Made by a program: the position numbers and the translations under genes
In this document: positions 1 through 64,000 of the stretch, in pieces
Numbering within the stretch: position 1 is the stretch's first letter
How the letters are laid out: each line of letters opens with the position of its first letter
The notes under the pieces: model-generated
Seen by the model: only the letters and a program-made list of their open reading frames with translations
Database searches by the model: none
What the model was told of the DNA's origin: nothing
DNA from: Bacteroidota bacterium
Lineage (GTDB): Bacteria > Bacteroidota > Bacteroidia > 2-12-FULL-35-15
Direction: 5' to 3'
NCBI GenBank assembly: GCA_025963725.1
Contig: JAOQAE010000006.1
Coordinates: 744,001 to 808,000 of the forward strand
Length of the DNA: 64,000 nt

Positions 1-1433
1 TACTCGAATGCTTTTTTCTCATAAGGATCATCCAATAATGGGATGAACTCCTTCCTCAATTCAATGAACGCTTCCACTTCATCCTTCGGCGTGTAAATGT
101 GATGCATCTTCTTTCGGATGAAATTCAACACGATATTTTCAAGCTTGTACAGGCGCTTGCTTTTGTAAAGGAACCGGTAGGCCGATATGGCGTTGTACTC
201 CAGCAGCCGCGCATTCCCCAGCTCGTAATGGAGGATCAGGTTAAGGATGCGGACAGCGCTCTGGATGTCGTAGCGAAGCTCTTTCTGGTATTCGTTCAGC
301 AGCCTGTTGATAATACCGAGCGCTTTTGAATATTCACCCGTGCCGAAATAAGAATAAAATATATTATACAACAGCGTGATCTCTTCGATCACATTGATCT
401 TGTCATGGTATTTCTTCAGCCCCTCTAAAATGCGTTCACGCGTTTCTACGCTTTTGCTGAAATTGCCCGTATCGAGGTGCATCACCATCTCGAACATGTA
501 GGAGCTTACAAAGCGGTTCGCCTCGATGTTGACCGATCTCAGCTTTATGTTCCTCAGCTTCTCCAGTGTTTCACCAAAATCGGCGTAGCTATGCAGGTGG
601 ATCTGCGACAACAGCACATTGTTCAGCGCCGCAATGTACATCTTCGGTTTCTCCGCGATCTTCTGCGGGAACGATTCCAGCAGCTTCAGCTGTTCCTGCG
701 CAATTTCCAGGCAGGCCTCGTTATCTCCCTTGGCGTGATTGTAATTCAGGTGAATAAGGTAAAAATAGTTCTTTGAGTCGAAGCTTTTTGCCTGGTCGAA
801 CGACCGCAGCAGGGGATGTGCAATGATCTCCTCGAATTGCTTCAGCTCCTCTTCGGTGCGCGCTTCCTTTATTTTTTTATTGATCACCACGATCCTGTTG
901 TACAGGTTCCTGTACTCCGCAGTGTTCCTTTGCTTCTCAAGCAGCTCTATCTCCTGTTCCAGCGAGCTGCCCAGCGTCCTTTCAAATTTATCGATGTTCA
1001 GCGTTTCGATCTGCACCTTCTGCTCCAGGAGGTTCAGTTCAATAAGCTGCAGGATCTGCTCATTCGCTTTGGCAAGCGCCTTTGCTTTATCGAGCAGCTT
1101 CACACATTGCCTGAACAATCTTTTTTCATACAGGATGGTGATCTCTTCGATCATCTCTTTCAGCTCCGAATCCACCGTGCTTCCTATATAGTTCATTCGA
1201 AGGCTTTTCAGCACCTGCCCGTAAAGATAATTTTTCACGGCAGGGAGGCGGTTCAGGAAGTCTTCATTCTTCAATGCCTTTTTTATTTTTTCCTCATCGT
1301 ATTCTTCCAGCTTTTCAACCACATCGAACAGCTTCAGGTAATCCTTATCGCCTCCCTGTAAAGCAGAGAACATCTTGAAATATCGCTTTTCCGACTTCGA
1401 TAACGACCTGATCAGGCGTACTAATTCATCCAT
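1..1433 (-). CDS. Conserved Bacteroidetes helical (TPR-like) protein, 3' end missing
   Basis: An open frame on the minus strand runs from an ATG at 1433 to the window edge without a stop, so about 477 residues are seen and the C-terminus is missing. The N-terminus reads MDELVRLIRSLSKSEKRYFK, a start I associate with an unnamed protein family widespread in Bacteroidetes; that link is from memory. The rest is strongly helical, with repeated Leu/Lys/Glu-rich helix pairs that look TPR-like but match no clean 34-residue consensus by eye. There is no signal peptide or membrane segment, so it is probably cytoplasmic. It is divergent from the giant surface protein at 1637, with about 200 bases between the starts. 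Function unknown. Confidence 0.75.
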   Translation of the reverse strand, partial: MDELVRLIRSLSKSEKRYFKMFSALQGGDKDYLKLFDVVEKLEEYDEEKIKKALKNEDFLNRLPAVKNYLYGQVLKSLRMNYIGSTVDSELKEMIEEITILYEKRLFRQCVKLLDKAKALAKANEQILQLIELNLLEQKVQIETLNIDKFERTLGSSLEQEIELLEKQRNTAEYRNLYNRIVVINKKIKEARTEEELKQFEEIIAHPLLRSFDQAKSFDSKNYFYLIHLNYNHAKGDNEACLEIAQEQLKLLESFPQKIAEKPKMYIAALNNVLLSQIHLHSYADFGETLEKLRNIKLRSVNIEANRFVSSYMFEMVMHLDTGNFSKSVETRERILEGLKKYHDKINVIEEITLLYNIFYSYFGTGEYSKALGIINRLLNEYQKELRYDIQSAVRILNLILHYELGNARLLEYNAISAYRFLYKSKRLYKLENIVLNFIRKKMHHIYTPKDEVEAFIELRKEFIPLLDDPYEKKAFE

Positions 1434-1636
1434 AAGTTTCGGAATCCGGGCAATTAAGAATTAAAATAATTTATTGATTATCAATCATTTAATCACAACG
1501 CAATTATAAATTTCCGCTCCATGAAATCCGAAGCAGCTCAAAATTATGCTTTGTACCCTTACATAGGCATAGGATAAATTTACTTAATAAAAACGAGAAA
1601 TTCCATTAAAGCCCATCGACATAAATTTTAATACAA

Positions 1637-4600
1637 ATGAAAAACTTTACTCCCCGTTCTTCAGCAATTTTAATTTTCCTGGCCTGCTTCGGCTTTCTCT
1701 TTTACAGCAACGATGCATTCGCACAACCCGCCAATAACCTTTGTTCAGGGGCTATTCCGCTTACCGTGAATGGCGCCTGCACATCGGGCACCAATGTGGC
1801 CGCTACCACAACCCCGGCTACCGACGGCGCCATAGGATGCTGGGCAACTGCAGCAAGCAACACGGTTTGGTTCCAGTTCACAACTGCCGCAACACCGCAA
1901 ACGTACGTCATCTCCACCGACAACGGGGGCAGCACCGATACCGAGATGAAGCTCTTTACCAGCGCCTGCACCGGCACACTTGCACCTGCGCCTAACTGCA
2001 ACGAGGATGTAGGCGCTTCGGGAACAAACACACTCGCCGCGGTGATCGTTACATCCGCGCTTGCACCCAGCACCACTTATTATATCGAAATAGATGTTTA
2101 CGGCGGAACTACCGGCACCTTCTGCATTTCTGTAAGCACCCTTCCCGATGTTTGCGCGAATGCGATCACGCTTACCGCGGGGGCAGGGTGCGTGAACGGA
2201 AGCAATACAGGCGCAACCATTGCAGGCGATGGCGCCGGAGTGGGCGCAGCATCCTGCTGGACAGGCGCAAACGCATACAGCAATTCCGTGTTCTATAATT
2301 TCGTTGCCACCAACGACAGTATGACCGTTAGCTTCGGGAACGGCTCACTGCTTGCAAATGCCTACGGGCCTTATGCGGCGATATATTCCGGCTCCTGCGG
2401 AAGCCTCAGCCAGCTTCCTCCAACCTCCTGCGTGCAGGATGGCAACGATATAAATGTAACGGGCCTCACCGTGGGCAATACGTATTATGTAATGGTGGAT
2501 GGAAATGCGCTCAACACAGGATCCTATTGCATCAGCGTAAGCAGCACGCTTCCCGGAAATAATAACCTGGTGCCGCTGATCAACACCTCCGGCTGCGGAT
2601 TGAACTTTACGCAGGCAAGCGCACGCGTTACCAGCCGTTACACCGGACTTGCAGGCACAGGCTTGCCCTGCACGCTCAACATCACCGGGATCCCTGCCAC
2701 CTGCCGCGTGATCCAAAAGGCGTATCTGTTCTATGAAATGTCCTACACTTCAAATGCGCCGGTAACATCTCCCACAGTTTCCGTTACCAATCCGGCAGCT
2801 GCGCTCTTCAATTACAATGCAACGCTCGTGGGGCGGTCGCACCAGAAATGCTGGGGAGAAATGGGAACCGCCTCGTACCGCACCGATGTGACCACCGCCA
2901 TCACAGGGAACGGGAACTATATCATCAACACAGCCCTCACCGCGAATGAAATAGACGGAATGACGCTGCTCATCATTTACCGCGATGTGAATGCAACCTA
3001 CGAAGGCCATCTCCTGATCGATAACGGGATCATCACCATCAACAGCTTTGCCGCTGCAGTTGCCTCACACACCATTACGGGCGTAAATGCGTGTGCGGCA
3101 TCTGCCGGAACCAGCTTCCTCATCGCCGGGGATTTCCAGTTCGCAACACATACCAATACGATCACCGGCGCATCTACCGCGGTGCCTGTAGACAACTTCT
3201 GGAACTTCGACCAGGTAGCAACCAATTACACGCTCGGACAGCCAAGCATCTCCTATAGCACCACCAGCAATTATGTAGTAACTTCGGATTGCTTTTCACT
3301 GGTGGCAACGGGAGCGTATTATCAAACCACCACCTGCACCACCTGCAACCTTCCGCTTACTGTTTCGATCACTCCCACGCAGCCTACCTGCGGGCTGAAC
3401 AACGGCGCTGCAACAGCAAACCCTTCCACAGGGATCTATGCACCTTACACTTACGCATGGAGCCCGGGAGGCATGAGCACGCAAACCGTTACAGGACTTG
3501 CACCGGGAACCTACACCGTTACAGTTACCGATCCTTCCGGATGTAAAACTGCAACACAAACCGTAACGATCAATTCTTCATCTCCTGCAACAGCATCCAT
3601 TTCGCCTGCTTCGGCAAGCATCTGCAATGGCAGCAGCACAACGCTTACGGCATCGGGCGGCGGGCTTTACAGCTGGAGCTCGGGACAAAGCACCGCTGCT
3701 ATTACCGTAAGCCCTGCTGCAACTACTGGCTATACTGTAACTGTTACCGTTGGAACCTGCACCGCAACAGCAGCTGCAACAGTTACCGTTACACAGCCTG
3801 CCGTGGCCACGTTCAGCTACACGGGAACACCGTATTGCCAGAATGCCGCTAACCCCTCGCCCACATTCAGCGGAGGAGGCGTGGCAGGAACGTTCTCTTC
3901 AAGTGCCGGATTGGTGTTCGTAAGCACCGCAACCGGGCAGGTGAATCTTTCCGCAAGCACACCGGGAACATACACCGTTACAAATACAATTCCTGCTTCC
4001 GGCCCATGCCCTGCGGTTACCGCCACATCAACCATCACGATCACACCATTGCCGGTTGCAACCTTCAGCTATACGGGATCGCCGTACTGCAAGAATGCGG
4101 CTAATCCCTCGCCAACATTCAGCGGAGGCGGCGTTGCAGGCACCTTCTCCTCCACAGCAGGCTTAGTTTTTGTAAGCACGGCCACGGGACAGGTTAACCT
4201 TGCAGCAAGCACAGCCGGAACATACACTGTTACAAATACAATTGCTGCATCCGGCGGATGCCCTGCCGTTACCGCAACAGCAACAATCACCATCACGCCG
4301 CTTCCGGTTGCTACATTCAGCTACACAGCTTCACCGTATTGCCAGAGTGCTGCCAATCCTTCACCAACCTTCAGTGGGGGCGGTGTTGCAGGAACGTTCT
4401 CTTCCACTGCTGGATTGGTATTTGTAAGCACTTCAACAGGACAAGTGAATTTATCCGCAAGCACGCCGGGAACATACACTGTTACAAATACGATCGCACC
4501 TTCCGGCGGATGTCCTGCCACCACGGCAACAGCGGCCATCACCATTACGCCGCTGCCGGTTGCCACATTTAGCTACACCGCTTCACCGTATTGCCAGAAC

Positions 4601-7600
4601 GCCGCCAATCCTTCGCCAACATTCAGTGGTGGCGGAACAGCAGGTGTCTTCTCTTCAACGGCAGGACTGGTGTTTGTGAGCACTTCAACAGGACAGGTGA
4701 ATCTTTCGGCAAGCACAGTGGGAACATACACCGTTACAAATATGATCGCAGCATCGGGCGGATGCCCTGCTGTTACTGCAACGGCAACGATCACCATTAC
4801 ACCGTTGCCGGTGGCAGCATTCAGCTATGCCGCCTCGCCGTATTGCCAGAGCGCCGCCAATCCTTCACCGGCATTCAGTGGTGGCGGAACTGCAGGCACC
4901 TTCTCTTCAACGGCAGGATTGGTGTTTGTGAGCACTTCAACAGGACAGGTAAATCTTTCCGCAAGCACGCCCGGAACGTATACGGTTACAAACACAATTG
5001 CTGCTGCCAGCGGATGCCCTGCCGTTACTGCAACAACAACGATCACCATCACGCCGGCGCCCGTGGCAGCGTTCAGCTATACTGCGTCGCCTTATTGTCA
5101 GAACGCTGCCAATCCATCGCCGGCATTCAGCGGCGGCGGATCTGCCGGAACGTTTTCTTCCACCGCAGGGTTAGTGTTTGTAAGCACTTCCACCGGGCAG
5201 GTGAATTTATCCGCAAGCACGCCCGGAACATACACGGTAACAAATACGATCGCAGCATCGGGCGGATGTCCGGCTGCTACCGCAACAGCAAGCATCACAA
5301 TTACGCCGCTGCCTGTCGCCACCTTCAGCTATACCGGATCACCGTATTGCCAGAATGCGGCGAACCCTTCGCCAGCATTCAGCGGAGGCGGTGTTGCAGG
5401 AACTTTCAGCTCCACAGCAGGACTTAGCATCAATGCTTCAACAGGGCTCGTGAATCTGGCCGCCAGCACCCCGGGAACATATACCGTTACCAATACGATC
5501 CCTGCCGCAAGCGGTTGTCCGGCCGTTACTGCAACCGCAACGATCACCATCACGCCATTGCAGAATGCATCCTTCAATTATTCGTCGGGAACATACTGCC
5601 AGACAGGCGCTAACCCAACTCCAACAATCACCGGGGCAGCAGGCGGAACCTTCAGCTCATCGCCCGCAGGCCTTGTGTTTATAAGCACATCAACCGGGCA
5701 GATCAATTTATCCGCCAGCGCATTGAATACCTACACGATCACTTACACTACAGCGGGGCCATGCGCCAACTCGAGCACGGTGAACGTAACGATAAGCAAC
5801 GCGCCGTCGGCCAGCTTCAGCTATACAGGCTCGCCATACTGCCAGAACGGAACAAATCCGTTCCCAACGTTCAGCGGCGGAGGAACCGCAGGAACATTCT
5901 CTTCCACGGCCGGATTGGTGTTTGTAAATACAGGTACCGGCCAGGTTGACCTTGCCGCCAGCACAGCGGGAACATACACTGTTACCAATACCATTGCCGC
6001 TTCGGGCGGATGCGCCGCAGCAAGCGCAACAGCAAGCATCACCATCAATTCAGCACCTGCAGCCACTTTCAGCTATACGGCTTCCCCTTATTGCCAGAAT
6101 GCGGCCAACCCTTCGCCAACATTCAGCGGAGGCGGAACAGCCGGAACATTTTCATCGGCAGCCGGATTAAGCATTAACGCTGCTACAGGTGTGATCAACC
6201 TCGCGGCAAGCACACCCGGAACCTATACGGTTACCAATACAATCGCCGCTTCCGGCGCATGCCCTGCCGTTACCGCAACCGCAAGCATCACCATCACACC
6301 GTTGCCTGTTGCCACATTCACCTACACAGGCTCGCCGTATTGCCAGAACGCCGCGAATCCATCGCCAACTTTCAGCGGCGGCGGAACAGCAGGAACGTTC
6401 ACATCTTCTGCCGGACTTGTGATTAACGCAGCTACAGGTGCTGTGAACCTCGCAGCAAGCACCGCAGGAACATATACTGTTACCAACACGATCGCCGCTT
6501 CCGGCGGATGCCCTGCCGTTACTGCAACAGCGAGCATCACCATTACAACAGTGCCCGTTGCAGCCTTCAGCTATACGGCTTCACCGTATTGCCAGAATGC
6601 GGCGAACCCTTCACCAACATTCAGCGGAGGAGGAACAGCAGGAACATTTTCATCAACTGCCGGATTAGTGTTTGTAAGCACTTCCACCGGGCAGGTAAAC
6701 CTTTCTGCCAGCACACCGGGAACATACACGGTGACCAACACAATTGCTGCATCGGGCGGATGCCCTGCCACCAGCGCAACAGCAAGCATCACCATTACGC
6801 CGCTTCCGGCAGCAACATTCAGCTACGCCGCTTCTCCATATTGCCAAAGCGCTGCTAATCCATCGCCGGCATTCAGCGGGGGCGGCGTTGCTGGCACGTT
6901 CTCTTCCACGGCGGGATTGGTATTTGTAAGCTCAGGTACCGGGCAGGTGAATTTATCGGCAAGTACACCCGGAACCTATACCGTAACGAATACGGTCGCC
7001 GCATCAGGCGGATGCCCTGCCGTTACCGCAACTGCAACGATCACCATTACACCCGTACCTGTTGCAGCATTCAGCTATACGGCCTCTCCTTATTGCCAGG
7101 GTGCTGCCAACCCCTCACCAACATTCAGCGGAGGCGGGGTTGCGGGAACATTCTCTTCAACGGCAGGATTGGTATTTGTAAGCTCCTCAACCGGGCAGGT
7201 CAATTTATCGGCAAGCACACCCGGAACCTACACCGTAACAAATACGATCGCGGCTTCCGGCGGATGCCCCTCAACAGCAGCAACAGCGAGCATTACGATC
7301 AATGCTTCACCAACAGCAGCATTCAGCTATACAGCTTCACCGTATTGTCAGAATGCTGCTAACCCATCGCCAACATTCAGCGGCGGCGGTATTGCCGGAA
7401 CGTTCTCTTCCACGGCAGGACTTGTATTTGTAAGCACATCAACCGGGCAGGTGAATCTCTCTGCGAGCACACCGGGAACATACACGGTTACAAATACACT
7501 TCCCGCATCGGGCGGATGCCCTGCTATTACAGCAACAGCCGGCATCACCATTAATCCCGTTCAGAATGCTGCATTCAGCTACAGCGGATCCACGTTCTGC

Positions 7601-10600
7601 TCCTCGGGAACCAACCCTGTACCTTCCATCACAGGTACGGCAGGCGGGACCTTCAGCGCTTCACCGGCAGGACTGGGGTTTGTAAGCACATCCACAGGTG
7701 AGATCAATTTAGCATCCAGTGCCCTCAACACCTACACCATCACTTACACCACCCCGGGGCCTTGTGCAAGCAGCGCAACCGCAACCATCAGCATTTCCAA
7801 TGCCCCGGTGGCCACTTTCTCTTATTCAGGATCTCCGTATTGCCAGAATGGAACAGATCCATCACCTGCATTCAGCGGAGGAGGAACGGCAGGTACATTT
7901 ACATCTGCCGCCGGACTCAGCATTAACGCAGCTAACGGAACAGTGAACCTTGCCGCAAGCACGCCCGGAACATACACCGTTACCAATACGATCCCTGCAT
8001 CCGGCGGATGCGCTGCCGCAACAGCAACGGCAAGCATTACCATCAACCCGGTACAGAGCGCTGCATTCAGCTATTCATCGCCAACCTTCTGCCAAACCGG
8101 TGCTAACCCAACACCAACGATCACCGGCGCTGCCGGCGGAACATTCAGCTCAGCGCCCGCAGGATTGGTATTTGTAAGCACAGCAAGCGGTGAGATCAAC
8201 CTCGCTGCAAGCGGACTGAACACCTACACCATTACATACACCACTCCGGGCCCCTGCCCAAGCAGCGCCACGGCATCGGTTACCGTAAGCAACCCGACCC
8301 TTGCCACCATTAACTACAATGGCCCGTATTGCCAAGATGCCGCCGATCCATCACCGAACTTTGCGGCAGGGGCGAGCGCCGGGGCATTTACCGCTTCGCC
8401 GGCAGGACTGGTGTTTGTAAGTACATCAACCGGGCAGGTTGACCTTTCCGCCAGCACAGCCGGCACTTATACGGTTACCAATACAATTGCGGCTTCCGGC
8501 GGATGCCCCGCATCCACCGATACTGCCTCAGTCACCATCACCGCGCCCGCCGTTGCAAGCTTCAGCTACGCAGGCTCGCCGTATTGCCAGAGCGCAGCCA
8601 ACCCTTCACCTGCATTCAGCGGAGGCGGCATTGCAGGAACATTCACGCCATCTTCACCATCCCTGGTGTTTGTGAGCCCCTCAACCGGGCAGATCGATCT
8701 TGCAGCAAGCACGCCGGGAACATACACTGTTACCAATACAATTCCCGCATCCGGCGGATGTCCTGCAGTAACCGCTACTGCTAACGTCACCATCACCGCT
8801 CCGCAAACAGCGGGCTTCAGCTACACCGGATCACCATACTGCCAGAATGCGTCCAATCCCTTACCAACCTTCACCGGCAGCTCTGTAGCGGGTACATTCA
8901 GCGCGCCGGCCGGACTGGTATTTACAAGCACTGCCACGGGCGAAGTAAACCTTGCGGCAAGCACAGCCGGCACATACACTGTTACCAATACAATCCCCGC
9001 ATCGGGCGGATGCCCTGCTGTGGCCGCCACATCAACCATCACCATCAATCCTGCGCAGACTGCGGCATTCAGCTACAGCGGCTCCACCTTCTGCGTTTCC
9101 GGAACCAATCCAACACCAACGATCACAGGCACTACAGGAGGGACATTCACTTCTTCGCCTGCCGGGTTATCGTTTGTGAGCACAGCCACAGGCGAGATCA
9201 ACCTTGCGTCCACAGCGCTGAACACGTATACCATCACTTATACCACAGCCGGCCCCTGCGCCGCTGCCAGCTCGGTGTCGGTCACCGTGACCAATGCGCC
9301 TAATGCAACATTCAGCTACGCAGCATCTCCTTATTGCCAGTCGGCAGCCGATCCTGCACCTGTATTTGGCGCAGGAGCAAGCGGTGGTGTATTCAGCTCC
9401 ACGGCAGGCTTAATGATCAATGCAGGCACAGGCATCGTCGATCTTTCGGCAAGCACGCCGGGAACATACACGGTAACCAATACCATTGCTGCTTCGGGCG
9501 GATGTGCTGCCGCAAGCGCAACGGCAAGCATTACGATCAGCCCTTCACAAAATGCAGGATTCAGCTATTCCTCGGCTACGTTCTGCTCTTCGGGCGCCAA
9601 CCCATCGCCAACCATTACGGGCGTTGCGGGAGGCTCCTTCACTTCATCGCCTGCCGGGTTATCGTTTGTGAGCACAGCCACGGGCCAGATCAACCTTGCC
9701 GGAAGCGCACTGAACACCTACACGATCACCTATACCACACCGGGGCCATGCGCCGATTCAAGCGCAGTGAGCATCACCATTACAAATGCCCCTGTGGCTA
9801 CATTCAGCTACACAGGCACTCCGTACTGCGCCGGCGGCACCAATCCGCTGCCAACATTCAGCGGCGGAGGAACGGCAGGAATATTCTCCTCTACAGCCGG
9901 ACTGGTATTTGTGAACACATCAACGGGTGAGGTAGACCTCACGGCAAGCACACCGGGAACTTACACGGTTACCAATACAATTGCGGCATCAGGCGGATGT
10001 GCTGCCGCCACTGCAACTGCGGGCATCACCATCAACCCCTTGCAGAATGCGGCATTCAGCTACAGCGGCTCTACCTTCTGCTCTTCAGGAACCAATCCCG
10101 TAGCAACAATAACCGGCGCTCCGGGAGGAACTTTCAGCGCAGCGCCGGCGGGCCTCGTGTTTGTAAGCACTGCAACAGGCGAGATCAACCTCGCGGGAAG
10201 CGCGCTGAATACCTACACGGTAACCTATACAACACCGGGCCCATGCGCAAACACTTCGACGGCAAGCGTGACCATCACCACTTCACCGGCAGCAACCTTT
10301 AGCTATACGGCTTCACCGTATTGCCAGGGCGGCACCAACCCTTCGCCAACCTATAGCGGCGGAGGCAGCGCAGGCACATTCACCGCAAGCCCTGCAGGGC
10401 TAAGCATCAACGCTTCCAGCGGACTTGTTGACCTTGCAGCAAGCACGCCGGGAACCTACACCGTTACAAATACGATCGCTGCATCCGGCGGTTGTCCGGC
10501 AGCTTCGGCCACAGCCGGCATTACGATAAATGCACCGCAGGCAGCCACCTTCAGCTATACCGCTTCACCGTATTGCCAAAGCGGAACCAATCCTTCGCCA

Positions 10601-11773
10601 ACGTTCAGCGGCGGCGGCGTTGCAGGAACATTTACTGCAAGCCCTTCCGGCTTAAGCATCAATGCTTCCAGCGGACTGGTAAACCTCGCTTCGAGCACGG
10701 CGGGAACATACACTGTTACCAATACGATCGCGGCAACCGGCGGATGCCCTGCAGTTACTGCAATAGCAAGCATCACGATCAATCCTTTGCAAAATGCGGC
10801 ATTCAGTTATTCCGCGGCATCCTTCTGCCAGTCGTCGGCTAATCCAACGCCAACTATCACAGGTGTTGCAGGCGGAACATTCACTGCCTCGCCTTCAGGG
10901 TTGAGCATCAATGCAGGCACGGGAAGCATTGCCCTGAGCAGCAGCACGGTGAACACATATACCATCACCTACACCACGCCGGGCCCATGCGCCAGCTCAA
11001 GCACCGCCACAGTAGCGGTCACCACTGCGCCTGTTGCAGCAGCTACCGCAACGGCATCTGTATGTGCGGGGCAAACAGTCAGTTTTACATCTTCGGGCGG
11101 CGGCACCTACAGCTGGACAGGCCCGGGATTTAGCTCTGCGTCACAAAACCCGGTTATCAGCCCCGCGGATGTTTCCAACAGCGGAACTTACACGGTAACG
11201 GTAAACAGCGGCGGATGCTCTGATACCGCACAGGTAAGTGTTATCGTAAATCCATTGCCGGCAACCAATGCAGGTCCCGATGTAACCATCACACAAGGCG
11301 CAGGAACCAACCTTGCCGCATCGGGAGGCAGCTCCTACACCTGGACGCCGGCTGCAACACTCAGCTGCAGCAATTGTCCGGCCCCGGTGGCTACACCTTC
11401 AGTAACAACTACCTACTGTGTTACAACCAGCAGCGGCGGCTGTTCCGATAATGATTGCGTAACGGTTACAGTGGAGATCCCATGCAACACAAATAAGGAG
11501 CTCGGTGTGCCGAATGCTTTCTCTCCTAACAACGACGGCAACAACGATCTCTTCTGCCTGCAGGGCTGGAGCGCATGCATGAATGAGTTCAGCATCCTTA
11601 TCTACGACCGCTGGGGCGAAAAAGTGTACGAAGGCGGAGAGGCGGATTTCTGCTGGGACGGAACATTCAGGGGCAAAATACTTGATCCCGCCGTGTTCGT
11701 ATACTTCATCAAGGCAACTTACACTACCGGTGAAAAAGTAGTGAAGAAAGGAAACATTTCGATCATCCGTTAA
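1637..11773 (+). CDS. Giant repetitive T9SS type B cargo, SprB-like surface protein
   Basis: This 3378-residue protein is predicted to be secreted and anchored at the cell surface. It opens with a signal peptide ending near residue 29 (AFAQ). Two Cys-containing beta domains resembling pre-peptidase C-terminal modules follow (about 30-170 and 170-300), then a region of about 260 residues I cannot name. Next come one SprB repeat (about 575-645, with the PYTYAW and [13 protein letters not shown] motifs), an Ig-like segment and 29 tandem units (residues 723-3132). Two more Ig-like segments and a T9SS type B (gliding-motility-type) sorting domain end it; the latter shows [14 protein letters not shown] and [11 protein letters not shown]. 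The start is ATG 1637. The next gene encodes a PorP/SprF-family protein, the partner usually found beside type B cargo. By analogy with SprB of Flavobacterium johnsoniae, adhesion or gliding is likely, but this is inferred. Confidence 0.9.
3803..11032 (+). repeat. 29-unit tandem coding repeat array (about 252-bp period, two unit types)
   Basis: Inside the giant surface protein, 29 units follow one another without interruption. I count 22 type A units of about 84 residues, with the [12 protein letters not shown] and [16 protein letters not shown] motifs. Seven type B units of about 81 residues have [13 protein letters not shown] instead. The order is 7A-B-7A-B-A-B-3A-B-A-B-A-B-2A-B. Each unit carries two cysteines, one after the first aromatic residue and one near residue 68, which could form a disulfide. 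Adjacent type A units in the first half look most alike in the DNA, at an exact 252-bp spacing. This suggests recent amplification or gene conversion. Confidence 0.95.
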
Positions 11774-11809
11774 GACATACCTATTGAAAAAAATTATAAA
11801 TCGAACACA

Positions 11810-12886
11810 ATGAAAAAAGCACTTTTACTCCCGGCCTTGCTGATTTCCGGATCCGCGCTGTACGCACAGGATCTGCATTTCTCCCAGTACCAACAAACGC
11901 CTTCCCTGCTGAACCCGGCTCTTACCGGCGCATCCACGGTAGTCCGCGCATCGGTGATCTACAAGGACCAATGGAGAAGCGTTACCGTTCCCTACAAAAC
12001 GTATGGCGCTTCCTTTGAAATGAAATTCAAGGCAAGCAACTGGGAAAAGGCGGATAAGTTCAAAACCAAAACGTATAAAAAATCATTCAGCAGGATGGCC
12101 GGCGGACTTTCATTTTACCGCGATCGCGCCGGAGACGGGAACATGGGCTCCACGCAGGCCAACCTCACGCTCGCCACCTTTGTGCCTGTAACCACGTACA
12201 GCTCGCTGTCACTTGGATTGCAGGCGAGCGTTGTGCAGCAAAGCGTGGACGTTTCAAAGCTAATCTTCCCGAACCAGTACGGAGCAACAGGATACGACCC
12301 TAACATCACTTCCGGTGAAAGCTACAATGCGCAGAATTTTATCTATCCTGATTTTGCAGGCGGCATTAACTGGAGCTACGGATACAATGCACGCTCCATC
12401 GGCGCTAACAATGAAAAGCGCGCTAACATAGGCATTGCAGCCTATCACCTCAACTCGCCGAAACAATTGTATCTCGACGGATCCTTCGAACGCCTGAGCC
12501 CGAAATACATCTTTCATACAGACATGCTCTTCGGGCTACGGAACACCAACGTTGCGCTGGTCCCGAGCTTCATGATGGAATTACAGGGGGCTTCCATGGA
12601 AATGATCGAAGGGTTCATGGTGAAATATTATTTTAAGGAAGATTCAAAATACACAGGCATCATCAAGCGCTCCGGGCTTGGATTCGGTATTGCATACAGG
12701 AACACGGATGCTGTTATCTTTTCGCTGCTGCTGGAGTATGAGAACTATGCCGTGGGCGTAAGCTACGACCTCAACACTTCCAGGCTGGCCGGTGCAACCA
12801 CGGGCCGCGGCGGGCCGGAGATCTTCGTACGCTTCGTAACGCCAAACCCTTTCCTCTACCAGAAATCGAGAGCGAGGTTTAATTAA
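11810..12886 (+). CDS. PorP/SprF family type IX secretion outer-membrane protein
   Basis: The 358-residue protein has a signal peptide (cleavage after ALYAQ, about residue 20) followed directly by DLHFSQYQQTPSLLNPALTG. That start is typical of the PorP/SprF family, which has the form HFSQY-(x)n-NPAxTG. The remainder is rich in beta strands (many alternating aromatic and glycine residues), fitting an outer-membrane beta-barrel. SprF is needed for secretion of the adhesin SprB, and PorP/SprF genes usually sit beside genes for type B sorting-domain cargo. Here the giant repeat protein ends only 36 bases upstream, so the two are probably co-transcribed and this protein probably handles that cargo. 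Which named subgroup it belongs to cannot be told from sequence alone. Confidence 0.9.
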   Translation: MKKALLLPALLISGSALYAQDLHFSQYQQTPSLLNPALTGASTVVRASVIYKDQWRSVTVPYKTYGASFEMKFKASNWEKADKFKTKTYKKSFSRMAGGLSFYRDRAGDGNMGSTQANLTLATFVPVTTYSSLSLGLQASVVQQSVDVSKLIFPNQYGATGYDPNITSGESYNAQNFIYPDFAGGINWSYGYNARSIGANNEKRANIGIAAYHLNSPKQLYLDGSFERLSPKYIFHTDMLFGLRNTNVALVPSFMMELQGASMEMIEGFMVKYYFKEDSKYTGIIKRSGLGFGIAYRNTDAVIFSLLLEYENYAVGVSYDLNTSRLAGATTGRGGPEIFVRFVTPNPFLYQKSRARFN

Positions 12887-13000
12887 TAGCTGCGATCACA
12901 TTCAAACAATTACTTTCCGGAATTGTATTTTCTTTCAACGGGAGTAGCTGGGAAATACATGATCGTAACAGATCACAGGAAGCTTTTTGTTTGATTAAAG

Positions 13001-13028
13001 CTCCCCCGGCACCGGGGGAGTTTTTTTT
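13001..13028. terminator. Strong intrinsic terminator after the sprF-like gene
   Basis: CTCCCCCGG pairs with CCGGGGGAG (13001-13020) and is followed by eight T residues. It lies 114 bases after the stop of the PorP/SprF gene and 10 bases before the stop of the convergent minus-strand gene. It should end plus-strand transcription; in the other direction only a short A-run precedes the stem, so minus-strand activity is uncertain. Confidence 0.9.
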
Positions 13029-13038
13029 CTTTCGCTGG

Positions 13039-16000
13039 CTAAAAATATGCCCTTACCTGCGCACCGCCGATGTGCACCGCTTTTGTGCCTTCCGATTTAC
13101 GCCCGTCGTACGTAATGCTCAGCTGCAGGTTGTTGGAAAGTGTCCGCTGGTATGCGGCGCCCCAGGTAATGTTCTGCCCCGGCTTCAGCGCATCCAGCAT
13201 CTCGAAAGAGAGGGATGAATTCTGCGCGCCATTGTACGCGATCTGGATAAAATTTCCCTTAAGGTTCAGGCTTCCTTTGTTCAGCACATTGTATTTGATC
13301 TCTGCGCCGTAATCCTGCAAAATGGCGCGTTGTCCGCCATAATCCGCCGCATTCTTCTTATCGGTGTACCGGAACGAAACACTGACGCGGAATGCAGTGT
13401 TCGGCTGAAAATTAAATTTAGGTGTGCCTTCATAATACACAATGGAATAATTCCGTGACGGAAAGAACTGCGACCTGCTCGATTTTATCCCATCCTTGTA
13501 TTCAAGGTTAAAGCTCAACTGCCGCGTGATGTTCCAGCGGAATTTTCCTTCCTTGTAAATATTGGAGCGCGTATCAAAGCCATTTACAAGCAGTGATTTA
13601 TTCCGCACATCCTGGTAGGTGATGTCAAGCCCGAAGAGCGAGCTCGACTGGTTGATGAACAGCGTATTCCTGAATGCCGAATTAAGCGTAACCAGCGTGC
13701 TGTCGTTTGTTTCTGCAAAGAACGGATTGTACGCTTTTGCGAGATCTTCCTCCGTCGATTTCCTGTCGACACGATACGAAGCCTGGTTGGCAAAGCGCGA
13801 CATGAACTGCCGGAATCCCTTTTTGGCCGACCACACTACAGCCGGCTTCAGTGTGATGCTCTGGCTGAATTGATTGGTGTAGGTCTTGATGTATTTGTCG
13901 GTAGGCGTGTACACTTTGATGTACGTAGCCTGATCGGCATACACGGCCACCTCAAATTCATTCAGCTCTTTCACGCCGTTGGAATCATAATCGATCCAGG
14001 TGTACACGCCTTGTCCTGCGGCAACTTCAATGAACGAAAATTCTTTTTTCACTTCCAGCCCCGATCCTATCTCGTAATACGAGCTGGAATACAGCAATCC
14101 TTTCCAGAGGCGCACATCGTATTCAACCCTTGCAAGCAGCGTATTATCCGGCTTCTGAACGGTGAGCGCCGGATCAAGGATCTGCAGTCTTCTGTATGCC
14201 GCATTCACCTTCAGCTGGTTATCCGTATTCTGAACAAGGTCGAAAAATCCGCCATAGCTCTCCGCAAATGCCGACCTGTTAAGGCTTGTGCTGCCCGAAT
14301 CATTTTTCACCGCATAGTCGGTGCGCTGCTTATAATTGATCCCGTAACGGTTCTTCGTGGTATCCGCATTTTGTGCGTACGCCTCCCATTCCCAGAAACG
14401 GTAGCTGTTCGCGATGAGCGAATCCTTTTTCAGCAGGGCAAATTTATTCTGCTCGAACTCATCCCTGAGTCCCACAGTAAGCCATTTCACGCCTTGCGAG
14501 ATCCCGCTCTTATGCCTGTAAAAATTAGTGTTGGTGCTGCTTGCAGAGTTCAGCAGGCTTCCGTCATAAAACAATCGCGAGTGTTTGGAAGCAAGGTTCA
14601 CATTCGCATTATGCTTCGTTGCATTATAGGTGTTGCCTTCCAGGAAAGCGCTGAACCTGTACACTGCAGCGCCGGTGCCCTTTTTTGAAAGCCCGATCGC
14701 AGCCCCCACAATATGCTGGTCATCCGTCTGCACCGTCGTCCGCCTGTTCCAGTCGCGCTCAAATTCCACGCTGCGGTAGCGCTCTACCGGCGAGAAATAT
14801 TTCTGCACATATTCATAGTTCACATTGCTGAGCAGCAGCAGCGGGCCTTTGGTGCTGTCGCCTGTGGTTGCTGCCTTCAGCGGCGATGCATTGTCGAAAT
14901 TCAGCTTCAGCGCATAGCCTGCATCATCCTCGCTGTTGGCACGCGAAAATGTGTTGATGTCATTATTGCTCGCGGCGCCTTCGATTGAAAACCTGGAATT
15001 TTTATTCAGTTCATATTCTGCCCCTACCGTGAGCATTTGTTTTTTCTTTGGCGTCACCAGCTGGATCACCGGCTCGTAGCTGCCGCGGCTTTTTCCCGTT
15101 ACCGTATCGGGCATGATCCATTGGAACACCTTGCCGTTCGCGCCCGAGCTCAGCTGGTTGTAATTTCCATTTCCTGTTCCAACGTTGCTGAACGTTACGC
15201 GGTAATGCGCGCTGTCGCTGCTCGTGCTGTACACAAATACATTGGGGTAAGTTTGTGTCCCTATCGTGGTGTCCTGCTTTTGATACAGCACTTCGCTGTT
15301 CGAAAAAGGAACGCTGTCGTAGCTTGGGGTCACGGCAAGCGATAAGGTATCGCCGATGCGCGACAATAACTTTTTCTGCGCTATCGTAAGGTCCTGCTGC
15401 AATGGCTGGTTCTTGCTGTCCTGCTCCGAATACACATTCACGTGCAGCTTTAATTTTCCCTGCTCATAATCATTTCCGAAATGCACCAGTGAGCGCGCAT
15501 AATTTTTATCGGAATACTGGAACTCCACAACTATCCGCTTGTCCTTCGTGATCAGCTGCCTCGGCGTAAAGGTGATCTCCGAGGTATTGTAATTGATCAC
15601 GTAGTCGTTCTCCTGTCCCCGGTCCATCAGCCTTCCATCGATGTACACCCGCTCCGTTCCCGACAATACAATAATGAAAGGCTCGTTCTCCGCACCTCTC
15701 AGGCGGTACGGCCCCTGGTTGCTTTCAACGCCCTGGATCTGGTTGCGCGCAAATTTTCCCCGCGATACCGCCGCGCTGATCGTTGTTGAATACAATCCCT
15801 CCTTCTTCGGATCCTGCTGCTCCGTATTGGTTTTTACATTCGTGGAGAAATTGACACCCTGCGCCTTTTTATTGAAGTTCATAAAATAGGCGGCAGGCCT
15901 CAGCATCTGGAAATCGCCTGCGATCAGCTTTGTATTGGCATTGCTCAGCTGGATAAACACCTTATCAAACTCCTGCAATTGCTGCGTGTTCCCATCGGGC

Positions 16001-16584
16001 TGCACGGGAATATTATTATCGGTGGCCGCCATTAAAATATCGATGTTATTGCTCAAATGCCCCGAGAGCTGGAGGTTCAGGTTGGAGTTCACCACCACGT
16101 CCTGGTTGTTTCCAAACGTGATCCCGCGCGAAATGCTCCCGCTTTTATTCAGCCCGTCCATTTTGAAGATATCATCATTGCGCCCTTCAATGTCGTAGCT
16201 GAAGGGATTGGCCGCAGCGGAAAGATCGGCCCTGATCCGCTTAGCATCCTTGTGCTTTGTTTCTTCTGAAAATAAAAACGGGAAGGTGCGGTACTCTGTT
16301 TTTAAGCTATCCGGCGAAATGCTGTCGGCCTGCATCTTTCTCCTGTTCAGGTAAAGCAGTCCGCTGGCATAGTTCAGCTTGTAATACGAAGTGTCAAGCA
16401 GTTCGCCGTTTGGCTTCCGGAGCGTGAAGGAGCCGGGGACAAGGCTCAGGCTATCGAGCTGAAGGGTATCGGAGATCGGGAGAACCTGCTTTGTACGGGT
16501 ATTGCCGGGAACCTGGGCATAAAGCCCGGCTGCCATCATCATCAGTACAATTATAACTATGCTTTTTCTGATTTCCACTTCCAT
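13039..16584 (-). CDS. Large predicted outer-membrane beta-barrel protein, function unknown
   Basis: The 1181-residue protein starts at ATG 16584 and has an N-terminal signal segment ending near LYAQ (residue 24). It contains the phrase SGSISRGITFGNNQD near residue 150, which recalls N-terminal segments of the large gliding/T9SS protein SprA. It also has an acidic DYDSNGVKELNEFE segment (about residue 840) resembling a calcium-binding loop. The last 350 residues alternate polar and aromatic residues and the chain ends in phenylalanine, as integral outer-membrane barrels usually do. At half the length of SprA it is not a SprA orthologue. It converges on the SprB/SprF-like pair and shares the intervening terminator region. 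A transport or surface-assembly role is possible but not shown. Confidence 0.7.
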   Translation of the reverse strand: MEVEIRKSIVIIVLMMMAAGLYAQVPGNTRTKQVLPISDTLQLDSLSLVPGSFTLRKPNGELLDTSYYKLNYASGLLYLNRRKMQADSISPDSLKTEYRTFPFLFSEETKHKDAKRIRADLSAAANPFSYDIEGRNDDIFKMDGLNKSGSISRGITFGNNQDVVVNSNLNLQLSGHLSNNIDILMAATDNNIPVQPDGNTQQLQEFDKVFIQLSNANTKLIAGDFQMLRPAAYFMNFNKKAQGVNFSTNVKTNTEQQDPKKEGLYSTTISAAVSRGKFARNQIQGVESNQGPYRLRGAENEPFIIVLSGTERVYIDGRLMDRGQENDYVINYNTSEITFTPRQLITKDKRIVVEFQYSDKNYARSLVHFGNDYEQGKLKLHVNVYSEQDSKNQPLQQDLTIAQKKLLSRIGDTLSLAVTPSYDSVPFSNSEVLYQKQDTTIGTQTYPNVFVYSTSSDSAHYRVTFSNVGTGNGNYNQLSSGANGKVFQWIMPDTVTGKSRGSYEPVIQLVTPKKKQMLTVGAEYELNKNSRFSIEGAASNNDINTFSRANSEDDAGYALKLNFDNASPLKAATTGDSTKGPLLLLSNVNYEYVQKYFSPVERYRSVEFERDWNRRTTVQTDDQHIVGAAIGLSKKGTGAAVYRFSAFLEGNTYNATKHNANVNLASKHSRLFYDGSLLNSASSTNTNFYRHKSGISQGVKWLTVGLRDEFEQNKFALLKKDSLIANSYRFWEWEAYAQNADTTKNRYGINYKQRTDYAVKNDSGSTSLNRSAFAESYGGFFDLVQNTDNQLKVNAAYRRLQILDPALTVQKPDNTLLARVEYDVRLWKGLLYSSSYYEIGSGLEVKKEFSFIEVAAGQGVYTWIDYDSNGVKELNEFEVAVYADQATYIKVYTPTDKYIKTYTNQFSQSITLKPAVVWSAKKGFRQFMSRFANQASYRVDRKSTEEDLAKAYNPFFAETNDSTLVTLNSAFRNTLFINQSSSLFGLDITYQDVRNKSLLVNGFDTRSNIYKEGKFRWNITRQLSFNLEYKDGIKSSRSQFFPSRNYSIVYYEGTPKFNFQPNTAFRVSVSFRYTDKKNAADYGGQRAILQDYGAEIKYNVLNKGSLNLKGNFIQIAYNGAQNSSLSFEMLDALKPGQNITWGAAYQRTLSNNLQLSITYDGRKSEGTKAVHIGGAQVRAYF

Positions 16585-16701
16585 GAGGAGATCCGCTCTC
16601 CGAATTCACTTTAAAAGTACTAATTAATAATAAGCCTTGTCACGGTATCTCTTTGAATTTGCCTCTGGCCTCTGTCCTCATGCGGCCTTCCCGGTTCCGT
16701 C

Positions 16702-16746
16702 ATCCCGTGCCACGCCTGCCCCGGACCAGATCCGGGGACACGGGAT
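16702..16746. repeat. Nested palindrome (REP-like) in the 308-base gap before xth
   Basis: Outer arms ATCCCGTG (16702-16709) and CACGGGAT (16739-16746) match perfectly. They enclose a second perfect pair, CCCCGGA (16719-16725) and TCCGGGG (16731-16737). There is no T-run, so this is a structured intergenic repeat rather than a standard terminator. The rest of the gap 16585-16892 holds no gene I can support and should contain the promoters of the two divergent genes. Confidence 0.75.
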
Positions 16747-16892
16747 CTCTACGCAATGTTCCGGCTTGCAAAGGCCCTGCCTCCGGGTGTAAATAAAATT
16801 GCACTCTCTAAATAACGCTTTCCGAAAAATGCTAATTTTACACAGCTCCCACCCGGGAGCTTTACACTCTCGAATAATACATACGCAGAATC

Positions 16893-17660
16893 ATGGCAAA
16901 AATTATAACCTATAATGTGAATGGCATCCGCTCGGCAATGAGCAAAGGACTGGTGGAATGGCTGAAAGCTGCAAATCCCGATATCATTTGCTTCCAGGAG
17001 ATCAAGGCGGAGCCCGGACAGATCGATGTCACCCTTTTTGAGAACCTCGGCTACCATCATTACTGGTATCCCGCACAGAAAAAAGGCTACAGCGGGGTGG
17101 CCATCCTTACCAAGCAGCTGCCAACACATGTGGAATACGGCTGCGGAATGGAGAAATACGATTTCGAAGGCCGCGTGCTCCGCGCCGATTACGGCGATGT
17201 GTCTGTGATCAGCGTTTACCATCCGAGCGGGAGCAGCGGCGAAGACCGGCAGGCCTTCAAAATGCAATGGCTGTCTGATTTTCAGCAATACATCAACACA
17301 TTAAAGCAGCAGCGCCCGAAGCTCATCATCTGCGGCGATTACAACATCTGCCATCAGCCCATCGATATTCACAACCCGAAAAGCAATGCCAACAGCAGCG
17401 GTTTCCTCCCCGAGGAGCGCAGCTGGATCGGTGAATTTATGAGGTCGGGCTTTGTCGACAGCTTCCGCCATTTCAACAAGGAGCCGCACAATTATACCTG
17501 GTGGAGCTTCAGGGCCGGCGCACGCGGCAAGAACCTCGGCTGGCGCATCGATTATAACATGGTGAGCGAAAACCTGGCTGACAAAATGAAGCATGCCTTC
17601 ATACTGCCCGAAGCGCGCCACTCCGACCACTGCCCGGCGGTTGTGGACATCGATTTCTGA
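16893..17660 (+). CDS. xth: Exodeoxyribonuclease III (AP endonuclease family)
   Basis: The 255-residue protein has the full exonuclease III/APE fold motifs: N8 in the TYNVNGIRSA motif, E36 in CFQEIKAEPGQ (metal ligand), Y109 in SVYHPSG, D149 and N151 in GDYNICHQPIDIHNPK, D220 in RIDYN, and the terminal HSDHCP motif with D245 and H246. Length is normal for the family (about 255-270). The enzyme acts in base excision repair, cutting the DNA backbone 5' of abasic sites and removing 3'-blocking groups. The start ATG 16893 gives the expected MAKIITYNVNG N-terminus. It stands alone on the plus strand, divergent from the barrel-protein gene. Confidence 0.96.
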   Translation: MAKIITYNVNGIRSAMSKGLVEWLKAANPDIICFQEIKAEPGQIDVTLFENLGYHHYWYPAQKKGYSGVAILTKQLPTHVEYGCGMEKYDFEGRVLRADYGDVSVISVYHPSGSSGEDRQAFKMQWLSDFQQYINTLKQQRPKLIICGDYNICHQPIDIHNPKSNANSSGFLPEERSWIGEFMRSGFVDSFRHFNKEPHNYTWWSFRAGARGKNLGWRIDYNMVSENLADKMKHAFILPEARHSDHCPAVVDIDF

Positions 17661-17739
17661 TTTTTTCCCTTCCATCCATTGAGACGCCGCGAAAGGAGAC
17701 ATTTTGTGTTAAATCTTTATGAAATATGGTTATAATCTA

Positions 17740-17747
17740 TATATTTG
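17740..17747 (+). promoter_or_regulatory. Bacteroidetes-type -7 element upstream of the peptide-binding lipoprotein gene
   Basis: TATATTTG matches the Bacteroidetes -7 consensus TAnnTTTG exactly. It lies 111 bases before the ATG at 17859, implying a leader of about 100 bases. No convincing TTG is seen at the usual -33 spacing, so the assignment rests on the -7 element and position. Confidence 0.45.
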
Positions 17748-17858
17748 TGCCTCAATGAACTTTAAATTTCAGAATTTGAATATGAAACAGCCGTTTCCAA
17801 AAAGGGAAAACAGGAATGGCATTGTTCCATATTATCGTTAAAAAATAAATTATTCAAT

Positions 17859-19613
17859 ATGAAAAAAGCGATTTACTCATTACTGGCTGCAGGTCTTTTT
17901 CTGGCTTCCTGTTCGAATGATAACAACACTACCGGCGAATCCCGCAAAGCCAAAGGTGGCGTATATTACGGAGGTGTGTTCAGGACAAATGAAGTAGAAG
18001 ATTTCCGTAACCTGTTCCCTCTGAACATCACTGAAGTTACTTCCCACCGCATCGCGAACCAGGTGTATGAAGGGCTTGTAAAGCTTTCACAATCCGACCT
18101 TACCGCTGTTCCTGCCCTTGCCGAAAAATGGGAGAAAAATGCAGATGCAACACAATGGACCTTCTCCATCCGTAAAGGGGTAAAATTCCACGATGATGCT
18201 TGTTTCCCTGATGGCAAAGGCCGCGAGGTAACCGCAAAGGATTTCAAATATTGCTTCGACATGCTTTGTACCTCCAGCCCTGAGAACCAGCAGTTCGGCG
18301 GAACATTCAAGGACCGCGTGGTGGGTGCAAATGAATATTTTCAGTCTACACTTGATAAAAAGCCGATCGCAGGCGGAGTTGCCGGCGTGAAAGTAATTGA
18401 TGACTATACGCTGCAGATCACGCTCCTGCATCCTTTCGCAGGGTTCCTCAACATCATCAGCACACCGGGCTGCTGGGTGTATCCGCAGGAAGCATTCGAA
18501 AAATACGGAGTTGACATGCGCGCGAAATGTGTAGGAACAGGCCCTTTCCAGGTGAAAAGCGTAAAGGAAGGCGAAGCAGTGATCCTCGAGCGTAACCCTA
18601 ATTACTGGAACGTGGATGAGTTCGGCAACCAGCTGCCTTACCTCGATGCAGTTAAATACACATTCATCAAAGAAAAGAAATCCGAATTGCTCGAGTTCAA
18701 ACGCGGCAACCTCGACATGATCTTCCGCTTACCGATCGAAATGATCCCGGACATCCTCGGGGAGCTTGACCATGCAAAGGAAGGCAACCAGCCCTTCGAA
18801 ATGCAGGTTGTTCCTGCCATGAGCATCTTTTACTACGGTTTCCAGCACCAGAGCGATATCTTCAACAAAAAAGAAGTGCGCCTTGCATTCAACTATGCGA
18901 TCGACCGCGAAAAAATTGTGAACTACACATTACAGGGCGAAGGGATCCCGGGATCATTCGGAATCGTTCCGCCTTCCTTCAAGACGTATGACAACAAAGC
19001 ATTGAAAGGCTATACATTCGATGTGGACAAAGCCCGCAAATACATGGCTACAGCCGGCTACCCTGATGGTAAAGGCTTCCCGAAATTAACGCTGCAGATC
19101 AACAGCGGCGGTGGCGACAGGAACATCCAGACTGCCGAAGTGATCCAGAAGATGCTGAAAGAAAATCTTAACATCGATATCGAGATCAATGTAATGCCGT
19201 TCGCTGAACAGCTCGAAAGCGTTGAAACAGGGAAGGCAATGTTCTGGAGGTCCGGCTGGATCGCAGATTACCCGGATCCTGAAATTTTCCTGACCCTGTT
19301 ATACAGCAAGCACATTCCTGAGAAGCTGTCTGACAAATCATACCTCAACTCGGTACGTTACAAGAGCGCACGCTTCGATTCATTGTTCACTGCAGCATTG
19401 CAGGAGCCTGATGAGGCAAAGCGCATGGACCTGTACCGCCAGGCTGACCAGCAGCAGATCGACGACGGAGCTATCATGCCGATCTTCTACGAAGAGAACT
19501 ACCGCCTTGTACAGAAGAACGTGAAGAACTTCCCTGCCAACGCAATGGAGTACCGCGATTTCACCCGCGTTTACATTGAGCCGCAAACAGAAAAAACAGA
19601 AGCTAAGAAATAG
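17859..19613 (+). CDS. Oligopeptide ABC transporter substrate-binding lipoprotein (SBP family 5)
   Basis: The 584-residue protein begins MKKAIYSLLAAGLFLASC, a lipoprotein signal with the lipidated cysteine at 18. It then shows the family 5 solute-binding fold: YEGLVKL, TFSIRKGVKFHDD (about 105), VGTGPFQVKS (about 226) and NPNYW, then AFNYAIDREKI (about 345) and YPDPEIFL near the C-terminus. Relatives (OppA, DppA) bind peptides and pass them to an inner-membrane permease. No permease or ATPase gene is adjacent, so partners must lie elsewhere or the protein works alone. The gene is monocistronic, with its own upstream promoter element and a strong terminator. The substrate cannot be predicted. 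Confidence 0.92.
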   Translation: MKKAIYSLLAAGLFLASCSNDNNTTGESRKAKGGVYYGGVFRTNEVEDFRNLFPLNITEVTSHRIANQVYEGLVKLSQSDLTAVPALAEKWEKNADATQWTFSIRKGVKFHDDACFPDGKGREVTAKDFKYCFDMLCTSSPENQQFGGTFKDRVVGANEYFQSTLDKKPIAGGVAGVKVIDDYTLQITLLHPFAGFLNIISTPGCWVYPQEAFEKYGVDMRAKCVGTGPFQVKSVKEGEAVILERNPNYWNVDEFGNQLPYLDAVKYTFIKEKKSELLEFKRGNLDMIFRLPIEMIPDILGELDHAKEGNQPFEMQVVPAMSIFYYGFQHQSDIFNKKEVRLAFNYAIDREKIVNYTLQGEGIPGSFGIVPPSFKTYDNKALKGYTFDVDKARKYMATAGYPDGKGFPKLTLQINSGGGDRNIQTAEVIQKMLKENLNIDIEINVMPFAEQLESVETGKAMFWRSGWIADYPDPEIFLTLLYSKHIPEKLSDKSYLNSVRYKSARFDSLFTAALQEPDEAKRMDLYRQADQQQIDDGAIMPIFYEENYRLVQKNVKNFPANAMEYRDFTRVYIEPQTEKTEAKK

Positions 19614-19629
19614 TATCCTGCACATATTT

Positions 19630-19665
19630 AAAGCACCCTTCGCAAAACGGAGGGTGCTTTTTTTT
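19630..19665 (+). terminator. Intrinsic terminator of the peptide-binding lipoprotein gene
   Basis: AAAGCACCCT pairs with AGGGTGCTTT around an 11-base loop, followed by a T-run ending at 19665. It lies 17 bases after the stop codon. Confidence 0.92.
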
Positions 19666-19672
19666 GCCACAG

Positions 19673-20093
19673 ATTCACACCCCACCCACGTTCTCGACTG
19701 CGCTCGAACTGACACCGCGCATAACACGTCACGCATCCCGAACCTGCAAGGGATTTACCCAGCCTCTGCGTTCCCCGCGCCTCCGCGAGAAACAACTTTG
19801 CGTTCCTTGCGTCTTTGCGAGAAATCAATCGTCGAAGACGATAAAAATCTGCGAATCTGCGGCTACCTTCACCCTACCCACGTTCTCGACTGCGCTCGAA
19901 CTGACACCGCGCATAATACGTCACGCATCACGAGCCTGCGAGGCACCTCCTCTGCGTTCCCTGCGTCTCCGCGAGAAACAACTTTGCGCTCCTTGCGCCT
20001 TTGCGAGAAATCAATCGTCGAAGACGATAAAAATCTGCGAATCTGCGGCTAGCTTCACCCTGCCCAAATTCTCGACTGCGCTCGAACTGACAA
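19673..20093. repeat. Intergenic tandem repeat, two full units and one partial (about 190 bp)
   Basis: The gap 19614-20248 has no supportable gene but holds a direct repeat: unit 1 at 19673-19864, unit 2 at 19865-20050, and a partial third at 20051-20093. The marker TTCTCGACTGCGCTCGAACT occurs at 19691, 19883 and 20069 (192 and 186 bp apart). Each full unit contains a perfect small hairpin ATCGTC-GAA-GACGAT (19828-19842 and 20014-20028) and short TTGCG/CTGCG-rich stretches. Open frames through it on both strands lack plausible starts and are composition artefacts. It resembles dispersed intergenic repeats of other Bacteroidetes. Confidence 0.85.
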
Positions 20094-20248
20094 CACACTG
20101 ATTCGTAAATTCGCACAGATTCGTGATCCGCACCTCCGCACTCTTATTAACAAAATCAACATCCGCCCTGTGCAAAAACTTTACAGAACACCACGCTTTT
20201 ACATGCATAGATTCGATAATATTGTAATGAAAATCAAATCCATATACA

Positions 20249-21256
20249 ATGAAAAAATTAAATACCTATATAGCAGCACTTGTGATCGCAGGCACTCTGT
20301 TTTCCTGCGTTCCGCAACGCAAGCTCGAAGAAGAGCAAACAAAGCGCAAAAACTGTGAAACCGAGCTCGCCGACCTCAAGGCACGCAGCCTCGATTGCGA
20401 CACAAAGCTTACAGAAGCTACAAAAAGCATTAACGACAATACCAAGATCATCAACGGGCTTCAGAAAGACACCTCTATTGTAGGCACCAGCTACAGGAGC
20501 CTTACCGCCAAATACGACAAGCTCAACCAGATCAACGAACAGCTTCTTGATAAATACAACCGCCTGCTCGAAGGCAACCTTGCCGATACACGCAAGCTTT
20601 CCGGCGAGCTGCAGCTCACACAGGAGCAGCTTCTCAAAAAGGAGGACGAGCTGAAAAAGCTGGCAGCAGAGCTCGATGCTAAAAAGAAAGACCTCGATGC
20701 GCTTACCGAAGAGCTGAAAAAGCGTGAAGCGCGCGTAGCTGAGCTGGAAGCTGTTTTAAAGAAAAAGGATGACGCCACCAACGAACTGAAGAAAAAATTA
20801 TCCGATGCATTGCTCGGCTTCGAAGGCAAAGGCCTTACCATCACCCAGAAGAACGGGAAGGTATACGTGTCGATGGATGAGAGCCTGCTGTTCGCCTCCG
20901 GAAGCACAAGCGTGGAAGCAAAAGGAGTGGAAGCGCTGAAAAAAGTAGCGAAGGTGCTCGAGCAGAATACCGACATCAATATCCTTATCGAAGGACATAC
21001 TGATGATGTGCCGATGGCAGGTAAAGGCGACATCAAGGACAACTGGGACCTGAGCGTGATGCGCGCAACATCCATTGTGAAGATCATTACAAAGAACAGT
21101 ACGGTTGATCCGAAACGCCTTACAGCAGCCGGCCGCGGAGAGTACTTCCCGATCGACCCTTCTAAAACAGCCGAAGCACGCAAGAAGAACCGCCGTACAG
21201 AGATCATCCTTACTCCGAAGCTGGACGAGCTGTTCAAGGTATTGGAAACGAACTAA
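20249..21256 (+). CDS. OmpA-family lipoprotein with long periplasmic coiled coil
   Basis: The 335-residue protein is a lipoprotein (MKKLNTYIAALVIAGTLFSC, Cys20). A charged coiled coil with Leu heptads spans roughly 25-190. A C-terminal OmpA-like peptidoglycan-binding domain follows (about 205-325), with ILIEGHTDDVPM, NWDLSVMRATSIV, LTAAGRGEYFP and the KKNRRTEIILTP motif. The layout suggests a spacer linking the outer membrane to peptidoglycan. The start ATG 20249 is followed directly by a standard signal sequence. It is a single gene between two repeat-bearing gaps. The cellular role beyond envelope anchoring is not known. Confidence 0.9.
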   Translation: MKKLNTYIAALVIAGTLFSCVPQRKLEEEQTKRKNCETELADLKARSLDCDTKLTEATKSINDNTKIINGLQKDTSIVGTSYRSLTAKYDKLNQINEQLLDKYNRLLEGNLADTRKLSGELQLTQEQLLKKEDELKKLAAELDAKKKDLDALTEELKKREARVAELEAVLKKKDDATNELKKKLSDALLGFEGKGLTITQKNGKVYVSMDESLLFASGSTSVEAKGVEALKKVAKVLEQNTDINILIEGHTDDVPMAGKGDIKDNWDLSVMRATSIVKIITKNSTVDPKRLTAAGRGEYFPIDPSKTAEARKKNRRTEIILTPKLDELFKVLETN

Positions 21257-21295
21257 GCTACACATGAACGCGTTCTGTGCAGGATGTCATCCGCT

Positions 21296-21394
21296 CCCCT
21301 CCTGGGAGGAGGGGTACGCATTGTGCAAACGAGAACATTAGTAAAGAATAAAGCTGTAGTATAGCAGTATCCGCTCCCCTCCTTTTAGGAGGGG
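21296..21394. repeat. Pair of similar G+C-rich hairpins between the OmpA and MORN genes
   Basis: CCCCTCC-(5-base loop)-GGAGGGG occurs twice, at 21296-21314 and 21376-21394, exactly 80 bases apart. Both copies are preceded by ATCCGCT. The second is followed by CCGGGGGTGG and a similar tail follows a hairpin at 34225. Neither copy has a T-run. They look like dispersed REP-like units, and the first may also act as a weak terminator for the OmpA gene. No gene is seen in 21257-21472. Confidence 0.75.
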
Positions 21395-21472
21395 CCGGGG
21401 GTGGTAAAATTACTTATCGTGCCCATGTAACATTTCAGCAAAACCGCGTTATACAATATCAAATCACATTCA

Positions 21473-23203
21473 ATGAAAAAATTCCCGCTTCTGCTTTCCC
21501 TGCTTTTTATCACACAGCTCTGCTTCGCGCAGTTAGTGACCGAATACTGGGACATTGCCCAAACGAAGAAAAAAAGCGAGCAGCAGATGAAGAACGGCAT
21601 GCAGGACGGCAAGTTCACTGCATGGTATGAAAGCGGCGAGATCGCCAAGGAAGGCACATTCACCCAAGGGAAGGAAAACGGGAAATTCATTACTTATTAT
21701 CCGGGCAAAAAGCAGAAATCCGAAGAGAACTATACATTTGGAAAAAAGGACGGCGCCTGGAAATACTGGTATATCAACGGGAACAAGGCACAGGAAACCT
21801 TTTTTAAAAACGACCTTGCCGACAGCACCTGGACCGGCTGGCATGAGAACGGGAAATTAAAAAGCACCGAAAACTATCTCAAAGGGAAAAAAGAAGGCAC
21901 CTGGACCTACTATTATGAGAGCGGGCAAAAAGAAAGCGAAGGCTCCTTCAAAAATGATCTGGCAGAAGGTAACTACACCGGCTGGTACCCGAACGGCAAC
22001 AAGCAGCGGGAAGGCGCATACAAAGCGGATAAGAAAACCGGCCCCTGGAAGGAATGGTTCAAAAACGGGAAGCCGAAGCAGGACCTTGTGCATGAAGGCG
22101 ACGATGTGCTCATCATGAACCTCTGGCTGGAGGACGGAAAGCAGGTAATTACCAACGGGAACGGCAAGCTTACCCTCACCTACGATACAGGCAAAAAGAA
22201 AGGCGAAGGCACATACAGGGATGGCCGCATGGATGGCGAATGGAACTTCTGGCTTGCCACCGGTGAAAAGGATTACACCGTAAGATATGAAAGAGGCAAA
22301 AAGAACGGGCCCTGCACCAACTGGTTCAGCAATGGAAAGGTAAAAAGCGAAGGCCCTTTCGTGAACGATAAGAAGAACGGTTACTGGAAATGGTACAAGG
22401 AAGACGGAAAAATAGCGATCGAAGGCACCCTGCAGGATAACCTCCGCACCGGCAAATGGCTTTACTGGTTTGCCAATGGCGCTAAGGAGTCGGAAGGCCA
22501 TTACCGCAACGACCTCATGGACAGCACCTGGACCTACTGGTACAATACAGGCGCAAAATGGAAAGAAGGCAATTACAGGCAAAACCTGAAGGAAGGCAAA
22601 TGGACCGTTTGGTACGAAAGCGGGCAAAAGCTCCAGGAAGGGAATTATGTAAAAGGCAAGGAAGAAGGCGTTTGGCAGTCGTGGTACGATAACGGCATGC
22701 TCAAGGATGAAGGCACGTTCGCTGCCGGGATCATGAATGGCAGCTGGAAAGGCTGGTTCCCCAACAACAAGCCTAATTATGAAGGTTTCTTTAAGAACGG
22801 CTTAAAGGATGGCGACTGGAAATATTACTTTGAAAAAGGAAATGTGAAGGAAGAAGGATCTTACAAGGAAGGCCGTAAGAATGGGCACTGGATCTTCTGG
22901 GCGCTTTACAACATCAAGGACAGCGAAGGCGATTACAAGGATGAGAAGCCGGAAGGCAAATGGACCTACTATTACGAAACAGGCGTAAAATCGCTGGAAC
23001 AGAACTTCGAGGATGGCAAGCTCAGCGGAGCATCCAGCTCCTGGTACGAGAATGCGCAGCTAAAAAGCACAACCTCCTACAAGCTCGTGAAAGAGAAAAG
23101 CGGGCGGATGGAAAGCAAACCTGACGGCAAATGGACGTATTACGACAAAAACGGGAAGGTGATCATGGAAACCACCTATAAAAAAGGCGTAAAGGTTGAG
23201 TAA
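21473..23203 (+). CDS. Secreted MORN-variant (YwqK-like) repeat protein
   Basis: The 576-residue protein has a signal peptide (MKKFPLLLSLLFITQLCFAQ) and is otherwise built of about two dozen short repeats. Each follows the pattern W-x-x-W-Y-x-N-G-x-K-x-x-E-G-x-Y-x-x-G-K-x-x-G, a MORN-variant repeat. Database entries often label such proteins 'YwqK family antitoxin', but nothing here suggests a toxin-antitoxin role. The repeats are expected to form an extended beta-hairpin ladder that may bind a partner in the periplasm or at the cell surface. There is no T9SS sorting tail. Its stop codon abuts the stop codon of the convergent gene at 23204 with no spacer. Function unknown. Confidence 0.85.
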   Translation: MKKFPLLLSLLFITQLCFAQLVTEYWDIAQTKKKSEQQMKNGMQDGKFTAWYESGEIAKEGTFTQGKENGKFITYYPGKKQKSEENYTFGKKDGAWKYWYINGNKAQETFFKNDLADSTWTGWHENGKLKSTENYLKGKKEGTWTYYYESGQKESEGSFKNDLAEGNYTGWYPNGNKQREGAYKADKKTGPWKEWFKNGKPKQDLVHEGDDVLIMNLWLEDGKQVITNGNGKLTLTYDTGKKKGEGTYRDGRMDGEWNFWLATGEKDYTVRYERGKKNGPCTNWFSNGKVKSEGPFVNDKKNGYWKWYKEDGKIAIEGTLQDNLRTGKWLYWFANGAKESEGHYRNDLMDSTWTYWYNTGAKWKEGNYRQNLKEGKWTVWYESGQKLQEGNYVKGKEEGVWQSWYDNGMLKDEGTFAAGIMNGSWKGWFPNNKPNYEGFFKNGLKDGDWKYYFEKGNVKEEGSYKEGRKNGHWIFWALYNIKDSEGDYKDEKPEGKWTYYYETGVKSLEQNFEDGKLSGASSSWYENAQLKSTTSYKLVKEKSGRMESKPDGKWTYYDKNGKVIMETTYKKGVKVE

Positions 23204-23608
23204 TTATCTCCTTGCTTTGTGGAGCGTATGCCCGTGCGGATGTGGATGAGGGTGCGGATGTGCAGGATGCTTCTTATTCGCAAGGTTCTGCTGGATAAAC
23301 TTCATTTTAGCCTCATTTTCAGCCCTTGAGCGGTTCCTTGCCCTTACCGTGCTTACCCAGGCAATAGCAATAACGATTGAAAAGCCCAGTACCATGTAAA
23401 CATAGCTCATGAACTCATCATGTTCCTGCCTTTTTATCTCCTCGGCCATAGCGCTGCTCGTCTTTTTCAAATTGCTGATGGAAGGCTCGTCTGAAGCCTG
23501 TGCGAAACCATTTTGAATTGAAGCTAACAGAAAGATACTGAATAAGATACAACTTCTAAGAACCTTTACCAGACTGCTCTTTACGGATTTTGCGGATAAC
23601 GTTTCCAT
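23204..23608 (-). CDS. Small His-rich single-pass membrane protein
   Basis: I start this gene at ATG 23608 (METLSAKSVKSS), giving 134 residues; a TTG eight codons upstream is open but less likely. It has an N-terminal signal or anchor (about 18-37, ending NGFAQA), a charged stretch, and a membrane helix YVYMVLGFSIVIAIAWV (about 69-85). A basic segment RARNRSRAENEAK follows, and the tail is KKHPAHPHPHPHPHGHTLHK. The alternating His-Pro tail could bind metal ions such as nickel, zinc or copper. Polarity suggests the tail is cytoplasmic. I do not recognise the family. It is divergent from rimP-nusA-infB and may merely share the promoter region. Confidence 0.7.
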   Translation of the reverse strand: METLSAKSVKSSLVKVLRSCILFSIFLLASIQNGFAQASDEPSISNLKKTSSAMAEEIKRQEHDEFMSYVYMVLGFSIVIAIAWVSTVRARNRSRAENEAKMKFIQQNLANKKHPAHPHPHPHPHGHTLHKARR

Positions 23609-23687
23609 AATAGTATGTTTTAGATAAAACAATCGCGGAGTAAGATTGATACTAACAAATATTAGATTAAAAGAATATTTACTCCGA

Positions 23688-23695
23688 CAAAAGTA
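23688..23695 (-). promoter_or_regulatory. Candidate -7 element for the His-rich membrane protein gene
   Basis: On the minus strand TACTTTTG matches the Bacteroidetes consensus TAnnTTTG. It lies about 80 bases upstream of the ATG at 23608. No clear -33 TTG was found. Confidence 0.4.
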
Positions 23696-23772
23696 AACTA
23701 TTTACCTATTAAGACGAAATATTATGCCATATAGTTGCCGAAAATATATTTTTTTGTTCTGAATTTAGTTCG

Positions 23773-23780
23773 TATATTTG
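23773..23780 (+). promoter_or_regulatory. rimP: Candidate -7 element of the rimP-nusA-infB operon
   Basis: TATATTTG matches TAnnTTTG exactly and lies 66 bases before the rimP ATG, leaving a leader of about 60 bases. A TTTTTTTG tract ending at 23756 could be the -33 element, although the spacing (16 bases) is shorter than usual. The leader contains GAGGGGAC-ATT-GTCCCCTC (about 23808-23826), a near-perfect palindrome that could form a hairpin ahead of the start codon. Confidence 0.55.
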
Positions 23781-23845
23781 CAACTCGAAAATATGAATTG
23801 AGTTGAAGAGGGGACATTGTCCCCTCTTTCTTTTGACAGCATTGA

Positions 23846-24310
23846 ATGATCACAGTAGAAAAAATACATGAACTCGTAGCCGCCAAAATAGCGGAAGGCT
23901 CTAACTTTATTGTTGATATTGTCGTTAAGCCCGGCAACAACATCTATATCCTTATCGATAATGATAACGGCGTGTCCATAAAGGATTGCGTGGAGATGAG
24001 CCGCCATGTGGAATTCAGCCTCGACAGGGAAGCGGAGGATTTTGAGCTGCATGTTTCATCCCCAGGCCTCGACAGGCCCCTGAAAACCCTTCGCCAGTAC
24101 CAGAAGTACATCGGTAAGGAGCTCAGCGTTACCACCAAGGAAGGCGAAAAGCTGAGCGGGACGCTGCTGAAAGCCACCGAAGCCGGCATCGAGCTCGAAA
24201 CAAAATCAAAAGAGGCAGTGGAAGGCAAAAAGACCAAACAGTTAATTACCCGCAATACCAGTTTAACATTTAATCAAATCAAAGAAACGAAAGTTGTAAT
24301 ATCATTTTAA
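23846..24310 (+). CDS. rimP: Ribosome maturation factor RimP
   Basis: The 154-residue protein matches RimP in length and motifs: VDIVVKPGNNIYILIDNDNGVSIKDCVEMSRHVE in the N-terminal alpha/beta domain, then the signature ELHVSSPGLDRPL (about 71-83), and a C-terminal SH3-like domain with GKELSVTTKEGEKLSGTL. RimP is needed for maturation of the 30S subunit. It is the first gene of the conserved rimP-nusA-infB operon, with nusA starting 11 bases after its stop. This order is typical across bacteria and supports the assignment. Confidence 0.96.
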   Translation: MITVEKIHELVAAKIAEGSNFIVDIVVKPGNNIYILIDNDNGVSIKDCVEMSRHVEFSLDREAEDFELHVSSPGLDRPLKTLRQYQKYIGKELSVTTKEGEKLSGTLLKATEAGIELETKSKEAVEGKKTKQLITRNTSLTFNQIKETKVVISF

Positions 24311-24321
24311 AATCAAAAAAA

Positions 24322-25572
24322 ATGGAAAGTATCAATTTAATTGAATCATTCTCAGAATTCAAAGAGATCAAGAACATCGACAGGCCAACGCTAATGAGCA
24401 TCATCGAAGATGTATTCCGCAGCATGCTGTTAAAGAAATACGGATCGGACGATAATTTCGATATCATCGTAAATCCCGACCGCGGTGAGATCGAGATCTG
24501 GCATAACCGTGAAGTGGTGGATGATGAGTTTGCTGAGGACAGCTTTGATTTTGATGAGGCCAAGCACATCGGGCTTACCGCAGCGCAGAAGATCGATGCC
24601 GACCTCGAGATCGGTGAAGAGATCACTACGCCTGTTAAACTGGAAGATTTTGGAAGGCGCGCAGTGCTTGCCGTACGCCAGAACCTTGTTTCCAAGATCC
24701 TCGAGCTGGAGAAAGACGGCATCTACAAAAAATACAAAGAGCGCGTTGGCGAGATCATGACCGGCGAAGTATACCAGATCTGGAAAAAAGAATTACTGAT
24801 CCTTGATGAGGATGGAAACGAGCTGCTGCTGCCTAAATCAGAGCAGATCCCTTCCGACTTCTTCAAAAAAGGAGATACCATCCGTGCCGTTGTTGCCCGC
24901 GTGGATATGAAGAACAATTCACCCATCATTGTGCTGTCACGCACCTCCCCTGCTTTCCTCGAGCGCTTGTTCGAGCTGGAAGTTCCGGAAGTGTTCGACG
25001 GGCTCATCACCATTAAGAAAATTGTACGCGAGCCGGGCGAAAGGGCGAAAGTGGCTGTTGAATCGTACGACGACAGGATCGATCCTGTAGGCGCATGCGT
25101 TGGCATGAAAGGTTCACGGATCCATGGGATCGTACGCGAGCTGCGCAACGAGAACATCGATGTGATCAACTTCACCAGCAATGCACAGCTTTTTATTACC
25201 CGTGCCCTGAGCCCTGCAAAGATCACTTCCGTGAAGCTCGACGAAGAGAGCAAGCGCGCCGAAGTGTTCCTGAAGCCTGACCAGGTTTCCCTGGCCATCG
25301 GTAAAGGCGGCCACAACATCAAGCTTGCCGGCAAGTTAACAGGCTACGAGATCGATGTATACCGCGATACGGATGTGGATGTGGAAGATGTGGATCTTGA
25401 AGAATTTGCAGATGAGATCGAAAGCTGGATCCTCGATGAATTAAAAGCAGTAGGCTGCGATACGGCAAAATCAGTGCTGGAGCTGTCTATCGATGAGCTT
25501 GTAAAACGCACCGACCTCGAAGAGGAAACAGTGAAAGAGGTAAGGAGCATTCTCCAGTCCGAATTCGAATAA
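24322..25572 (+). CDS. nusA: Transcription termination/antitermination factor NusA
   Basis: The 416-residue protein has an N-terminal RNA polymerase-binding domain (1-130; MESINLIESFSEFKEIKNIDR), an S1 domain (about 135-200) and two KH domains (about 230-345). The KH region includes DPVGACVGMKGSRIHGIVREL and VSLAIGKGGHNIKLAGKLTG. A short acidic C-terminus with a helical segment VGCDTAKSVLELSIDELVKR follows. It lacks the longer acidic repeat region of the Escherichia coli protein, and length is normal for Bacteroidetes. It binds RNA polymerase and nascent RNA to tune pausing and termination. It lies in the rimP-nusA-infB operon, 99 bases before infB. Confidence 0.97.
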   Translation: MESINLIESFSEFKEIKNIDRPTLMSIIEDVFRSMLLKKYGSDDNFDIIVNPDRGEIEIWHNREVVDDEFAEDSFDFDEAKHIGLTAAQKIDADLEIGEEITTPVKLEDFGRRAVLAVRQNLVSKILELEKDGIYKKYKERVGEIMTGEVYQIWKKELLILDEDGNELLLPKSEQIPSDFFKKGDTIRAVVARVDMKNNSPIIVLSRTSPAFLERLFELEVPEVFDGLITIKKIVREPGERAKVAVESYDDRIDPVGACVGMKGSRIHGIVRELRNENIDVINFTSNAQLFITRALSPAKITSVKLDEESKRAEVFLKPDQVSLAIGKGGHNIKLAGKLTGYEIDVYRDTDVDVEDVDLEEFADEIESWILDELKAVGCDTAKSVLELSIDELVKRTDLEEETVKEVRSILQSEFE

Positions 25573-25632
25573 ATATGCTTACCGCCGGCGCCTCCTCCGC
25601 AGTAAGAACGGAAGATGCATGCCGGCTATTAG

Positions 25633-25651
25633 CCTGTCTGTGTTAGACAGG
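25633..25651 (+). promoter_or_regulatory. Hairpin in the nusA-infB gap
   Basis: CCTGTCT (25633-25639) pairs perfectly with AGACAGG (25645-25651) around a five-base loop, 20 bases before the infB ATG. No T-run follows. It could attenuate or process the transcript or affect infB translation. It may also be an incidental repeat. Confidence 0.45.
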
Positions 25652-25671
25652 TAACGACCTTAAAAAACAAT

Positions 25672-28545
25672 ATGTCAGAAAACAAAGTACAAAGATTAAG
25701 CAAAGTTGCCAAGGAATTCAACGTCAGCATCGGAACGATCCTCGAATTTCTGAAAGGCAAAGGCGTTGCTATTGAAAATAGCCCGATGGCTAAGGTACCC
25801 GAAGATGTTTACAATGTTCTGCAGAAGGAATATCAGTCGGAAAAAGCCGCCCGGGAAGAAGCTGAAAAAGTTTCCAACAGCACCAAAGCCAAGAAAGAAA
25901 GCATCTCTCTTGACCTTGACGCGAAAAAGCCTGAGGTAAAGAAAGAGGAAGAAGAGATCATCATCAAAAATGTGCAGCCTGTAAGCGCTCCCAAGCCAAA
26001 GGAGAAAGCGCCTGTGAAGGAAGAGAAAAAAGAGGAGGAGAAGAAGGAAGAAGAAGTTGAAGTGGTGAAAGCAAAAGAGTCGGACGTGAAAGTGAAAGTG
26101 ATCGATAAGATCGACCTCGATTCACTGAACTCCAAGACCAAGCCTGACAAGAAAACCAAGGCTGCAAAGGACGAAGAGAAAAAAACAAAGACCACGGCAG
26201 CAAAAGCTAAAGGCAAAACCAAAAAAGAAGAGCCTGTTGAAGAAGTAGCTCCTCCTGTTGAAAAGCCGGTTGTTGTTGAAAAGCCTGAAAAACCGGAAGA
26301 GCCTGCAGCGCCTGAGCCGCCGAAGGAAGATTTCTATGAAACAAAGGTAGAGAAGCTGGAAGGGCCTAAGATCATGGGCCGCATCGAGCTTCCTGTGAAG
26401 GATGACCGTAAGAAGCCGGTGGCATCTTCGTCTGCGCAAAACAGCGCCGACAATAAGAAAAAACGCAAGCGCATTAAGAAAAGCTTTGGCGGCACCACCA
26501 TCGGTGATGCGCTTCAGCCGAAGCCTCCGGGCAGCAATGTAAGCGGATCTGAAAAAGAAAGGCTTGCCAAATACGAAGGCAGGGCATTAGGAACAGGCGG
26601 ATACAAAGGAAAAACATCCAATACACGCGGCCCTAAAGTGGAGCTTACTCCGGAGCAGATCCAGGCGCAGATCAAGGAAACGCTTGCACGCTTAAGCGGC
26701 AGTGGAAAGTCGAAAGCTTCCAAGCACCGTAAGAGCAAGCGCGACATGGTGAGCGAGCGGATGATGGAAGAAGCCGAGCAAACCGAAGCAGGCAAAAAAG
26801 TGATCAAGGTAACTGAGTTCGTTTCCGCGAACCAGCTTGCACAAATGATGAATGTACAGGTGAACGAGATCATCTCCACCTGTATGAGCCTCGGAATGTT
26901 CGTTTCCATCAACCAGCGCCTCGATGCCGAAACCATCGCCATCGTTGCCGAAGAGTTCGGTTACCAGCTCGAGTTCGTAAGCGTTGAAGTGCAGGAAGCG
27001 ATCAAAGAGGAAGCCGATACAGAAGATCAGCTCCTTCCCCGCTCTCCTATCGTTACCGTAATGGGCCACGTCGATCACGGTAAAACATCCCTGCTGGATC
27101 ATATCCGGAAGGCCAATGTTATTGCAGGCGAGGCCGGCGGTATCACACAGCACATCGGTGCATACAACGTAAAATTAGAGAATGAAAAAACGATCACCTT
27201 CCTGGATACTCCCGGTCACGAAGCCTTTACGGCCATGCGTGCACGCGGTGCCCAGGTAACGGATATCGCGATCATCGTGGTTGCGGCCGACGACAGCGTG
27301 ATGCCGCAGACAGTGGAGGCGATCAACCACGCCCAGGCTGCAGGTGTTCCGATCGTGATCGCGATCAATAAAATTGACAAGCCGGGCGCAAACCCCGACA
27401 AGATCCGCGAAGCATTATCGCAGATGAACATCCTCGTGGAGGAATGGGGTGGAAAATACCAGTGCCAGGAGATCTCCGCGAAAAAAGGACTGAACATAGA
27501 TGCGCTGCTCGACAAAGTACTGCTCGAAGCGGAAATGCTCAACTTAAGGGCGAACCCGAACAAGAATGCAACAGGAACGGTAATTGAATCCGAGCTCGAC
27601 AAAGGCCGCGGTTACATCAGCACCATCCTTGTTGAAGCAGGAACCCTGCACGTTGGAGATACGGTGCTTGCCGGATGCTTCAGCGGTAAGGTGAAAGCAT
27701 TGCACAATGAGCGCGGTGCCGTTGTGAAGGAAGCAGGGCCGGCCATGCCGGTGATCCTGCTCGGCTTAAGCGGTGCGCCGCAGGCCGGTGATAAGTTCCA
27801 CGTGATGAGCGATGAGCGTGAAGCGCGTGAAATTGCCGCAAAACGTTTACAGTTACAGCGCGAACAAGGGATCCGTACCCAGAAGCACATTACGCTGGAT
27901 GAGATCGGAAGGCGTTTGGCAATTGGCGATTTCAAGGAACTGAACGTGATCGTGAAAGGTGACGTGGATGGATCGGTTGAAGCATTGGCCGATTCATTGC
28001 AGAAGCTTTCAACTGACAAAGTACAGGTGAAGATCATCCACAAATCGGTGGGTGCGATCTCCGAATCGGATGTATTGTTAGCTTCGGCTTCCAACGCCAT
28101 CATTGTTGGATTCCAGGTAAGGCCATCCGTAAGCGCTAAAAAATTAGCTGAAACAGAGCAGATCGATATCCGCTTATACTCTATCATCTACAAAGCGATC
28201 GACGAGATCAAAGCGGCGATGGAAGGTATGCTTGCCCCTGAGTTCGAAGAGAAAACAGTTTGCAACATCGAGATCCGCGAAGTGTTCAACATCACCAAGG
28301 TGGGAACCATTGCAGGATGTTATGTGCTCGACGGCAAAGTGACCCGCAACACCAAAGTGCGTATCGTACGCGATGGCATTGTTGTTCACGATGGCAAGCT
28401 CGGCTCACTGAAGCGCTTCAAAGACGATGTGAAAGAAGTGAACAAAGGATTTGAGTGCGGACTGAACATCGAAGGTTTCGACGACATCAAAGTTGGCGAT
28501 ATCATTGAAGGTTATGAGATGGTGGAAATAAAAGCCAAATTGTAA
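25672..28545 (+). CDS. infB: Translation initiation factor IF-2
   Basis: The 957-residue GTPase has a short IF2 N-terminal helix domain ([20 protein letters not shown]), then a long Lys/Glu/Pro-rich low-complexity stretch to about 330. The core follows, with the P-loop GHVDHGKTS at residues 465-473, the switch motif DTPGHEAFT, and NKID for guanine recognition. C-terminal domains II-IV end with [17 protein letters not shown]. It brings initiator fMet-tRNA to the 30S subunit. The gene ends the rimP-nusA-infB operon and is followed by a clear terminator. The extended charged N-terminus is common in Bacteroidetes IF-2. Confidence 0.98.
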
Positions 28546-28570
28546 TTTCAGTTTAATAGAATAATAATGA

Positions 28571-28603
28571 AAAGCCCTGTATGAATCCCATGCAGGGCTT
28601 TTT
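28571..28603 (+). terminator. Intrinsic terminator after infB
   Basis: AAAGCCCTG pairs with CAGGGCTTT and a short T-run follows. The stem can be extended by ATG/CAT. It lies 25 bases after the infB stop and ends just before the next gene, separating the two transcripts. Confidence 0.9.
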
Positions 28604-28615
28604 AATTTAAACATC

Positions 28616-29977
28616 ATGAAAAAAAACTTCATCATCCTTGCCGTATTACTTTCTTTAGCCGGATCATCCTGCAAAGAAAAAAGCACAGGAATAACGCTCA
28701 GCGGAAAAATTGAAAGCCCCGGCAGTCCGCTGCTGCTGGCCGAGGATGAATACAGCGACACTTACGATACGATAACAGTTAAGAACGGCACATTCTCCAC
28801 TCCTATCATCATGGACAATCCCGGCATTAAATATCTTATCACCGGAAAAACGAGAAAGGCGCTGTTCCTCGCACCCGGCTATGCATTGAACGTAACGATC
28901 GGCAATACCGCCGTTCCGGATAGCAGCAGCATTAAAATTGAAGGCGAAGGCGCAGCTGAGAATTACATTCTCGATTCGGTACTGATCGCACAAAGCAAGC
29001 TTAATTACGGCTTTATCTACAGCGTTTCGCCTGCCATGGCTTCCAGGTACATCGATTCATCCTACAGCAGCCTTATTGCTTATTTCGAGCGTTTAAGCGC
29101 TTCCTTCGGTCCGGCATTCACCGAATTTGAAAAGGCTGAGCTGTCTTATGGCGCAGCATCATTCAAGCTCCATATCGGCATGCAGAAAGAGGTCAGCGAT
29201 CCTGCTTATTATGCTTTCCTGAAAAATACAGCGGCCGAAAATGAAAGGTACATGAACCTTCCGGGCTACAGAAGCTTTATGGATGCATACCTGAATTCAG
29301 GCACACAGCTCAGGGTTCCGGCGGACCTTGCAGATGAGCAGTACCTTGATTCGCTGCTGGTAACCATCGAAGGTTTAAAGAACAAAAAGATCCGCGAATA
29401 TTATTTGTTTAACAAGATCAGCATGTTTGTGGGCGGGGGCCTTGTTGAGAATCCGGAAAAATACCGCATGTATTTTGAAAAGCATAACACCAACCCTGAG
29501 TATGCAAAGGCCTTTGCTGAGATCCTCGCAAACATGCTCACACTAAGCCCCGGACAGGAGGCTCCTCCATTTGTACTTGAAGATGCCGGCGGCAAAGAGA
29601 TCTCCTTACACGATTTTAAAGGCCACATTGTATTTCTTGATTTCTGGGCAACATGGTGTCATCCCTGTATGGAAGAAATGCCTGCATACAACAAATTAAA
29701 AGCTGATTACGGCAATAAAGGGATTGTTTTCTTGAGCATCTCTCTCGATGAAGATAAAAGCAAATGGGAAAACTATCTGAAGAATGGCGGATCACCCGAA
29801 GGAAGCCTTCATGCAGAAAAGGGAATGGAATCGGATGTGGCGAAAGCGTATCAGGTAAATGCAATTCCCCTGTTCACACTCATTGACAAGCAGGGCAGGA
29901 TCGTTGAATACAGCACAGCGCCGCCTTCTTCAGCCGAACTCAGAACAGTGCTTGATAGCTTGACAACGCTGCCGTAG
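28616..29977 (+). CDS. TlpA-like thioredoxin-fold lipoprotein with N-terminal DUF4369-like domain
   Basis: The 453-residue protein is a lipoprotein (MKKNFIILAVLLSLAGSSC, Cys19). An N-terminal beta domain (about 25-120, ITLSGKIESPGSPLLL) resembles DUF4369. A helical middle (120-305) follows. A TlpA/ResA-type thioredoxin domain ends the protein (about 310-450), with FLDFWATWCHPCMEEMP; the active-site cysteines are C348 and C351, and the cis-Pro loop is NAIPLF. Such proteins reduce disulfides in the periplasm, for example during cytochrome c maturation. The window holds many c-type cytochrome motifs, but there is no linkage beyond proximity. The start is ATG 28616. Confidence 0.88.
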   Translation: MKKNFIILAVLLSLAGSSCKEKSTGITLSGKIESPGSPLLLAEDEYSDTYDTITVKNGTFSTPIIMDNPGIKYLITGKTRKALFLAPGYALNVTIGNTAVPDSSSIKIEGEGAAENYILDSVLIAQSKLNYGFIYSVSPAMASRYIDSSYSSLIAYFERLSASFGPAFTEFEKAELSYGAASFKLHIGMQKEVSDPAYYAFLKNTAAENERYMNLPGYRSFMDAYLNSGTQLRVPADLADEQYLDSLLVTIEGLKNKKIREYYLFNKISMFVGGGLVENPEKYRMYFEKHNTNPEYAKAFAEILANMLTLSPGQEAPPFVLEDAGGKEISLHDFKGHIVFLDFWATWCHPCMEEMPAYNKLKADYGNKGIVFLSISLDEDKSKWENYLKNGGSPEGSLHAEKGMESDVAKAYQVNAIPLFTLIDKQGRIVEYSTAPPSSAELRTVLDSLTTLP

Positions 29978-29989
29978 CAGCACGAAAAC

Positions 29990-31207
29990 CTAATACGATA
30001 AAACGGTGATCATTCCCCTGCCCTTATTTTGTTTTTCCGTTTCCGAATATACAGCCGCCGAGATCCCCGGATCCCACTGGCTGATCCTATCCGCCGGAAT
30101 TCCAATGTTCACCAGCTGAAGTGCAAAGTTATTGGTCCTCCATTTTGAGAATGGCATCTCCTCATCCACCCACGACTCATCCTTTGTAGCGCTGCATCCC
30201 ACCTGCATCCGGAGAGCGGGGTGAAGCTTATACAGCATATACGCCCGGTACAATGCCACCCAGGCTTCATACTGCAGCAATCCCTGGCCGCTTTTCTTGT
30301 AATAGTGTAGCGTATACGGAGCTTTAGTCCCAAGCGGCTGCATTTTTTTATCGTAAGTGAAATCTGTTCCCAGCCTTGTGTTTACGTATGCCCCCTCAGG
30401 AAAGGTTGTTGCATTGTAAAATACAAGATAATAGGGCCGGTCGCTATTCACACCCGTTGTAATGCTATAAGTCCCGTCAGCAGGATTTGTTTCCGCCTGC
30501 GCAATTTCATTTTTATCTTCATCCAGCAACACGATGCTTACTGCCGAAGGCCCGTTTGATAAGCTATCCTTAACAGTTCCTTTTATTGTGATCTTCCGGC
30601 TGAAGCTCAGCATGAAGCTATATCCTTTGGCATTACTGGCATTATCGATCACCAGCACATATTTTTCACCGCTGCTTACTTCCAGCGCTTTCGAATATAA
30701 AGTACCCTGATCCTTTCCCGCAAACTTTTCCTTGCAGGAGGCCGAAAGCCCTGTAAAGGATCTCTCTTTATTAAAAGCAATATTGCTTCGTACCGGCATC
30801 ACTTTCTTATTCCTGATCGCATCACAGGTCAGCGAGTCGCTGTATTTATAGATCAGGAAATCACAGTCGGTATTTTTTCCTTCCGGGTGAATGTCGAGCA
30901 CAAGCTCGCCCTTCTCTGAAATTTCAAGAATATACCAGGAAGAAGCATGTTCCTTTTCAAAAGAATGAGGGTCGGAAGATGCAGCTGAGCTGATTTCCTG
31001 CACCTTTCCATAGCCCTGTTCCGCTTTATTTAAAGTGAAGTATGAGGTTGCAGAGGTAACCGCGATATGGATCGCTGCGGGGCAATCGCAATTAAGGTTA
31101 TCGGCCGCGGAGGCCGGACCTTTATTTTGCTTTAAACCCTGGGAGAAGCCGCCAAAGGAAAAGCAGGGAAGTAATAAAATTAAAAGCTTTTCTGCCCGGG
31201 ATCTCAT
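29990..31207 (-). CDS. Secreted multidomain protein with CarboxypepD-like and possible degenerate OmpA-like domain
   Basis: I start this at ATG 31207 (MRSRAEKLLILLLPCFSFGG), giving 405 residues; an upstream in-frame TTG would add 17 residues ahead of the signal peptide. After the signal comes a beta domain (about 40-220) with CDCPAA near its start. A carboxypeptidase regulatory-like segment follows (ITIKGTVKDSLSNGPSAVSI, about 225-300). The C-terminal part (LRMQVGCSATKD, WRTNNFALQLVNIGIPADRIS) has the spacing of an OmpA-like domain but lacks the usual GHTD and LSxxRA residues. If it is OmpA-derived, peptidoglycan binding may be lost. Its stop lies 12 bases from the convergent TlpA-like gene. 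Function unknown. Confidence 0.65.
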   Translation of the reverse strand: MRSRAEKLLILLLPCFSFGGFSQGLKQNKGPASAADNLNCDCPAAIHIAVTSATSYFTLNKAEQGYGKVQEISSAASSDPHSFEKEHASSWYILEISEKGELVLDIHPEGKNTDCDFLIYKYSDSLTCDAIRNKKVMPVRSNIAFNKERSFTGLSASCKEKFAGKDQGTLYSKALEVSSGEKYVLVIDNASNAKGYSFMLSFSRKITIKGTVKDSLSNGPSAVSIVLLDEDKNEIAQAETNPADGTYSITTGVNSDRPYYLVFYNATTFPEGAYVNTRLGTDFTYDKKMQPLGTKAPYTLHYYKKSGQGLLQYEAWVALYRAYMLYKLHPALRMQVGCSATKDESWVDEEMPFSKWRTNNFALQLVNIGIPADRISQWDPGISAAVYSETEKQNKGRGMITVLSY

Positions 31208-31277
31208 GGGAATATTATTTTTGATGGATCTAACAATGATATAAAAATATAACCGCAAAACAAAGCCTTACCGCCGC

Positions 31278-31943
31278 ATGACCCGCAGAAAAAAAGTCCT
31301 CCTGTTCTTCCTTTGCATCTCCGTCGGGGGACTGATCTTCGCACACGCGCATTTTTATTACAATACATTTTACAAGCCGGAACAATTGTACACAGCCGCA
31401 ATAAAGCAGCCGCCCTTTGATGCAGTCATTGTTCCGGGAATCCCCTGTGATGGCGGGAAATGGGGCTTTATTATGAAATGGAGAGTGGGCTGGTCGGTTT
31501 ATTTATACAAAACGGGAATGGCAAAAAACCTCATTTATTCCGGCGGCGCCGTGTACACTCCATATACCGAGGCTGTGATCATGGCGCTGTACGCGGAAAA
31601 GATGGGAGTTCCCAAAGAGCATATTTTTACAGAGACCAAAGCGGAGCATACCACGGAGAACCTGTATTACTCGTGGCAGCTTGCAAATGAAAAAGGCTTT
31701 AAGAGGATCGCCTTTGCAACAGATCCTTTCCAATCGCTTAAGGTGGAGCCGTACATCAAAGAGTTCGGCCTCGATGTACGCCCCCTGCCCAGCGTGATCG
31801 GCATTACCAGGAACATACAGGTGAAGGACTATGATATCGACTCTTACAAGGCTTACAAGCTTGGCTTCGTATCCATCCGCGAGCGGGAAAGCGCGGAAGA
31901 GCAGGAATTTAATTCGAAAGGCGGCAGGATAAAAGTAAAGTAA
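31278..31943 (+). CDS. YdcF/SanA-like DUF218 membrane-anchored protein
   Basis: The 221-residue protein has one N-terminal membrane helix (about 6-24), then a DUF218-type Rossmann-like domain. Motifs include DAVIVPGIPCDGGKW, KNLIYSGGAVYTPYTEA, the AEHTTENLYYS segment (the family's E-x-x-S/T-T-x-E-N region) and FKRIAFATDPFQS. Members such as SanA and YdcF affect envelope barrier function or bind S-adenosylmethionine, but biochemical roles remain unclear. The domain should face the periplasm. The gene is divergent from its neighbour at 31207 by 70 bases. Confidence 0.85.
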   Translation: MTRRKKVLLFFLCISVGGLIFAHAHFYYNTFYKPEQLYTAAIKQPPFDAVIVPGIPCDGGKWGFIMKWRVGWSVYLYKTGMAKNLIYSGGAVYTPYTEAVIMALYAEKMGVPKEHIFTETKAEHTTENLYYSWQLANEKGFKRIAFATDPFQSLKVEPYIKEFGLDVRPLPSVIGITRNIQVKDYDIDSYKAYKLGFVSIRERESAEEQEFNSKGGRIKVK

Positions 31944-31972
31944 TTCCAGCGGTAGCCTTAAGTGGTACCAGG

Positions 31973-32644
31973 TCACATCTTCTTCACCAGCTTATTCTTC
32001 GGAAACAGGCTTTTTAAGATCTCCCCGTAATAGATCAAAAACTTGAACGCATACGTTGGCGAAGTGAAGCTCTTATTCAGGTGCCTGTCGTTCGTGAGCA
32101 TAAAGCGATAGCCCACATCGGCGCCAATGCCGAACCATTTCACAAATTTATACTGGATCGCAACGGCAGGCTCATAAATGAAGTTGAAGGCTTCGTCCGT
32201 CTTCATTATTTTTCCGAGGAACAGGTAATTGTAATAGCTTTTACCAACACCGATCTGCAGCGGCATGCTCAGCTCCCAATGCTTCGTTTGATAAAATGTG
32301 TATTCGGCGTAAGCGGAAATGTAATACATGTGCAGGTGTGCGGTCACCGGATACAATGTTCCCCAGCTGTCGGCGAAGTAAATCTTTTTATCGAAGGCGC
32401 TTTCCGGTGGATACAGCTGGTTGTAGCCAAGCCCGAAATGAACCCGCTTCCCGTAGCTGATCCCGAGCTTTAACCCGAAGATCTTCGCGCGGCTGTTCTC
32501 AATAAAGGAATTGCGGCCATCCAGCTTTGCAAACACCTGTGGCTTTTGCTTCAGGCAGTCTTTGATCGTGTCGAGGGTAGGCTGCGCCCGGATCAGGGAA
32601 ATGAGGCAGAGGAATAAAATTGATATGATCAGTCGCTTCAGCAC
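31973..32644 (-). CDS. Small predicted outer-membrane beta-barrel protein
   Basis: The 223-residue protein appears to start at GTG 32644, since the only upstream in-frame codons before the next gene are not start codons. The signal peptide is MLKRLIISILFLCLISLIRAQ. The mature part shows repeated amphipathic strands rich in Tyr and Phe (KLGISYGKRVHFGLGYNQLY, YISAYAEYTFYQTKHWELSMP, VGYRFMLTNDRHL), fitting an 8- to 10-strand barrel. The last residues are basic (KNKLVKKM) rather than ending in an aromatic. It follows the T9SS cargo gene at 32697 on the same strand with 52 bases between and could be co-transcribed. Function unknown. Confidence 0.65.
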   Translation of the reverse strand: MLKRLIISILFLCLISLIRAQPTLDTIKDCLKQKPQVFAKLDGRNSFIENSRAKIFGLKLGISYGKRVHFGLGYNQLYPPESAFDKKIYFADSWGTLYPVTAHLHMYYISAYAEYTFYQTKHWELSMPLQIGVGKSYYNYLFLGKIMKTDEAFNFIYEPAVAIQYKFVKWFGIGADVGYRFMLTNDRHLNKSFTSPTYAFKFLIYYGEILKSLFPKNKLVKKM

Positions 32645-32696
32645 AGCACTAAAGATACGCAGAAGAGCGCAGATTAAGAAGCGTGTTTTAAATAAG

Positions 32697-34121
32697 CTAT
32701 TGTTTGATGAACCGTGCAGAACGCTGCCTTCCGTCGCGGCTGGTTATGGTTAGAAAATAAACACCTGCTGAAAGCTCACTTATATCGATCGCGGTACCGT
32801 TCATTTTCATTTTGATGGCCTCTCCCATTACATTGATGAGTTCAACTGCTGCATCAACATCCTGTTCGTTTAAACCGACCGTTAATATATTGCCTGCAGG
32901 ATTTGGATAAACCCTGAGCCTTCCCGCATTATCTTCCTCCTCAATCCCTATGCTGCAATCAGGGACAAGGCAACCGAACCCATCCGTTTTTAACACCCAG
33001 GCATCCTGGCCGCTGATGTTACCTGAGCCCGCCATGATAAATCCGTTATCAGCCGTCGCCTTCAGCTCATAAATATAATTATCGTTCGACGGATTCGCAT
33101 AATATTGCCGCAGCCACGTTTGATTTCCGGCACTGTCTGTTTTTACCAGCAAGCCATTTGAATAAGCGCCTAATTGGGATTCTCCCGAAACCACAATACT
33201 GCCGTCCGCTAAAACAACGGGAATGGTATAGAACTGCTGGTCGCCCCAGCCGCCGTAGGTTTTCTGCCAGCGGATGGCTGATCCGGACGGGTTGAGCTTT
33301 GCCATGTATGCCTGGTAACCATAACCGGCCACGGACTTTGCGCCCACAACAAGATATGAGCTGTCGGGAAGCTGTTTTACAAAGCCGGTTCCTGCGGTCC
33401 CGCTAAATTGTTTTAACCATTGAAACGTTCCGTTTACATCGGCTTTCAATACAAAGATCTCACCGTTACGTATGCCCGACATAATATATCCGCCATCAAG
33501 TGTGATCTGCCCCGATACACAATCCTCGGGTGAAGCGGTGAGGTAATTCTTCTGCCATTGCTGATTGCCGTTCTTATCTGTTTTAATGAGATAGAAATCG
33601 GACGCAGTTCCCATGCTGTAGCTTTGAGTTACTCCCATCAATACAAATCCGCTGTCAGGAGTTTGGCAAACAATGTTTGCATTGTCGAATTGCGCGCCGC
33701 CATAGGTTCTTGTCCATAAAGTATCCCCGCTCATGGTCAGCTTTACAAGGAGCGCATCCATGTTGCCGCTGCTGTCGGCATAAGCACCGCATTGAACAAG
33801 ATTGCTGTCTGCTGTTTTTATGAATGCCCCTGAAGCGCCGCAATAGTACTGGCAGTTGGGCTTCGGGTATCGTTCGCAGTAAAGTGTATCGCCTGCGGCA
33901 TTTATCCTGATAAAACACAAGGCGCCGAAACCTGCGGAGTAAAATTTCTGACCGCTGATCATAAAGTCACCGTTATCATATTCATAAATGCCGGAAGCCG
34001 AATTATTGTAGCTGAGTGTCCCTGCATAATTATACACCCTGTTGATATAGGTCTGTGCTCCTGACTTAACAGTAAAACATACTATGAGAAAGAGAATAGG
34101 ATATAACTTCTGCAGCTTCAT
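32697..34121 (-). CDS. T9SS type A cargo with beta-propeller-like repeats
   Basis: The 474-residue protein has a signal peptide (MKLQKLYPILFLIVCFTVKSGAQ). A series of about seven repeats follows, with the pattern DSGFVLMG...(D)FYLIKTDKNGNQQWQKNY, typical of Bacteroidetes propeller-like domains. A type A T9SS sorting domain ends it (about 400-474: LRVYPNPAGNILTV, then ISELSAGVYFLTI and a basic end). The tail directs export through the outer membrane. The ligand or enzymatic activity is not evident, and no catalytic motif is visible. The gene lies downstream of coxA on the same strand, but the 144-base gap makes a separate transcript likely. Confidence 0.88.
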   Translation of the reverse strand: MKLQKLYPILFLIVCFTVKSGAQTYINRVYNYAGTLSYNNSASGIYEYDNGDFMISGQKFYSAGFGALCFIRINAAGDTLYCERYPKPNCQYYCGASGAFIKTADSNLVQCGAYADSSGNMDALLVKLTMSGDTLWTRTYGGAQFDNANIVCQTPDSGFVLMGVTQSYSMGTASDFYLIKTDKNGNQQWQKNYLTASPEDCVSGQITLDGGYIMSGIRNGEIFVLKADVNGTFQWLKQFSGTAGTGFVKQLPDSSYLVVGAKSVAGYGYQAYMAKLNPSGSAIRWQKTYGGWGDQQFYTIPVVLADGSIVVSGESQLGAYSNGLLVKTDSAGNQTWLRQYYANPSNDNYIYELKATADNGFIMAGSGNISGQDAWVLKTDGFGCLVPDCSIGIEEEDNAGRLRVYPNPAGNILTVGLNEQDVDAAVELINVMGEAIKMKMNGTAIDISELSAGVYFLTITSRDGRQRSARFIKQ

Positions 34122-34224
34122 TCGTATGCAATTTAGGTTATTTATAAAGAACCCGCAATGGCAAATGCAGCGTCAAAAAAAATCCCCGTCCGCATTGCGA
34201 ACAGGGATTCTGTATGTTTTTGCT

Positions 34225-34255
34225 CCCTCTCCCCCGGAGAGGGCCGGGGTGAGGT
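34225..34255. repeat. REP-like hairpin between coxA and the T9SS cargo gene
   Basis: CCCTCTC (34225-34231) pairs with GAGAGGG (34237-34243) around a five-base loop, followed by CCGGGGTGAGGT. The tail resembles that after the second hairpin at 21376, suggesting one dispersed family. It lies 10 bases beyond the coxA stop and may also help terminate the respiratory operon. Confidence 0.65.
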
Positions 34256-34265
34256 CTTATTAATT

Positions 34266-36092
34266 TTAATGATGTCCTCCGCCATCCACTTCGCCTTCAG
34301 CCAGTGGAACAGTTTGCGGAACATAATCTTCGTCCTTTCCAGGCTTGCTGTAGTCATACGGCCAGCGGTGAACTACCGGCAGTGCGCCAGGCCAGTTCCC
34401 GTGAGTGTTTGCCATTGGCGTTGTCCACTCCAGTGTGTTCGAGTGCCAAGGGTTTTGAACCGATTTAGGCCCGCGGAACATGGAATAGAAGAAGTTGAAC
34501 AGGAAGATGATCTGTGCAAGCCCGCCCAATATCGCGAAGCAGGTGATCAGCACGTTGATGTCAACCAGGTTGTCGAACATCGGGAATGCGGTGTTCGAGT
34601 AGTACCTGCGGGGAACACCTGCAAGGCCTAAGAAGTGCATCGGGAAGAATACGCCGTAAGCAGAAATAAATGTGAGCCAGAAGTGAACATAGCCAAGCTT
34701 CTTGTTCATGTGGCGCAGGAACATTTTAGGATACCAGTGATATACGCCGGCAAGCATTCCTAAGATCGCCGATACACCCATTACAATGTGGAAGTGGGCA
34801 ACAACGAAATACGTATCGTGGATCGGAATATCAAGCGCAGAATCCGCAAGGATGATCCCTGTTAAACCACCGGAGATAAAGGTAGATACCAGGCCGATCG
34901 CGAAAAGCATACCCGGTGTGAAGCGGATGTTACCTTTCCAGAGCGTGGTGATGTAGTTGAACGCTTTAACAGCGGAAGGGATCGCGATGAGTAAGGTGGT
35001 GAATACGAACACGGATCCTAAGAACGGGTTCATACCGGTGATGAACATGTGGTGGCCCCAAACGATGAAGGAAAGGAACCCGATCGCCATGATGGAACCG
35101 ATCATTGCGCGGTAACCGAAGATCGGCTTGCGTGCATTTACGGAGATGATCTCAGATGTTAAGCCCAGTGCAGGAAGGATAATGATGTATACCTCCGGGT
35201 GGCCTAAGAACCAGAACAAGTGCTGGTACAGGATCGGGGAACCGCCTGTTTGCTCGAGTGCCTGTCCGCCGATGTAAATGTCGGAAAGGTAAAAGGATGT
35301 TCCGAAGCTCCTGTCGAAGATCAGCAGCAATGCCGCCGATAATAACACAGGGAAGGAAAGCACACCAAGGATCGCTGTAACGAAGAATGCCCAGATGGTA
35401 AGCGGCAAACGCGTCATCGACATACCTTTTGTACGCAGGTTGATGATGGTGATGATGTAGTTCAAGCCACCAAGTAAGGAAGAAACGATGAAGGCCGTCA
35501 TGGATAATAACCAGAAGGTCATCCCTAATTTGGAACCGTCCATTGCCTGTGGTAATGCGCTCAGTGGAGGATAAACCGTCCATCCGCCGGATGCAGGGCC
35601 AGTTTCAATGAAGAAAGAAGCCATCATGATCGCGCTCGACAGGAAGAAGAACCAGTACGAAAGCATGTTCAGGAACCCGGATGCCATATCGCGTGCACCG
35701 ATCTGGTAAGGAATTAAAAGGTTGGAGAACGTACCGCTCAGTCCGCCTGTTAACACCATGAACACCATTACGGTTCCGTGGATGGTTACCAGCGCCATGT
35801 ACATTCCCGGCTCAAGGATCCCGTCCTTGCCCCATTTATCACCAAGGATCCAGTTGATGAAGCCGAAATGCTCATTTGGCCAGGCCAGCTGTAAGCGGAA
35901 CAGCATTGACATGATCATTGCAAACGTTGCCATGATCACGGCAGTAATCAGGAACTGGCGTGAGATGGTTTTGTGGTCCATACTAAAGATGTACTTGCTC
36001 ACAAAAGATTCTTCATGATGATGCTCGTCGTGGTGACCGTGATGTTCGTGGCTTCCGTGACTATCGTGATGACCGTGATTCTCCATTGACAT
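34266..36092 (-). CDS. coxA: Cytochrome c oxidase subunit I (aa3-type)
   Basis: The 608-residue protein is the catalytic heme-copper subunit. It shows the heme a ligand in TIHGTVMVF, the CuB site with the His-Tyr crosslink pair in GHPEVYIIIL, the CuB histidines in VWGHHMF, and HDTYFVVAHFHIVMG carrying the heme a3 and heme a ligands. About 12 membrane helices are seen. It ends the eight-gene actA-F/coxB-coxA operon, 41 bases after coxB, and reduces oxygen at the binuclear centre. The N-terminal 29 residues contain 12 histidines (GHHDSHGSHEHHGHHDEHHH). A second ATG at 36086 is equally possible. Subunits III and IV are not encoded nearby. Confidence 0.97.
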   Translation of the reverse strand: MSMENHGHHDSHGSHEHHGHHDEHHHEESFVSKYIFSMDHKTISRQFLITAVIMATFAMIMSMLFRLQLAWPNEHFGFINWILGDKWGKDGILEPGMYMALVTIHGTVMVFMVLTGGLSGTFSNLLIPYQIGARDMASGFLNMLSYWFFFLSSAIMMASFFIETGPASGGWTVYPPLSALPQAMDGSKLGMTFWLLSMTAFIVSSLLGGLNYIITIINLRTKGMSMTRLPLTIWAFFVTAILGVLSFPVLLSAALLLIFDRSFGTSFYLSDIYIGGQALEQTGGSPILYQHLFWFLGHPEVYIIILPALGLTSEIISVNARKPIFGYRAMIGSIMAIGFLSFIVWGHHMFITGMNPFLGSVFVFTTLLIAIPSAVKAFNYITTLWKGNIRFTPGMLFAIGLVSTFISGGLTGIILADSALDIPIHDTYFVVAHFHIVMGVSAILGMLAGVYHWYPKMFLRHMNKKLGYVHFWLTFISAYGVFFPMHFLGLAGVPRRYYSNTAFPMFDNLVDINVLITCFAILGGLAQIIFLFNFFYSMFRGPKSVQNPWHSNTLEWTTPMANTHGNWPGALPVVHRWPYDYSKPGKDEDYVPQTVPLAEGEVDGGGHH

Positions 36093-36133
36093 ATTGTATA
36101 CTTTATTGATGTTTGTTAAAAATTTTCTTTTTC

Positions 36134-37291
36134 TTAATTATTTTTCCTCGATTCCATCTCTTCTTTGCCGCCGTTGCCAAGCTTAATAGAGTCCCTTGCC
36201 ATATCATCCTTTGTTTCGCTTGCTCCTTTATCAGAAGCAGCTGATTTTTCAGACGGTGCGGAAGCGCCGCCTTTATCAAAGAACGGCTTTTTAGTAGCCA
36301 GCCATTTATCGTATTCAGCCTGTGTTTCAACGATAACTGTCATTTGCATGTTGTAGTGGGAATTTCCGCAGATCTTGTTACATAATAAAATGTAATTGAA
36401 CTCTTCCGGCTTGTCGCCGCGTGCCTTGCGCACCGCATTGATGCCTGCCATCTGTGCGATCACTTCCGGCTTCTGGCGCATTTCCGCCGTGGTAATGGTA
36501 GGAGTGAAATGCAGCATGGTGGTCATACCCGGAACACAGTTCATCTGTGCCCTGAAGTGAGGGAAATAAGCGCTGTGGATCACATCGCGCGACCTGAACT
36601 TGAATTCAACTTCCTTGTTCACCACAATGTGCAGCTCATTCTTCACAACAATATCATCGCTGCCGGTTGAGCTGGTAGAATCCATTCCAAGATCGTTGGT
36701 GCTGGTGATCAGCTTGTAATTGGAAGCTCCAAGGGTATTGTCGGTGCCGGCATAGCGTGCTGTCCAGTCGAATTGTTTCGCGTACAGCTCGATCACCTGT
36801 GATTTCGGATCGGCAACATCGGTAATGTGGTTCCATGTTTTGATACCGTAGATCACGATCACAGCCAGTACAATGGCCGGGATCACGGTCCAGATCATCT
36901 CCAGCCTGTTGTCGTGCGGAAAATAAGTGGCGCGGTTATCTTTTCTTCCGTAGTATTTATAGGCAAAGTAAAACAGGAGAATGTGAGTAAGAACGAATAC
37001 GAACCAAAGGATACCCATGTTAAAGTTGAACAGCCAGTCGAGCTCTTTTCCATGAACAGAAGCCGCTTCAGGGAGCATTCTCCATCCGTAGTTTTTTAAT
37101 TGCCAGATCACGAATAAAAAGAAAACCACCACAAAGGTCAGCATGATCCTGCCCATCAGGCGGTTGTCCTTTTCTGTGATCTCTTCCGATCTTTTGCCTT
37201 TTAAACTTGATGCGAGCTCAAATACACGGACTAAATAGCCAACTGCAAGAACTGTTAGGATAATAGCAACGTAAACTAAAAACTTTATCAT
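36134..37291 (-). CDS. coxB: Cytochrome c oxidase subunit II (CuA)
   Basis: I choose ATG 37291 (MIKFLVYVAIIL), giving 385 residues; an upstream TTG at 37312 is open but less typical. Several membrane helices precede a periplasmic cupredoxin domain. The CuA site is complete: a His in VIHSAYFPHF, then C-x3-C-x3-H-x2-M as CNKICGNSHYNM. It accepts electrons from cytochrome c (or directly from complex III) and passes them to CoxA. The extra N-terminal helices compared with the usual two are a feature of this lineage. No fused cytochrome c domain is present. A charged Ser/Lys/Asp-rich tail closes the protein. Spacing to actF is 79 bases. Confidence 0.95.
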   Translation of the reverse strand: MIKFLVYVAIILTVLAVGYLVRVFELASSLKGKRSEEITEKDNRLMGRIMLTFVVVFFLFVIWQLKNYGWRMLPEAASVHGKELDWLFNFNMGILWFVFVLTHILLFYFAYKYYGRKDNRATYFPHDNRLEMIWTVIPAIVLAVIVIYGIKTWNHITDVADPKSQVIELYAKQFDWTARYAGTDNTLGASNYKLITSTNDLGMDSTSSTGSDDIVVKNELHIVVNKEVEFKFRSRDVIHSAYFPHFRAQMNCVPGMTTMLHFTPTITTAEMRQKPEVIAQMAGINAVRKARGDKPEEFNYILLCNKICGNSHYNMQMTVIVETQAEYDKWLATKKPFFDKGGASAPSEKSAASDKGASETKDDMARDSIKLGNGGKEEMESRKNN

Positions 37292-37370
37292 AGTGGTATC
37301 AAATTTATCCAACGTAGCTGTAGCGTTGGGTTGTTATTCCTTATTTTTTTATTTCTCTCGTCAAAAAATA

Positions 37371-38588
37371 TTAAACATTGTGGTGTAACGTTTCATCCAG
37401 GTACGGGTGTTTCTGTACCATCAGCGGAGCTTTCGACAATGCCCTGTGGATCACGAACAGCAGCAGCCCCAGGAAGCCCAGCGCCATGCCGATCTCAACC
37501 CAGCCCAGGTGCCAGTGGCCTTTAACCGTAGCAGGCATTACCATCATGAATACATCCAGCCAGTGGCCTACGAAAATGATCGAGCCTACAAATGTGAGGA
37601 AGAAATAATTGCGTTTTGCATCGCGGCTCATCAGCAGCACCATCGGGAATGCGAAGTTCATGAAGAACACGGTCCACATCAGCGCCATGTAGCCGAAATC
37701 GTGGAGGCGCTCCTGGAAATAAATGATCTCTTCAGGAATGTTGGTGTACCAGATGAGCATGAACTGCATGAACCAGAGGTAGCTCCAGAGGAAGCTGATT
37801 GCGAACACCCATTTTCCAAGATCGTGGATATGGCTTTCGTTCACCTGCTCGAGGTAGCCTCTGCGCTTGAGGTACAATACGATTAATGTGATCATGATCA
37901 TGGCGCTGATCCACATTCCGGAGAATGCATACCATCCGTACATGGTGCTGAACCAGTGTACATCGAGCGACATCAGCCAGTCCCATGCGGAAGTGGAGGA
38001 TGTTACCGCGAAGAATACCATGAATGTTGCAGCTTTTCCCATTGTTTTGAAGTGGATGGCAGTGCCGCCCTGTAAATCCTGCTCAGCGGAGTTCTTGATG
38101 AACATGCGCTGGAAATAGCACCATACGGCCAAGTAAAGGATCGTTCTCAGCCAGAAGAACCATGGAGTAAAGTAACCGTGCTTGCCGGCGATCACCTCAT
38201 CGTATTCAGGGGATGCAGGGTCAATGGTTGCAGGGTCCATCCAGTGGTACAGGTGGTGTGCGTGGAACTGTCCGGCAAGTAAGATAAGGAACATGATGAC
38301 CGCGCCTACAGGAAGGTAGCTCGATACGGCTTCGTAAACGCGCTTTACGGCTACAGACCATGCAACCTCGGCAACATACTGCAATGCCATGAAGAAAGTA
38401 GCCAGCAGGGCGATTCCCATATAGAAATAGCCGTTCACAAGAAGGTTCGCCCATACGCGAGTATGATGCTCATTCTCCGGCCCGTCCGTAATGAAGAAGC
38501 CCGCGATTATTGTGATCAAGCCTATAGCCATCAAACCAAAAGTGATGTTCCTGGTCCTGCTTGTAAACGTATAGTTTAAGTTAGTCAT
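37371..38588 (-). CDS. actF: Alternative complex III subunit ActF
   Basis: The 405-residue membrane protein has about ten hydrophobic helices. Characteristic sequences are FHAHHLYHWMDP, SSTSAWDWLMSLDVHWFSTMYGW and VGHWLDVFMMVMP, which identify the ActF family. It is a quinone-interacting or proton-path membrane subunit related to ActC/NrfD proteins. It is the sixth act gene and sits between actE and coxB in the operon. The start is ATG 38588, 48 bases beyond actE. ACIII passes electrons from quinol to cytochrome c without resemblance to the bc1 complex. Confidence 0.95.
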   Translation of the reverse strand: MTNLNYTFTSRTRNITFGLMAIGLITIIAGFFITDGPENEHHTRVWANLLVNGYFYMGIALLATFFMALQYVAEVAWSVAVKRVYEAVSSYLPVGAVIMFLILLAGQFHAHHLYHWMDPATIDPASPEYDEVIAGKHGYFTPWFFWLRTILYLAVWCYFQRMFIKNSAEQDLQGGTAIHFKTMGKAATFMVFFAVTSSTSAWDWLMSLDVHWFSTMYGWYAFSGMWISAMIMITLIVLYLKRRGYLEQVNESHIHDLGKWVFAISFLWSYLWFMQFMLIWYTNIPEEIIYFQERLHDFGYMALMWTVFFMNFAFPMVLLMSRDAKRNYFFLTFVGSIIFVGHWLDVFMMVMPATVKGHWHLGWVEIGMALGFLGLLLFVIHRALSKAPLMVQKHPYLDETLHHNV

Positions 38589-38636
38589 ATCAATTGTAAT
38601 TTTTCTTTTTATCTCGAATATACTTTTTACTCAACA

Positions 38637-39281
38637 TTATTTTTTAGGAGCTTCCGCTTTGGCAGTTGCAGCGGTATCAGTTGCTGCAGGCTTGCCGTCA
38701 GGGAACTGTAATTTGTGGATGTACAGCACCACTTTCCATCTTTCTTCCTGTGACATTAACGGTGCATGTGCGCCCATCAGCCCTTTTCCGTAAGTGATCG
38801 TATGGAACATTTTTCCTTCAGGTAAATTTTTCAGCGTACTGTATGCCGGTGGAGGCCCGGGCAATTTTGCAGCTACAAGGCCGTCAGCTTCTCCGCCTGC
38901 ACCGTGGCAGTGCACACAGAATTTTCCGTACAGCTCTTCTCCTTCTTTCAGGTTCGCAGCGTTATTTTCCAGCGGGTTGTGCAGGTTAGCGCCGGCAGCT
39001 TCGTATCCTTCCGGCGTCTTCGGATATGCATAAGGTATGAAACCGCGCGGAATGGTACCTGCAACCGGCATCCTGTTCGCCTGTAATGTATCTCCGGTTT
39101 CCTTGCCATTGTCGATCTTTACATAGGCCATGTTGCTTTCCAGTGAAGGAGAGCGGTACATGTCCGGCATAAATTCAACTCCCGGACTGTTTGGATCGCG
39201 TTTTTCACAGGAGGTGAACGCTATGGCAACACAGCCGAAAACCGCCATCAATGAAATTACTTTTGTTATCTGTTTGTTCAT
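38637..39281 (-). CDS. actE: Alternative complex III subunit ActE, monoheme cytochrome c lipoprotein
   Basis: The 214-residue protein has a lipoprotein signal (lipobox AFTSC, Cys25) and a single cytochrome c motif, CVHCH, about residue 121. MFHTITYGKGLMGAHAP provides the distal methionine region. It ends in an Ala/Lys-rich tail. ActE probably delivers electrons from ACIII to the acceptor (a cytochrome c or the oxidase). It lies between actD and actF in the operon. Confidence 0.94.
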   Translation of the reverse strand: MNKQITKVISLMAVFGCVAIAFTSCEKRDPNSPGVEFMPDMYRSPSLESNMAYVKIDNGKETGDTLQANRMPVAGTIPRGFIPYAYPKTPEGYEAAGANLHNPLENNAANLKEGEELYGKFCVHCHGAGGEADGLVAAKLPGPPPAYSTLKNLPEGKMFHTITYGKGLMGAHAPLMSQEERWKVVLYIHKLQFPDGKPAATDTAATAKAEAPKK

Positions 39282-39335
39282 ATTGTTACTACGAATTACG
39301 AATCTGTACTAAACCTGTATTCTTTAATTTCCCGA

Positions 39336-39854
39336 CTATTTGTAATGGATCTCGGATGCTCCGCCGTTTTTCAGCAGGCCTTCGATCGTTGCCCTGTTCT
39401 CTTCCTTTGTTTCGATCACCATCATGAATTTATCATCGGTAGTGCGCGGATCAGGATTTTTTGCTTTTGCCCCCGGTACCAGCCAGCTTCTCAGGAAGAA
39501 GGTGATTGCCATTCCATGTGCGGCACAAAGAACCGTTGATTCGAATGTGATAGGAATAAATGCAGGAACGTTCATGTAATAGGAGAAGCTTGGCTTTCCA
39601 CCCACGTCTGTAGGCCAGTCGCCGACCATCATATACCACATCATTAATGTGGCCAGGGAAGCGCCTGTAAGTCCGTAAATAAATGCGCAGATCGCAATGC
39701 GTGTCCTTGGAACCCCAATTGCAGCATCAAGTCCGTGAACCGGGAAAGGAGTGAACGCATCCTTGATGCTGAAACCCTGTGAGCGGATCTGTTTTGCATT
39801 GGCCAACAATGGCTCCTCATCATCGTAAATTGCGTGGATTACTACTTTGCTCAT
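39336..39854 (-). CDS. actD: Alternative complex III subunit ActD (DUF3341)
   Basis: The 172-residue protein has the two membrane helices of DUF3341 (about 55-75 and 98-120), with TPFPVHGLDAAIG and WPTDVGGKP, the family signature. The cytoplasmic ends are charged. ActD lies between actC and actE in the usual order and is a structural membrane subunit of the complex without cofactors. Length is typical. Confidence 0.95.
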   Translation of the reverse strand: MSKVVIHAIYDDEEPLLANAKQIRSQGFSIKDAFTPFPVHGLDAAIGVPRTRIAICAFIYGLTGASLATLMMWYMMVGDWPTDVGGKPSFSYYMNVPAFIPITFESTVLCAAHGMAITFFLRSWLVPGAKAKNPDPRTTDDKFMMVIETKEENRATIEGLLKNGGASEIHYK

Positions 39855-39902
39855 ATCTTGTCTTATTGAATAATTCTTTGTTTGTTTTTTTATTAATTTT
39901 TG

Positions 39903-39956
39903 CAGTCCGGACCAGATTCTTCACTGCATTTCATTTCGTTCAGAATGACAGTCCGG
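39903..39956. repeat. Intergenic repeat element between actD and actC
   Basis: The gap holds the phrase CATTTCGTTCAGAATGACAG, typical of dispersed bacterial intergenic repeats (on the other strand it reads CTGTCATTCTGAACGAAATG). It is flanked by direct repeats CAGTCCGG at 39903-39910 and 39949-39956. An insertion inside the operon is a possible origin. No coding role is apparent. Confidence 0.5.
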
Positions 39957-39963
39957 TTAAGTA

Positions 39964-41373
39964 TTAGTGATGTCCTGCGTTATAGGCATCGTTGCTGTGC
40001 GCTGCATGCTTTTCCTTGTATTCCTGTCCGGATGATTTCATGATCGATTTCAGCTCGGCCTGTGCGATCACCGGGAAATAACGGGTGAAGAGCAGGAAGA
40101 AGGTGAAGAACATCCCGATAGTTCCGGTATAGATCCCAATGTCTACAAACGTTGGGTGGTACATGTTCCAGGAAGAAGGAAGGAATGTACGGCACAGCGT
40201 AGGCACAATGATCACGAAGCGCTCGAACCACATACCGATGTTCACGATGATCGACATTACGAAGGTGAACATGAGGTTCGTACGTAATTTTTTCGACCAG
40301 AACAGCTGCGGGGAGATCACGTTGCAGGTCATCATAGCCGCATACGCCCACCAGTATGGGCCGGTAGCACGGTTAAGGAATGCGTACTGCTCGTATTCAA
40401 CGCCTGAGTACCAGGAGATAAACAGCTCGGTTAAGTATGCAACACCTACGATAGAACCGGTAACGATGATCACGATGTTCATGTACTCGATGTGCTTGAT
40501 GGTGATGTAGTTCTCCAGGTTGTAGATCTTACGCATGATCAACAACAGGGTCAATACCATTGCGAAACCGGAAAATACGGCACCGGCAACGAAATAAGGA
40601 GGGAAGATGGTGGTGTGCCAGCCCGGTACTACGGATGTGGCAAAGTCGGTGGATACGATCGAGTGAACGGAGAATACAAGCGGTGTCGACAAGCCTGCAA
40701 GCACCAGGGAAACCTCTTCAAAGCGGCTCCAGTGGCGTGCGCTTCCGCCCCATCCGAAGCTCATGATGCCGTACATTTTTTTGGCGAACGGCTTCACAGC
40801 CCTGTCGCGGATCATGGCGAAGTCAGGAATAAGCCCGGTGTACCAGAAAACAAGTGATACGGAGAAGTAAGTGGATACCGCGAAAACGTCCCACATCAGC
40901 GGGGAGTTAAAGTTCACCCAAAGTGATCCGAACTGGTTTGGCAATGGGAACAGCCAGTAGTCGAGCCATGGGCGGCCTGTGTGTAACAATACGAAGATGG
41001 CTGCGCACATTACGGCAAAGATGGTCATCGCTTCAGCGGAGCGGTTGATCGCCATTCTCCATTTCTGGCGGAATAACAAAAGTACCGCAGAGATCAGCGT
41101 TCCGGCGTGTCCGATACCGATCCACCATACGAAGTTGGTGATATCCCAGGCCCAGTCAACACCGTTGTTGGAGCCCCAAACCCCGATACCTGTACCGATC
41201 GTGTAACACAGGCACCCGATACCCCAAAGGAAGCAGATGATAGATGCGGTAAGAAGCATGTACCAATGCTTGGATGCTTTGCCCTCGATTGGCCTTACGA
41301 TATCTTCAGTTACCTGGTGATATGACTTTTTACCAAGGATTAACGGCTCTCTGATTTCCGATTCGTGCTGCAT
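39964..41373 (-). CDS. actC: Alternative complex III subunit ActC (NrfD-like)
   Basis: The 469-residue integral membrane protein belongs to the NrfD/PsrC-like family, with about ten helices. Motifs include NFVWWIGIGHAGTLISA, HTGRPWLDYWLFPLPN and SWYSGVEYEQ. In this family the protein binds quinol near the periplasmic side and feeds electrons to the iron-sulfur subunit ActB. It lies 55 bases downstream of actB and is followed by actD. The His-rich end (NAGHH) is unremarkable in Bacteroidetes. Confidence 0.95.
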   Translation of the reverse strand: MQHESEIREPLILGKKSYHQVTEDIVRPIEGKASKHWYMLLTASIICFLWGIGCLCYTIGTGIGVWGSNNGVDWAWDITNFVWWIGIGHAGTLISAVLLLFRQKWRMAINRSAEAMTIFAVMCAAIFVLLHTGRPWLDYWLFPLPNQFGSLWVNFNSPLMWDVFAVSTYFSVSLVFWYTGLIPDFAMIRDRAVKPFAKKMYGIMSFGWGGSARHWSRFEEVSLVLAGLSTPLVFSVHSIVSTDFATSVVPGWHTTIFPPYFVAGAVFSGFAMVLTLLLIMRKIYNLENYITIKHIEYMNIVIIVTGSIVGVAYLTELFISWYSGVEYEQYAFLNRATGPYWWAYAAMMTCNVISPQLFWSKKLRTNLMFTFVMSIIVNIGMWFERFVIIVPTLCRTFLPSSWNMYHPTFVDIGIYTGTIGMFFTFFLLFTRYFPVIAQAELKSIMKSSGQEYKEKHAAHSNDAYNAGHH

Positions 41374-41428
41374 ATTCTTCTCTTAAAAAATTATAAATTT
41401 AAAATTCTTAATTATAGGTCAAATGCTA

Positions 41429-44400
41429 CTATAAAGCGCTTTCCTTACCTTCTTTCACTTCATTATGCTCTGCTGCGAACTCAGCTTCCTCACAGTTCCT
41501 CACTTTTGTCAGGTAAGATAATGCCGGTTTTGTTCCGATCTCTTCGAGCACGTAGAAGTTACGCGCATCTTCTTTTCTCAGAACCGCCACTGCGCTTTCT
41601 TCGTCGTTCAGATCTCCGAAAATGATCGCGTTGGTAGGGCATGACTGCTGGCAGGCGGTTTTGATCTCGCCGTCTTTCAGCTTGCGCTCTGCTTTTTTCG
41701 CATCGAGCTTGCCGCCCTGGATACGCTGAACGCACATAGAGCATTTTTCCATTACACCGCGTGAGCGTACAACAACGTCAGGGTTCAATACCATGCGGCC
41801 TAAGTCGTCCTGTGTAGGGTTGAATGTAAAATCAGGGTTTGCGTTGTAGTTAAACCAGTTGAAGCGTCTAACTTTATAAGGGCAGTTGTTTGCGCAGTAG
41901 CGTGTTCCTACGCAACGGTTGTAGGTCATCTGGTTCAGTCCGTCGGAGCTGTGGTTTGTAGCAAGCACCGGGCAAACGTTTTCGCATGGTGCGTGGTTAC
42001 AGTGCTGGCAAAGCATCGGCTGGAACACCACTTTCGGGTTCAATGCCTCCGGGTTTTCCATATCGAGGTACATGTCGATCGCGCCAACGCCATCCTCGTG
42101 TGCCTTTTCCTTTGCTTTTTTGCCTTCGTTCGGCCATTTTGTAGTGTAGTAGCGGTCGATACGCAGCCAGTGCATCTCGCGTGTTTTCATCACCTGCGTT
42201 TTACCAACCACGGCAACGTTGTTCTCTGCAGTACAGCTTACAACACATGATCCGCAGCCGATACAGGAGTTAAGATCGATCGTCATGCCCCATTTGTGGC
42301 CGGGACGGTCAAATGAATCCCAAAGGTCGACTTCCGACATTTTCACTTTTCCGGAGTGTGTAACGAGCATTTCATCAGGGTTACCTGCTTTTGCATCTTT
42401 CTGGTATTCGGAAAGAACGGTTTCCTTCACAATGTCACGGCCCATTAATGTATGGTGAACCTGTGTTCCGGCCATTTCAACCTTTTCGTTCGCATCCTCC
42501 ACTTTCGCGTCGAGCGCTCCGTACATCATGCTTCCGTTCATCAGCTGGATGAAAGGATATGCATTCTGGCCGATCACAGTTCCTGTTCTCAGGCTCAGGT
42601 TTCCTGCCTTGTCTCTTCCGTATCCAACAGCGATACCGATGGTTCCGCGTGCCTGGCCCGGCTGAGGCACAACAGGTAATTTAATGGTGGTGCCGCTCAC
42701 GGTAACGTTTACAACGCTTGCTTCCCTGTCCTGGCGCTGCATAAGGTCGTATTTACCTTCCATATCAAGAGGCGACATGGTAACGTAGTTGTCCCAGGTT
42801 ATTTTTGTGATAGGATCCGGTAATTCCTGTAACCATGGGTTGTTTGCCTGGTTACCGTTACCGATCCCTACTTTTTCGTATAATGCAAGCTCGAATGCCG
42901 ATTCTCCTGCGCCTTTAACGGCAGCGATCTTAGCGGCAGCTTCGCCGAGGTCAACCTTTGCAACAGATTTGGCTTCTTCTTTCGGCTCTTCTTTTTTCTT
43001 GTCCCCTTTTACAGCCACCGGTGCAGCTTTTACGCTGTCGGCCATGCCGTTCATTTCCATTTCGCCGCCTTTTCCTACTTCAATAGCGCCATCATGCAGG
43101 GAGTGGTTCCAGAAATCGTTGAAGCCCATGTATTTGCCCTGCATCGGGAATACGCGCTCCATCCAGTTCTTCTGGATGTATGAATGGTAATCGCTGTTAT
43201 TGCCGCTCCATTTCAATAATGTTTCCTGCGCCTGGCGTGTGGAGAACAAAGGAGAGATGGTTGGCTGTGATAACGAGTAGTGTGCTTTTTTAGGATTGAA
43301 ATCGTTCCATGATTCGAGGTAGTTGTGATCAGGACAGATATAATGCGCCATGGCAGCTGTTTCATCAGCCCTGTCGGCGAGGGAGATGCGCAATCCAACT
43401 TTGTTGTACGCCTCTGCGAATTTTAATGCTGCAGGAGCTGTGTAAACAGGGTTTGTGTTGTAGGTGATGAGCGCATCCACTTTACCGCCCGCCATTTCGG
43501 AAACGAGGGCAGCAAAGGCTGCATCATCGCCCTGGCGTGTATAGTTCGGGTTCTCAATATCGATGGTTTTGCCATAGTTGTCGAGCATCTGGTTGATGCC
43601 GTTCACTACAAGCTGAACGTACATGTCGTTCGATCCGCTTACCACAAGTGATTTCCCTTTGTGGTCAGCGAGGTCTTTTGCCGCTTTTGCGATTGTTGCG
43701 TCGCAGGCAAGCGCTGAAGAGGAAAGCGATGATCCGCCAACGATCTTTGCAACTGCGTTGTACAGGTTAACGGCAACTTTTCCATGTTCTGAAACTTTAA
43801 CAGGCTCGCGGTAATCGGCGTTTGCACCGGTTAATGACAGGATGCTCTCGAACTGGTAATGCCTCGACATGCTCTTTTTGTTCTTGCCTACCTTACGCGT
43901 TTTAGCGTACTGGTTTGCAGTTTCAATCGGAGAAAGCCAGTTAGCGAGGAAGTCGGCGCCGATGCCCACGATAATTTCAGCTTTGTCGAAGTTGTAGGAA
44001 GGAATTACTTCCTGTCCGAAGGTCTGCGCATTTGCTTTCGCCATTCCAGAGAAGGAAACGGCATCGTAAGTAACAAGCTTTGTAGTAGGGTATTTTGCTG
44101 TGAACTCAGCAATTACAGCCTTGGTGGACGGGCTGATGATGGTAGAGGAAAGAATGCGGATAGCGCCGCCTTTTGCTGCGATGGCAGCCAGCTTGTTCCC
44201 TATCTCTTTATCGGCAGTGGCCCACGTTGTTAAATTGCCGTTGGCCATTGGCGCGCTTAAGCGGGAAGAGTCGTACAGGGAAAGAACGGAAGCCTGCACA
44301 CGTGCATTGGTTCCGCCTTTCGTGATGCCGGAAAGATCGTTTCCTTCAATTTTGATAGGGCGGCCTTCGCGTGTTTTTACAATAATGGAAGCGTAATCGT

Positions 44401-44701
44401 TCCCATCGAAGTAAGTGGAAGCATACCAGTTGGCAACGCCGGGAGTGATCTCTTCAGGCTTTACAACGTAAGGAATTGCTTTGTTTACAGGAGTTTCGCA
44501 GGCAGCCAGTGATGCGGCCGTTACGCTGAAGCCTAAAAACTTAAGGAAATCGCGGCGGTTGGTGCCATCGTTCTCCAGGCTTTTGTCTCCGAGGAATTTT
44601 TCTACAGGCAGCTGTTCAGCAAATTCGTTATTCGCCTTTTGAACAAACTCAGGATTATTGTTTAATTCTTCTAATCCTTTCCAGTATTTTTTTGTTGCCA
44701 T
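41429..44701 (-). CDS. actB: Alternative complex III subunit ActB (Tat-exported Fe-S protein)
   Basis: The 1090-residue protein starts MATKKYWKGLEELNNNPEF and carries an 'extended' Tat signal, with the twin arginine (NRRDFLKFLGF) at residues 49-50, typical for this subunit. A molybdopterin-oxidoreductase-like domain (about 70-750, probably without molybdenum in this complex) is followed by a four-cluster ferredoxin-like domain. The cysteine groups are CIGCGSCVVSC, CQHCNHAPCENVC, CVGTRYCANNC and CSMCVQR...CQQSC. Electrons pass from quinol through these clusters to the hemes of ActA and ActE. The gene is second in the operon, 77 bases after actA. Confidence 0.97.
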   Translation of the reverse strand: MATKKYWKGLEELNNNPEFVQKANNEFAEQLPVEKFLGDKSLENDGTNRRDFLKFLGFSVTAASLAACETPVNKAIPYVVKPEEITPGVANWYASTYFDGNDYASIIVKTREGRPIKIEGNDLSGITKGGTNARVQASVLSLYDSSRLSAPMANGNLTTWATADKEIGNKLAAIAAKGGAIRILSSTIISPSTKAVIAEFTAKYPTTKLVTYDAVSFSGMAKANAQTFGQEVIPSYNFDKAEIIVGIGADFLANWLSPIETANQYAKTRKVGKNKKSMSRHYQFESILSLTGANADYREPVKVSEHGKVAVNLYNAVAKIVGGSSLSSSALACDATIAKAAKDLADHKGKSLVVSGSNDMYVQLVVNGINQMLDNYGKTIDIENPNYTRQGDDAAFAALVSEMAGGKVDALITYNTNPVYTAPAALKFAEAYNKVGLRISLADRADETAAMAHYICPDHNYLESWNDFNPKKAHYSLSQPTISPLFSTRQAQETLLKWSGNNSDYHSYIQKNWMERVFPMQGKYMGFNDFWNHSLHDGAIEVGKGGEMEMNGMADSVKAAPVAVKGDKKKEEPKEEAKSVAKVDLGEAAAKIAAVKGAGESAFELALYEKVGIGNGNQANNPWLQELPDPITKITWDNYVTMSPLDMEGKYDLMQRQDREASVVNVTVSGTTIKLPVVPQPGQARGTIGIAVGYGRDKAGNLSLRTGTVIGQNAYPFIQLMNGSMMYGALDAKVEDANEKVEMAGTQVHHTLMGRDIVKETVLSEYQKDAKAGNPDEMLVTHSGKVKMSEVDLWDSFDRPGHKWGMTIDLNSCIGCGSCVVSCTAENNVAVVGKTQVMKTREMHWLRIDRYYTTKWPNEGKKAKEKAHEDGVGAIDMYLDMENPEALNPKVVFQPMLCQHCNHAPCENVCPVLATNHSSDGLNQMTYNRCVGTRYCANNCPYKVRRFNWFNYNANPDFTFNPTQDDLGRMVLNPDVVVRSRGVMEKCSMCVQRIQGGKLDAKKAERKLKDGEIKTACQQSCPTNAIIFGDLNDEESAVAVLRKEDARNFYVLEEIGTKPALSYLTKVRNCEEAEFAAEHNEVKEGKESAL

Positions 44702-44778
44702 ATCTGTTATAAATTCTAAATCTTGAAATTCTAAATTCTAAAGTTCTGTGTTAAAAGTGCTGTGTTACTTTTCGCACA

Positions 44779-46056
44779 CTAATAATGACATCTTACGCAA
44801 TCGATACCGCCCATTTTATCAACAGTGATCGGCTGGCCTTTGTATTTTTCAGCCAGTCTTTTGTGTAAGCTTTCGTAATAAGGATTGTCTTTCATGCCCG
44901 GTACTTCCGTCTTCCTGTGACAGTCGATGCACCATCCCATGGTCAGCGGCTTCACCTGCGCCACTGTGGTCATTTCCTTCACTTCGCCGTGGCAGGTAGC
45001 GCATTCCTGCTTACCTACTTTTACGTGCTGCTGGTGGGAGAAGAATACGAAATCCTGGAGGTTGTGAACCTTGATCCATTTGATAGGCCTTTCGGGCTTG
45101 TTGTATTCGCCTTTGTCGGGATCCCATCCTGCTGCAGCATAGATCTTAGCGATCTCTGCAGTTCCGGTGTTAGGGCCTTTGGAAATTCCTTTGTGACAGT
45201 TCATACAAACGTTTACGGAAGGGATGCCTGCTGTTTTGCTCCTTTCAACACCGGAGTGGCAGTACTGGCAGTTGATGGCATTGTCGCCGGCGTGGATCTT
45301 GTGAGAGAATGCGATCGGCTGTTCCGGGTGGTATTCCATTTTCTGGTCAGGATCAGCGTACACGCCGATGCCTTTCAGTCCGTACCATCCGCTGGTGAGC
45401 AAGCCTCCTATGATGATGAGGACGATCACGGCAGTGGTACGCTTGTGGGAGCCGATCCACTGTTTTAATTCTGTCCACGGGCCAACAGCTTCTTCTTCCG
45501 GAAGGCCCATTTTTTCGTTCTGTAAATTTTTGAGTGAGTGGCGTACACCGCGTAATACGGCAACGATCACGATGAGGAAAGCAATAACTCCGATAAGCAC
45601 GGCAAGCGGGTTAACTCCCTGCTCCTGTGCAACTACGGCACCGCCGGTTGCGCCGGTAGCACCGGTTGGGCCTGGAGGAGGCGGCGGGTTTTTAATGTAA
45701 GAGATCACAGCAGTAATGTCCTCGTCGCTAAGCGTAGCGGCAAAAACGGTCATGTCGGCCTTATTGTTTTCATTAAACACTTTCACTGCATACGCATCAC
45801 CCGCAGCAACCATTGCTTTGTTATTCTTGATCCAGTCGTGGAGCCATTTTTCACCTGGTACACGTGTCATAACCCCTTCGAGTCCGGGCCCTGTCAACTT
45901 GTTTTTACCAAGACTGTGACAAACTGCACAGTTCTGCTTGAAGATCTTCTCTCCGTCGGCTGCGAATGCATTGTTTGTACTAAGAATGAGTGATAAAAAA
46001 AGGAAGGAAAAAATAGCGAAAATTTGTTTTTTCGGCTTTTTAAACAATGTATCCAT
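44779..46056 (-). CDS. actA: Alternative complex III subunit ActA with extra N-terminal cytochrome domain
   Basis: The 425-residue protein has six CXXCH motifs (residues 43-47, 263-267, 284-288, 352-356, 376-380, 420-424). The last five form the multiheme core known in ActA. The first lies in a separate monoheme domain (about 34-123: GEKIFKQNCAVCHSLG) after a signal peptide. A Pro/Gly linker (NPPPPPGPTGATGATGGA) and two membrane helices (about 149-170 and 208-224) join the two. The core ActA of Rhodothermus marinus is pentaheme. The extra domain may be a tethered electron shuttle, but this is my inference. The gene starts the act/cox operon. Confidence 0.95.
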   Translation of the reverse strand: MDTLFKKPKKQIFAIFSFLFLSLILSTNNAFAADGEKIFKQNCAVCHSLGKNKLTGPGLEGVMTRVPGEKWLHDWIKNNKAMVAAGDAYAVKVFNENNKADMTVFAATLSDEDITAVISYIKNPPPPPGPTGATGATGGAVVAQEQGVNPLAVLIGVIAFLIVIVAVLRGVRHSLKNLQNEKMGLPEEEAVGPWTELKQWIGSHKRTTAVIVLIIIGGLLTSGWYGLKGIGVYADPDQKMEYHPEQPIAFSHKIHAGDNAINCQYCHSGVERSKTAGIPSVNVCMNCHKGISKGPNTGTAEIAKIYAAAGWDPDKGEYNKPERPIKWIKVHNLQDFVFFSHQQHVKVGKQECATCHGEVKEMTTVAQVKPLTMGWCIDCHRKTEVPGMKDNPYYESLHKRLAEKYKGQPITVDKMGGIDCVRCHY

Positions 46057-46125
46057 ATTGATTTTTAAGTATTTAGCTCTGTTGAATAGTCCGGTTTTAG
46101 CGGAAGAGTATTTTTACTCGAGGGG

Positions 46126-46158
46126 CAAATTTATAAGAAAGAGTAATTGCTGATTCAA
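46126..46158 (-). promoter_or_regulatory. actA: Promoter of the act/cox operon
   Basis: Read on the minus strand, TAAATTTG (46126-46133) matches TAnnTTTG. TTG at 46156-46158 lies 22 bases upstream, within the Bacteroidetes -33/-7 spacing. The leader before the actA ATG is about 65 bases. No operator is apparent. This lies in the 310-base gap 46057-46390, which otherwise holds only the divergent SPOR-gene promoter. Confidence 0.6.
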
Positions 46159-46344
46159 AAAAAGTTAAAATTTTATAAAAAACATTTAATTTATATTCAT
46201 TCTAAATAACCTCCTTTTCCCTTTAAAAATAAATACTCCCGAATTGCCCCGCGAAAAGGAATACTTATCCCGGCCTTTCATTCTTTTGTCGAAAGAGAGG
46301 CTGAGATTCAGGCAAGGTTTTGCATAAAAAATGAGGCATGATGA

Positions 46345-46375
46345 TTGGCTGCGGAACGTAATTTAAATATCTTTG
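46345..46375 (+). promoter_or_regulatory. Promoter of the SPOR-domain gene
   Basis: TTG (46345-46347) and TATCTTTG (46368-46375) are separated by 20 bases, matching the Bacteroidetes -33/-7 consensus well. The ATG at 46391 is only 15 bases beyond the -7 element, so the leader would be very short (about 9 bases). Confidence 0.6.
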
Positions 46376-46390
46376 CAGGCATATAATTTT

Positions 46391-46804
46391 ATGAGCGCGA
46401 CCAAAGCATTCTTTTTAGTGATCTTTTTCTGTTCCTTTTCCTTGTTCCTGAGGTCGCAAACAGCTGTTGCCGACACCGGGAAAATAGAGCTGGTGCAGGA
46501 TTACAAGATCAAGGACCTTGTGGCGAAGCACGTGGAGCTGAATGCGAAGTCGAACCTGAAAGGCTACCGCCTCAAGATCCATTTCGGCTCTGATAAAACA
46601 AAGGCGCGTGAAATAAAGGCAAAATTCATTGCAAAATTTCCGAATGTTCCGGCGTACGAAAAATACGACCAGCCTAATTTTAATATCCGCGTCGGCGATT
46701 TCAGGACGAAGCTTGAAGCTTACAGGTTCTTAAAAGAGGTGCAGCCCGAATTCCCTTCCGCATTCATTGTCCTGGACGAGATCGAGCTTCCGGAGATCCG
46801 CTGA
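46391..46804 (+). CDS. Secreted SPOR-domain protein
   Basis: I use ATG 46391 (MSATKAFFLVIF), giving 137 residues; the TTG six codons upstream lies inside the promoter -7 element. A signal peptide (to about residue 24) precedes a SPOR-like domain (about 60-137) with KGYRLKIHFGSDKTKAREIKA, FNIRVGDFRTKLEAYRFLKEV and PSAFIVLDEIELP. SPOR domains bind denuded peptidoglycan strands at division sites or other cell-wall sites. It is an isolated short gene of typical family length. Confidence 0.85.
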   Translation: MSATKAFFLVIFFCSFSLFLRSQTAVADTGKIELVQDYKIKDLVAKHVELNAKSNLKGYRLKIHFGSDKTKAREIKAKFIAKFPNVPAYEKYDQPNFNIRVGDFRTKLEAYRFLKEVQPEFPSAFIVLDEIELPEIR

Positions 46805-46946
46805 TCCCCACCCTTTTCTCTTTCCAGAAGCCTTCTATTTCCCCAAAAAAAGTTTGCTCCTTCTTTTGGATTTTTCATTTTATATCCCCATATTAGCAGA
46901 ATATTTAATTTCTCTAAACAAAATAATAAATTTTAATTGTTCCCCC

Positions 46947-48827
46947 ATGAAAAAAATACTACTACTTTGTGGCGTATTCTCATCTGCAATGCTTGCCGCC
47001 CAGACTGCGGCCAACAGCGCATCTGAGGTGCTTTACCCGGTTGATTTTCACATTTCAAGACCATTGAGCGAATTACCTGATTTCGAGGAAACGGAAAATC
47101 TGTATGAAAAGGAAGAAACCAAGGACCGTGAGCACCGCCCCACTCCTAATTTTGATTTCACCTATGAAAAAGACGGCGCTGCTTACGGCAATGACGCATC
47201 TTCGATCCAGAGCAAACAGGGCGACCGTTCACCGGCTACTCCTATAGCTTCTTTTGCCGGACAGAGCGGCGGGGGATATCCTCCTGATCCAAGCGGTGCT
47301 GCAGGCCCTAACCATTATGTCCAGGCTGTAAATGCAACGCCTTTTAAAGTGTTCAACAAAACTACAGGCACTACACTGATGTCGCCTAAGAATATCGGTA
47401 CATTATGGTCGCCGGCAACAGGTAACCTCGGCGATCCTATCGTTATGTACGACAGGTATGCTGACCGCTGGTTCCTTGCACAGTTCGGACAGTCGGGATC
47501 AACCAACTATGTTTACATAGCGATCTCCACAACACCGGATCCGACAGGCACGTATTACACATACACCTATACTTCCGCGAGCTTCCCGGATTACCTGAAA
47601 TTCTCGATCTGGGGCGATGGCTATTACATGACCTCTAACCAGGGCGGACGCCTATATGTTTTTGAAAGGACCAAAATGCTGGCAGGGATCTCTACTGCAC
47701 GCTCCGTAACGGCAACATTCAGTGTTGGCGGAACTTCCGGCTTCTGGTGCCCGCTTGCTGCGGATGCTGACGGCGGATTACCTCCTGCTGCAACACCATG
47801 CCCGTTCTTCTGGTTTACCGATAACTCCTGGTCAGGAGCTGTTGATGGTGTTAAATATTGCAAGGCTACTGTAAACTGGACGCCTGCTACTCCAACGTTA
47901 TCAATTACACCGGCTACACAGATCACTACCGCTGCATTTAACGGAACCTATAACTCAAGCTGGGACGACGTTCCTCAGCCTTCTACCACAGCCATGCTGG
48001 ATGGTATCGGCGGAGTTGCGACCTACCGCGCACAGTACAGGAGATGGACCGGCTACAACACTATTTTACTGAACTGGGGAGTGCTCATTTCAGCAACACC
48101 ACGCCAAAGAGCGATCAAATGGGTGGAATTGCGTGAAAACACGGCAACTCCGGGTGTATGGACATTGTACCAGGAAGGCACTTACCAGCCGGATACAAAA
48201 ACGCGCTGGGTAGGAAGTATGGCGATGGATGACAATGGCGCGATCGCGCTTTGCTATGCACGCTCTGCATCAACCACTTCTGCTACCGACATCGGTTACC
48301 CGAGCTTATGCTACACAGGAAGATGTGCTTCCGACCCGCTGGGACAAATGACCATGACTGAAACATTAGTGAAAGCAGGTACTGCATCCCAGACCACTGT
48401 GAACCGTTTCGGAGATTATTCGCAAACTGCGCTTGATCCTGACGGATTAACATTCTGGCATACCTGCGAATACATCGGCGGATCAGGAACTTCCGGTTCA
48501 CCGAGAACATGGATCTACTCTTTCCGTTTGCCAACCTGCGCTACAGGAATTGCAGAAGAAGCAAGCCATATGAACACGGTAACAGCATTCCAGTCGAACA
48601 ATGAGATCAACGTAAAGGGCGAGAACCTGAATGTTGAAGGCGAGCTGGTTGTTGACCTGTTTGACGTTACAGGAAAACAGATCACCGGCAAGCAGGTGAT
48701 GACAAACGGAACTTCCGTTGAAACTTCCTTTAACATTGATAATTTAGCAAGCGGAACTTACCTGGTAAGGGTTGGTAAAGTAAACACCAGCTTCCAGCGT
48801 GTTGTTAAATTAGTAGTTACCAAATAA
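46947..48827 (+). CDS. T9SS type A cargo, large secreted protein of unknown activity
   Basis: I use ATG 46947 (MKKILLLCGVFSSAMLAAQ), giving 626 residues with a proper signal peptide; the open frame extends 60 codons upstream through the previous gene and is not credible there. The central domain (about 90-540) contains DPSGAAGPNHYVQAVN and LGDPIVMYDRYADRWFLAQF, known from secreted beta-propeller-like proteins. The C-terminal about 75 residues are a type A sorting domain (VDLFDVTGKQ, ASGTYLVRVG). Catalytic residues are not evident. It is followed by its own terminator. Confidence 0.88.
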   Translation: MKKILLLCGVFSSAMLAAQTAANSASEVLYPVDFHISRPLSELPDFEETENLYEKEETKDREHRPTPNFDFTYEKDGAAYGNDASSIQSKQGDRSPATPIASFAGQSGGGYPPDPSGAAGPNHYVQAVNATPFKVFNKTTGTTLMSPKNIGTLWSPATGNLGDPIVMYDRYADRWFLAQFGQSGSTNYVYIAISTTPDPTGTYYTYTYTSASFPDYLKFSIWGDGYYMTSNQGGRLYVFERTKMLAGISTARSVTATFSVGGTSGFWCPLAADADGGLPPAATPCPFFWFTDNSWSGAVDGVKYCKATVNWTPATPTLSITPATQITTAAFNGTYNSSWDDVPQPSTTAMLDGIGGVATYRAQYRRWTGYNTILLNWGVLISATPRQRAIKWVELRENTATPGVWTLYQEGTYQPDTKTRWVGSMAMDDNGAIALCYARSASTTSATDIGYPSLCYTGRCASDPLGQMTMTETLVKAGTASQTTVNRFGDYSQTALDPDGLTFWHTCEYIGGSGTSGSPRTWIYSFRLPTCATGIAEEASHMNTVTAFQSNNEINVKGENLNVEGELVVDLFDVTGKQITGKQVMTNGTSVETSFNIDNLASGTYLVRVGKVNTSFQRVVKLVVTK

Positions 48828-48844
48828 ATAAAAGTATTATATAC

Positions 48845-48902
48845 CAAAGCGCCCATGCGGTTCATTCGTGGAATGAAATATGCATGGGTGCTTTGATTTT
48901 TT
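48845..48902 (+). terminator. Compound hairpin terminator after the T9SS cargo gene
   Basis: CAAAGC-CCCATGC pairs with GCATGGG-GCTTTG, with one mismatched pair in the stem (G opposite T), and ends in TTTTTT. Inside it a second perfect stem TTCATTC-GTG-GAATGAA makes a compound structure. It lies 17 bases after the stop at 48827. Confidence 0.88.
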
Positions 48903-48916
48903 AAAAACCCCCTTCT

Positions 48917-49357
48917 ATGAAAAAGTACATTGTTCTGCTGTTGGTGACCGCTATGGCGGCCACGGCTTGTAAATCAAAAAAGAACGCTCCAACGGCATCT
49001 TCGGCATCTACATCAACACCTTCCACTGCTCCGGCAGCATCTTCTTCTTCACCCTCCTCATCTTCATCTTCAACAACCCCGTCGTCTTCCGAAACAGGCG
49101 CAGCATCCATGACAGCAGCTACAGGAAATACAACAGGAAAAGTATCGCATAAGTACCGCGCGTCGGGATGTTCAACGGTGATCGTATTTATGAAGGATGG
49201 CACTGAAATGACGCTGATCCCAAAGGACAAGCTCGCAAGCGAATATGATGTTGACGGACTGGAGATCGCATTTAACTATCACCCTTTGAAAATGCCGAAC
49301 CCTGCAGGATGCACGGTTGGCATGCCGGCTGAGATCACGGACCTTTCGAAAAAATAG
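48917..49357 (+). CDS. Ser/Thr-rich lipoprotein of unknown function
   Basis: The 146-residue protein is a lipoprotein (MKKYIVLLLVTAMAATAC, Cys18) with a low-complexity Ser/Thr/Ala/Pro linker (about 25-75), then a compact domain: VSHKYRASGCSTVIVFMKDG, TLIPKDKLASEYDVDGLEIAFNY and KMPNPAGCTVG. The two cysteines in that domain may form a disulfide. The linker looks like a flexible spacer lifting the domain off the membrane. I do not recognise the domain. A terminator follows within 9 bases. Confidence 0.7.
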   Translation: MKKYIVLLLVTAMAATACKSKKNAPTASSASTSTPSTAPAASSSSPSSSSSSTTPSSSETGAASMTAATGNTTGKVSHKYRASGCSTVIVFMKDGTEMTLIPKDKLASEYDVDGLEIAFNYHPLKMPNPAGCTVGMPAEITDLSKK

Positions 49358-49365
49358 CAAGTAAC

Positions 49366-49398
49366 AAAAATCCCAACGTGTTATCGTTGGGATTTTTT
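49366..49398. terminator. Bidirectional terminator between convergent genes
   Basis: AAAAATCCCAACG pairs with CGTTGGGATTTTTT around a six-base loop, with A-run and T-run on either side, so it can end transcription on both strands. It lies between the lipoprotein stop (49357) and the stop of the type B cargo gene (49437). Confidence 0.92.
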
Positions 49399-49436
49399 GT
49401 TGCCAGCAGTGTTTTTTTCTGTCATCCTATCCTCTG

Positions 49437-52400
49437 CTATTGCTGCGTTAAAAGTGTAACATGCCCGGTGAAATCGTGGTAGCGCTGCTCAAAGTCACGC
49501 ACGGTGATCTTATAAACATACACGCCTGATTCAGCCGTTCTGCTGCCATTGTTCGCTTTACCATCCCAGCCGGTCTGTATGTCTTCCGTCTGGTAGATCA
49601 TTTCTCCCCACCTGTCGAAGATCATCATTTTAAACTCGGAGATCTCTGAGCCTTTGGCTGTGAAATAATCGTTGGTGCTATTTCCGTCGGGCGTGAATGC
49701 ATTCGGAATATATATAGTGAACACAGGGCGCACCTCGATCTTACGAACGATGGTATCCATACAGCCCGCGATGCTGGAGGTATACAGCTTCACTTCGTAT
49801 TCGCCTTTATCCGCGTAAGTATGCTGCGGATCAGCGAGCGTTGATGTGCCGCCATCACCGAATTCCCATGCGTAGGAAACAGCATTCTGTGATTGATTAT
49901 AGAACTTATAGATCGGGCTGATGGTTGTTCCATCTATTCCTTCCGAGCTGAAATCCGCGATCGATCCCTGGTTCACCGTAATGTTGCAGGTGGTGGATGC
50001 AGTGTTCACACATCCGAAAGGAGATGTTACCGTGAGCGATACATTGTACAGGCCGGTGCTTCCATAAGTGTGTACCGGATGCTCGAGCGCCGATGCATAT
50101 CCATCGCCAAAATTCCAGTTGAACTGTGACGCGCTGTTCGCTCCTGAATTTTCAGCGAATGCAGCGTTGACTTCATTACATGCAACAAGTGTTTGCGGCG
50201 AAAGGTCTACCGTTGGAAGCGGGTTAACGGTTACCGGAACAGAGCCTGTAACGCTGTTTCCGCAGGCATCGGTAACTGTAACCGTATAGGTTGTTGTGGC
50301 AGGAGGTGAAACAGTGAACGGGCCGTTTCCTGTACCCAATCCGGCACTCCAGTTAACTGTTACCGGGCCGGTGCTTCCGCTCACCACAGAAGAAATCGTT
50401 GCGCTGCTTCCATAGCAGATCGCGGAAGCGCCACTTACCGTTAAGTTTGCCGCTGTTAATGATGTAACGTTTACCGACACTGTTGACACAGGGCTGATGC
50501 AACCGTTCGCATCCATCGCGGTAACGCTGTACGTAGAAGGCGATACAGGACTTACCGTTTGGCTTGCACCCGATCCAATGCCGCTCCAGTTATAGGTATA
50601 TGCACCGGTACCGCCCGAAGCTGCTGCAGTGATGCCGGTATTTTGTCCGAGGCAAATAGTTGTGGAGCCCGATGCGTTTACCGTTAAAGGCGCAGGCTGC
50701 GTAACTGCAAGGCTCGAAGCCAGCATACATCCGTTGCCATCGGTTACGGTGATCGAATATGTTCCCGGGCATAATCCGGTGGCACTCGCGCTGGTTCCGC
50801 CTGTAGGCATCCACTGGTACGAATAGCCGGGGGTTCCGCCCGAAGGGATCACCACCGTTTGTCCGTTGCAGGCGCCGTTACAGGTTACGGGATATGCGGC
50901 AGATGCGATTGCTAATGCCGGCGGCTCTGTAATAGTAATGTATGAATTGGCAATGCAGTTATTCGCATCGCTTACGGTCACGAAATAATTTCCGGGAGCA
51001 AGTCCGCTTACGGATTGCGTGTATTGTGCGGGGCTTGTGCTCCACATGTAGCTGTATGTCCCTGTACCGCCTGATGCGCCTACGGTTGCATAGCCATCCG
51101 CAAGGCCGTTACAGGTCACGTTGCTTACCACCATACCGTTTGCGGTAAGCGCAGGAGGCTCTGCAATTGTTATGTTCGCGGTGGTGCTGCAGCCATTGGC
51201 ATCGGTGATGAGCGCCGAATAATTACCGGCTGCAAGGTTGGTGGCTGTGGCTGTAGTCTGCACCGGGCTTGTATTCCAGCTGTAGGCATAAGCTCCGGTT
51301 CCGCCCGAAGGTGTTACTGTTGCAGAGCCGTTGCTGCTGCCGGAGCAGGTAACATTGGTTTGAGATGAGGTATAGCCCACAGGAGCAACAGGCTGTGAAA
51401 TGACCACAGCGCCGTTGGTGGTGCAGCCGTTCGCAGTGGTGACTGTTACACTGTATGTTCCAGGTGCGAGTCCGCTTATGGCCGACGTGGTGGCGCCATT
51501 CGACCACAGGAACGTATAGGGTGGCTGTCCGCCGCTCACATTCGCAGTTGCAGCGCCATTCGCAGCGCCATAGCAGGAAACGCCGGTGGAGTTGATCACG
51601 AGGTTAGCGGGTGTTGCACCATTTGAAACCACAGCAGTGGCAGAGCTTGTACAGCCTCCGCTGCCTGTTACATTCACGGTGTAGGTCCCGGCAGAAAGCC
51701 CGTTCTGGTCATAATTAGTGCCGCCACCGATCCATTGATACGCGTACGGCCCTGTTCCGGCAAGCACCTGCACTTCGGCAGTACCGTTGGAAGCGCCGCA
51801 ATTGGCAGGGGTTGTGGAGGTAGTGAGCGTTAAGCCCGATACGGTGATGCAGAAGGAGAATGTCTGGCTGCCGTTATACGGGCAGTTATCATCCTGCACT
51901 GTTACGGTAAAGCAATGAGAAGCAGTGCTGATGTCGGCAGCAGTTGGTGTCCAGCTGAATGTGCCTGTAGGGCGAAATCCTGCAGAAGCGCTGAATGAAG
52001 CGCCTGAAATTCCGCTGTTCCAGTTGATGGAAACATTCTGAGCAGAGTCTATATCATAGGTTGAGATCACAAAGTTAAGGGGCACGCCGGCGCAGGCCGT
52101 GAGTGAATAAGTCCCGGTATTATTGATCCCGTTCACATACGGGTTGTTATTGGTGCAGCTCATGGTGCGCAGCTGGATGTCGCGCATTACGCTGCCTACG
52201 AGCACTTCGCTTCTCCATTCCTGCACAAGCACTGCAAACACGGTTACTTCGATCATGGTTGGCGACATGCACATATCGCCGGAAGCACTATTGAATGTTA
52301 CTGCAGGGGATGATACAAGCGGCTGTGAAGCCGAGTATGGCGGGTTATACGTTACGGTGGTTGTTGCGCTTGTCCTTGGCGCGATGAGCGTATAGGACAG

Positions 52401-52997
52401 GGAATCGCCGTCGATATCGGACGAGCCGTTATTGAAGCAATAGGGTTGTCCCACGCAAACAAAGGGGATCGGGGGATTAGAGAATGTAGGTGAGCTGTTG
52501 CATGGAAAATCCAGGTTGTTCAGCAATGCTTCCACATAAATGTTTTCCGCAGAGGGATTCACAATTGTGTTGATGGACGCATTCCTGCAGCAGAGGCTGA
52601 AGCTGAATGTCCAGTCGGTGCAGGCCATCGGCAAGGTAATGACGCCGCTGTATTTATATTCCTGCACTCCGGGATATGCTCCGCCCGAACATTGTGTGTT
52701 CATGGAGGCACAGATAGGTGAAACTTCTATCCCGGTGCCCGGTAGCTGGTTTAATGTAAGTGTTAAATTTTGTCCGCACGATGCGGAAGAAATATTTATC
52801 GTGGCTGTAGTTGGAGCTGCTACTCCCGCGCAGTCGCGGTAAAAGGAGAGAGAGATCTTGTATTGGTTTCCGCCGAGGCACTGGTAGGTAATATCAGCGC
52901 TTTGGGCGTGTGATGCAAATGCTTCATTCTGTGACTGAATGAACATTACAATGAAACTGATCCAAAAGAAAACCCTGTGAGTAAGTTGTGTATTCAT
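49437..52997 (-). CDS. T9SS type B cargo with SprB and PKD repeats
   Basis: The 1186-residue protein has a signal peptide (to about residue 28) and an N-terminal region to about 390 with many cysteines. Five SprB repeats follow (about 395-705; each with a Cys-NG-A motif, a Y-x-Y-x-W pair and GLAPGTYSVTVTxANGC), then two Ig-like segments (700-880) and two PKD domains with FNWNFGDG and YAWEFGDGG (about 890-1080). A type B gliding-motility-type sorting domain ends the chain (IPNAFTPDGNSTNDYF, FDRWGEMIYQTED). It should be exported by T9SS. Nothing identifies its ligand. The gene lies 175 bases downstream of the phosphatase cluster. Confidence 0.9.
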   Translation of the reverse strand: MNTQLTHRVFFWISFIVMFIQSQNEAFASHAQSADITYQCLGGNQYKISLSFYRDCAGVAAPTTATINISSASCGQNLTLTLNQLPGTGIEVSPICASMNTQCSGGAYPGVQEYKYSGVITLPMACTDWTFSFSLCCRNASINTIVNPSAENIYVEALLNNLDFPCNSSPTFSNPPIPFVCVGQPYCFNNGSSDIDGDSLSYTLIAPRTSATTTVTYNPPYSASQPLVSSPAVTFNSASGDMCMSPTMIEVTVFAVLVQEWRSEVLVGSVMRDIQLRTMSCTNNNPYVNGINNTGTYSLTACAGVPLNFVISTYDIDSAQNVSINWNSGISGASFSASAGFRPTGTFSWTPTAADISTASHCFTVTVQDDNCPYNGSQTFSFCITVSGLTLTTSTTPANCGASNGTAEVQVLAGTGPYAYQWIGGGTNYDQNGLSAGTYTVNVTGSGGCTSSATAVVSNGATPANLVINSTGVSCYGAANGAATANVSGGQPPYTFLWSNGATTSAISGLAPGTYSVTVTTANGCTTNGAVVISQPVAPVGYTSSQTNVTCSGSSNGSATVTPSGGTGAYAYSWNTSPVQTTATATNLAAGNYSALITDANGCSTTANITIAEPPALTANGMVVSNVTCNGLADGYATVGASGGTGTYSYMWSTSPAQYTQSVSGLAPGNYFVTVSDANNCIANSYITITEPPALAIASAAYPVTCNGACNGQTVVIPSGGTPGYSYQWMPTGGTSASATGLCPGTYSITVTDGNGCMLASSLAVTQPAPLTVNASGSTTICLGQNTGITAAASGGTGAYTYNWSGIGSGASQTVSPVSPSTYSVTAMDANGCISPVSTVSVNVTSLTAANLTVSGASAICYGSSATISSVVSGSTGPVTVNWSAGLGTGNGPFTVSPPATTTYTVTVTDACGNSVTGSVPVTVNPLPTVDLSPQTLVACNEVNAAFAENSGANSASQFNWNFGDGYASALEHPVHTYGSTGLYNVSLTVTSPFGCVNTASTTCNITVNQGSIADFSSEGIDGTTISPIYKFYNQSQNAVSYAWEFGDGGTSTLADPQHTYADKGEYEVKLYTSSIAGCMDTIVRKIEVRPVFTIYIPNAFTPDGNSTNDYFTAKGSEISEFKMMIFDRWGEMIYQTEDIQTGWDGKANNGSRTAESGVYVYKITVRDFEQRYHDFTGHVTLLTQQ

Positions 52998-53172
52998 AAC
53001 AACCTCCGTTTCTAAAATCGTTAAACAATAAATTAAGAACTACTCTCTTAAACGCCCCCTAAAATAAAGGGTTACAGAAATGATGGTAAAAAAGATGGAA
53101 TTATTTTTTGTGTAGATGGGATTCTACAGGGCGAGGATTGTGATGGTGGAGTATATATAAAGTATGACTGCG

Positions 53173-55257
53173 TCAGATCCTCAGGCCGATAATAACCACA
53201 TCATCTACCTGCTCGAGATCACCTTTCCACTGATCGAAGCGGGTTTCAATAACATTGCGCTGCTCCTGCACAGGCAGCGTGGAAATAGACACGAGCAATT
53301 CTTTCAGCTGGTTGTATTTGAATTTTTTTCCTTTGGGGCCACCGAACTGATCGGCATAGCCATCGCTGTAGAGATACACGCAATCGCCTTTTTTCAGCTG
53401 GATGGTGTGATTTGTATAGTTATCTACCTTGCCGCCGATGTTCACTCCTATCGGGAACTTATCGGCTTTGATCTCATTGAGAATACCATTGCTTACATAA
53501 TACAATGAATTGAAAGCGCCTGCATATTCGAGCTCCAGCGTTTTTTTATTGAGCGAGCAAAGGGAAAGGTCCATTCCGTCCTTCACGCCTTTTCCTTCTT
53601 CCGACTGCCGGAGTGTTTTTGTTACGCCTGCATCGAGGTGCCTTAAAATATCGGAAGGCTTCAGGAGGTTCACTTCGTTGATGGCCTGTGTGAGCAGGTT
53701 AAAGCCTACAACGCTCATCAGCGCGCCCGGAACGCCATGCCCGGTACAATCCACAGCAGCGAAGCATACCACATCGCCTTTTTGTTCGATCCAGTAAAAA
53801 TCGCCGCTTACAATATCTTTCGGCCGGTAAAAGATAAAGCTGTCGGGAAGCATCCTGTGCCATGCCTCTGCCGGCGGCAGGATCGATTCCTGGATCCGCT
53901 TTGCATAATTAATGCTATCGGTGATCTCCTTCTTCTGCAATGTGATCTCCGAATTTCTGTGCTCAAGCAGCTGGTTGGCGCGCTGCTTCAGCTTGTAACG
54001 GTTATAGAATAATGCTGCAAGAACGATCACCAGCAGGATCACAACCAGCAGCACGATCATCCACAATTTATTTTTATTCAGCTCCAGCGCCTGGATCTGG
54101 CTATCCTTGGTGAGCAGCTCGATCTCCTTTTGCTTTTTTTCGCTTTCATATTTTGTTTGCATCTCTGCCATTTCCTTGGCGCTGCCTTCCTTAAAAAGAC
54201 TGTCTTTTATTTCGCCATACAGCTGCTGGTATTTAAAGGCCTGCCTGTAATCGTTCTGGTCGGCGTACACTTTCGCCATGGTGCCGTACACCGCCTTCAT
54301 GCCTTCCTTCCTGTTGCTTGCCTTACAGATCTCAAGGGCTTTCCCGAGGTATTCCATTGCCTCCGCTTTCCTGTTGAGATACAGCAATGAGCCTGCAAGG
54401 TTGATGTAGCAGGTGGAGATGCTGCTGTTATCCCTGATCCGCTTTTTTACTTCCAGCGCCTTAAAGGTATACTCCATCGCCTTCTCATATTTTTTTAGCT
54501 TATCGTAGATCATCCCGATATTCATATTGCAGGTGGAAGCACCGGCCTCATCATGCAGGGAATCATAAATAGCCAGGGACCTTTCATACTGACGCAGCGC
54601 CATAGAATCGTTCTGCTTATCCCAGTATGCATTTCCGATATTGATATAGCTTGCCGCCACCCCGGCCCTGTTGTGCAGCTTATCCCAAATCTTTAATGCC
54701 TTGGTATGATAAAAAACGGTGAGCGCAAAATTACTTTGTGAATCGTAGATGTTGCCGATGGCGCTGTAGTTCTTTGCCATGCCTTCCTCATCCTTCAGCT
54801 CTTCCCTCAGCTTCAGCGAGCGGAACTGGTAGCTGAGCGCAACAGGCAGATCGCCGGTAGCGCGGTAAATGAGCCCGATGTTACCGTAGCATTTTGCAGC
54901 GCCTGCCTTATCGTCGAGGCTTATGAAGATCGCGAGCGCTTTTTGGAATTCATCGCGGGCTGCCATATAATCGCCGTGCTGCCAGAGGATGACACCGATA
55001 TTGTTATGCGCGTTGGCAGCGCCTTTTTTAAAACTGATCTCTTCCGCAAGCTTCAATGCAGCACGCGCCATCTCTTCAGCTTTTTCAGGAGCCTTCTGCA
55101 AATACGCGCGGCTGAGGTCGTTCCGGAGGTTCACCTTCAGCGTATCGACCGTAGTTTCATTCAGCAGCTGCTCGAGTGAATCCGTTTTCTTTGGCTGCGC
55201 GATAACAAGCGTGTGCAGGAAAAAAAGGCTGATCTGTATAAAAATAATTTTTCGCAT
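53173..55257 (-). CDS. TPR sensor with SpoIIE/PP2C-type phosphatase domain (4th gene of cluster)
   Basis: The 694-residue protein has a signal peptide (1-20), a periplasmic TPR domain (about 40-350, seven repeats), a membrane helix (about 398-417), a helical linker and a cytoplasmic SpoIIE-type PP2C domain (about 470-694). Catalytic motifs are complete: SGDFYW (486), DCTGHGVPGA (503-512), KDGMD, SDGYADQFGG and the final EQVDD. The linker KKEITDSINYAKRIQESILP is shared by all four proteins here. The phosphatase probably acts on a serine or threonine phosphoprotein. It is read last, eight bases after the preceding gene. Confidence 0.92.
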   Translation of the reverse strand: MRKIIFIQISLFFLHTLVIAQPKKTDSLEQLLNETTVDTLKVNLRNDLSRAYLQKAPEKAEEMARAALKLAEEISFKKGAANAHNNIGVILWQHGDYMAARDEFQKALAIFISLDDKAGAAKCYGNIGLIYRATGDLPVALSYQFRSLKLREELKDEEGMAKNYSAIGNIYDSQSNFALTVFYHTKALKIWDKLHNRAGVAASYINIGNAYWDKQNDSMALRQYERSLAIYDSLHDEAGASTCNMNIGMIYDKLKKYEKAMEYTFKALEVKKRIRDNSSISTCYINLAGSLLYLNRKAEAMEYLGKALEICKASNRKEGMKAVYGTMAKVYADQNDYRQAFKYQQLYGEIKDSLFKEGSAKEMAEMQTKYESEKKQKEIELLTKDSQIQALELNKNKLWMIVLLVVILLVIVLAALFYNRYKLKQRANQLLEHRNSEITLQKKEITDSINYAKRIQESILPPAEAWHRMLPDSFIFYRPKDIVSGDFYWIEQKGDVVCFAAVDCTGHGVPGALMSVVGFNLLTQAINEVNLLKPSDILRHLDAGVTKTLRQSEEGKGVKDGMDLSLCSLNKKTLELEYAGAFNSLYYVSNGILNEIKADKFPIGVNIGGKVDNYTNHTIQLKKGDCVYLYSDGYADQFGGPKGKKFKYNQLKELLVSISTLPVQEQRNVIETRFDQWKGDLEQVDDVVIIGLRI

Positions 55258-55265
55258 ATCCGTTT

Positions 55266-57500
55266 CTAAAAGCTAAGCTTAATTCCAATGACAAGGATGT
55301 CGTCCACCTGCTCTACATTTCCCTGCCAGCTTTCCAGGCTCCTCTCAAGCCTTTCTCCCTGCTGTTCCATCGGCAGCGGCTGCAGCTCTATCAACAACTG
55401 GTTAAGCCGCTTCACCATGAATTTTTTCCCAAGCGACCCGCCGAACTGATCTGCATAGCCATCAGTAGTCATGTAAATACTGTCGTTGTCCTGAATGCGG
55501 ATCTCGTGGTTCTGAAATTTTTTATCCTCAATGAGCTTATGCCCGCCAATGGCAGATTTGGTCGGCTTGATCTCGTCAAGCGCATCGTTGCGCACAATGT
55601 ACAGCGACCTGTTAGCGCCGGCATATTCGAGAATGCCTCTTTTAAGATCGATGGAGCAGAGCGCCAGGTCCATGCCGTCCTGCGTTCCATTATCAGCGAG
55701 ATCCTGCTTCAGCGACTGTCTTACGCGCTCATTCAGAAGATCGAGGATCTCCGATGGTTTTTCGATCCCCTTTTCATTCACGATCTCATTCAGCAGCGTG
55801 TTCCCGATCATGCTCATGAATGCGCCGGGAACACCGTGGCCTGTGCAATCCACACAGGCAATTATGTTCTTATCGCCGCGCCTTGCGTACCAGTAAAAAT
55901 CGCCGCTCACCACATCGCGCGGCTTAAAGAGCACGAACGACTGCGGGAATGCGGCCTGAATCTCCTTCCTAACGGGAAGGATCGACTCCTGGATGCGCTT
56001 TGCATAATTGATGCTGTCGGTGATCTCCTTGTTCTTATGCTCGATCACACTTTTCTGCCCGAGCACCTCTTTATTGAACTCCTGCAGCTGTATGTTCGCT
56101 TTTTTGCGCTGCGCCATGCTGCGGAGAATAAAACCCACAAGGAACAGCAGCAGTACGATACCTACGATAGAGCTGTAGCTCAGGAGCTGCTGGCGCTTTA
56201 ACTTCTCATCGGCAAGCGTTTCCTTGTTCTTCTGCATGAGCTCCTGCTCTTTTTGCTGCACATCGAAACGGTAGTTGAGCTCCAGCTCGGTGAGCCTTCT
56301 TGTATTGTCGGCATTGTAAACAGAATCGTTGAACTGCTTGTACAGCTTAAAATTATCATACGCCTTTTTATAATCATTCAGCGCCTCATAGGTTCTTGAC
56401 ATGCCCAGATGGATCTCGATCAGGTCTTCCCAGGAACTGATCTCTTCTGCGATCGCCAGCGCCTTCGAGTAATATTCAATGGCTTTTGAATACTGCTTCA
56501 ATGCATAAAAGGAAGTGCCGATGGCACTGTAACAGATGGTGAGCCCCTGCTTATCGCCAATCTTTTCAAAAAGTCCGACCGCCCTGAACTGGTATTCAAG
56601 CGCTTTTTCATTTTCACCCATATCGGCGTACACATTACCGATATTGCCGAGGGCGCCGGCATAGATCTTCCCGTCGCTCTTCTCAACAAGCCGCAGCACC
56701 TGCTCATACGATTCAATGGATTTCTCATAGCGCTTGCCGTAGTAATGGCTGTTGCCGATGAACATATCCACCTCTACAAGCAGCGCTGTGTCTGACTGCT
56801 GCCAGGCGATCTCCTGCGCGCGCCTGAAATAATCAAGGGCATAATCTTCGTTCTTTGTTTCGCTGTATGCTGAGCCGATGTACAGCATGATCTGCGCGAC
56901 GTTCTTTTTATGTCCCAGTTTTTCCGCGATCACCAGCGCCTGCTGAAGCTTTGCAAGCCCTTTGGGCCGGTTGCCCGACTGGTTCAGCACCATGCCCATA
57001 CCCATGAGGTCTTCGCAGAGCAGGCGATCATTCTTATCCAGCGCAGCGAGCTCGGTGGCCTTTTCGAAGGCCGACAAGGCCTGCGGATAGCTGCCGCGGT
57101 CCATGTGAAGATTCCCGATGCTTGTGTAGCACTCCGCCAGCTCCGAACGCACGTTGAAGCGCTTCAGCAGTGCGGTGGCTTGTGTGAACTCTACCAGCGC
57201 AGAATCACTGTATCCCTGGATGAAAAGATAATTTCCCCTTAAAAAGCAGGTGATGCCGATCTTTGCACTGTCATTCATCCGCTCTGCGGTGGCTTCGGCA
57301 TCTGCAATATATTTCCAGGCTTTTTCAGGATCGGGATGTACGGTTGCAGTCACAAGCGCGCGCTGCAGGCCGAAGCGCTCATTATCATCTTTTGCCTTGC
57401 CGAGCTGCTGCTCGAGGCTGTCGGTTACCGATGCAAATTTTTCCGCGAAGCTGCCGCTATAACAACAGGCAAAAAGAAAGAGGATTAAATATTTTTTCAC
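55266..57500 (-). CDS. TPR sensor with SpoIIE/PP2C-type phosphatase domain (3rd gene of cluster)
   Basis: I choose GTG 57500 (MKKYLILFLFACC; 744 residues). TTG at 57509 is also open but would put three extra residues before the signal peptide. Periplasmic TPRs (about 60-370) lead to a membrane helix SIVGIVLLLFLVGFIL (about 445-460), the linker NKEITDSINYAKRIQESILP, and the phosphatase domain with SGDFYW, DCTGHGVPGAF, QDGMD, TDGYADQFGG and EQVDD intact. The QFGGSLGKKF variant differs from the QFGGPKGKKF of its three neighbours. It starts 31 bases after the preceding gene's stop. Confidence 0.92.
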   Translation of the reverse strand: MKKYLILFLFACCYSGSFAEKFASVTDSLEQQLGKAKDDNERFGLQRALVTATVHPDPEKAWKYIADAEATAERMNDSAKIGITCFLRGNYLFIQGYSDSALVEFTQATALLKRFNVRSELAECYTSIGNLHMDRGSYPQALSAFEKATELAALDKNDRLLCEDLMGMGMVLNQSGNRPKGLAKLQQALVIAEKLGHKKNVAQIMLYIGSAYSETKNEDYALDYFRRAQEIAWQQSDTALLVEVDMFIGNSHYYGKRYEKSIESYEQVLRLVEKSDGKIYAGALGNIGNVYADMGENEKALEYQFRAVGLFEKIGDKQGLTICYSAIGTSFYALKQYSKAIEYYSKALAIAEEISSWEDLIEIHLGMSRTYEALNDYKKAYDNFKLYKQFNDSVYNADNTRRLTELELNYRFDVQQKEQELMQKNKETLADEKLKRQQLLSYSSIVGIVLLLFLVGFILRSMAQRKKANIQLQEFNKEVLGQKSVIEHKNKEITDSINYAKRIQESILPVRKEIQAAFPQSFVLFKPRDVVSGDFYWYARRGDKNIIACVDCTGHGVPGAFMSMIGNTLLNEIVNEKGIEKPSEILDLLNERVRQSLKQDLADNGTQDGMDLALCSIDLKRGILEYAGANRSLYIVRNDALDEIKPTKSAIGGHKLIEDKKFQNHEIRIQDNDSIYMTTDGYADQFGGSLGKKFMVKRLNQLLIELQPLPMEQQGERLERSLESWQGNVEQVDDILVIGIKLSF

Positions 57501-57531
57501 AACGTTCAAAGTTCAACAATTTTTTTGAGTG

Positions 57532-59679
57532 CTACACACGAATGCCAACTATCAGGATATCATCCACCTGCTCGAGGCCGGTTCTCCATTCTTCTATTGT
57601 TGCATCGAGGATGGCCTTCTGCTCGGCCATCGGCTTCGTATGGTGCTCCAGCAGCAGTTCCTGCAGCTTCTTATACTTGAATTTTTTTCCTTTCGGGCCG
57701 CCGAACTGGTCGGCATAGCCATCCGTGAACAGGTAGATCACATCGCCTTTGCGCAGCCCGAGCGTTTGTTTGCTGAAGGGCTTCTGCTCACCGTGATACA
57801 TTCCTACGGGCATTTTGTCGGCGGCAAATTCTTTCAGCTCATTGTTGCGGATCAGCCAGAGCGGGTTGTTGGCGCCTGAAAAGCGGAGCCACATGCCTTT
57901 GAGATCGAACACGCAGAGTGTGGCATCCATTCCGTCCCTGGTTTGTTCCTCCGAGCCTGCGGGGTTGAGCGAGCTGATGATCTGCGTGCGCACATGGTCG
58001 AGCACCAGCTCCGGCGACTGCAATTTTTTCTCGATCACGGCCTGGTTCAAAAAGGAAATGTTGAGCAGGCTCATGAATGCGCCGGGAACACCGTGGCCTG
58101 TACAATCGGCAACAGCGAGGCAGAATGATTCCTTTTCGCTGCCTTCCGGCTTCATTGGGGTTGCCCAGTAAAAGTCGCCGCTTACAATATCCTTGGGCTT
58201 GTTGAGCACAAAATATTCAGGAAGGTATTGCTGCAAAAGTGTATCGGAGGCGAGCAGGGCGCGCTGGATCCTCCGGGCATAAAAAATGGAATCGGTGATC
58301 TCCTTGCTTTTTTCTTCAACGAGATCGCGCTGCAGCTCCACTTCTTTTTTCTGAGCGGAAATAATTTCGTTCGACCTGTGCTTCTGGCGATAGCTTCTGA
58401 AAATAAAAACAGCCAGCAGGGATACGAGCAGGAAGCCAATTGCAAAAAAGATCTTCTGCATATTCTGCTGCCTTACCTGCAGCTCCGCTTTCCCGAGTGT
58501 TTCTTTCTGAAGCGCATTGTCCTTGTTGAGGCTTGCGATCTGCATCTGCTTTTTCTCATCCTCGTACTTCGCTGCCATCTCTGTTACCTGGAGGCTGTTT
58601 TCTGAGGTAAGGATCGAATCCTTTATGCGGAACAGAAGCTGTTGCGTATTGAAGGCCTTCAGGTAATTTCCCTGCGCGGCATAGCACAATGCGATCTTTT
58701 CATACACGCTTACAAGATCGATCTGTGAGCCGGTTTCTTCGGAAAGTGCAAGGCTTTTTTCAAGATAGGAAAGCGCGAGCGCATAATTCTTTTTCTCGTA
58801 ATACACCATTCCCATTCCATCATAGGAGACCGCCTGGCTCATCTTATCCTCGTTAGGCCCTGAATAAGAAAGCGCTTTTTTATAAAATTCCAGCGCTTCA
58901 TCATATCTTCCTTTTTTCGAAAGAATGATGCCGGTATTGTTCAGGGTGCTCGACAATCCCCTTGGATAATATATCGCCTCTTTCATAGCGATCGACATCC
59001 GGTAATACGCAAGCGCTTCATCGAGCTTCTCCTGCAGGTCGAGCACGGTGCCGATGTTATTGTAGGCGGAAGCAATTCCGATTGAATCCTTATTGGCCGT
59101 GAACATCTCCAGGCTTTTCCGGTAATACCGCATGGACTCGTTGTAGCTGTGCATGTCCTTGTAGATCCCGGCCAGTCCGCTGTAAACGCTCGGCAGTGTT
59201 TTTTTGTCGCCGATCTCTTCCAGCAGCTTCTGTGATTCGAGGTATTCTTTTGCAGCCTGCTCATACTTCGCTGTGAAATAATAGATGAGCCCGATGTTGA
59301 AATGCGCTTTTGCGATCGCGGATTTATTTTTGGACTTTTCCAGGATCTCAAGGCTTTTCCGGTAGTTAACAAGGCTGTTCTCAAAATCGCGCTTATAGCC
59401 ATAAACAGTGCCTAAGGCCGCATAGGCATCCGAAACAAGCAGCTGATTTTTATTTGTGCCGTATTTCTTCAGGTCGGTTTCCGCGAAGTATTTGGCTGAA
59501 TCGAGGTCGATGGCGAGGTATTCATAGGCCAGCTCGTAATACGCATGCATCTTCAGCGTGTCGTTCCCGGGAGATGCAAGGATCTTTTTGAGGCTGTCGG
59601 CCGCAGGAGTTTGCGCCGCAAGAAAAAGCGGCAGGCAGAAAAAGAAAAGTACGATCCTGTTTTTCATGTGTTTCATCAT
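57532..59679 (-). CDS. TPR sensor with SpoIIE/PP2C-type phosphatase domain (2nd gene of cluster)
   Basis: The 715-residue protein is read from ATG 59679, whose first base is the last base of the upstream gene's TGA (TGATG overlap); an ATG at 59667 is an alternative. A signal peptide, about eight TPRs (about 45-340), a helix near 415-435 (KIFFAIGFLLVSLLAVFIF), then SKEITDSIFYARRIQRALL and the phosphatase domain follow. SGDFYW, DCTGHGVPGAF, RDGMD, TDGYADQFGG and EQVDD are all present, so it should be active. The 1-base overlap indicates translational coupling with the propeller gene. Confidence 0.93.
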   Translation of the reverse strand: MMKHMKNRIVLFFFCLPLFLAAQTPAADSLKKILASPGNDTLKMHAYYELAYEYLAIDLDSAKYFAETDLKKYGTNKNQLLVSDAYAALGTVYGYKRDFENSLVNYRKSLEILEKSKNKSAIAKAHFNIGLIYYFTAKYEQAAKEYLESQKLLEEIGDKKTLPSVYSGLAGIYKDMHSYNESMRYYRKSLEMFTANKDSIGIASAYNNIGTVLDLQEKLDEALAYYRMSIAMKEAIYYPRGLSSTLNNTGIILSKKGRYDEALEFYKKALSYSGPNEDKMSQAVSYDGMGMVYYEKKNYALALSYLEKSLALSEETGSQIDLVSVYEKIALCYAAQGNYLKAFNTQQLLFRIKDSILTSENSLQVTEMAAKYEDEKKQMQIASLNKDNALQKETLGKAELQVRQQNMQKIFFAIGFLLVSLLAVFIFRSYRQKHRSNEIISAQKKEVELQRDLVEEKSKEITDSIFYARRIQRALLASDTLLQQYLPEYFVLNKPKDIVSGDFYWATPMKPEGSEKESFCLAVADCTGHGVPGAFMSLLNISFLNQAVIEKKLQSPELVLDHVRTQIISSLNPAGSEEQTRDGMDATLCVFDLKGMWLRFSGANNPLWLIRNNELKEFAADKMPVGMYHGEQKPFSKQTLGLRKGDVIYLFTDGYADQFGGPKGKKFKYKKLQELLLEHHTKPMAEQKAILDATIEEWRTGLEQVDDILIVGIRV

Positions 59680-62600
59680 CAAATGCGTATTCCTATCACC
59701 AGCACATCGTCCACCTGCTCGAGCTCACCCTGCCAGTCGTCATTTGTTTTCCGGAGAATCTCCTTTTGTTCAGCCATCGGCTTCTCATGAATGCTGAGGA
59801 GCAATTCCTGGAACTGCTTGTACTTGAATTTTTTTCCTTTCGGGCCACCGAACTGATCTGCAAAGCCATCGGTGAAAATATAAATGCAGTCGCCGCGCTG
59901 GATCTCCCATTCGTGGTTGGTGAAGCGCTGCAGCTCCTCTCCTACAAATGCGCCGATCGGGAACTTATCGCCATTGATCTCGATCACCTGTCCCTTTCGT
60001 ATGATCCACAAAGGATTGTTGGCGCCGGCAAATTCCATGGTCGACTTTTTATAATTGATCGCGCAGAGCGCAATGTCCATTCCATCGCGCACGGTGGCTT
60101 CCTCCGGATCCTGGTTCAGCTTTTTTGAAAGCTGGCTGTTGGTTTCATTGAGGATGAGCGCGGGTTTTGCAAGCCCGAGCACATTCACGGTTTGTGTGAG
60201 TATGTTGTGCGCAACAATGCTCATGAATGCTCCCGGCACCCCATGCCCCGTGCAATCCACTGCGGCAATAAGGGTTTGCGGGCCCCATTGCTCGAGCCAG
60301 TAGAAGTCGCCGCTTACAATGTCCTTCGGCTTGTAGAACACGAATGATTCGGGCAGCAGCTGTTTTATGGTTGAATCGGCAGGCAGGATGGCTTCCTGGA
60401 TGCGCTTTGCATAATGGATGCTATCGGTGATGTCCTTGTTCTTTTCATCGATCTCGGAATACGCAATCTGCAATTTTTCCTTTTCCTCGAGCAGCTCCTT
60501 GGTCCTGATCGCCACTTCCTCCTTGAGCCGCCGCCTGCTTCGCTGCAGGTTCTGCTCACGCATCTTCACGAAGGCATAGATGAGCGAGACGCCGATGATG
60601 ATGGAGATGATGTAGAACCAGGGCCGCTTCCAGAAGGGAGGCACGATCTCGAATGAATAGGTGGCAGGCTGCGCGTTCCAGATGCTATCGCTGTTGCATG
60701 CTTTCAGCAGGAACGTGTATTTTCCGGGAGGCAGGTTCGAGTACGTTGTGCTGGTTTCCTTGCCTTCGGGCAGCCAGTCCTTATCGAAGCCCTGCAGCAT
60801 GAACCTGTACCTCACTTTTTCCGGGATGGACTGCGACACGCCCGCAAAATCGAAGGTGATGTGATTTTTGTCGTACGGCAGCACAAGGTTCACCGGCAAC
60901 CCCTTCTGCGTGCTGTCGGAATACTTGCTGAAATCCACCGATTCGAGGAAGAGGCGGATGTTGGTGATCTGCGTTTGAGGCGCCACTTTATTTTTCTGCT
61001 CACAATCAGGGTTGTAAATAGTAACACCGTCGATGGTGCCGATCCAGAGCTTTCCATCCACATCGCGGTAAAAAGCGTTCTGGTTACATTCGAGGCCGAT
61101 GAACCCTTCCTCTTTTCCGTAATGCTTCAGCTTCACTTCCTTCTGGTTCACATAAGCGTTAATGTCGAGCCTGTCGATCCCGTTATTGGTGCCGATCCAG
61201 AGGTAGCCGTTATCGTCGGCATTCACATAATACACGGTGTTGGAGCTTAATCCGTTGAGCTCATTGATGGTGATGAACTTTTTTCCGTTATACACCGCCA
61301 CGCCGAGGTCGGTACTGATCCAGGTGTACCCGAGATGATCGCGCACCAGGTTGCGGATCCGCGGAAAGCCTTCGGGGCGCGTGATAGAGGTGAATTTTTT
61401 TCCATCGTACTTCGTGATCTTATCCGGCGAGCCGAACCAAAGGTCGCCGAAATTATCCTCGTAGATCGCATTCACGCCCTGGTTCGAAAGCCCATCCTTC
61501 ACACTGTACTGCGTGAATGTTTTGCCATCGTACATATCCACGCCATTCTCATTGGCAAGCCACACATTTCCCTTCCGGTCGGTAAGCATATCGGGAATGC
61601 GGATCCCGTGCAATCCTTGTTTTATATGGTAATTCGTAAATTTTTTCCCGTCGAACACGCTCAGCCCGGCCGAAGAAGTGCCGAACCAGATATTTCCTTT
61701 TTTATCTTCCGTGATGGACCATACATTGTTGTAGATCAACCCGTCTTTCTGGCTGTAATTGGTAAACACAGCGGTATCGGCCTTTTTGCTTTCGCTGTAA
61801 TTGAATTTTGAAACGCCGCCGCCCCAGGTGCCGATCCAGAAATTATCCTTGCTGTCCTTGAAGACCGACATCACCGTATTGTTTACCAAACCGTGATCCT
61901 CATTGAAGTTAATGAAGAGGTCGTTCTTGTATTTGCTTACGCCGCCTGCAAAGGAGCCGAACCACATGTTACCTTCACGGTCCTGCGTAATGGCATCTAC
62001 CAGGTTGCCGCACAAACCGTTTGCCCGGGTGATACTGCGGGTTTTGCCATAGGTGATCTTCAGCACACCCTTGGCCGTTCCTGCCCATACATTGCCAAGC
62101 GAATCCCTGAAGAGCTTATATACCGTTTCAGAGAACTGCTTTTCGCTGATGATCTTAAACGACTGCGTTCCGGTGTATGCCTTTGAAGGATCGTACTCAT
62201 GAATGCCGCGATAGCTGCTTACCCACACCTTATCATCGTTAATGAGGATATCGCGGATGCGGAGGTCCGACAAGCCATCCTTCATCGTAAAATGCTTCAT
62301 GGTTTTGCCATCGTAGCAGAACACGCCGTTGAGCATGGTTGCGATCCAGGTATTGCCGAGCTTGTCCTGCTTGATCGACCATACCTGGTAGCTGCCGATG
62401 GAATCATTGCGCGGAAAGCTTTTGAACTTTTTGCCATCGTACAGCACAATTCCGTCGCTGGTTCCGATCCATGTGTTTCCGTCGCTGTGCTTGTAAAAGC
62501 AGTAAATGCCGGTTTCCCGGACGAGCGCGTCCTTAAACTGGTAGATCTTTTTATTGTATAAGCGGCTGAGGCCTTTTGTGGTGCCTATCCAGATGTTCCG

Positions 62601-62870
62601 GTCATCGTACTCAAAAACGGAGAACACGCGGTTGTTGCTGAGCCCGTCGCGGGTGCTGTAATTGGTAAAGTGAAGTCCGTTGAAGCAGCTTACGCCGCCG
62701 CCATTGGTAGCAAACCACATGTTGCCGTTATGGTCCTGCAGGAGGTCGATGATCTGGGATTGCGGGAGCCCGTCCTCGATGGAATAATTCTTAAAATTGA
62801 GCAATTGGGCATTGGCGGCTATGCAAATGCAAAAGAGGAAAACGGATATGTACGATCTTTTAAAGTGCAC
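59679..62870 (-). CDS. HTCS-like double propeller sensor fused to SpoIIE/PP2C phosphatase (1st gene of cluster)
   Basis: The 1063-residue protein starts at GTG 62870, the only start after the in-frame TAA nine bases upstream. A signal peptide (to about 21) is followed by 14 propeller blades (about 30-640; pattern GNxWxGTxxGG-x-YDGKxF), read as two seven-bladed propellers. A Y_Y_Y domain (about 670-745), a membrane helix (about 755-775) and a linker with NKDITDSIHYAKRIQEAILP come next, then a phosphatase domain (about 850-1063) with SGDFYW, DCTGHGVPGAF, RDGMD, TDGFADQFGG and EQVDD. Hybrid two-component sensors of Bacteroidetes use the same periplasmic layout but a histidine kinase. The ligand is unknown. 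Confidence 0.93.
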   Translation of the reverse strand: MHFKRSYISVFLFCICIAANAQLLNFKNYSIEDGLPQSQIIDLLQDHNGNMWFATNGGGVSCFNGLHFTNYSTRDGLSNNRVFSVFEYDDRNIWIGTTKGLSRLYNKKIYQFKDALVRETGIYCFYKHSDGNTWIGTSDGIVLYDGKKFKSFPRNDSIGSYQVWSIKQDKLGNTWIATMLNGVFCYDGKTMKHFTMKDGLSDLRIRDILINDDKVWVSSYRGIHEYDPSKAYTGTQSFKIISEKQFSETVYKLFRDSLGNVWAGTAKGVLKITYGKTRSITRANGLCGNLVDAITQDREGNMWFGSFAGGVSKYKNDLFINFNEDHGLVNNTVMSVFKDSKDNFWIGTWGGGVSKFNYSESKKADTAVFTNYSQKDGLIYNNVWSITEDKKGNIWFGTSSAGLSVFDGKKFTNYHIKQGLHGIRIPDMLTDRKGNVWLANENGVDMYDGKTFTQYSVKDGLSNQGVNAIYEDNFGDLWFGSPDKITKYDGKKFTSITRPEGFPRIRNLVRDHLGYTWISTDLGVAVYNGKKFITINELNGLSSNTVYYVNADDNGYLWIGTNNGIDRLDINAYVNQKEVKLKHYGKEEGFIGLECNQNAFYRDVDGKLWIGTIDGVTIYNPDCEQKNKVAPQTQITNIRLFLESVDFSKYSDSTQKGLPVNLVLPYDKNHITFDFAGVSQSIPEKVRYRFMLQGFDKDWLPEGKETSTTYSNLPPGKYTFLLKACNSDSIWNAQPATYSFEIVPPFWKRPWFYIISIIIGVSLIYAFVKMREQNLQRSRRRLKEEVAIRTKELLEEKEKLQIAYSEIDEKNKDITDSIHYAKRIQEAILPADSTIKQLLPESFVFYKPKDIVSGDFYWLEQWGPQTLIAAVDCTGHGVPGAFMSIVAHNILTQTVNVLGLAKPALILNETNSQLSKKLNQDPEEATVRDGMDIALCAINYKKSTMEFAGANNPLWIIRKGQVIEINGDKFPIGAFVGEELQRFTNHEWEIQRGDCIYIFTDGFADQFGGPKGKKFKYKQFQELLLSIHEKPMAEQKEILRKTNDDWQGELEQVDDVLVIGIRI

Positions 62871-62923
62871 AAATGGTTATCGCGTGTAAAACATCTCTAA
62901 AATAAAGGAAAAAAACCATATAA

Positions 62924-64000
<1,077 letters not shown>

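Follow-up and report, generated by a model that had tools for sequence, protein, structure and literature searches.

The window, a stretch of 64,000 nucleotides from a Bacteroidota genome, contains a gene whose product carries 29 tandem units of two types, A and B, arranged according to the grammar A*(B A' A*)n; the A units that follow B largely form a third clade, A'. The array built by this grammar is probably the long stalk of a surface-anchored, adhesin-like protein of the type IX secretion system (T9SS), in which the residue marking the junction before B belongs to B's own linker. The domains of the gene and its downstream neighbour are listed in Table 1.

Table 1. Features of the array gene and the gene behind it (positions in the window)
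Feature	Position	Strand	Remarks
Whole gene, predicted 3378-aa surface protein	1637..11773	+	Single open frame; C-terminal sorting domain (CTD) PF13585 + TIGR04131
Probable Sec signal peptide, 30 residues	1637..1726	+	Judged by eye from the translation
N-terminal region: two related beta-rich-looking domains, third domain, Ig/SprB-like sequence	1727..3808	+	
A units 1-7	3809..5569	+	
B unit 8	5570..5812	+	Preceded by linker PLQNA
A units 9-15	5813..7570	+	Unit 9 in the A' (post-B) clade
B unit 16	7571..7813	+	
A unit 17	7814..8062	+	Post-B, yet not in the A' clade
B unit 18	8063..8305	+	
A units 19-21	8306..9064	+	Unit 19 is A'
B unit 22	9065..9307	+	
A' unit 23	9308..9556	+	
B unit 24	9557..9799	+	
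A' unit 25	9800..10051	+	
B unit 26	10052..10294	+	
A units 27-28	10295..10798	+	Unit 27 post-B, yet not in the A' clade
B unit 29, terminal	10799..11038	+	Followed by a different Ig-like domain
Post-array Ig-like sequence	11039..11503	+	phmmer match to GhpA, best stretch residues 3107-3237
Predicted type IX type B C-terminal sorting domain	11504..11770	+	CHU_C PF13585 60 bits (cut-off 27), TIGR04131 48.9 bits (cut-off 35)
PorP/SprF-family gene, presumed cognate shuttle/anchor	11810..12886	+	PF11751 and TIGR03519 above cut-off (TIGR03519 173.4 bits, cut-off 90.55); directly downstream of the array gene

The unit order given in an earlier, sequence-only reading of this DNA, 7A-B-7A-B-A-B-3A-B-A-B-A-B-2A-B, was exact, with all 29 units in one frame; the array itself runs from 3809 to 11038. 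Mean identity between units was 74% for A-A, 69% for B-B and 46% for A-B pairs, with a maximum of 94% at the protein level. At fourfold sites the units differed by 0.567 on average, synonymous sites are near saturation, and the pairs least diverged at synonymous sites had a DNA identity of at most 84%. Active codon diversification between units was rejected, since the synonymous difference was lower than that of shuffled sequences (0.701). The single open frame, the divergence of the unit pairs and the match to an independently assembled syntenic orthologue (L012) show that the array is not a product of chance or assembly. In this orthologue the unit class was identical at all 18 aligned positions, and its array also ends with a terminal B followed by a different Ig-like domain. 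The A/B units were absent from all 12 regions adjoining the same neighbour genes in relatives, which leaves L012 as the only syntenic orthologue with an array; the conserved unit order thus rests on this single case.

A tree of 850 units from the window and its relatives separated A from B with one label change, as the proposed two-class code had implied. One clade (support 0.856) contained all 202 B units and none of the 588 A units, supporting A and B as separate, ancient domain types. Units below 50 bits ('o'), units with a class margin below 15 bits ('x'), incomplete units and duplicate sequences were left out of the counts. The phylum sample consisted of 395 genomes. Among cultured relatives, an isolate of Hymenobacter rubidus (L072) has arrays of the ABAB form. 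Relatives were gathered with an A-B-A query, which biases the counts below toward such arrays and was partly offset by B-only searches.

The firmer order rule lies at the C-terminal side of B (B then A), not in the mark before B. Among 195 distinct B units, 188 were followed by A and 5 by another domain, and all 21 further B units detected with a B-only profile had an A next. None of the 684 junctions in the window and its relatives was B-B. Shuffling within the 39 arrays gave an expectation of 48.9 such junctions, and 10.0 were expected in the 16 arrays that contain A-A; in both cases zero was reached in none of 3000 shuffles. For the window by itself, the lack of B-B junctions was not significant (expected 1.45, p = 0.16), and significance was obtained only with the relatives. 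Outside the genus the rule was weaker: 10 distinct B-like units were followed by A (5), another domain (3) or an ambiguous unit (2). The terminal B of the window, u29, also has no A behind it.

The A units behind B are themselves distinct. The A' clade contained 176 of the 218 post-B units and 6 of the 318 post-A units, and its tree required 26 label changes, compared with 65.9 in within-locus shuffles (minimum 58, 200 shuffles). In addition, columns 25, 38, 45, 69 and 71 carried a post-B signature whose observed value was matched in 0 of 300 within-locus permutations. Two of the six post-B units in the window (u17 and u27) fell outside the clade. The A' clade and the occurrence of lone B-A modules among other domains indicate that the inherited pair is B-A'. 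The suggestion that A-B pairs were duplicated together therefore holds as far as a pair was inherited, with the order reversed: B comes first.

In the window, Q precedes every B unit, as had been noted (7/7 B versus 2/22 A; Fisher p = 2.3e-5), at four residues upstream of the FSY phenylalanine; the two exceptions at A-to-A junctions, u21 and u28, were also found again. The linker motifs NAP, NPT or TTxP, attributed previously to six of the seven B units, were present in all seven when recounted with the same motif list. The mark predicted B in other arrays as well: D, E or Q, mostly D in relatives, was found at 115 of 126 A-B junctions and at 26 of 299 A-A junctions, and only 1 of 126 B units followed a P-ended junction. 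Thus neither of the two outcomes that the earlier reading had named as contrary to its rule was observed. When B was preceded by a domain other than A or B, D or Q was kept in 59 of 63 cases. This identifies the mark as B's own N-terminal linker, and its assignment to the preceding A unit was rejected on the same counts. The D/Q linker thus moves together with B, whatever the neighbouring domain.

An Ig-like fold was predicted for the units. The model of u7-u10 (A-B-A-A), with an alignment input of 59 of the 101 listed A-B-A(-A) locus segments and two window segments, had a pLDDT of 96.7 and a pTM of 0.75. The best Foldseek rows were cadherins (E 1.5e-11, TM 0.2-0.3), which we take as no more than a sign of tandem beta-sandwiches. 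Two cysteines per unit were present in 563 of 588 A and 188 of 202 B units (window and relatives) and would form disulfides. The array is almost uncharged, with 1 Lys, 0 Arg and 18 acidic residues among 2410. Units 7-8 reached at best 15.7 bits in Pfam (cut-off 27). Over the full-length protein, three families (SpaA, PKD_4 and Monooxygenase_B) exceeded their cut-offs as sums only, with no single stretch passing, and the CTD was the sole NCBIfam match. As no curated family cut-off is reached, A/B units are largely invisible to annotation.

From its CTD the protein is predicted to be a type B surface protein secreted by the T9SS, and it would be anchored through the neighbouring PorP/SprF protein. 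The N-terminal region may be the binding end. A Pfam search found no family at cut-off in it, parts of it had relatives in 21 of 36 genus genomes, and the single-sequence structure model of residues 299-539 was poor (pLDDT 29.8). The stalk would hold this end away from the cell. In a syntenic relative (G016) the C-terminal 226 aa are 64% identical and the stalk consists of another repeat type without A/B units; the array is therefore probably a spacer. An array that itself binds ligand, each unit according to its position as in the titin A-band, would agree with the conserved order in the orthologue; the wholly different repeat at the same place in G016 and the near absence of charge make this unlikely.

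The order could be no more than a neutral relic of history, free of any packing constraint, and we give this close to an even chance. Unequal crossing-over within a class changes the number of units and never makes a new junction type, linkers travel with their units, and recombination between A and B should be rare at an identity of only about 46%. Adjacent A units are slightly closer at synonymous sites (0.516 versus 0.567 overall), and most A' units fall into a single clade, which is what plain descent would give. However, plain A multiplies freely and B never does. A often stands beside other domains (preceded by them 42 times, and lacking an A/B unit immediately after it 116 times, a count that covers the ends of arrays and loci), whereas B is rarely parted from its following A; deletion or shuffling should sometimes have put B before another domain, which is seen only in the five cases given above. 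An eight-unit block duplication, suggested earlier because A7-B occurs twice at the array start, is highly improbable as a source of the order. In the first 16 units, mean A-A identity for lags 8, 1 and 9 was 83.1%, 84.9% and 85.8%. The fourfold-site differences for lags 8, 7 and 9 were 0.570, 0.578 and 0.557. At neither level did lag 8 stand out as closer among lags 1 to 11, and the B units u8 and u16 are most similar to u18 and u26, respectively, and not to one another.

The earlier idea of complementary packing surfaces can be shifted to B's other side. The C-terminal face of B and the loops at the N-terminal end of A' would then form a specific interface, B-A' would be a cooperative two-domain module and B-B would be selected against. 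This is a tentative possibility, somewhat behind the neutral one. The signature is confined to loops of the A domain, in three regions (columns 25, 38-45 and 69-71) that could all face the preceding domain in an Ig-like fold, and the columns of A units were associated more strongly with the class of the unit before (V up to 0.53) than with that of the unit after (up to 0.35). Descent from one B-A' ancestor would give the same signature, though, and u17 and u27 are plain A units after B. In the reading of the stalk that we favour, the B-A' pair is probably the inherited building block, with plain A units added C-terminal to it and before the first pair, and the order would persist in part because B requires an A-type unit on its C-terminal side.

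It is common to regard the stalks of long adhesins as uniform repeats. In the present case an order rule is held by two ancient types in 39 arrays of related Bacteroidota and, unit by unit, in one orthologue, despite near-saturated synonymous sites, and a general question becomes testable: constraint by the neighbouring domain versus order preserved by recombination alone. A wider reading, in which Bacteroidota stalks follow a three-type grammar with an obligate, cooperative B-A', selection against B-B and a stalk kept free of Lys and Arg, is doubtful. If true, B-A' would be a module for folding or for stiffening, entered through the D/Q linker specific to B, and a stalk free of Lys and Arg would be without cleavage sites for trypsin-like proteases. 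In the open-licence literature, which gives a weak negative, no published precedent was found for the A/B/A' grammar or for Lys/Arg-free stalks.

Among known proteins, sequence kinship was found with GhpA, the grappling hook protein of Aureispira (PDB 9flp, 9flx and related entries), a Bacteroidota Ig-like multidomain surface protein. phmmer matched it with an E-value of 8.5e-31 over 14 stretches, mainly in the post-array domains; the best stretch does not lie in the A/B units. In structure, GhpA was among the best matches of the A-B-A-A model (9flx, Z 9.9, rmsd 9.8 over 297). The number of repeats in periscope proteins differs between strains, and the alternating domains of SasG are named G5 and E. 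Periscope proteins are described in part of PMC9704523 as rod-like single chains with highly identical tandem repeat domains; the units of the window reach up to 94% protein identity, yet their fourfold difference averages 0.567.

Flavobacterium johnsoniae SprB and Fjoh_3952 share with our protein, according to portions of PMC12618676 and PMC12635249, the type B CTD, a PorP/SprF-family gene directly downstream and a large size at the surface; the stalk of the window protein differs in consisting of A/B units. The SprB repeat PF13573 had no match in the whole protein or in the parts searched. The arrangement of a type B substrate with a cognate PorP/SprF shuttle works in F. johnsoniae, as a section of PMC12618676 reports, and an excerpt of PMC12635249 states that a Cys-X-Cys in the C-tail of SprF is needed for the link to GldK and the gliding track. 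Unlike in a SprB-type gliding adhesin, the PorP/SprF protein of the window has no such tail (0 Cys), suggesting a role in anchoring and not in gliding.

Other systems work alike or resemble the array in part. In SasG, too, a stalk on the bacterial surface alternates between two types of domain, but the protein is from a Gram-positive bacterium and has other folds (extract of PMC4458895). The surface protein BAP of Acinetobacter contains several named types of Ig-like module, 80-110 aa long, with other sequences and with modules that vary between strains (portion of PMC4647330). The giant adhesin of Mobiluncus mulieris has tandem cross-linked Ig-like domains, disulfides included, together with further cross-links, and the opening of its abstract reports no order of two types (PMC10619420). 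According to passages of PMC10665226, the order of the related domain types in the titin A-band is fixed and is attributed to block duplication, the linkers are specific to the kind of domain pair, and binding sites are tied to where a domain stands in the super-repeat. It works like the array described here, but is an unrelated protein with FnIII and Ig domains in the sarcomere; according to the same passages the length of its super-repeat is fixed, whereas the blocks of our array differ in how many extra A units they contain.

Alignment of the repeat units in the window reproduced exactly the order 7A-B-7A-B-A-B-3A-B-A-B-A-B-2A-B that the sequence-only reading had assigned to the 29-unit array. 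The two classes are well separated within the window, the mean identity among its units being 74% between A units, 69% between B units and 46% between A and B. B units are three residues shorter in the loop ahead of the last strand and have NTYTITYT at the place of the GTYTVTNT of A units.

Features of the window discussed in this part
Feature	Position	Strand	Basis or remark
Whole gene, 3378 aa	1637-11773	+	one frame
Array of 29 units, 80-85 aa each	3809-11038	+	unit alignment
Last B unit, closing the array	10799-11038		no following A
Direct repeat, 186 bp	19678-20092		2.2 copies
Second type IX type B protein	49437-52997	-	five SprB repeats and PKD domains, 2% Lys+Arg

The 186-bp repeat or pieces of it had 56 matches in the same genome (most of just 25-60 bases), which makes it an interspersed repeat family.

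Bacterial genomes were scanned with an A-B-A segment as query, which gave 71 loci; the window's own genome carries several paralogous arrays. The frames of loci L011-L088 were split into units by profiles of the window units, with the linker omitted. When 850 distinct units were placed on a tree, every one of the 202 B units fell in a single A-free clade (support 0.856), and the class labels changed once, against 179.6 times in shuffles, tree and labels being partly dependent since the labels derive from profiles of the same sequences. This bears out the separation into two groups, and the split is ancient. A further, low-scoring unit type (<50 bits; ISYPGSPFCASGTGSVTQTGQGGGSYSS...), found in L017, L078, L145, L146 and other loci, does adjoin itself, unlike B. 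Arrays of Bacteroidota type were also present in L059 and L062, whose record titles name Rhizobium sp. and Cycloclasticus sp.; these are probably wrongly binned contigs.

Contiguous, complete units gave, after removal of duplicates, 684 junctions: 299 A-A, 126 A-B, 187 B-A, no B-B and 72 with an ambiguous (class margin <15 bits) or low-scoring unit. Among 195 distinct B units, 188 were followed by A, five by another domain and two by an ambiguous unit. When units were shuffled within arrays, 48.9 B-B neighbours were expected in the 39 arrays and 10.0 in the 16 of them in which A-A junctions occur as well. None was seen in either set, and zero was reached in 0 of 3000 shuffles. For the window alone the expectation was 1.45 (p = 0.16). 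As the original query had itself been A-B-A, a search with a B-only profile was added. Within the genus it matched 32 of 36 genomes and yielded 21 further B units, all followed by A and preceded by D (18) or Q (3). Across a spread sample of the phylum 17 of 395 genomes matched, and the 10 distinct B-like units were followed by A (5), another domain (3) or an ambiguous unit (2), never by B. The rule is therefore strong among near relatives of the window and looser in remote ones. The B unit that closes the window array has no A after it, and the array of the syntenic orthologue L012 ends with the same exception.

The Q that had been noticed ahead of every B unit was confirmed: four residues before the FSY phenylalanine, Q is present in 7/7 window B units and 2/22 A units (Fisher p 2.3e-5). 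The mark also predicted B in the relatives, where 115 of 126 A-B junctions had D, E or Q ahead of B and a single one had P. The pattern that would have contradicted the rule, B following P-ended units as often as Q-ended ones, did not occur. It was found in 26 of 299 A-A junctions, each time as Q. Following an A unit, D or E would therefore be a near-perfect mark of B, and Q a weaker one. The mark is not, as had been supposed, a property of the preceding A unit: of 63 distinct B units preceded by a domain other than A or B, 59 still had D (53) or Q (6). It thus belongs to the N-terminal linker of B, and the semblance of a junction rule depends on where the unit boundary is drawn.

A clade of A-type units, A', contained 176 of 218 units that follow B and 6 of 318 that follow A. 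These labels changed 26 times on the tree, against 168.5 in full shuffles and 65.9 in shuffles within loci. Numbering the window units u1-u29, u9, u19, u23 and u25 are A' members; the post-B units u17 and u27 lie outside the clade and no window post-A unit lies inside. In 26 loci with both contexts (164 post-A and 66 post-B units), columns 25, 38, 45, 69 and 71, among others, carry a post-B signature (0/300 permutations each), which goes more strongly with the class of the unit before (V up to 0.53) than with that of the unit after (up to 0.35). This, with the clade, makes B-A' the inherited block. The earlier suggestion that A-B pairs were duplicated together holds in that an inherited pair exists, but the pair is B-A'. 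The arrays read A*(B A' A*)n, and many relatives are strict BABABA or have lone BA modules amid other domains.

An eight-unit duplication, also proposed earlier, found no support in comparisons of window units. Their mean difference at fourfold sites was 0.567 (0.701 with codons shuffled), and at protein identities of up to 94%, as between u6 and u12, 63% of these sites yet differed. The units are thus old. L012 is syntenic (PorP/SprF gene 66% identical, next reverse-strand gene 71%, third gene 87%) and is truncated in its N-terminal part by the end of its contig. Aligned from the C-terminal end, its 18 units agreed in class with the window units in 18/18 cases, at a mean identity of 78.3%.

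The 29 window units contain 58 cysteines, and exactly two occur in 563/588 A and 188/202 B units of the full set, which makes one disulfide per domain likely. The 2410 residues of the array include one Lys and no Arg, His or Trp; all 790 A and B units have 129 Lys and 25 Arg (154) in 60,067 residues. The near-absence of Lys and Arg was noted for the window, L012, L072, L058 and L180, the last being the unrelated stalk of the syntenic relative G016 (1 in 1500). Of the eleven other genes of the window that were tested, ten had 9-18% Lys+Arg and one, another type IX protein, had 2%. The array has 127 Asn codons as well as 157 of AGC/AGT, a single step away from Lys and Arg, but its only basic codon is one AAG (no AAA, AGA or AGG), which suggests selection against basic residues in the stalk. 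Protease resistance or a transport constraint is a possible reason.

At its C-terminus the protein carries a type IX type B sorting domain, and a PorP/SprF-family gene comes next. In F. johnsoniae this arrangement has been shown to function as a substrate with its cognate shuttle (PMC12618676). A passage of PMC12635249 describes a C-tail Cys-X-Cys as required by the gliding SprF, whereas the window PorP/SprF protein contains no cysteine at all, so that anchoring is the likelier role than gliding. PorP/SprF-family matches with one in-frame stop (G015:C480, G007:C80, G016:C5, G012:C343, G023:C40) are either decaying copies or sequencing errors. In G016 the PorP/SprF protein and the neighbour gene are 81% and 76% identical to those of the window, and the last 226 aa of the L180 protein (G016:C12:1-6450) are 64% identical; its stalk, however, is a different array of ~80-aa repeats with no A/B units. 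One stalk type can thus be exchanged for another with the secretion end retained, an argument for a spacer role. In the likeliest scenario the type IX system exports the protein, its PorP/SprF partner keeps it on the surface, and a stiff stalk built of Ig-like domains with disulfides carries its N-terminal region outward.

The order itself could have been kept by descent alone, as crossing-over between like units cannot make new junction types and history could thereby preserve the grammar. Against this, a B unit rarely stands without an A behind it, whereas A freely adjoins other domains. Packing between neighbouring domains is the other possible explanation. A high-confidence model of u7-u10 (pLDDT 96.7, pTM 0.75) was nearly all-beta. 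Its structural matches are surface proteins with Ig-like domains in tandem, namely fragments of GhpA (Z up to 9.9, rmsd 9.8 over 297), invasin (Z 9.8, rmsd 9.3 over 301) and LigA (Z 9.0, rmsd 4.5 over 148). These matches are tied and reflect a shared arrangement, not family membership. In mode of working the nearest parallel is the titin A-band, for which a section of PMC10665226 describes domain types with pair-specific linkers.

Follow-up and report, generated by a model that had tools for sequence, protein, structure and literature searches.

Four clustered SiaA-type sensor phosphatases as probable inputs of a SiaABC-type partner switch in a Bacteroidota bacterium

Four adjacent genes (g1–g4) of a Bacteroidota genome encode what their sequences indicate to be SiaA-type membrane sensor phosphatases, and these very probably (probability about 0.83) supply the inputs to a threonine partner switch of the SiaABC type. 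The SiaA/SiaB/SiaC pathway itself is already known from Pseudomonas aeruginosa, where SiaABCD comprises the PP2C phosphatase SiaA, the kinase SiaB, the DUF1987 phosphoprotein SiaC and the diguanylate cyclase SiaD (PMC7647112, PMC8457831); SiaC has a STAS-like fold (PMC8457831). New here are the number of inputs, with ~22 phosphatases per SiaC in the genome, and an output without a c-di-GMP enzyme. A very large anonymous protein class, annotated only as SpoIIE-family phosphatases with a propeller or TPR, would thereby gain an identity and a testable substrate, and SiaABC, far from being just a Pseudomonas biofilm speciality, would rank among the main sensory systems of some Bacteroidota.

Architecture and conservation of the four-gene cluster

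The cluster lies in the window, the whole 64-kb stretch of DNA analysed (Table 1). Open reading frames, Pfam and hydropathy agree with a preliminary description of this DNA in which each gene encodes a sensor, a membrane helix, a linker and a PPM phosphatase. Pfam assigns Reg_prop, Y_Y_Y and SpoIIE domains to g1, and TPR and SpoIIE domains to g2–g4; by hydropathy, one strong membrane helix per protein precedes the linker (aa 752, 410, 448 and 398 in g1–g4). The same description gave every protein a signal peptide; g1, g2 and g4 have a hydrophobic N-terminal stretch that would agree with this, and the N-terminus of g3 is hydrophobic yet under the threshold used. With the longest ORFs the intergenic gaps are -4, 22 and 8; of the values given earlier (-1, 31 and 8) only the third stands, because an internal ATG (g2) and GTG (g3) had been chosen as starts.

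Table 1 Features of the four-gene cluster, in window coordinates
Feature	Position	Strand	Details
g1, SiaA-type sensor phosphatase (putative)	59679..62870	-	1063 aa; Reg_prop propeller + Y_Y_Y, linker, PPM
g2, SiaA-type sensor phosphatase (putative)	57532..59682	-	716 aa; TPR sensor, linker, PPM
g3, SiaA-type sensor phosphatase (putative)	55266..57509	-	747 aa; TPR sensor, linker, PPM
g4, SiaA-type sensor phosphatase (putative)	53173..55257	-	694 aa; TPR sensor, linker, PPM
g1 linker helix KNKDITDSIHYAKRIQEAILPA	60378..60443	-	
g2 linker helix KSKEITDSIFYARRIQRALLAS	58246..58311	-	
g3 linker helix KNKEITDSINYAKRIQESILPV	55971..56036	-	
g4 linker helix QKKEITDSINYAKRIQESILPP	53872..53937	-	
g1 PPM/SpoIIE-fold phosphatase domain	59685..60278	-	Pfam SpoIIE 3.3e-20
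g2 PPM/SpoIIE-fold phosphatase domain	57535..58131	-	Pfam SpoIIE
g3 PPM/SpoIIE-fold phosphatase domain	55278..55865	-	Pfam SpoIIE
g4 PPM/SpoIIE-fold phosphatase domain	53179..53775	-	Pfam SpoIIE

The linker motif reported as shared is indeed found in 4/4 proteins, and within SIxYAxxIQ the S, I, Y and Q are invariant among 42 aligned paralogues of the genome. The PPM metal/catalytic Asp positions are all invariant in the 42 aligned rows as well, in keeping with the intact catalytic motifs described before. In an AF2 model of the g1 linker and PPM domain the linker is predicted as one helix (residues 2–55, mean pLDDT 95.9); the g4 model places a TPR solenoid, a continuous helix (359–459) and the PPM domain in succession, with a pLDDT of ~50–60 over much of the helix. 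A role of the linker as signal transmitter, as suggested earlier, would fit what has been published for PPM phosphatases related to these, which are activated by a coiled-coil linker and counteract a kinase of the GHKL type that acts on a STAS-like protein (PMC12143880).

The layout recurs in other Bacteroidota genomes. Two relatives keep all four genes, with identities of 94/91/85/84 % (L098) and 73/64/59/54 % (L101), and two have three genes each without a g3 orthologue (L099 and L100), the second gene of L099 being only 45 % identical to g2; g3 was gained or lost between relatives. All four genes are under strong purifying selection, with dN/dS of 0.04–0.09 against the closest relative (in the comparison with L101, dS is saturated for g2–g4), and therefore none is decaying; intact catalytic residues likewise rule out decay of some copies. 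Recent tandem duplication was rejected as the origin of the operon, because in the domain tree the PPM domains of g1–g4 are spread over different subclades, each of them closer to a domain encoded elsewhere in the genome than to its neighbours. A second four-gene cluster and two three-gene clusters of SiaA-type genes are present in the same genome, and the operon is not unique in kind. The four genes may form a single transcript. A promoter and terminator scan of the operon was uninformative, its counts staying at the level of shuffled sequence (10 vs 10.8; 13 vs 12.5). Our literature search, mostly outside subscription journals, found no description of a Bacteroidota SiaABC system or, as had been supposed, of this operon layout.

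The linker and phosphatase module is of the SiaA kind

A profile of 42 linker and phosphatase modules of this genome matched SiaA (PDB 6K4E) with an E-value of 6.6e-70, spanning linker and domain, as against 2e-7 for SpoIIE, 3.6e-6 for RsbX and 1.1e-5 for RssB. The NCBIfam SiaA model in turn matched g1 (2.4e-65, aa 763–1063), g2 (2.4e-50, aa 443–716), g3 (3.6e-65, aa 486–744) and g4 (7.9e-60, aa 422–694). These matches cover the C-terminal half only and score 172–221 bits, below the full-length equivalog cut-off of 700 bits because the sensor half differs, and we therefore call g1–g4 SiaA-type and not SiaA orthologues. The first structural match of the modelled g1 module was SiaA-PP2C (E 4.9e-26; 6k4e, TM 0.92 by target length, rmsd 1.7, 34 % identity), followed by SpoIIE (3e-13). 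In a phylogenetic tree P. aeruginosa SiaA is nested among the window genes and their paralogues, with the genome's canonical RsbU-like protein apart (support 0.86). Judged by profile, modelled fold and tree, the linker and phosphatase of g1–g4 are of the SiaA kind and not of the RsbU/SpoIIE subfamily; their PPM domain is closest to SiaA and its metal-binding Asp residues are intact. SiaA residues F612 and R652, which contact phosphorylated SiaC in published modelling, are K and V/I/L here.

Like P. aeruginosa SiaA, the proteins combine membrane anchoring, the linker start DSxxYAxxIQxAILP and the PPM fold; unlike it, they and their paralogues bear propeller/Y_Y_Y, TPR and other sensors. These sensor halves are the same as those of Bacteroidota propeller/Y_Y_Y and TPR sensor histidine kinases, from which the proteins differ in having a PPM phosphatase as the output half. 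Reg_prop–Y_Y_Y–His_kinase proteins occur, for instance, in L248 and L282, and the TPR half resembles FimS. With RsbU/RsbV/RsbW and SpoIIE/SpoIIAA/SpoIIAB the system shares a PPM phosphatase with a coiled-coil linker set against a GHKL-type kinase, whereas the phosphatase subfamily, the kinase family (DUF6272) and the phosphoprotein family (SiaC, with Thr instead of Ser) are different.

SiaB and SiaC are encoded elsewhere in the genome

No SiaB, SiaC or STAS gene lies within the 64-kb window, in line with the preliminary description, which saw no anti-sigma factor, STAS protein or kinase there. Because siaB and siaC do not adjoin the window operon, it is homology and co-occurrence that connect it with them. 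At G000:C4, in many relatives and in most of 20 extra loci that we read, they do lie next to SiaA-type genes. The genome encodes two SiaB-SiaC (kinase-phosphoprotein) pairs, one downstream of two SiaA-type genes (G000:C4:73876-74812) and one at C6:126027-126985. SiaC1 (157.9 vs 24.5 bits) exceeds the Pfam SiaC cut-off and SiaB1 (170.9 vs 85) the NCBIfam SiaB-family cut-off. As in P. aeruginosa, SiaB keeps the Glu of the ExxQN motif at the catalytic Glu position, SiaC1 has the phosphorylated Thr68, aligned within NTSS, and relatives as well as the C4 locus show the order siaA-siaB-siaC. In SiaC2 the residue that corresponds to Thr68 is Ser. The cluster was previously taken for an orphan system of uncharacterised type whose anti-sigma or STAS partner was still to be found, a view that our results do not support; the partners are most likely SiaB and SiaC, encoded in other parts of the genome.

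Unlike P. aeruginosa, this genome has ~44 SiaA-type phosphatases to two SiaC and operons purely of SiaA-type genes. With SiaB and SiaC elsewhere and in only two pairs, many phosphatases would therefore converge on few switch proteins. Alternatively, the paralogues may have diverged in substrate, each with a target of its own and no convergence, as the different subclades of the g1–g4 PPM domains and the up to 15 SiaC copies in other genomes of the genus would allow. We give this little chance, in view of the two SiaC here and of a non-catalytic loop, DQFGGxxGKKFK, that is near-invariant in the 42 aligned sequences and corresponds in the alignment to the loop through which SiaA has been proposed to dock SiaC; substrate-contacting loops of PPM phosphatases vary where substrates differ (PMC11418112). 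The same observations favour the multi-input pathway onto a common phosphoprotein proposed at the outset.

SiaB accompanies the SiaA-type phosphatases, and STAS and RsbW also persist without them

Among 59 related Bacteroidota genomes, which are not independent because of that relatedness, SiaA-type phosphatases occur in 48 and SiaB in exactly those 48, the other 11 having neither (p = 3.6e-12). With one genome per family the association persists (15/15 vs 0/9, p = 7.6e-7). The SiaC pattern agrees in 57/59 genomes; the exceptions, G155 with SiaC alone and G167 without it, are both incomplete (76 and 87 %). One relative has up to ~89 SpoIIE-domain candidates.

If g1–g4 were instead classical RsbU-type enzymes, their substrate would be an RsbV-like STAS protein, and its dephosphorylation would release a sigma factor from the RsbW kinase. 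The genome does have two small STAS proteins (DSSGL, NSSGL) and three RsbW-sized HATPase_c_2 proteins, and a small STAS protein is present in all 55 relatives with any SpoIIE-domain protein. However, RsbV-like STAS and RsbW proteins do not seem to track the SiaA-type phosphatases: STAS is kept in 7/11 and RsbW in 5/11 of the genomes without them, where the canonical ~410-aa RsbU-like protein stands alone, and such canonical-only genomes also contain STAS group A, usually B too. Moreover, the phosphatase in the RsbU-STAS-RsbW operons of relatives is a non-SiaA one that lacks the linker motif and the GGxxGKK loop, and in both sequence and fold the match to SiaA is better by many orders of magnitude. 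We thus regard the RsbU reading as highly improbable and reject STAS/RsbW as the partners; a search for a co-occurring STAS or anti-sigma gene had been suggested, and it is SiaB that co-occurs. Given this co-occurrence, and the persistence of STAS and RsbW where SiaA-type phosphatases are absent, g1–g4 are most likely four SiaABC inputs.

Proposed pathway

In the SiaABC reading, the propeller/Y_Y_Y or TPR half of each of g1–g4 most likely detects a separate periplasmic or envelope signal, which the membrane helix and the coiled-coil linker would relay to a PPM domain in dimeric form. This domain, presumably active as an enzyme, would strip the phosphate off Thr68 of SiaC, the putative substrate, and SiaB, a DUF6272 GHKL-like kinase, would rephosphorylate it. 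Unphosphorylated SiaC would then bind an effector. Such a pathway raises the question of how ~44 phosphatases could share two substrates yet carry separate information.

A candidate output without c-di-GMP

No GGDEF protein (SiaD) is encoded in this genome, unlike in P. aeruginosa, so that a diguanylate cyclase was ruled out as the effector; among the 59 genomes only G149 and G153 have a GGDEF protein. In the SiaD position some relatives have an ABC transporter and a lipoprotein-like gene: in several families, SiaA-SiaB-SiaC operons go on to encode a ~1030-aa ABC transporter together with a lipoprotein-like protein, which we consider the best candidate for the SiaC effector and, if so, a new one where no c-di-GMP enzyme exists. 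A broader proposal, which we hold tentatively and at somewhat less than even odds, is that a SiaABC switch uncoupled from c-di-GMP controls this TerB-like/ABC-2 transporter and its lipoprotein-like partner, with dozens of different envelope sensors (44 here) feeding just one or two SiaC proteins; if true, the arrangement would be the serine/threonine equivalent of a histidine-kinase network, many inputs meeting in one switch. In the present genome 6.6 kb separates siaC1 from the ABC genes, which are on the opposite strand. The ABC gene is co-directional with siaC in L252, L281, L264 and L269. Of the genes next to siaB/siaC that are not themselves Sia genes, ABC and p298 are the most widespread, at 13 and 12 loci in 6 families.

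The g1–g4 operon

The source genome (G000; 4.79 Mb, seven contigs, C1–C7, 97.9% complete) carries the window at G000:C6:744001-808000, and each of its adjacent sensor phosphatase genes g1–g4 encodes an ITDSIxYAxRIQ linker helix preceded by one membrane helix. Gaps of -1, 31 and 8 bases had been reported; the last stands, and the longest ORFs give -4, 22 and 8, the earlier values reflecting other start codons.

Coordinates of the phosphatase genes (window positions) and of the siaB-siaC pairs (contig positions)
Feature	Coordinates	Strand	Description
g1	59679-62870	minus	Reg_prop + Y_Y_Y + SpoIIE-fold phosphatase
g2	57532-59682	minus	TPR + SpoIIE-fold phosphatase
g3	55266-57509	minus	TPR + SpoIIE-fold phosphatase
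g4	53173-55257	minus	TPR + SpoIIE-fold phosphatase
First siaB-siaC pair	G000:C4:73876-74812	single strand for whole locus	Locus L244
Second siaB-siaC pair	C6:126027-126985		Locus L246

The g1 linker+PPM module was modelled with a pLDDT of 95.9. Full-length g4 (AlphaFold2, pLDDT 81.0, pTM 0.49) shows a TPR solenoid, a long helix and the phosphatase; the model is only suggestive of helix 359-459 spanning membrane segment and linker as one, because pLDDT is about 50-60 over much of it.

Two loci retain all four genes, with identities to g1/g2/g3/g4 of 94/91/85/84% (L098) and 73/64/59/54% (L101), and two others (L099, L100) hold a three-gene version without g3. The arrangement is more than chance, and the gene structure, the layout kept in relatives and the dN/dS of 0.04-0.09 in each gene (against L098) bear out the four-gene phosphatase operon of the preliminary description. 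Directly downstream lies a 1186-aa SprB-repeat/PKD protein (window:49437-52997, minus), and a 3378-aa repeat protein is encoded at window:1637-11773 (plus); both have CHU_C C-terminal signals and are Type IX secretion substrates.

The phosphatases are of the SiaA type

A profile (A1) built from 42 linker+PPM modules of the genome matched Pseudomonas aeruginosa SiaA (6k4e) at 6.6e-70 across linker and domain, followed by SpoIIE (2e-7), RsbX (3.6e-6) and RssB (1.1e-5). In each of g1–g4 the C-terminal half matched the NCBIfam SiaA model (1e-50 to 1e-65), Foldseek ranked SiaA-PP2C first (E 4.9e-26, TM 0.92 by target length) and SpoIIE next (3e-13), and the phylogeny placed SiaA inside the clade of g1–g4 and their paralogues, with canonical RsbU, RssB and SpoIIE apart (support 0.86). 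The helix previously described as a shared signalling helix is therefore the SiaA-family linker, which A1 spans and which in SiaA reads KKIGDSLDYASLIQRAILPD. Canonical RsbU-like proteins of relatives reached only 33-62 bits against A1, without the linker motif or the GGxxGKK loop. The earlier view of an undescribed kind of system was too strong, since the genes most likely belong to a SiaABC system that is much expanded and wired in another way.

SiaB and SiaC as the probable, co-occurring partners

Thr68 of P. aeruginosa SiaC is phosphorylated by SiaB and dephosphorylated by SiaA; in its unphosphorylated state SiaC switches on the diguanylate cyclase SiaD (PMC7647112, PMC7278518, PMC8457831). 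The source genome encodes two SiaC and two SiaB. SiaC1 and SiaB1 both score above curated cut-offs, the SiaC1-SiaC alignment covers NTSS (Thr68), and in SiaB1 the ExxQN Glu is conserved. At L244 the order, on one strand, is SiaA-type (468 aa), SiaA-type propeller (1100 aa), a lipoprotein-like gene, siaB and siaC; SiaA-type genes also adjoin siaB/siaC in most of 20 further siaC loci. The region around the second pair (L246:956-8986, G000:C6:118955-126985) contains a DUF7793/SpoIIAA-like gene and also encodes a MASE1-PAS histidine kinase and an 808-aa protein whose N-terminus is receiver-like, which may connect SiaC to two-component signalling. In several relatives (L264-L281) SiaB is often doubled, either within one 365-404-aa protein that has two DUF6272 domains or as tandem genes, and one SiaC (L264:4859-5962) has a 247-aa N-terminal extension.

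Among 59 related genomes, SiaA-type modules (E <= 1e-30) were present in 48 and absent from 11. SiaB occurred in exactly those 48 and was missing from exactly the other 11 (Fisher p = 3.6e-12; one count per family, 15/15 vs 0/9, p = 7.6e-7), and the SiaC pattern matched in 57 of the 59. An RsbV/RsbW set is an unlikely partner of g1–g4: of the 11 genomes that lack SiaA-type modules, 7 still have small STAS proteins and 5 have RsbW-like ones, and a canonical RsbU-like protein shares an operon with the set in two relatives (G183, G049). The set therefore probably goes with that RsbU-like protein. Two other Bacteroidota families have compact RsbU-STAS-RsbW operons (L193:1330-4224, L195:2514-5446) whose RsbU-like protein is multi-spanning; these stand apart from the SiaA-type system.

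An ABC protein as candidate effector

The source genome encodes no GGDEF protein, so SiaD was rejected as its effector; only 2 of the 59 relatives have one. When all neighbours of 39 siaB/siaC loci were clustered, the most widespread non-Sia families were a ~1030-aa ABC transporter (13 loci, 6 families; ABC_tran and ABC2_membrane domains, some copies with a TerB-like N-terminus) and a ~298-aa lipoprotein-like protein (12 loci, 6 families). L252 reads SiaA-SiaB-SiaC-ABC-p299-p144 on one strand (p, protein named by length in aa) and L281 SiaA-SiaB-SiaC-ABC-p301; in L264 and L269 ABC is co-directional with siaC. Equivalents of ABC-p299-p144 lie at C4:81416-85976, 6.6 kb from siaC1. Compared with Pseudomonas, the ABC protein occupies SiaD's place in the gene order, which makes it the leading candidate for the effector of SiaC.

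Many sensors may converge on SiaC

The linker/loop type accounts for 44 of the 45 SpoIIE-domain proteins that the genome encodes, a divergent copy and a short one included; the remaining protein (C7:1521395, 408 aa) is soluble and of the canonical RsbU-like kind. Sensor halves among the 45 include 22 TPR, 10 propeller/Y_Y_Y and 2 GAF. SiaA-type genes also cluster elsewhere in the genome, four of them at C1:197389-205685 and three each at C4:658294-662448 and C7:1674443-1680578. Among relatives of the same genus the number of SpoIIE-domain matches ranges from 1 to at least 47, one of them reaching up to 89 first-look candidates; in an even sample of the phylum (148 genomes), no other genome exceeded 18 matches or 21 candidates among the matches listed.

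The phosphatase:SiaC ratio, 22.5 to 1 (about 44 phosphatases, two SiaC), is the highest in the sample. Substrate choice by PPM phosphatases is set by three variable loops (PMC11418112), and SiaA has a flexible loop, G611-F612, which was modelled docking on SiaC and which a non-aggregating mutant lacks (PMC7647112). The stretch aligned with it, DQFGGxxGKKFK, hardly varies among 42 paralogues whose sensors differ, as would be expected if the substrate is shared; K takes the place of F612 and the letters are not those of SiaA, which would fit a co-varying SiaC. Ratio and loop support the proposed multi-input convergence on a common phosphoprotein, whose concrete identity would now be SiaC.

The sensor would bind a signal, and the membrane helix and coiled-coil linker would stabilise a PPM dimer, as the SiaA dimer (PMC7647112) and studies of RsbU-type phosphatases (PMC12143880) suggest. 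SiaC would then be dephosphorylated at Thr68, consistent with the partners present, the phosphosite and co-occurrence; judging by gene order, it would bind an effector, probably the ABC protein, and SiaB would reset the switch.

A soluble, divergent 289-aa SiaA-type protein is encoded 3.3 kb past the window end (L035:16331-17197, minus; G000:C6:811330-812196). It has the FGGxxxKKF loop, and AHMEG replaces the DGMD of the others at a metal-site Asp position; it may be a pseudophosphatase. The tree places it with P. aeruginosa SiaA, perhaps a long-branch effect.
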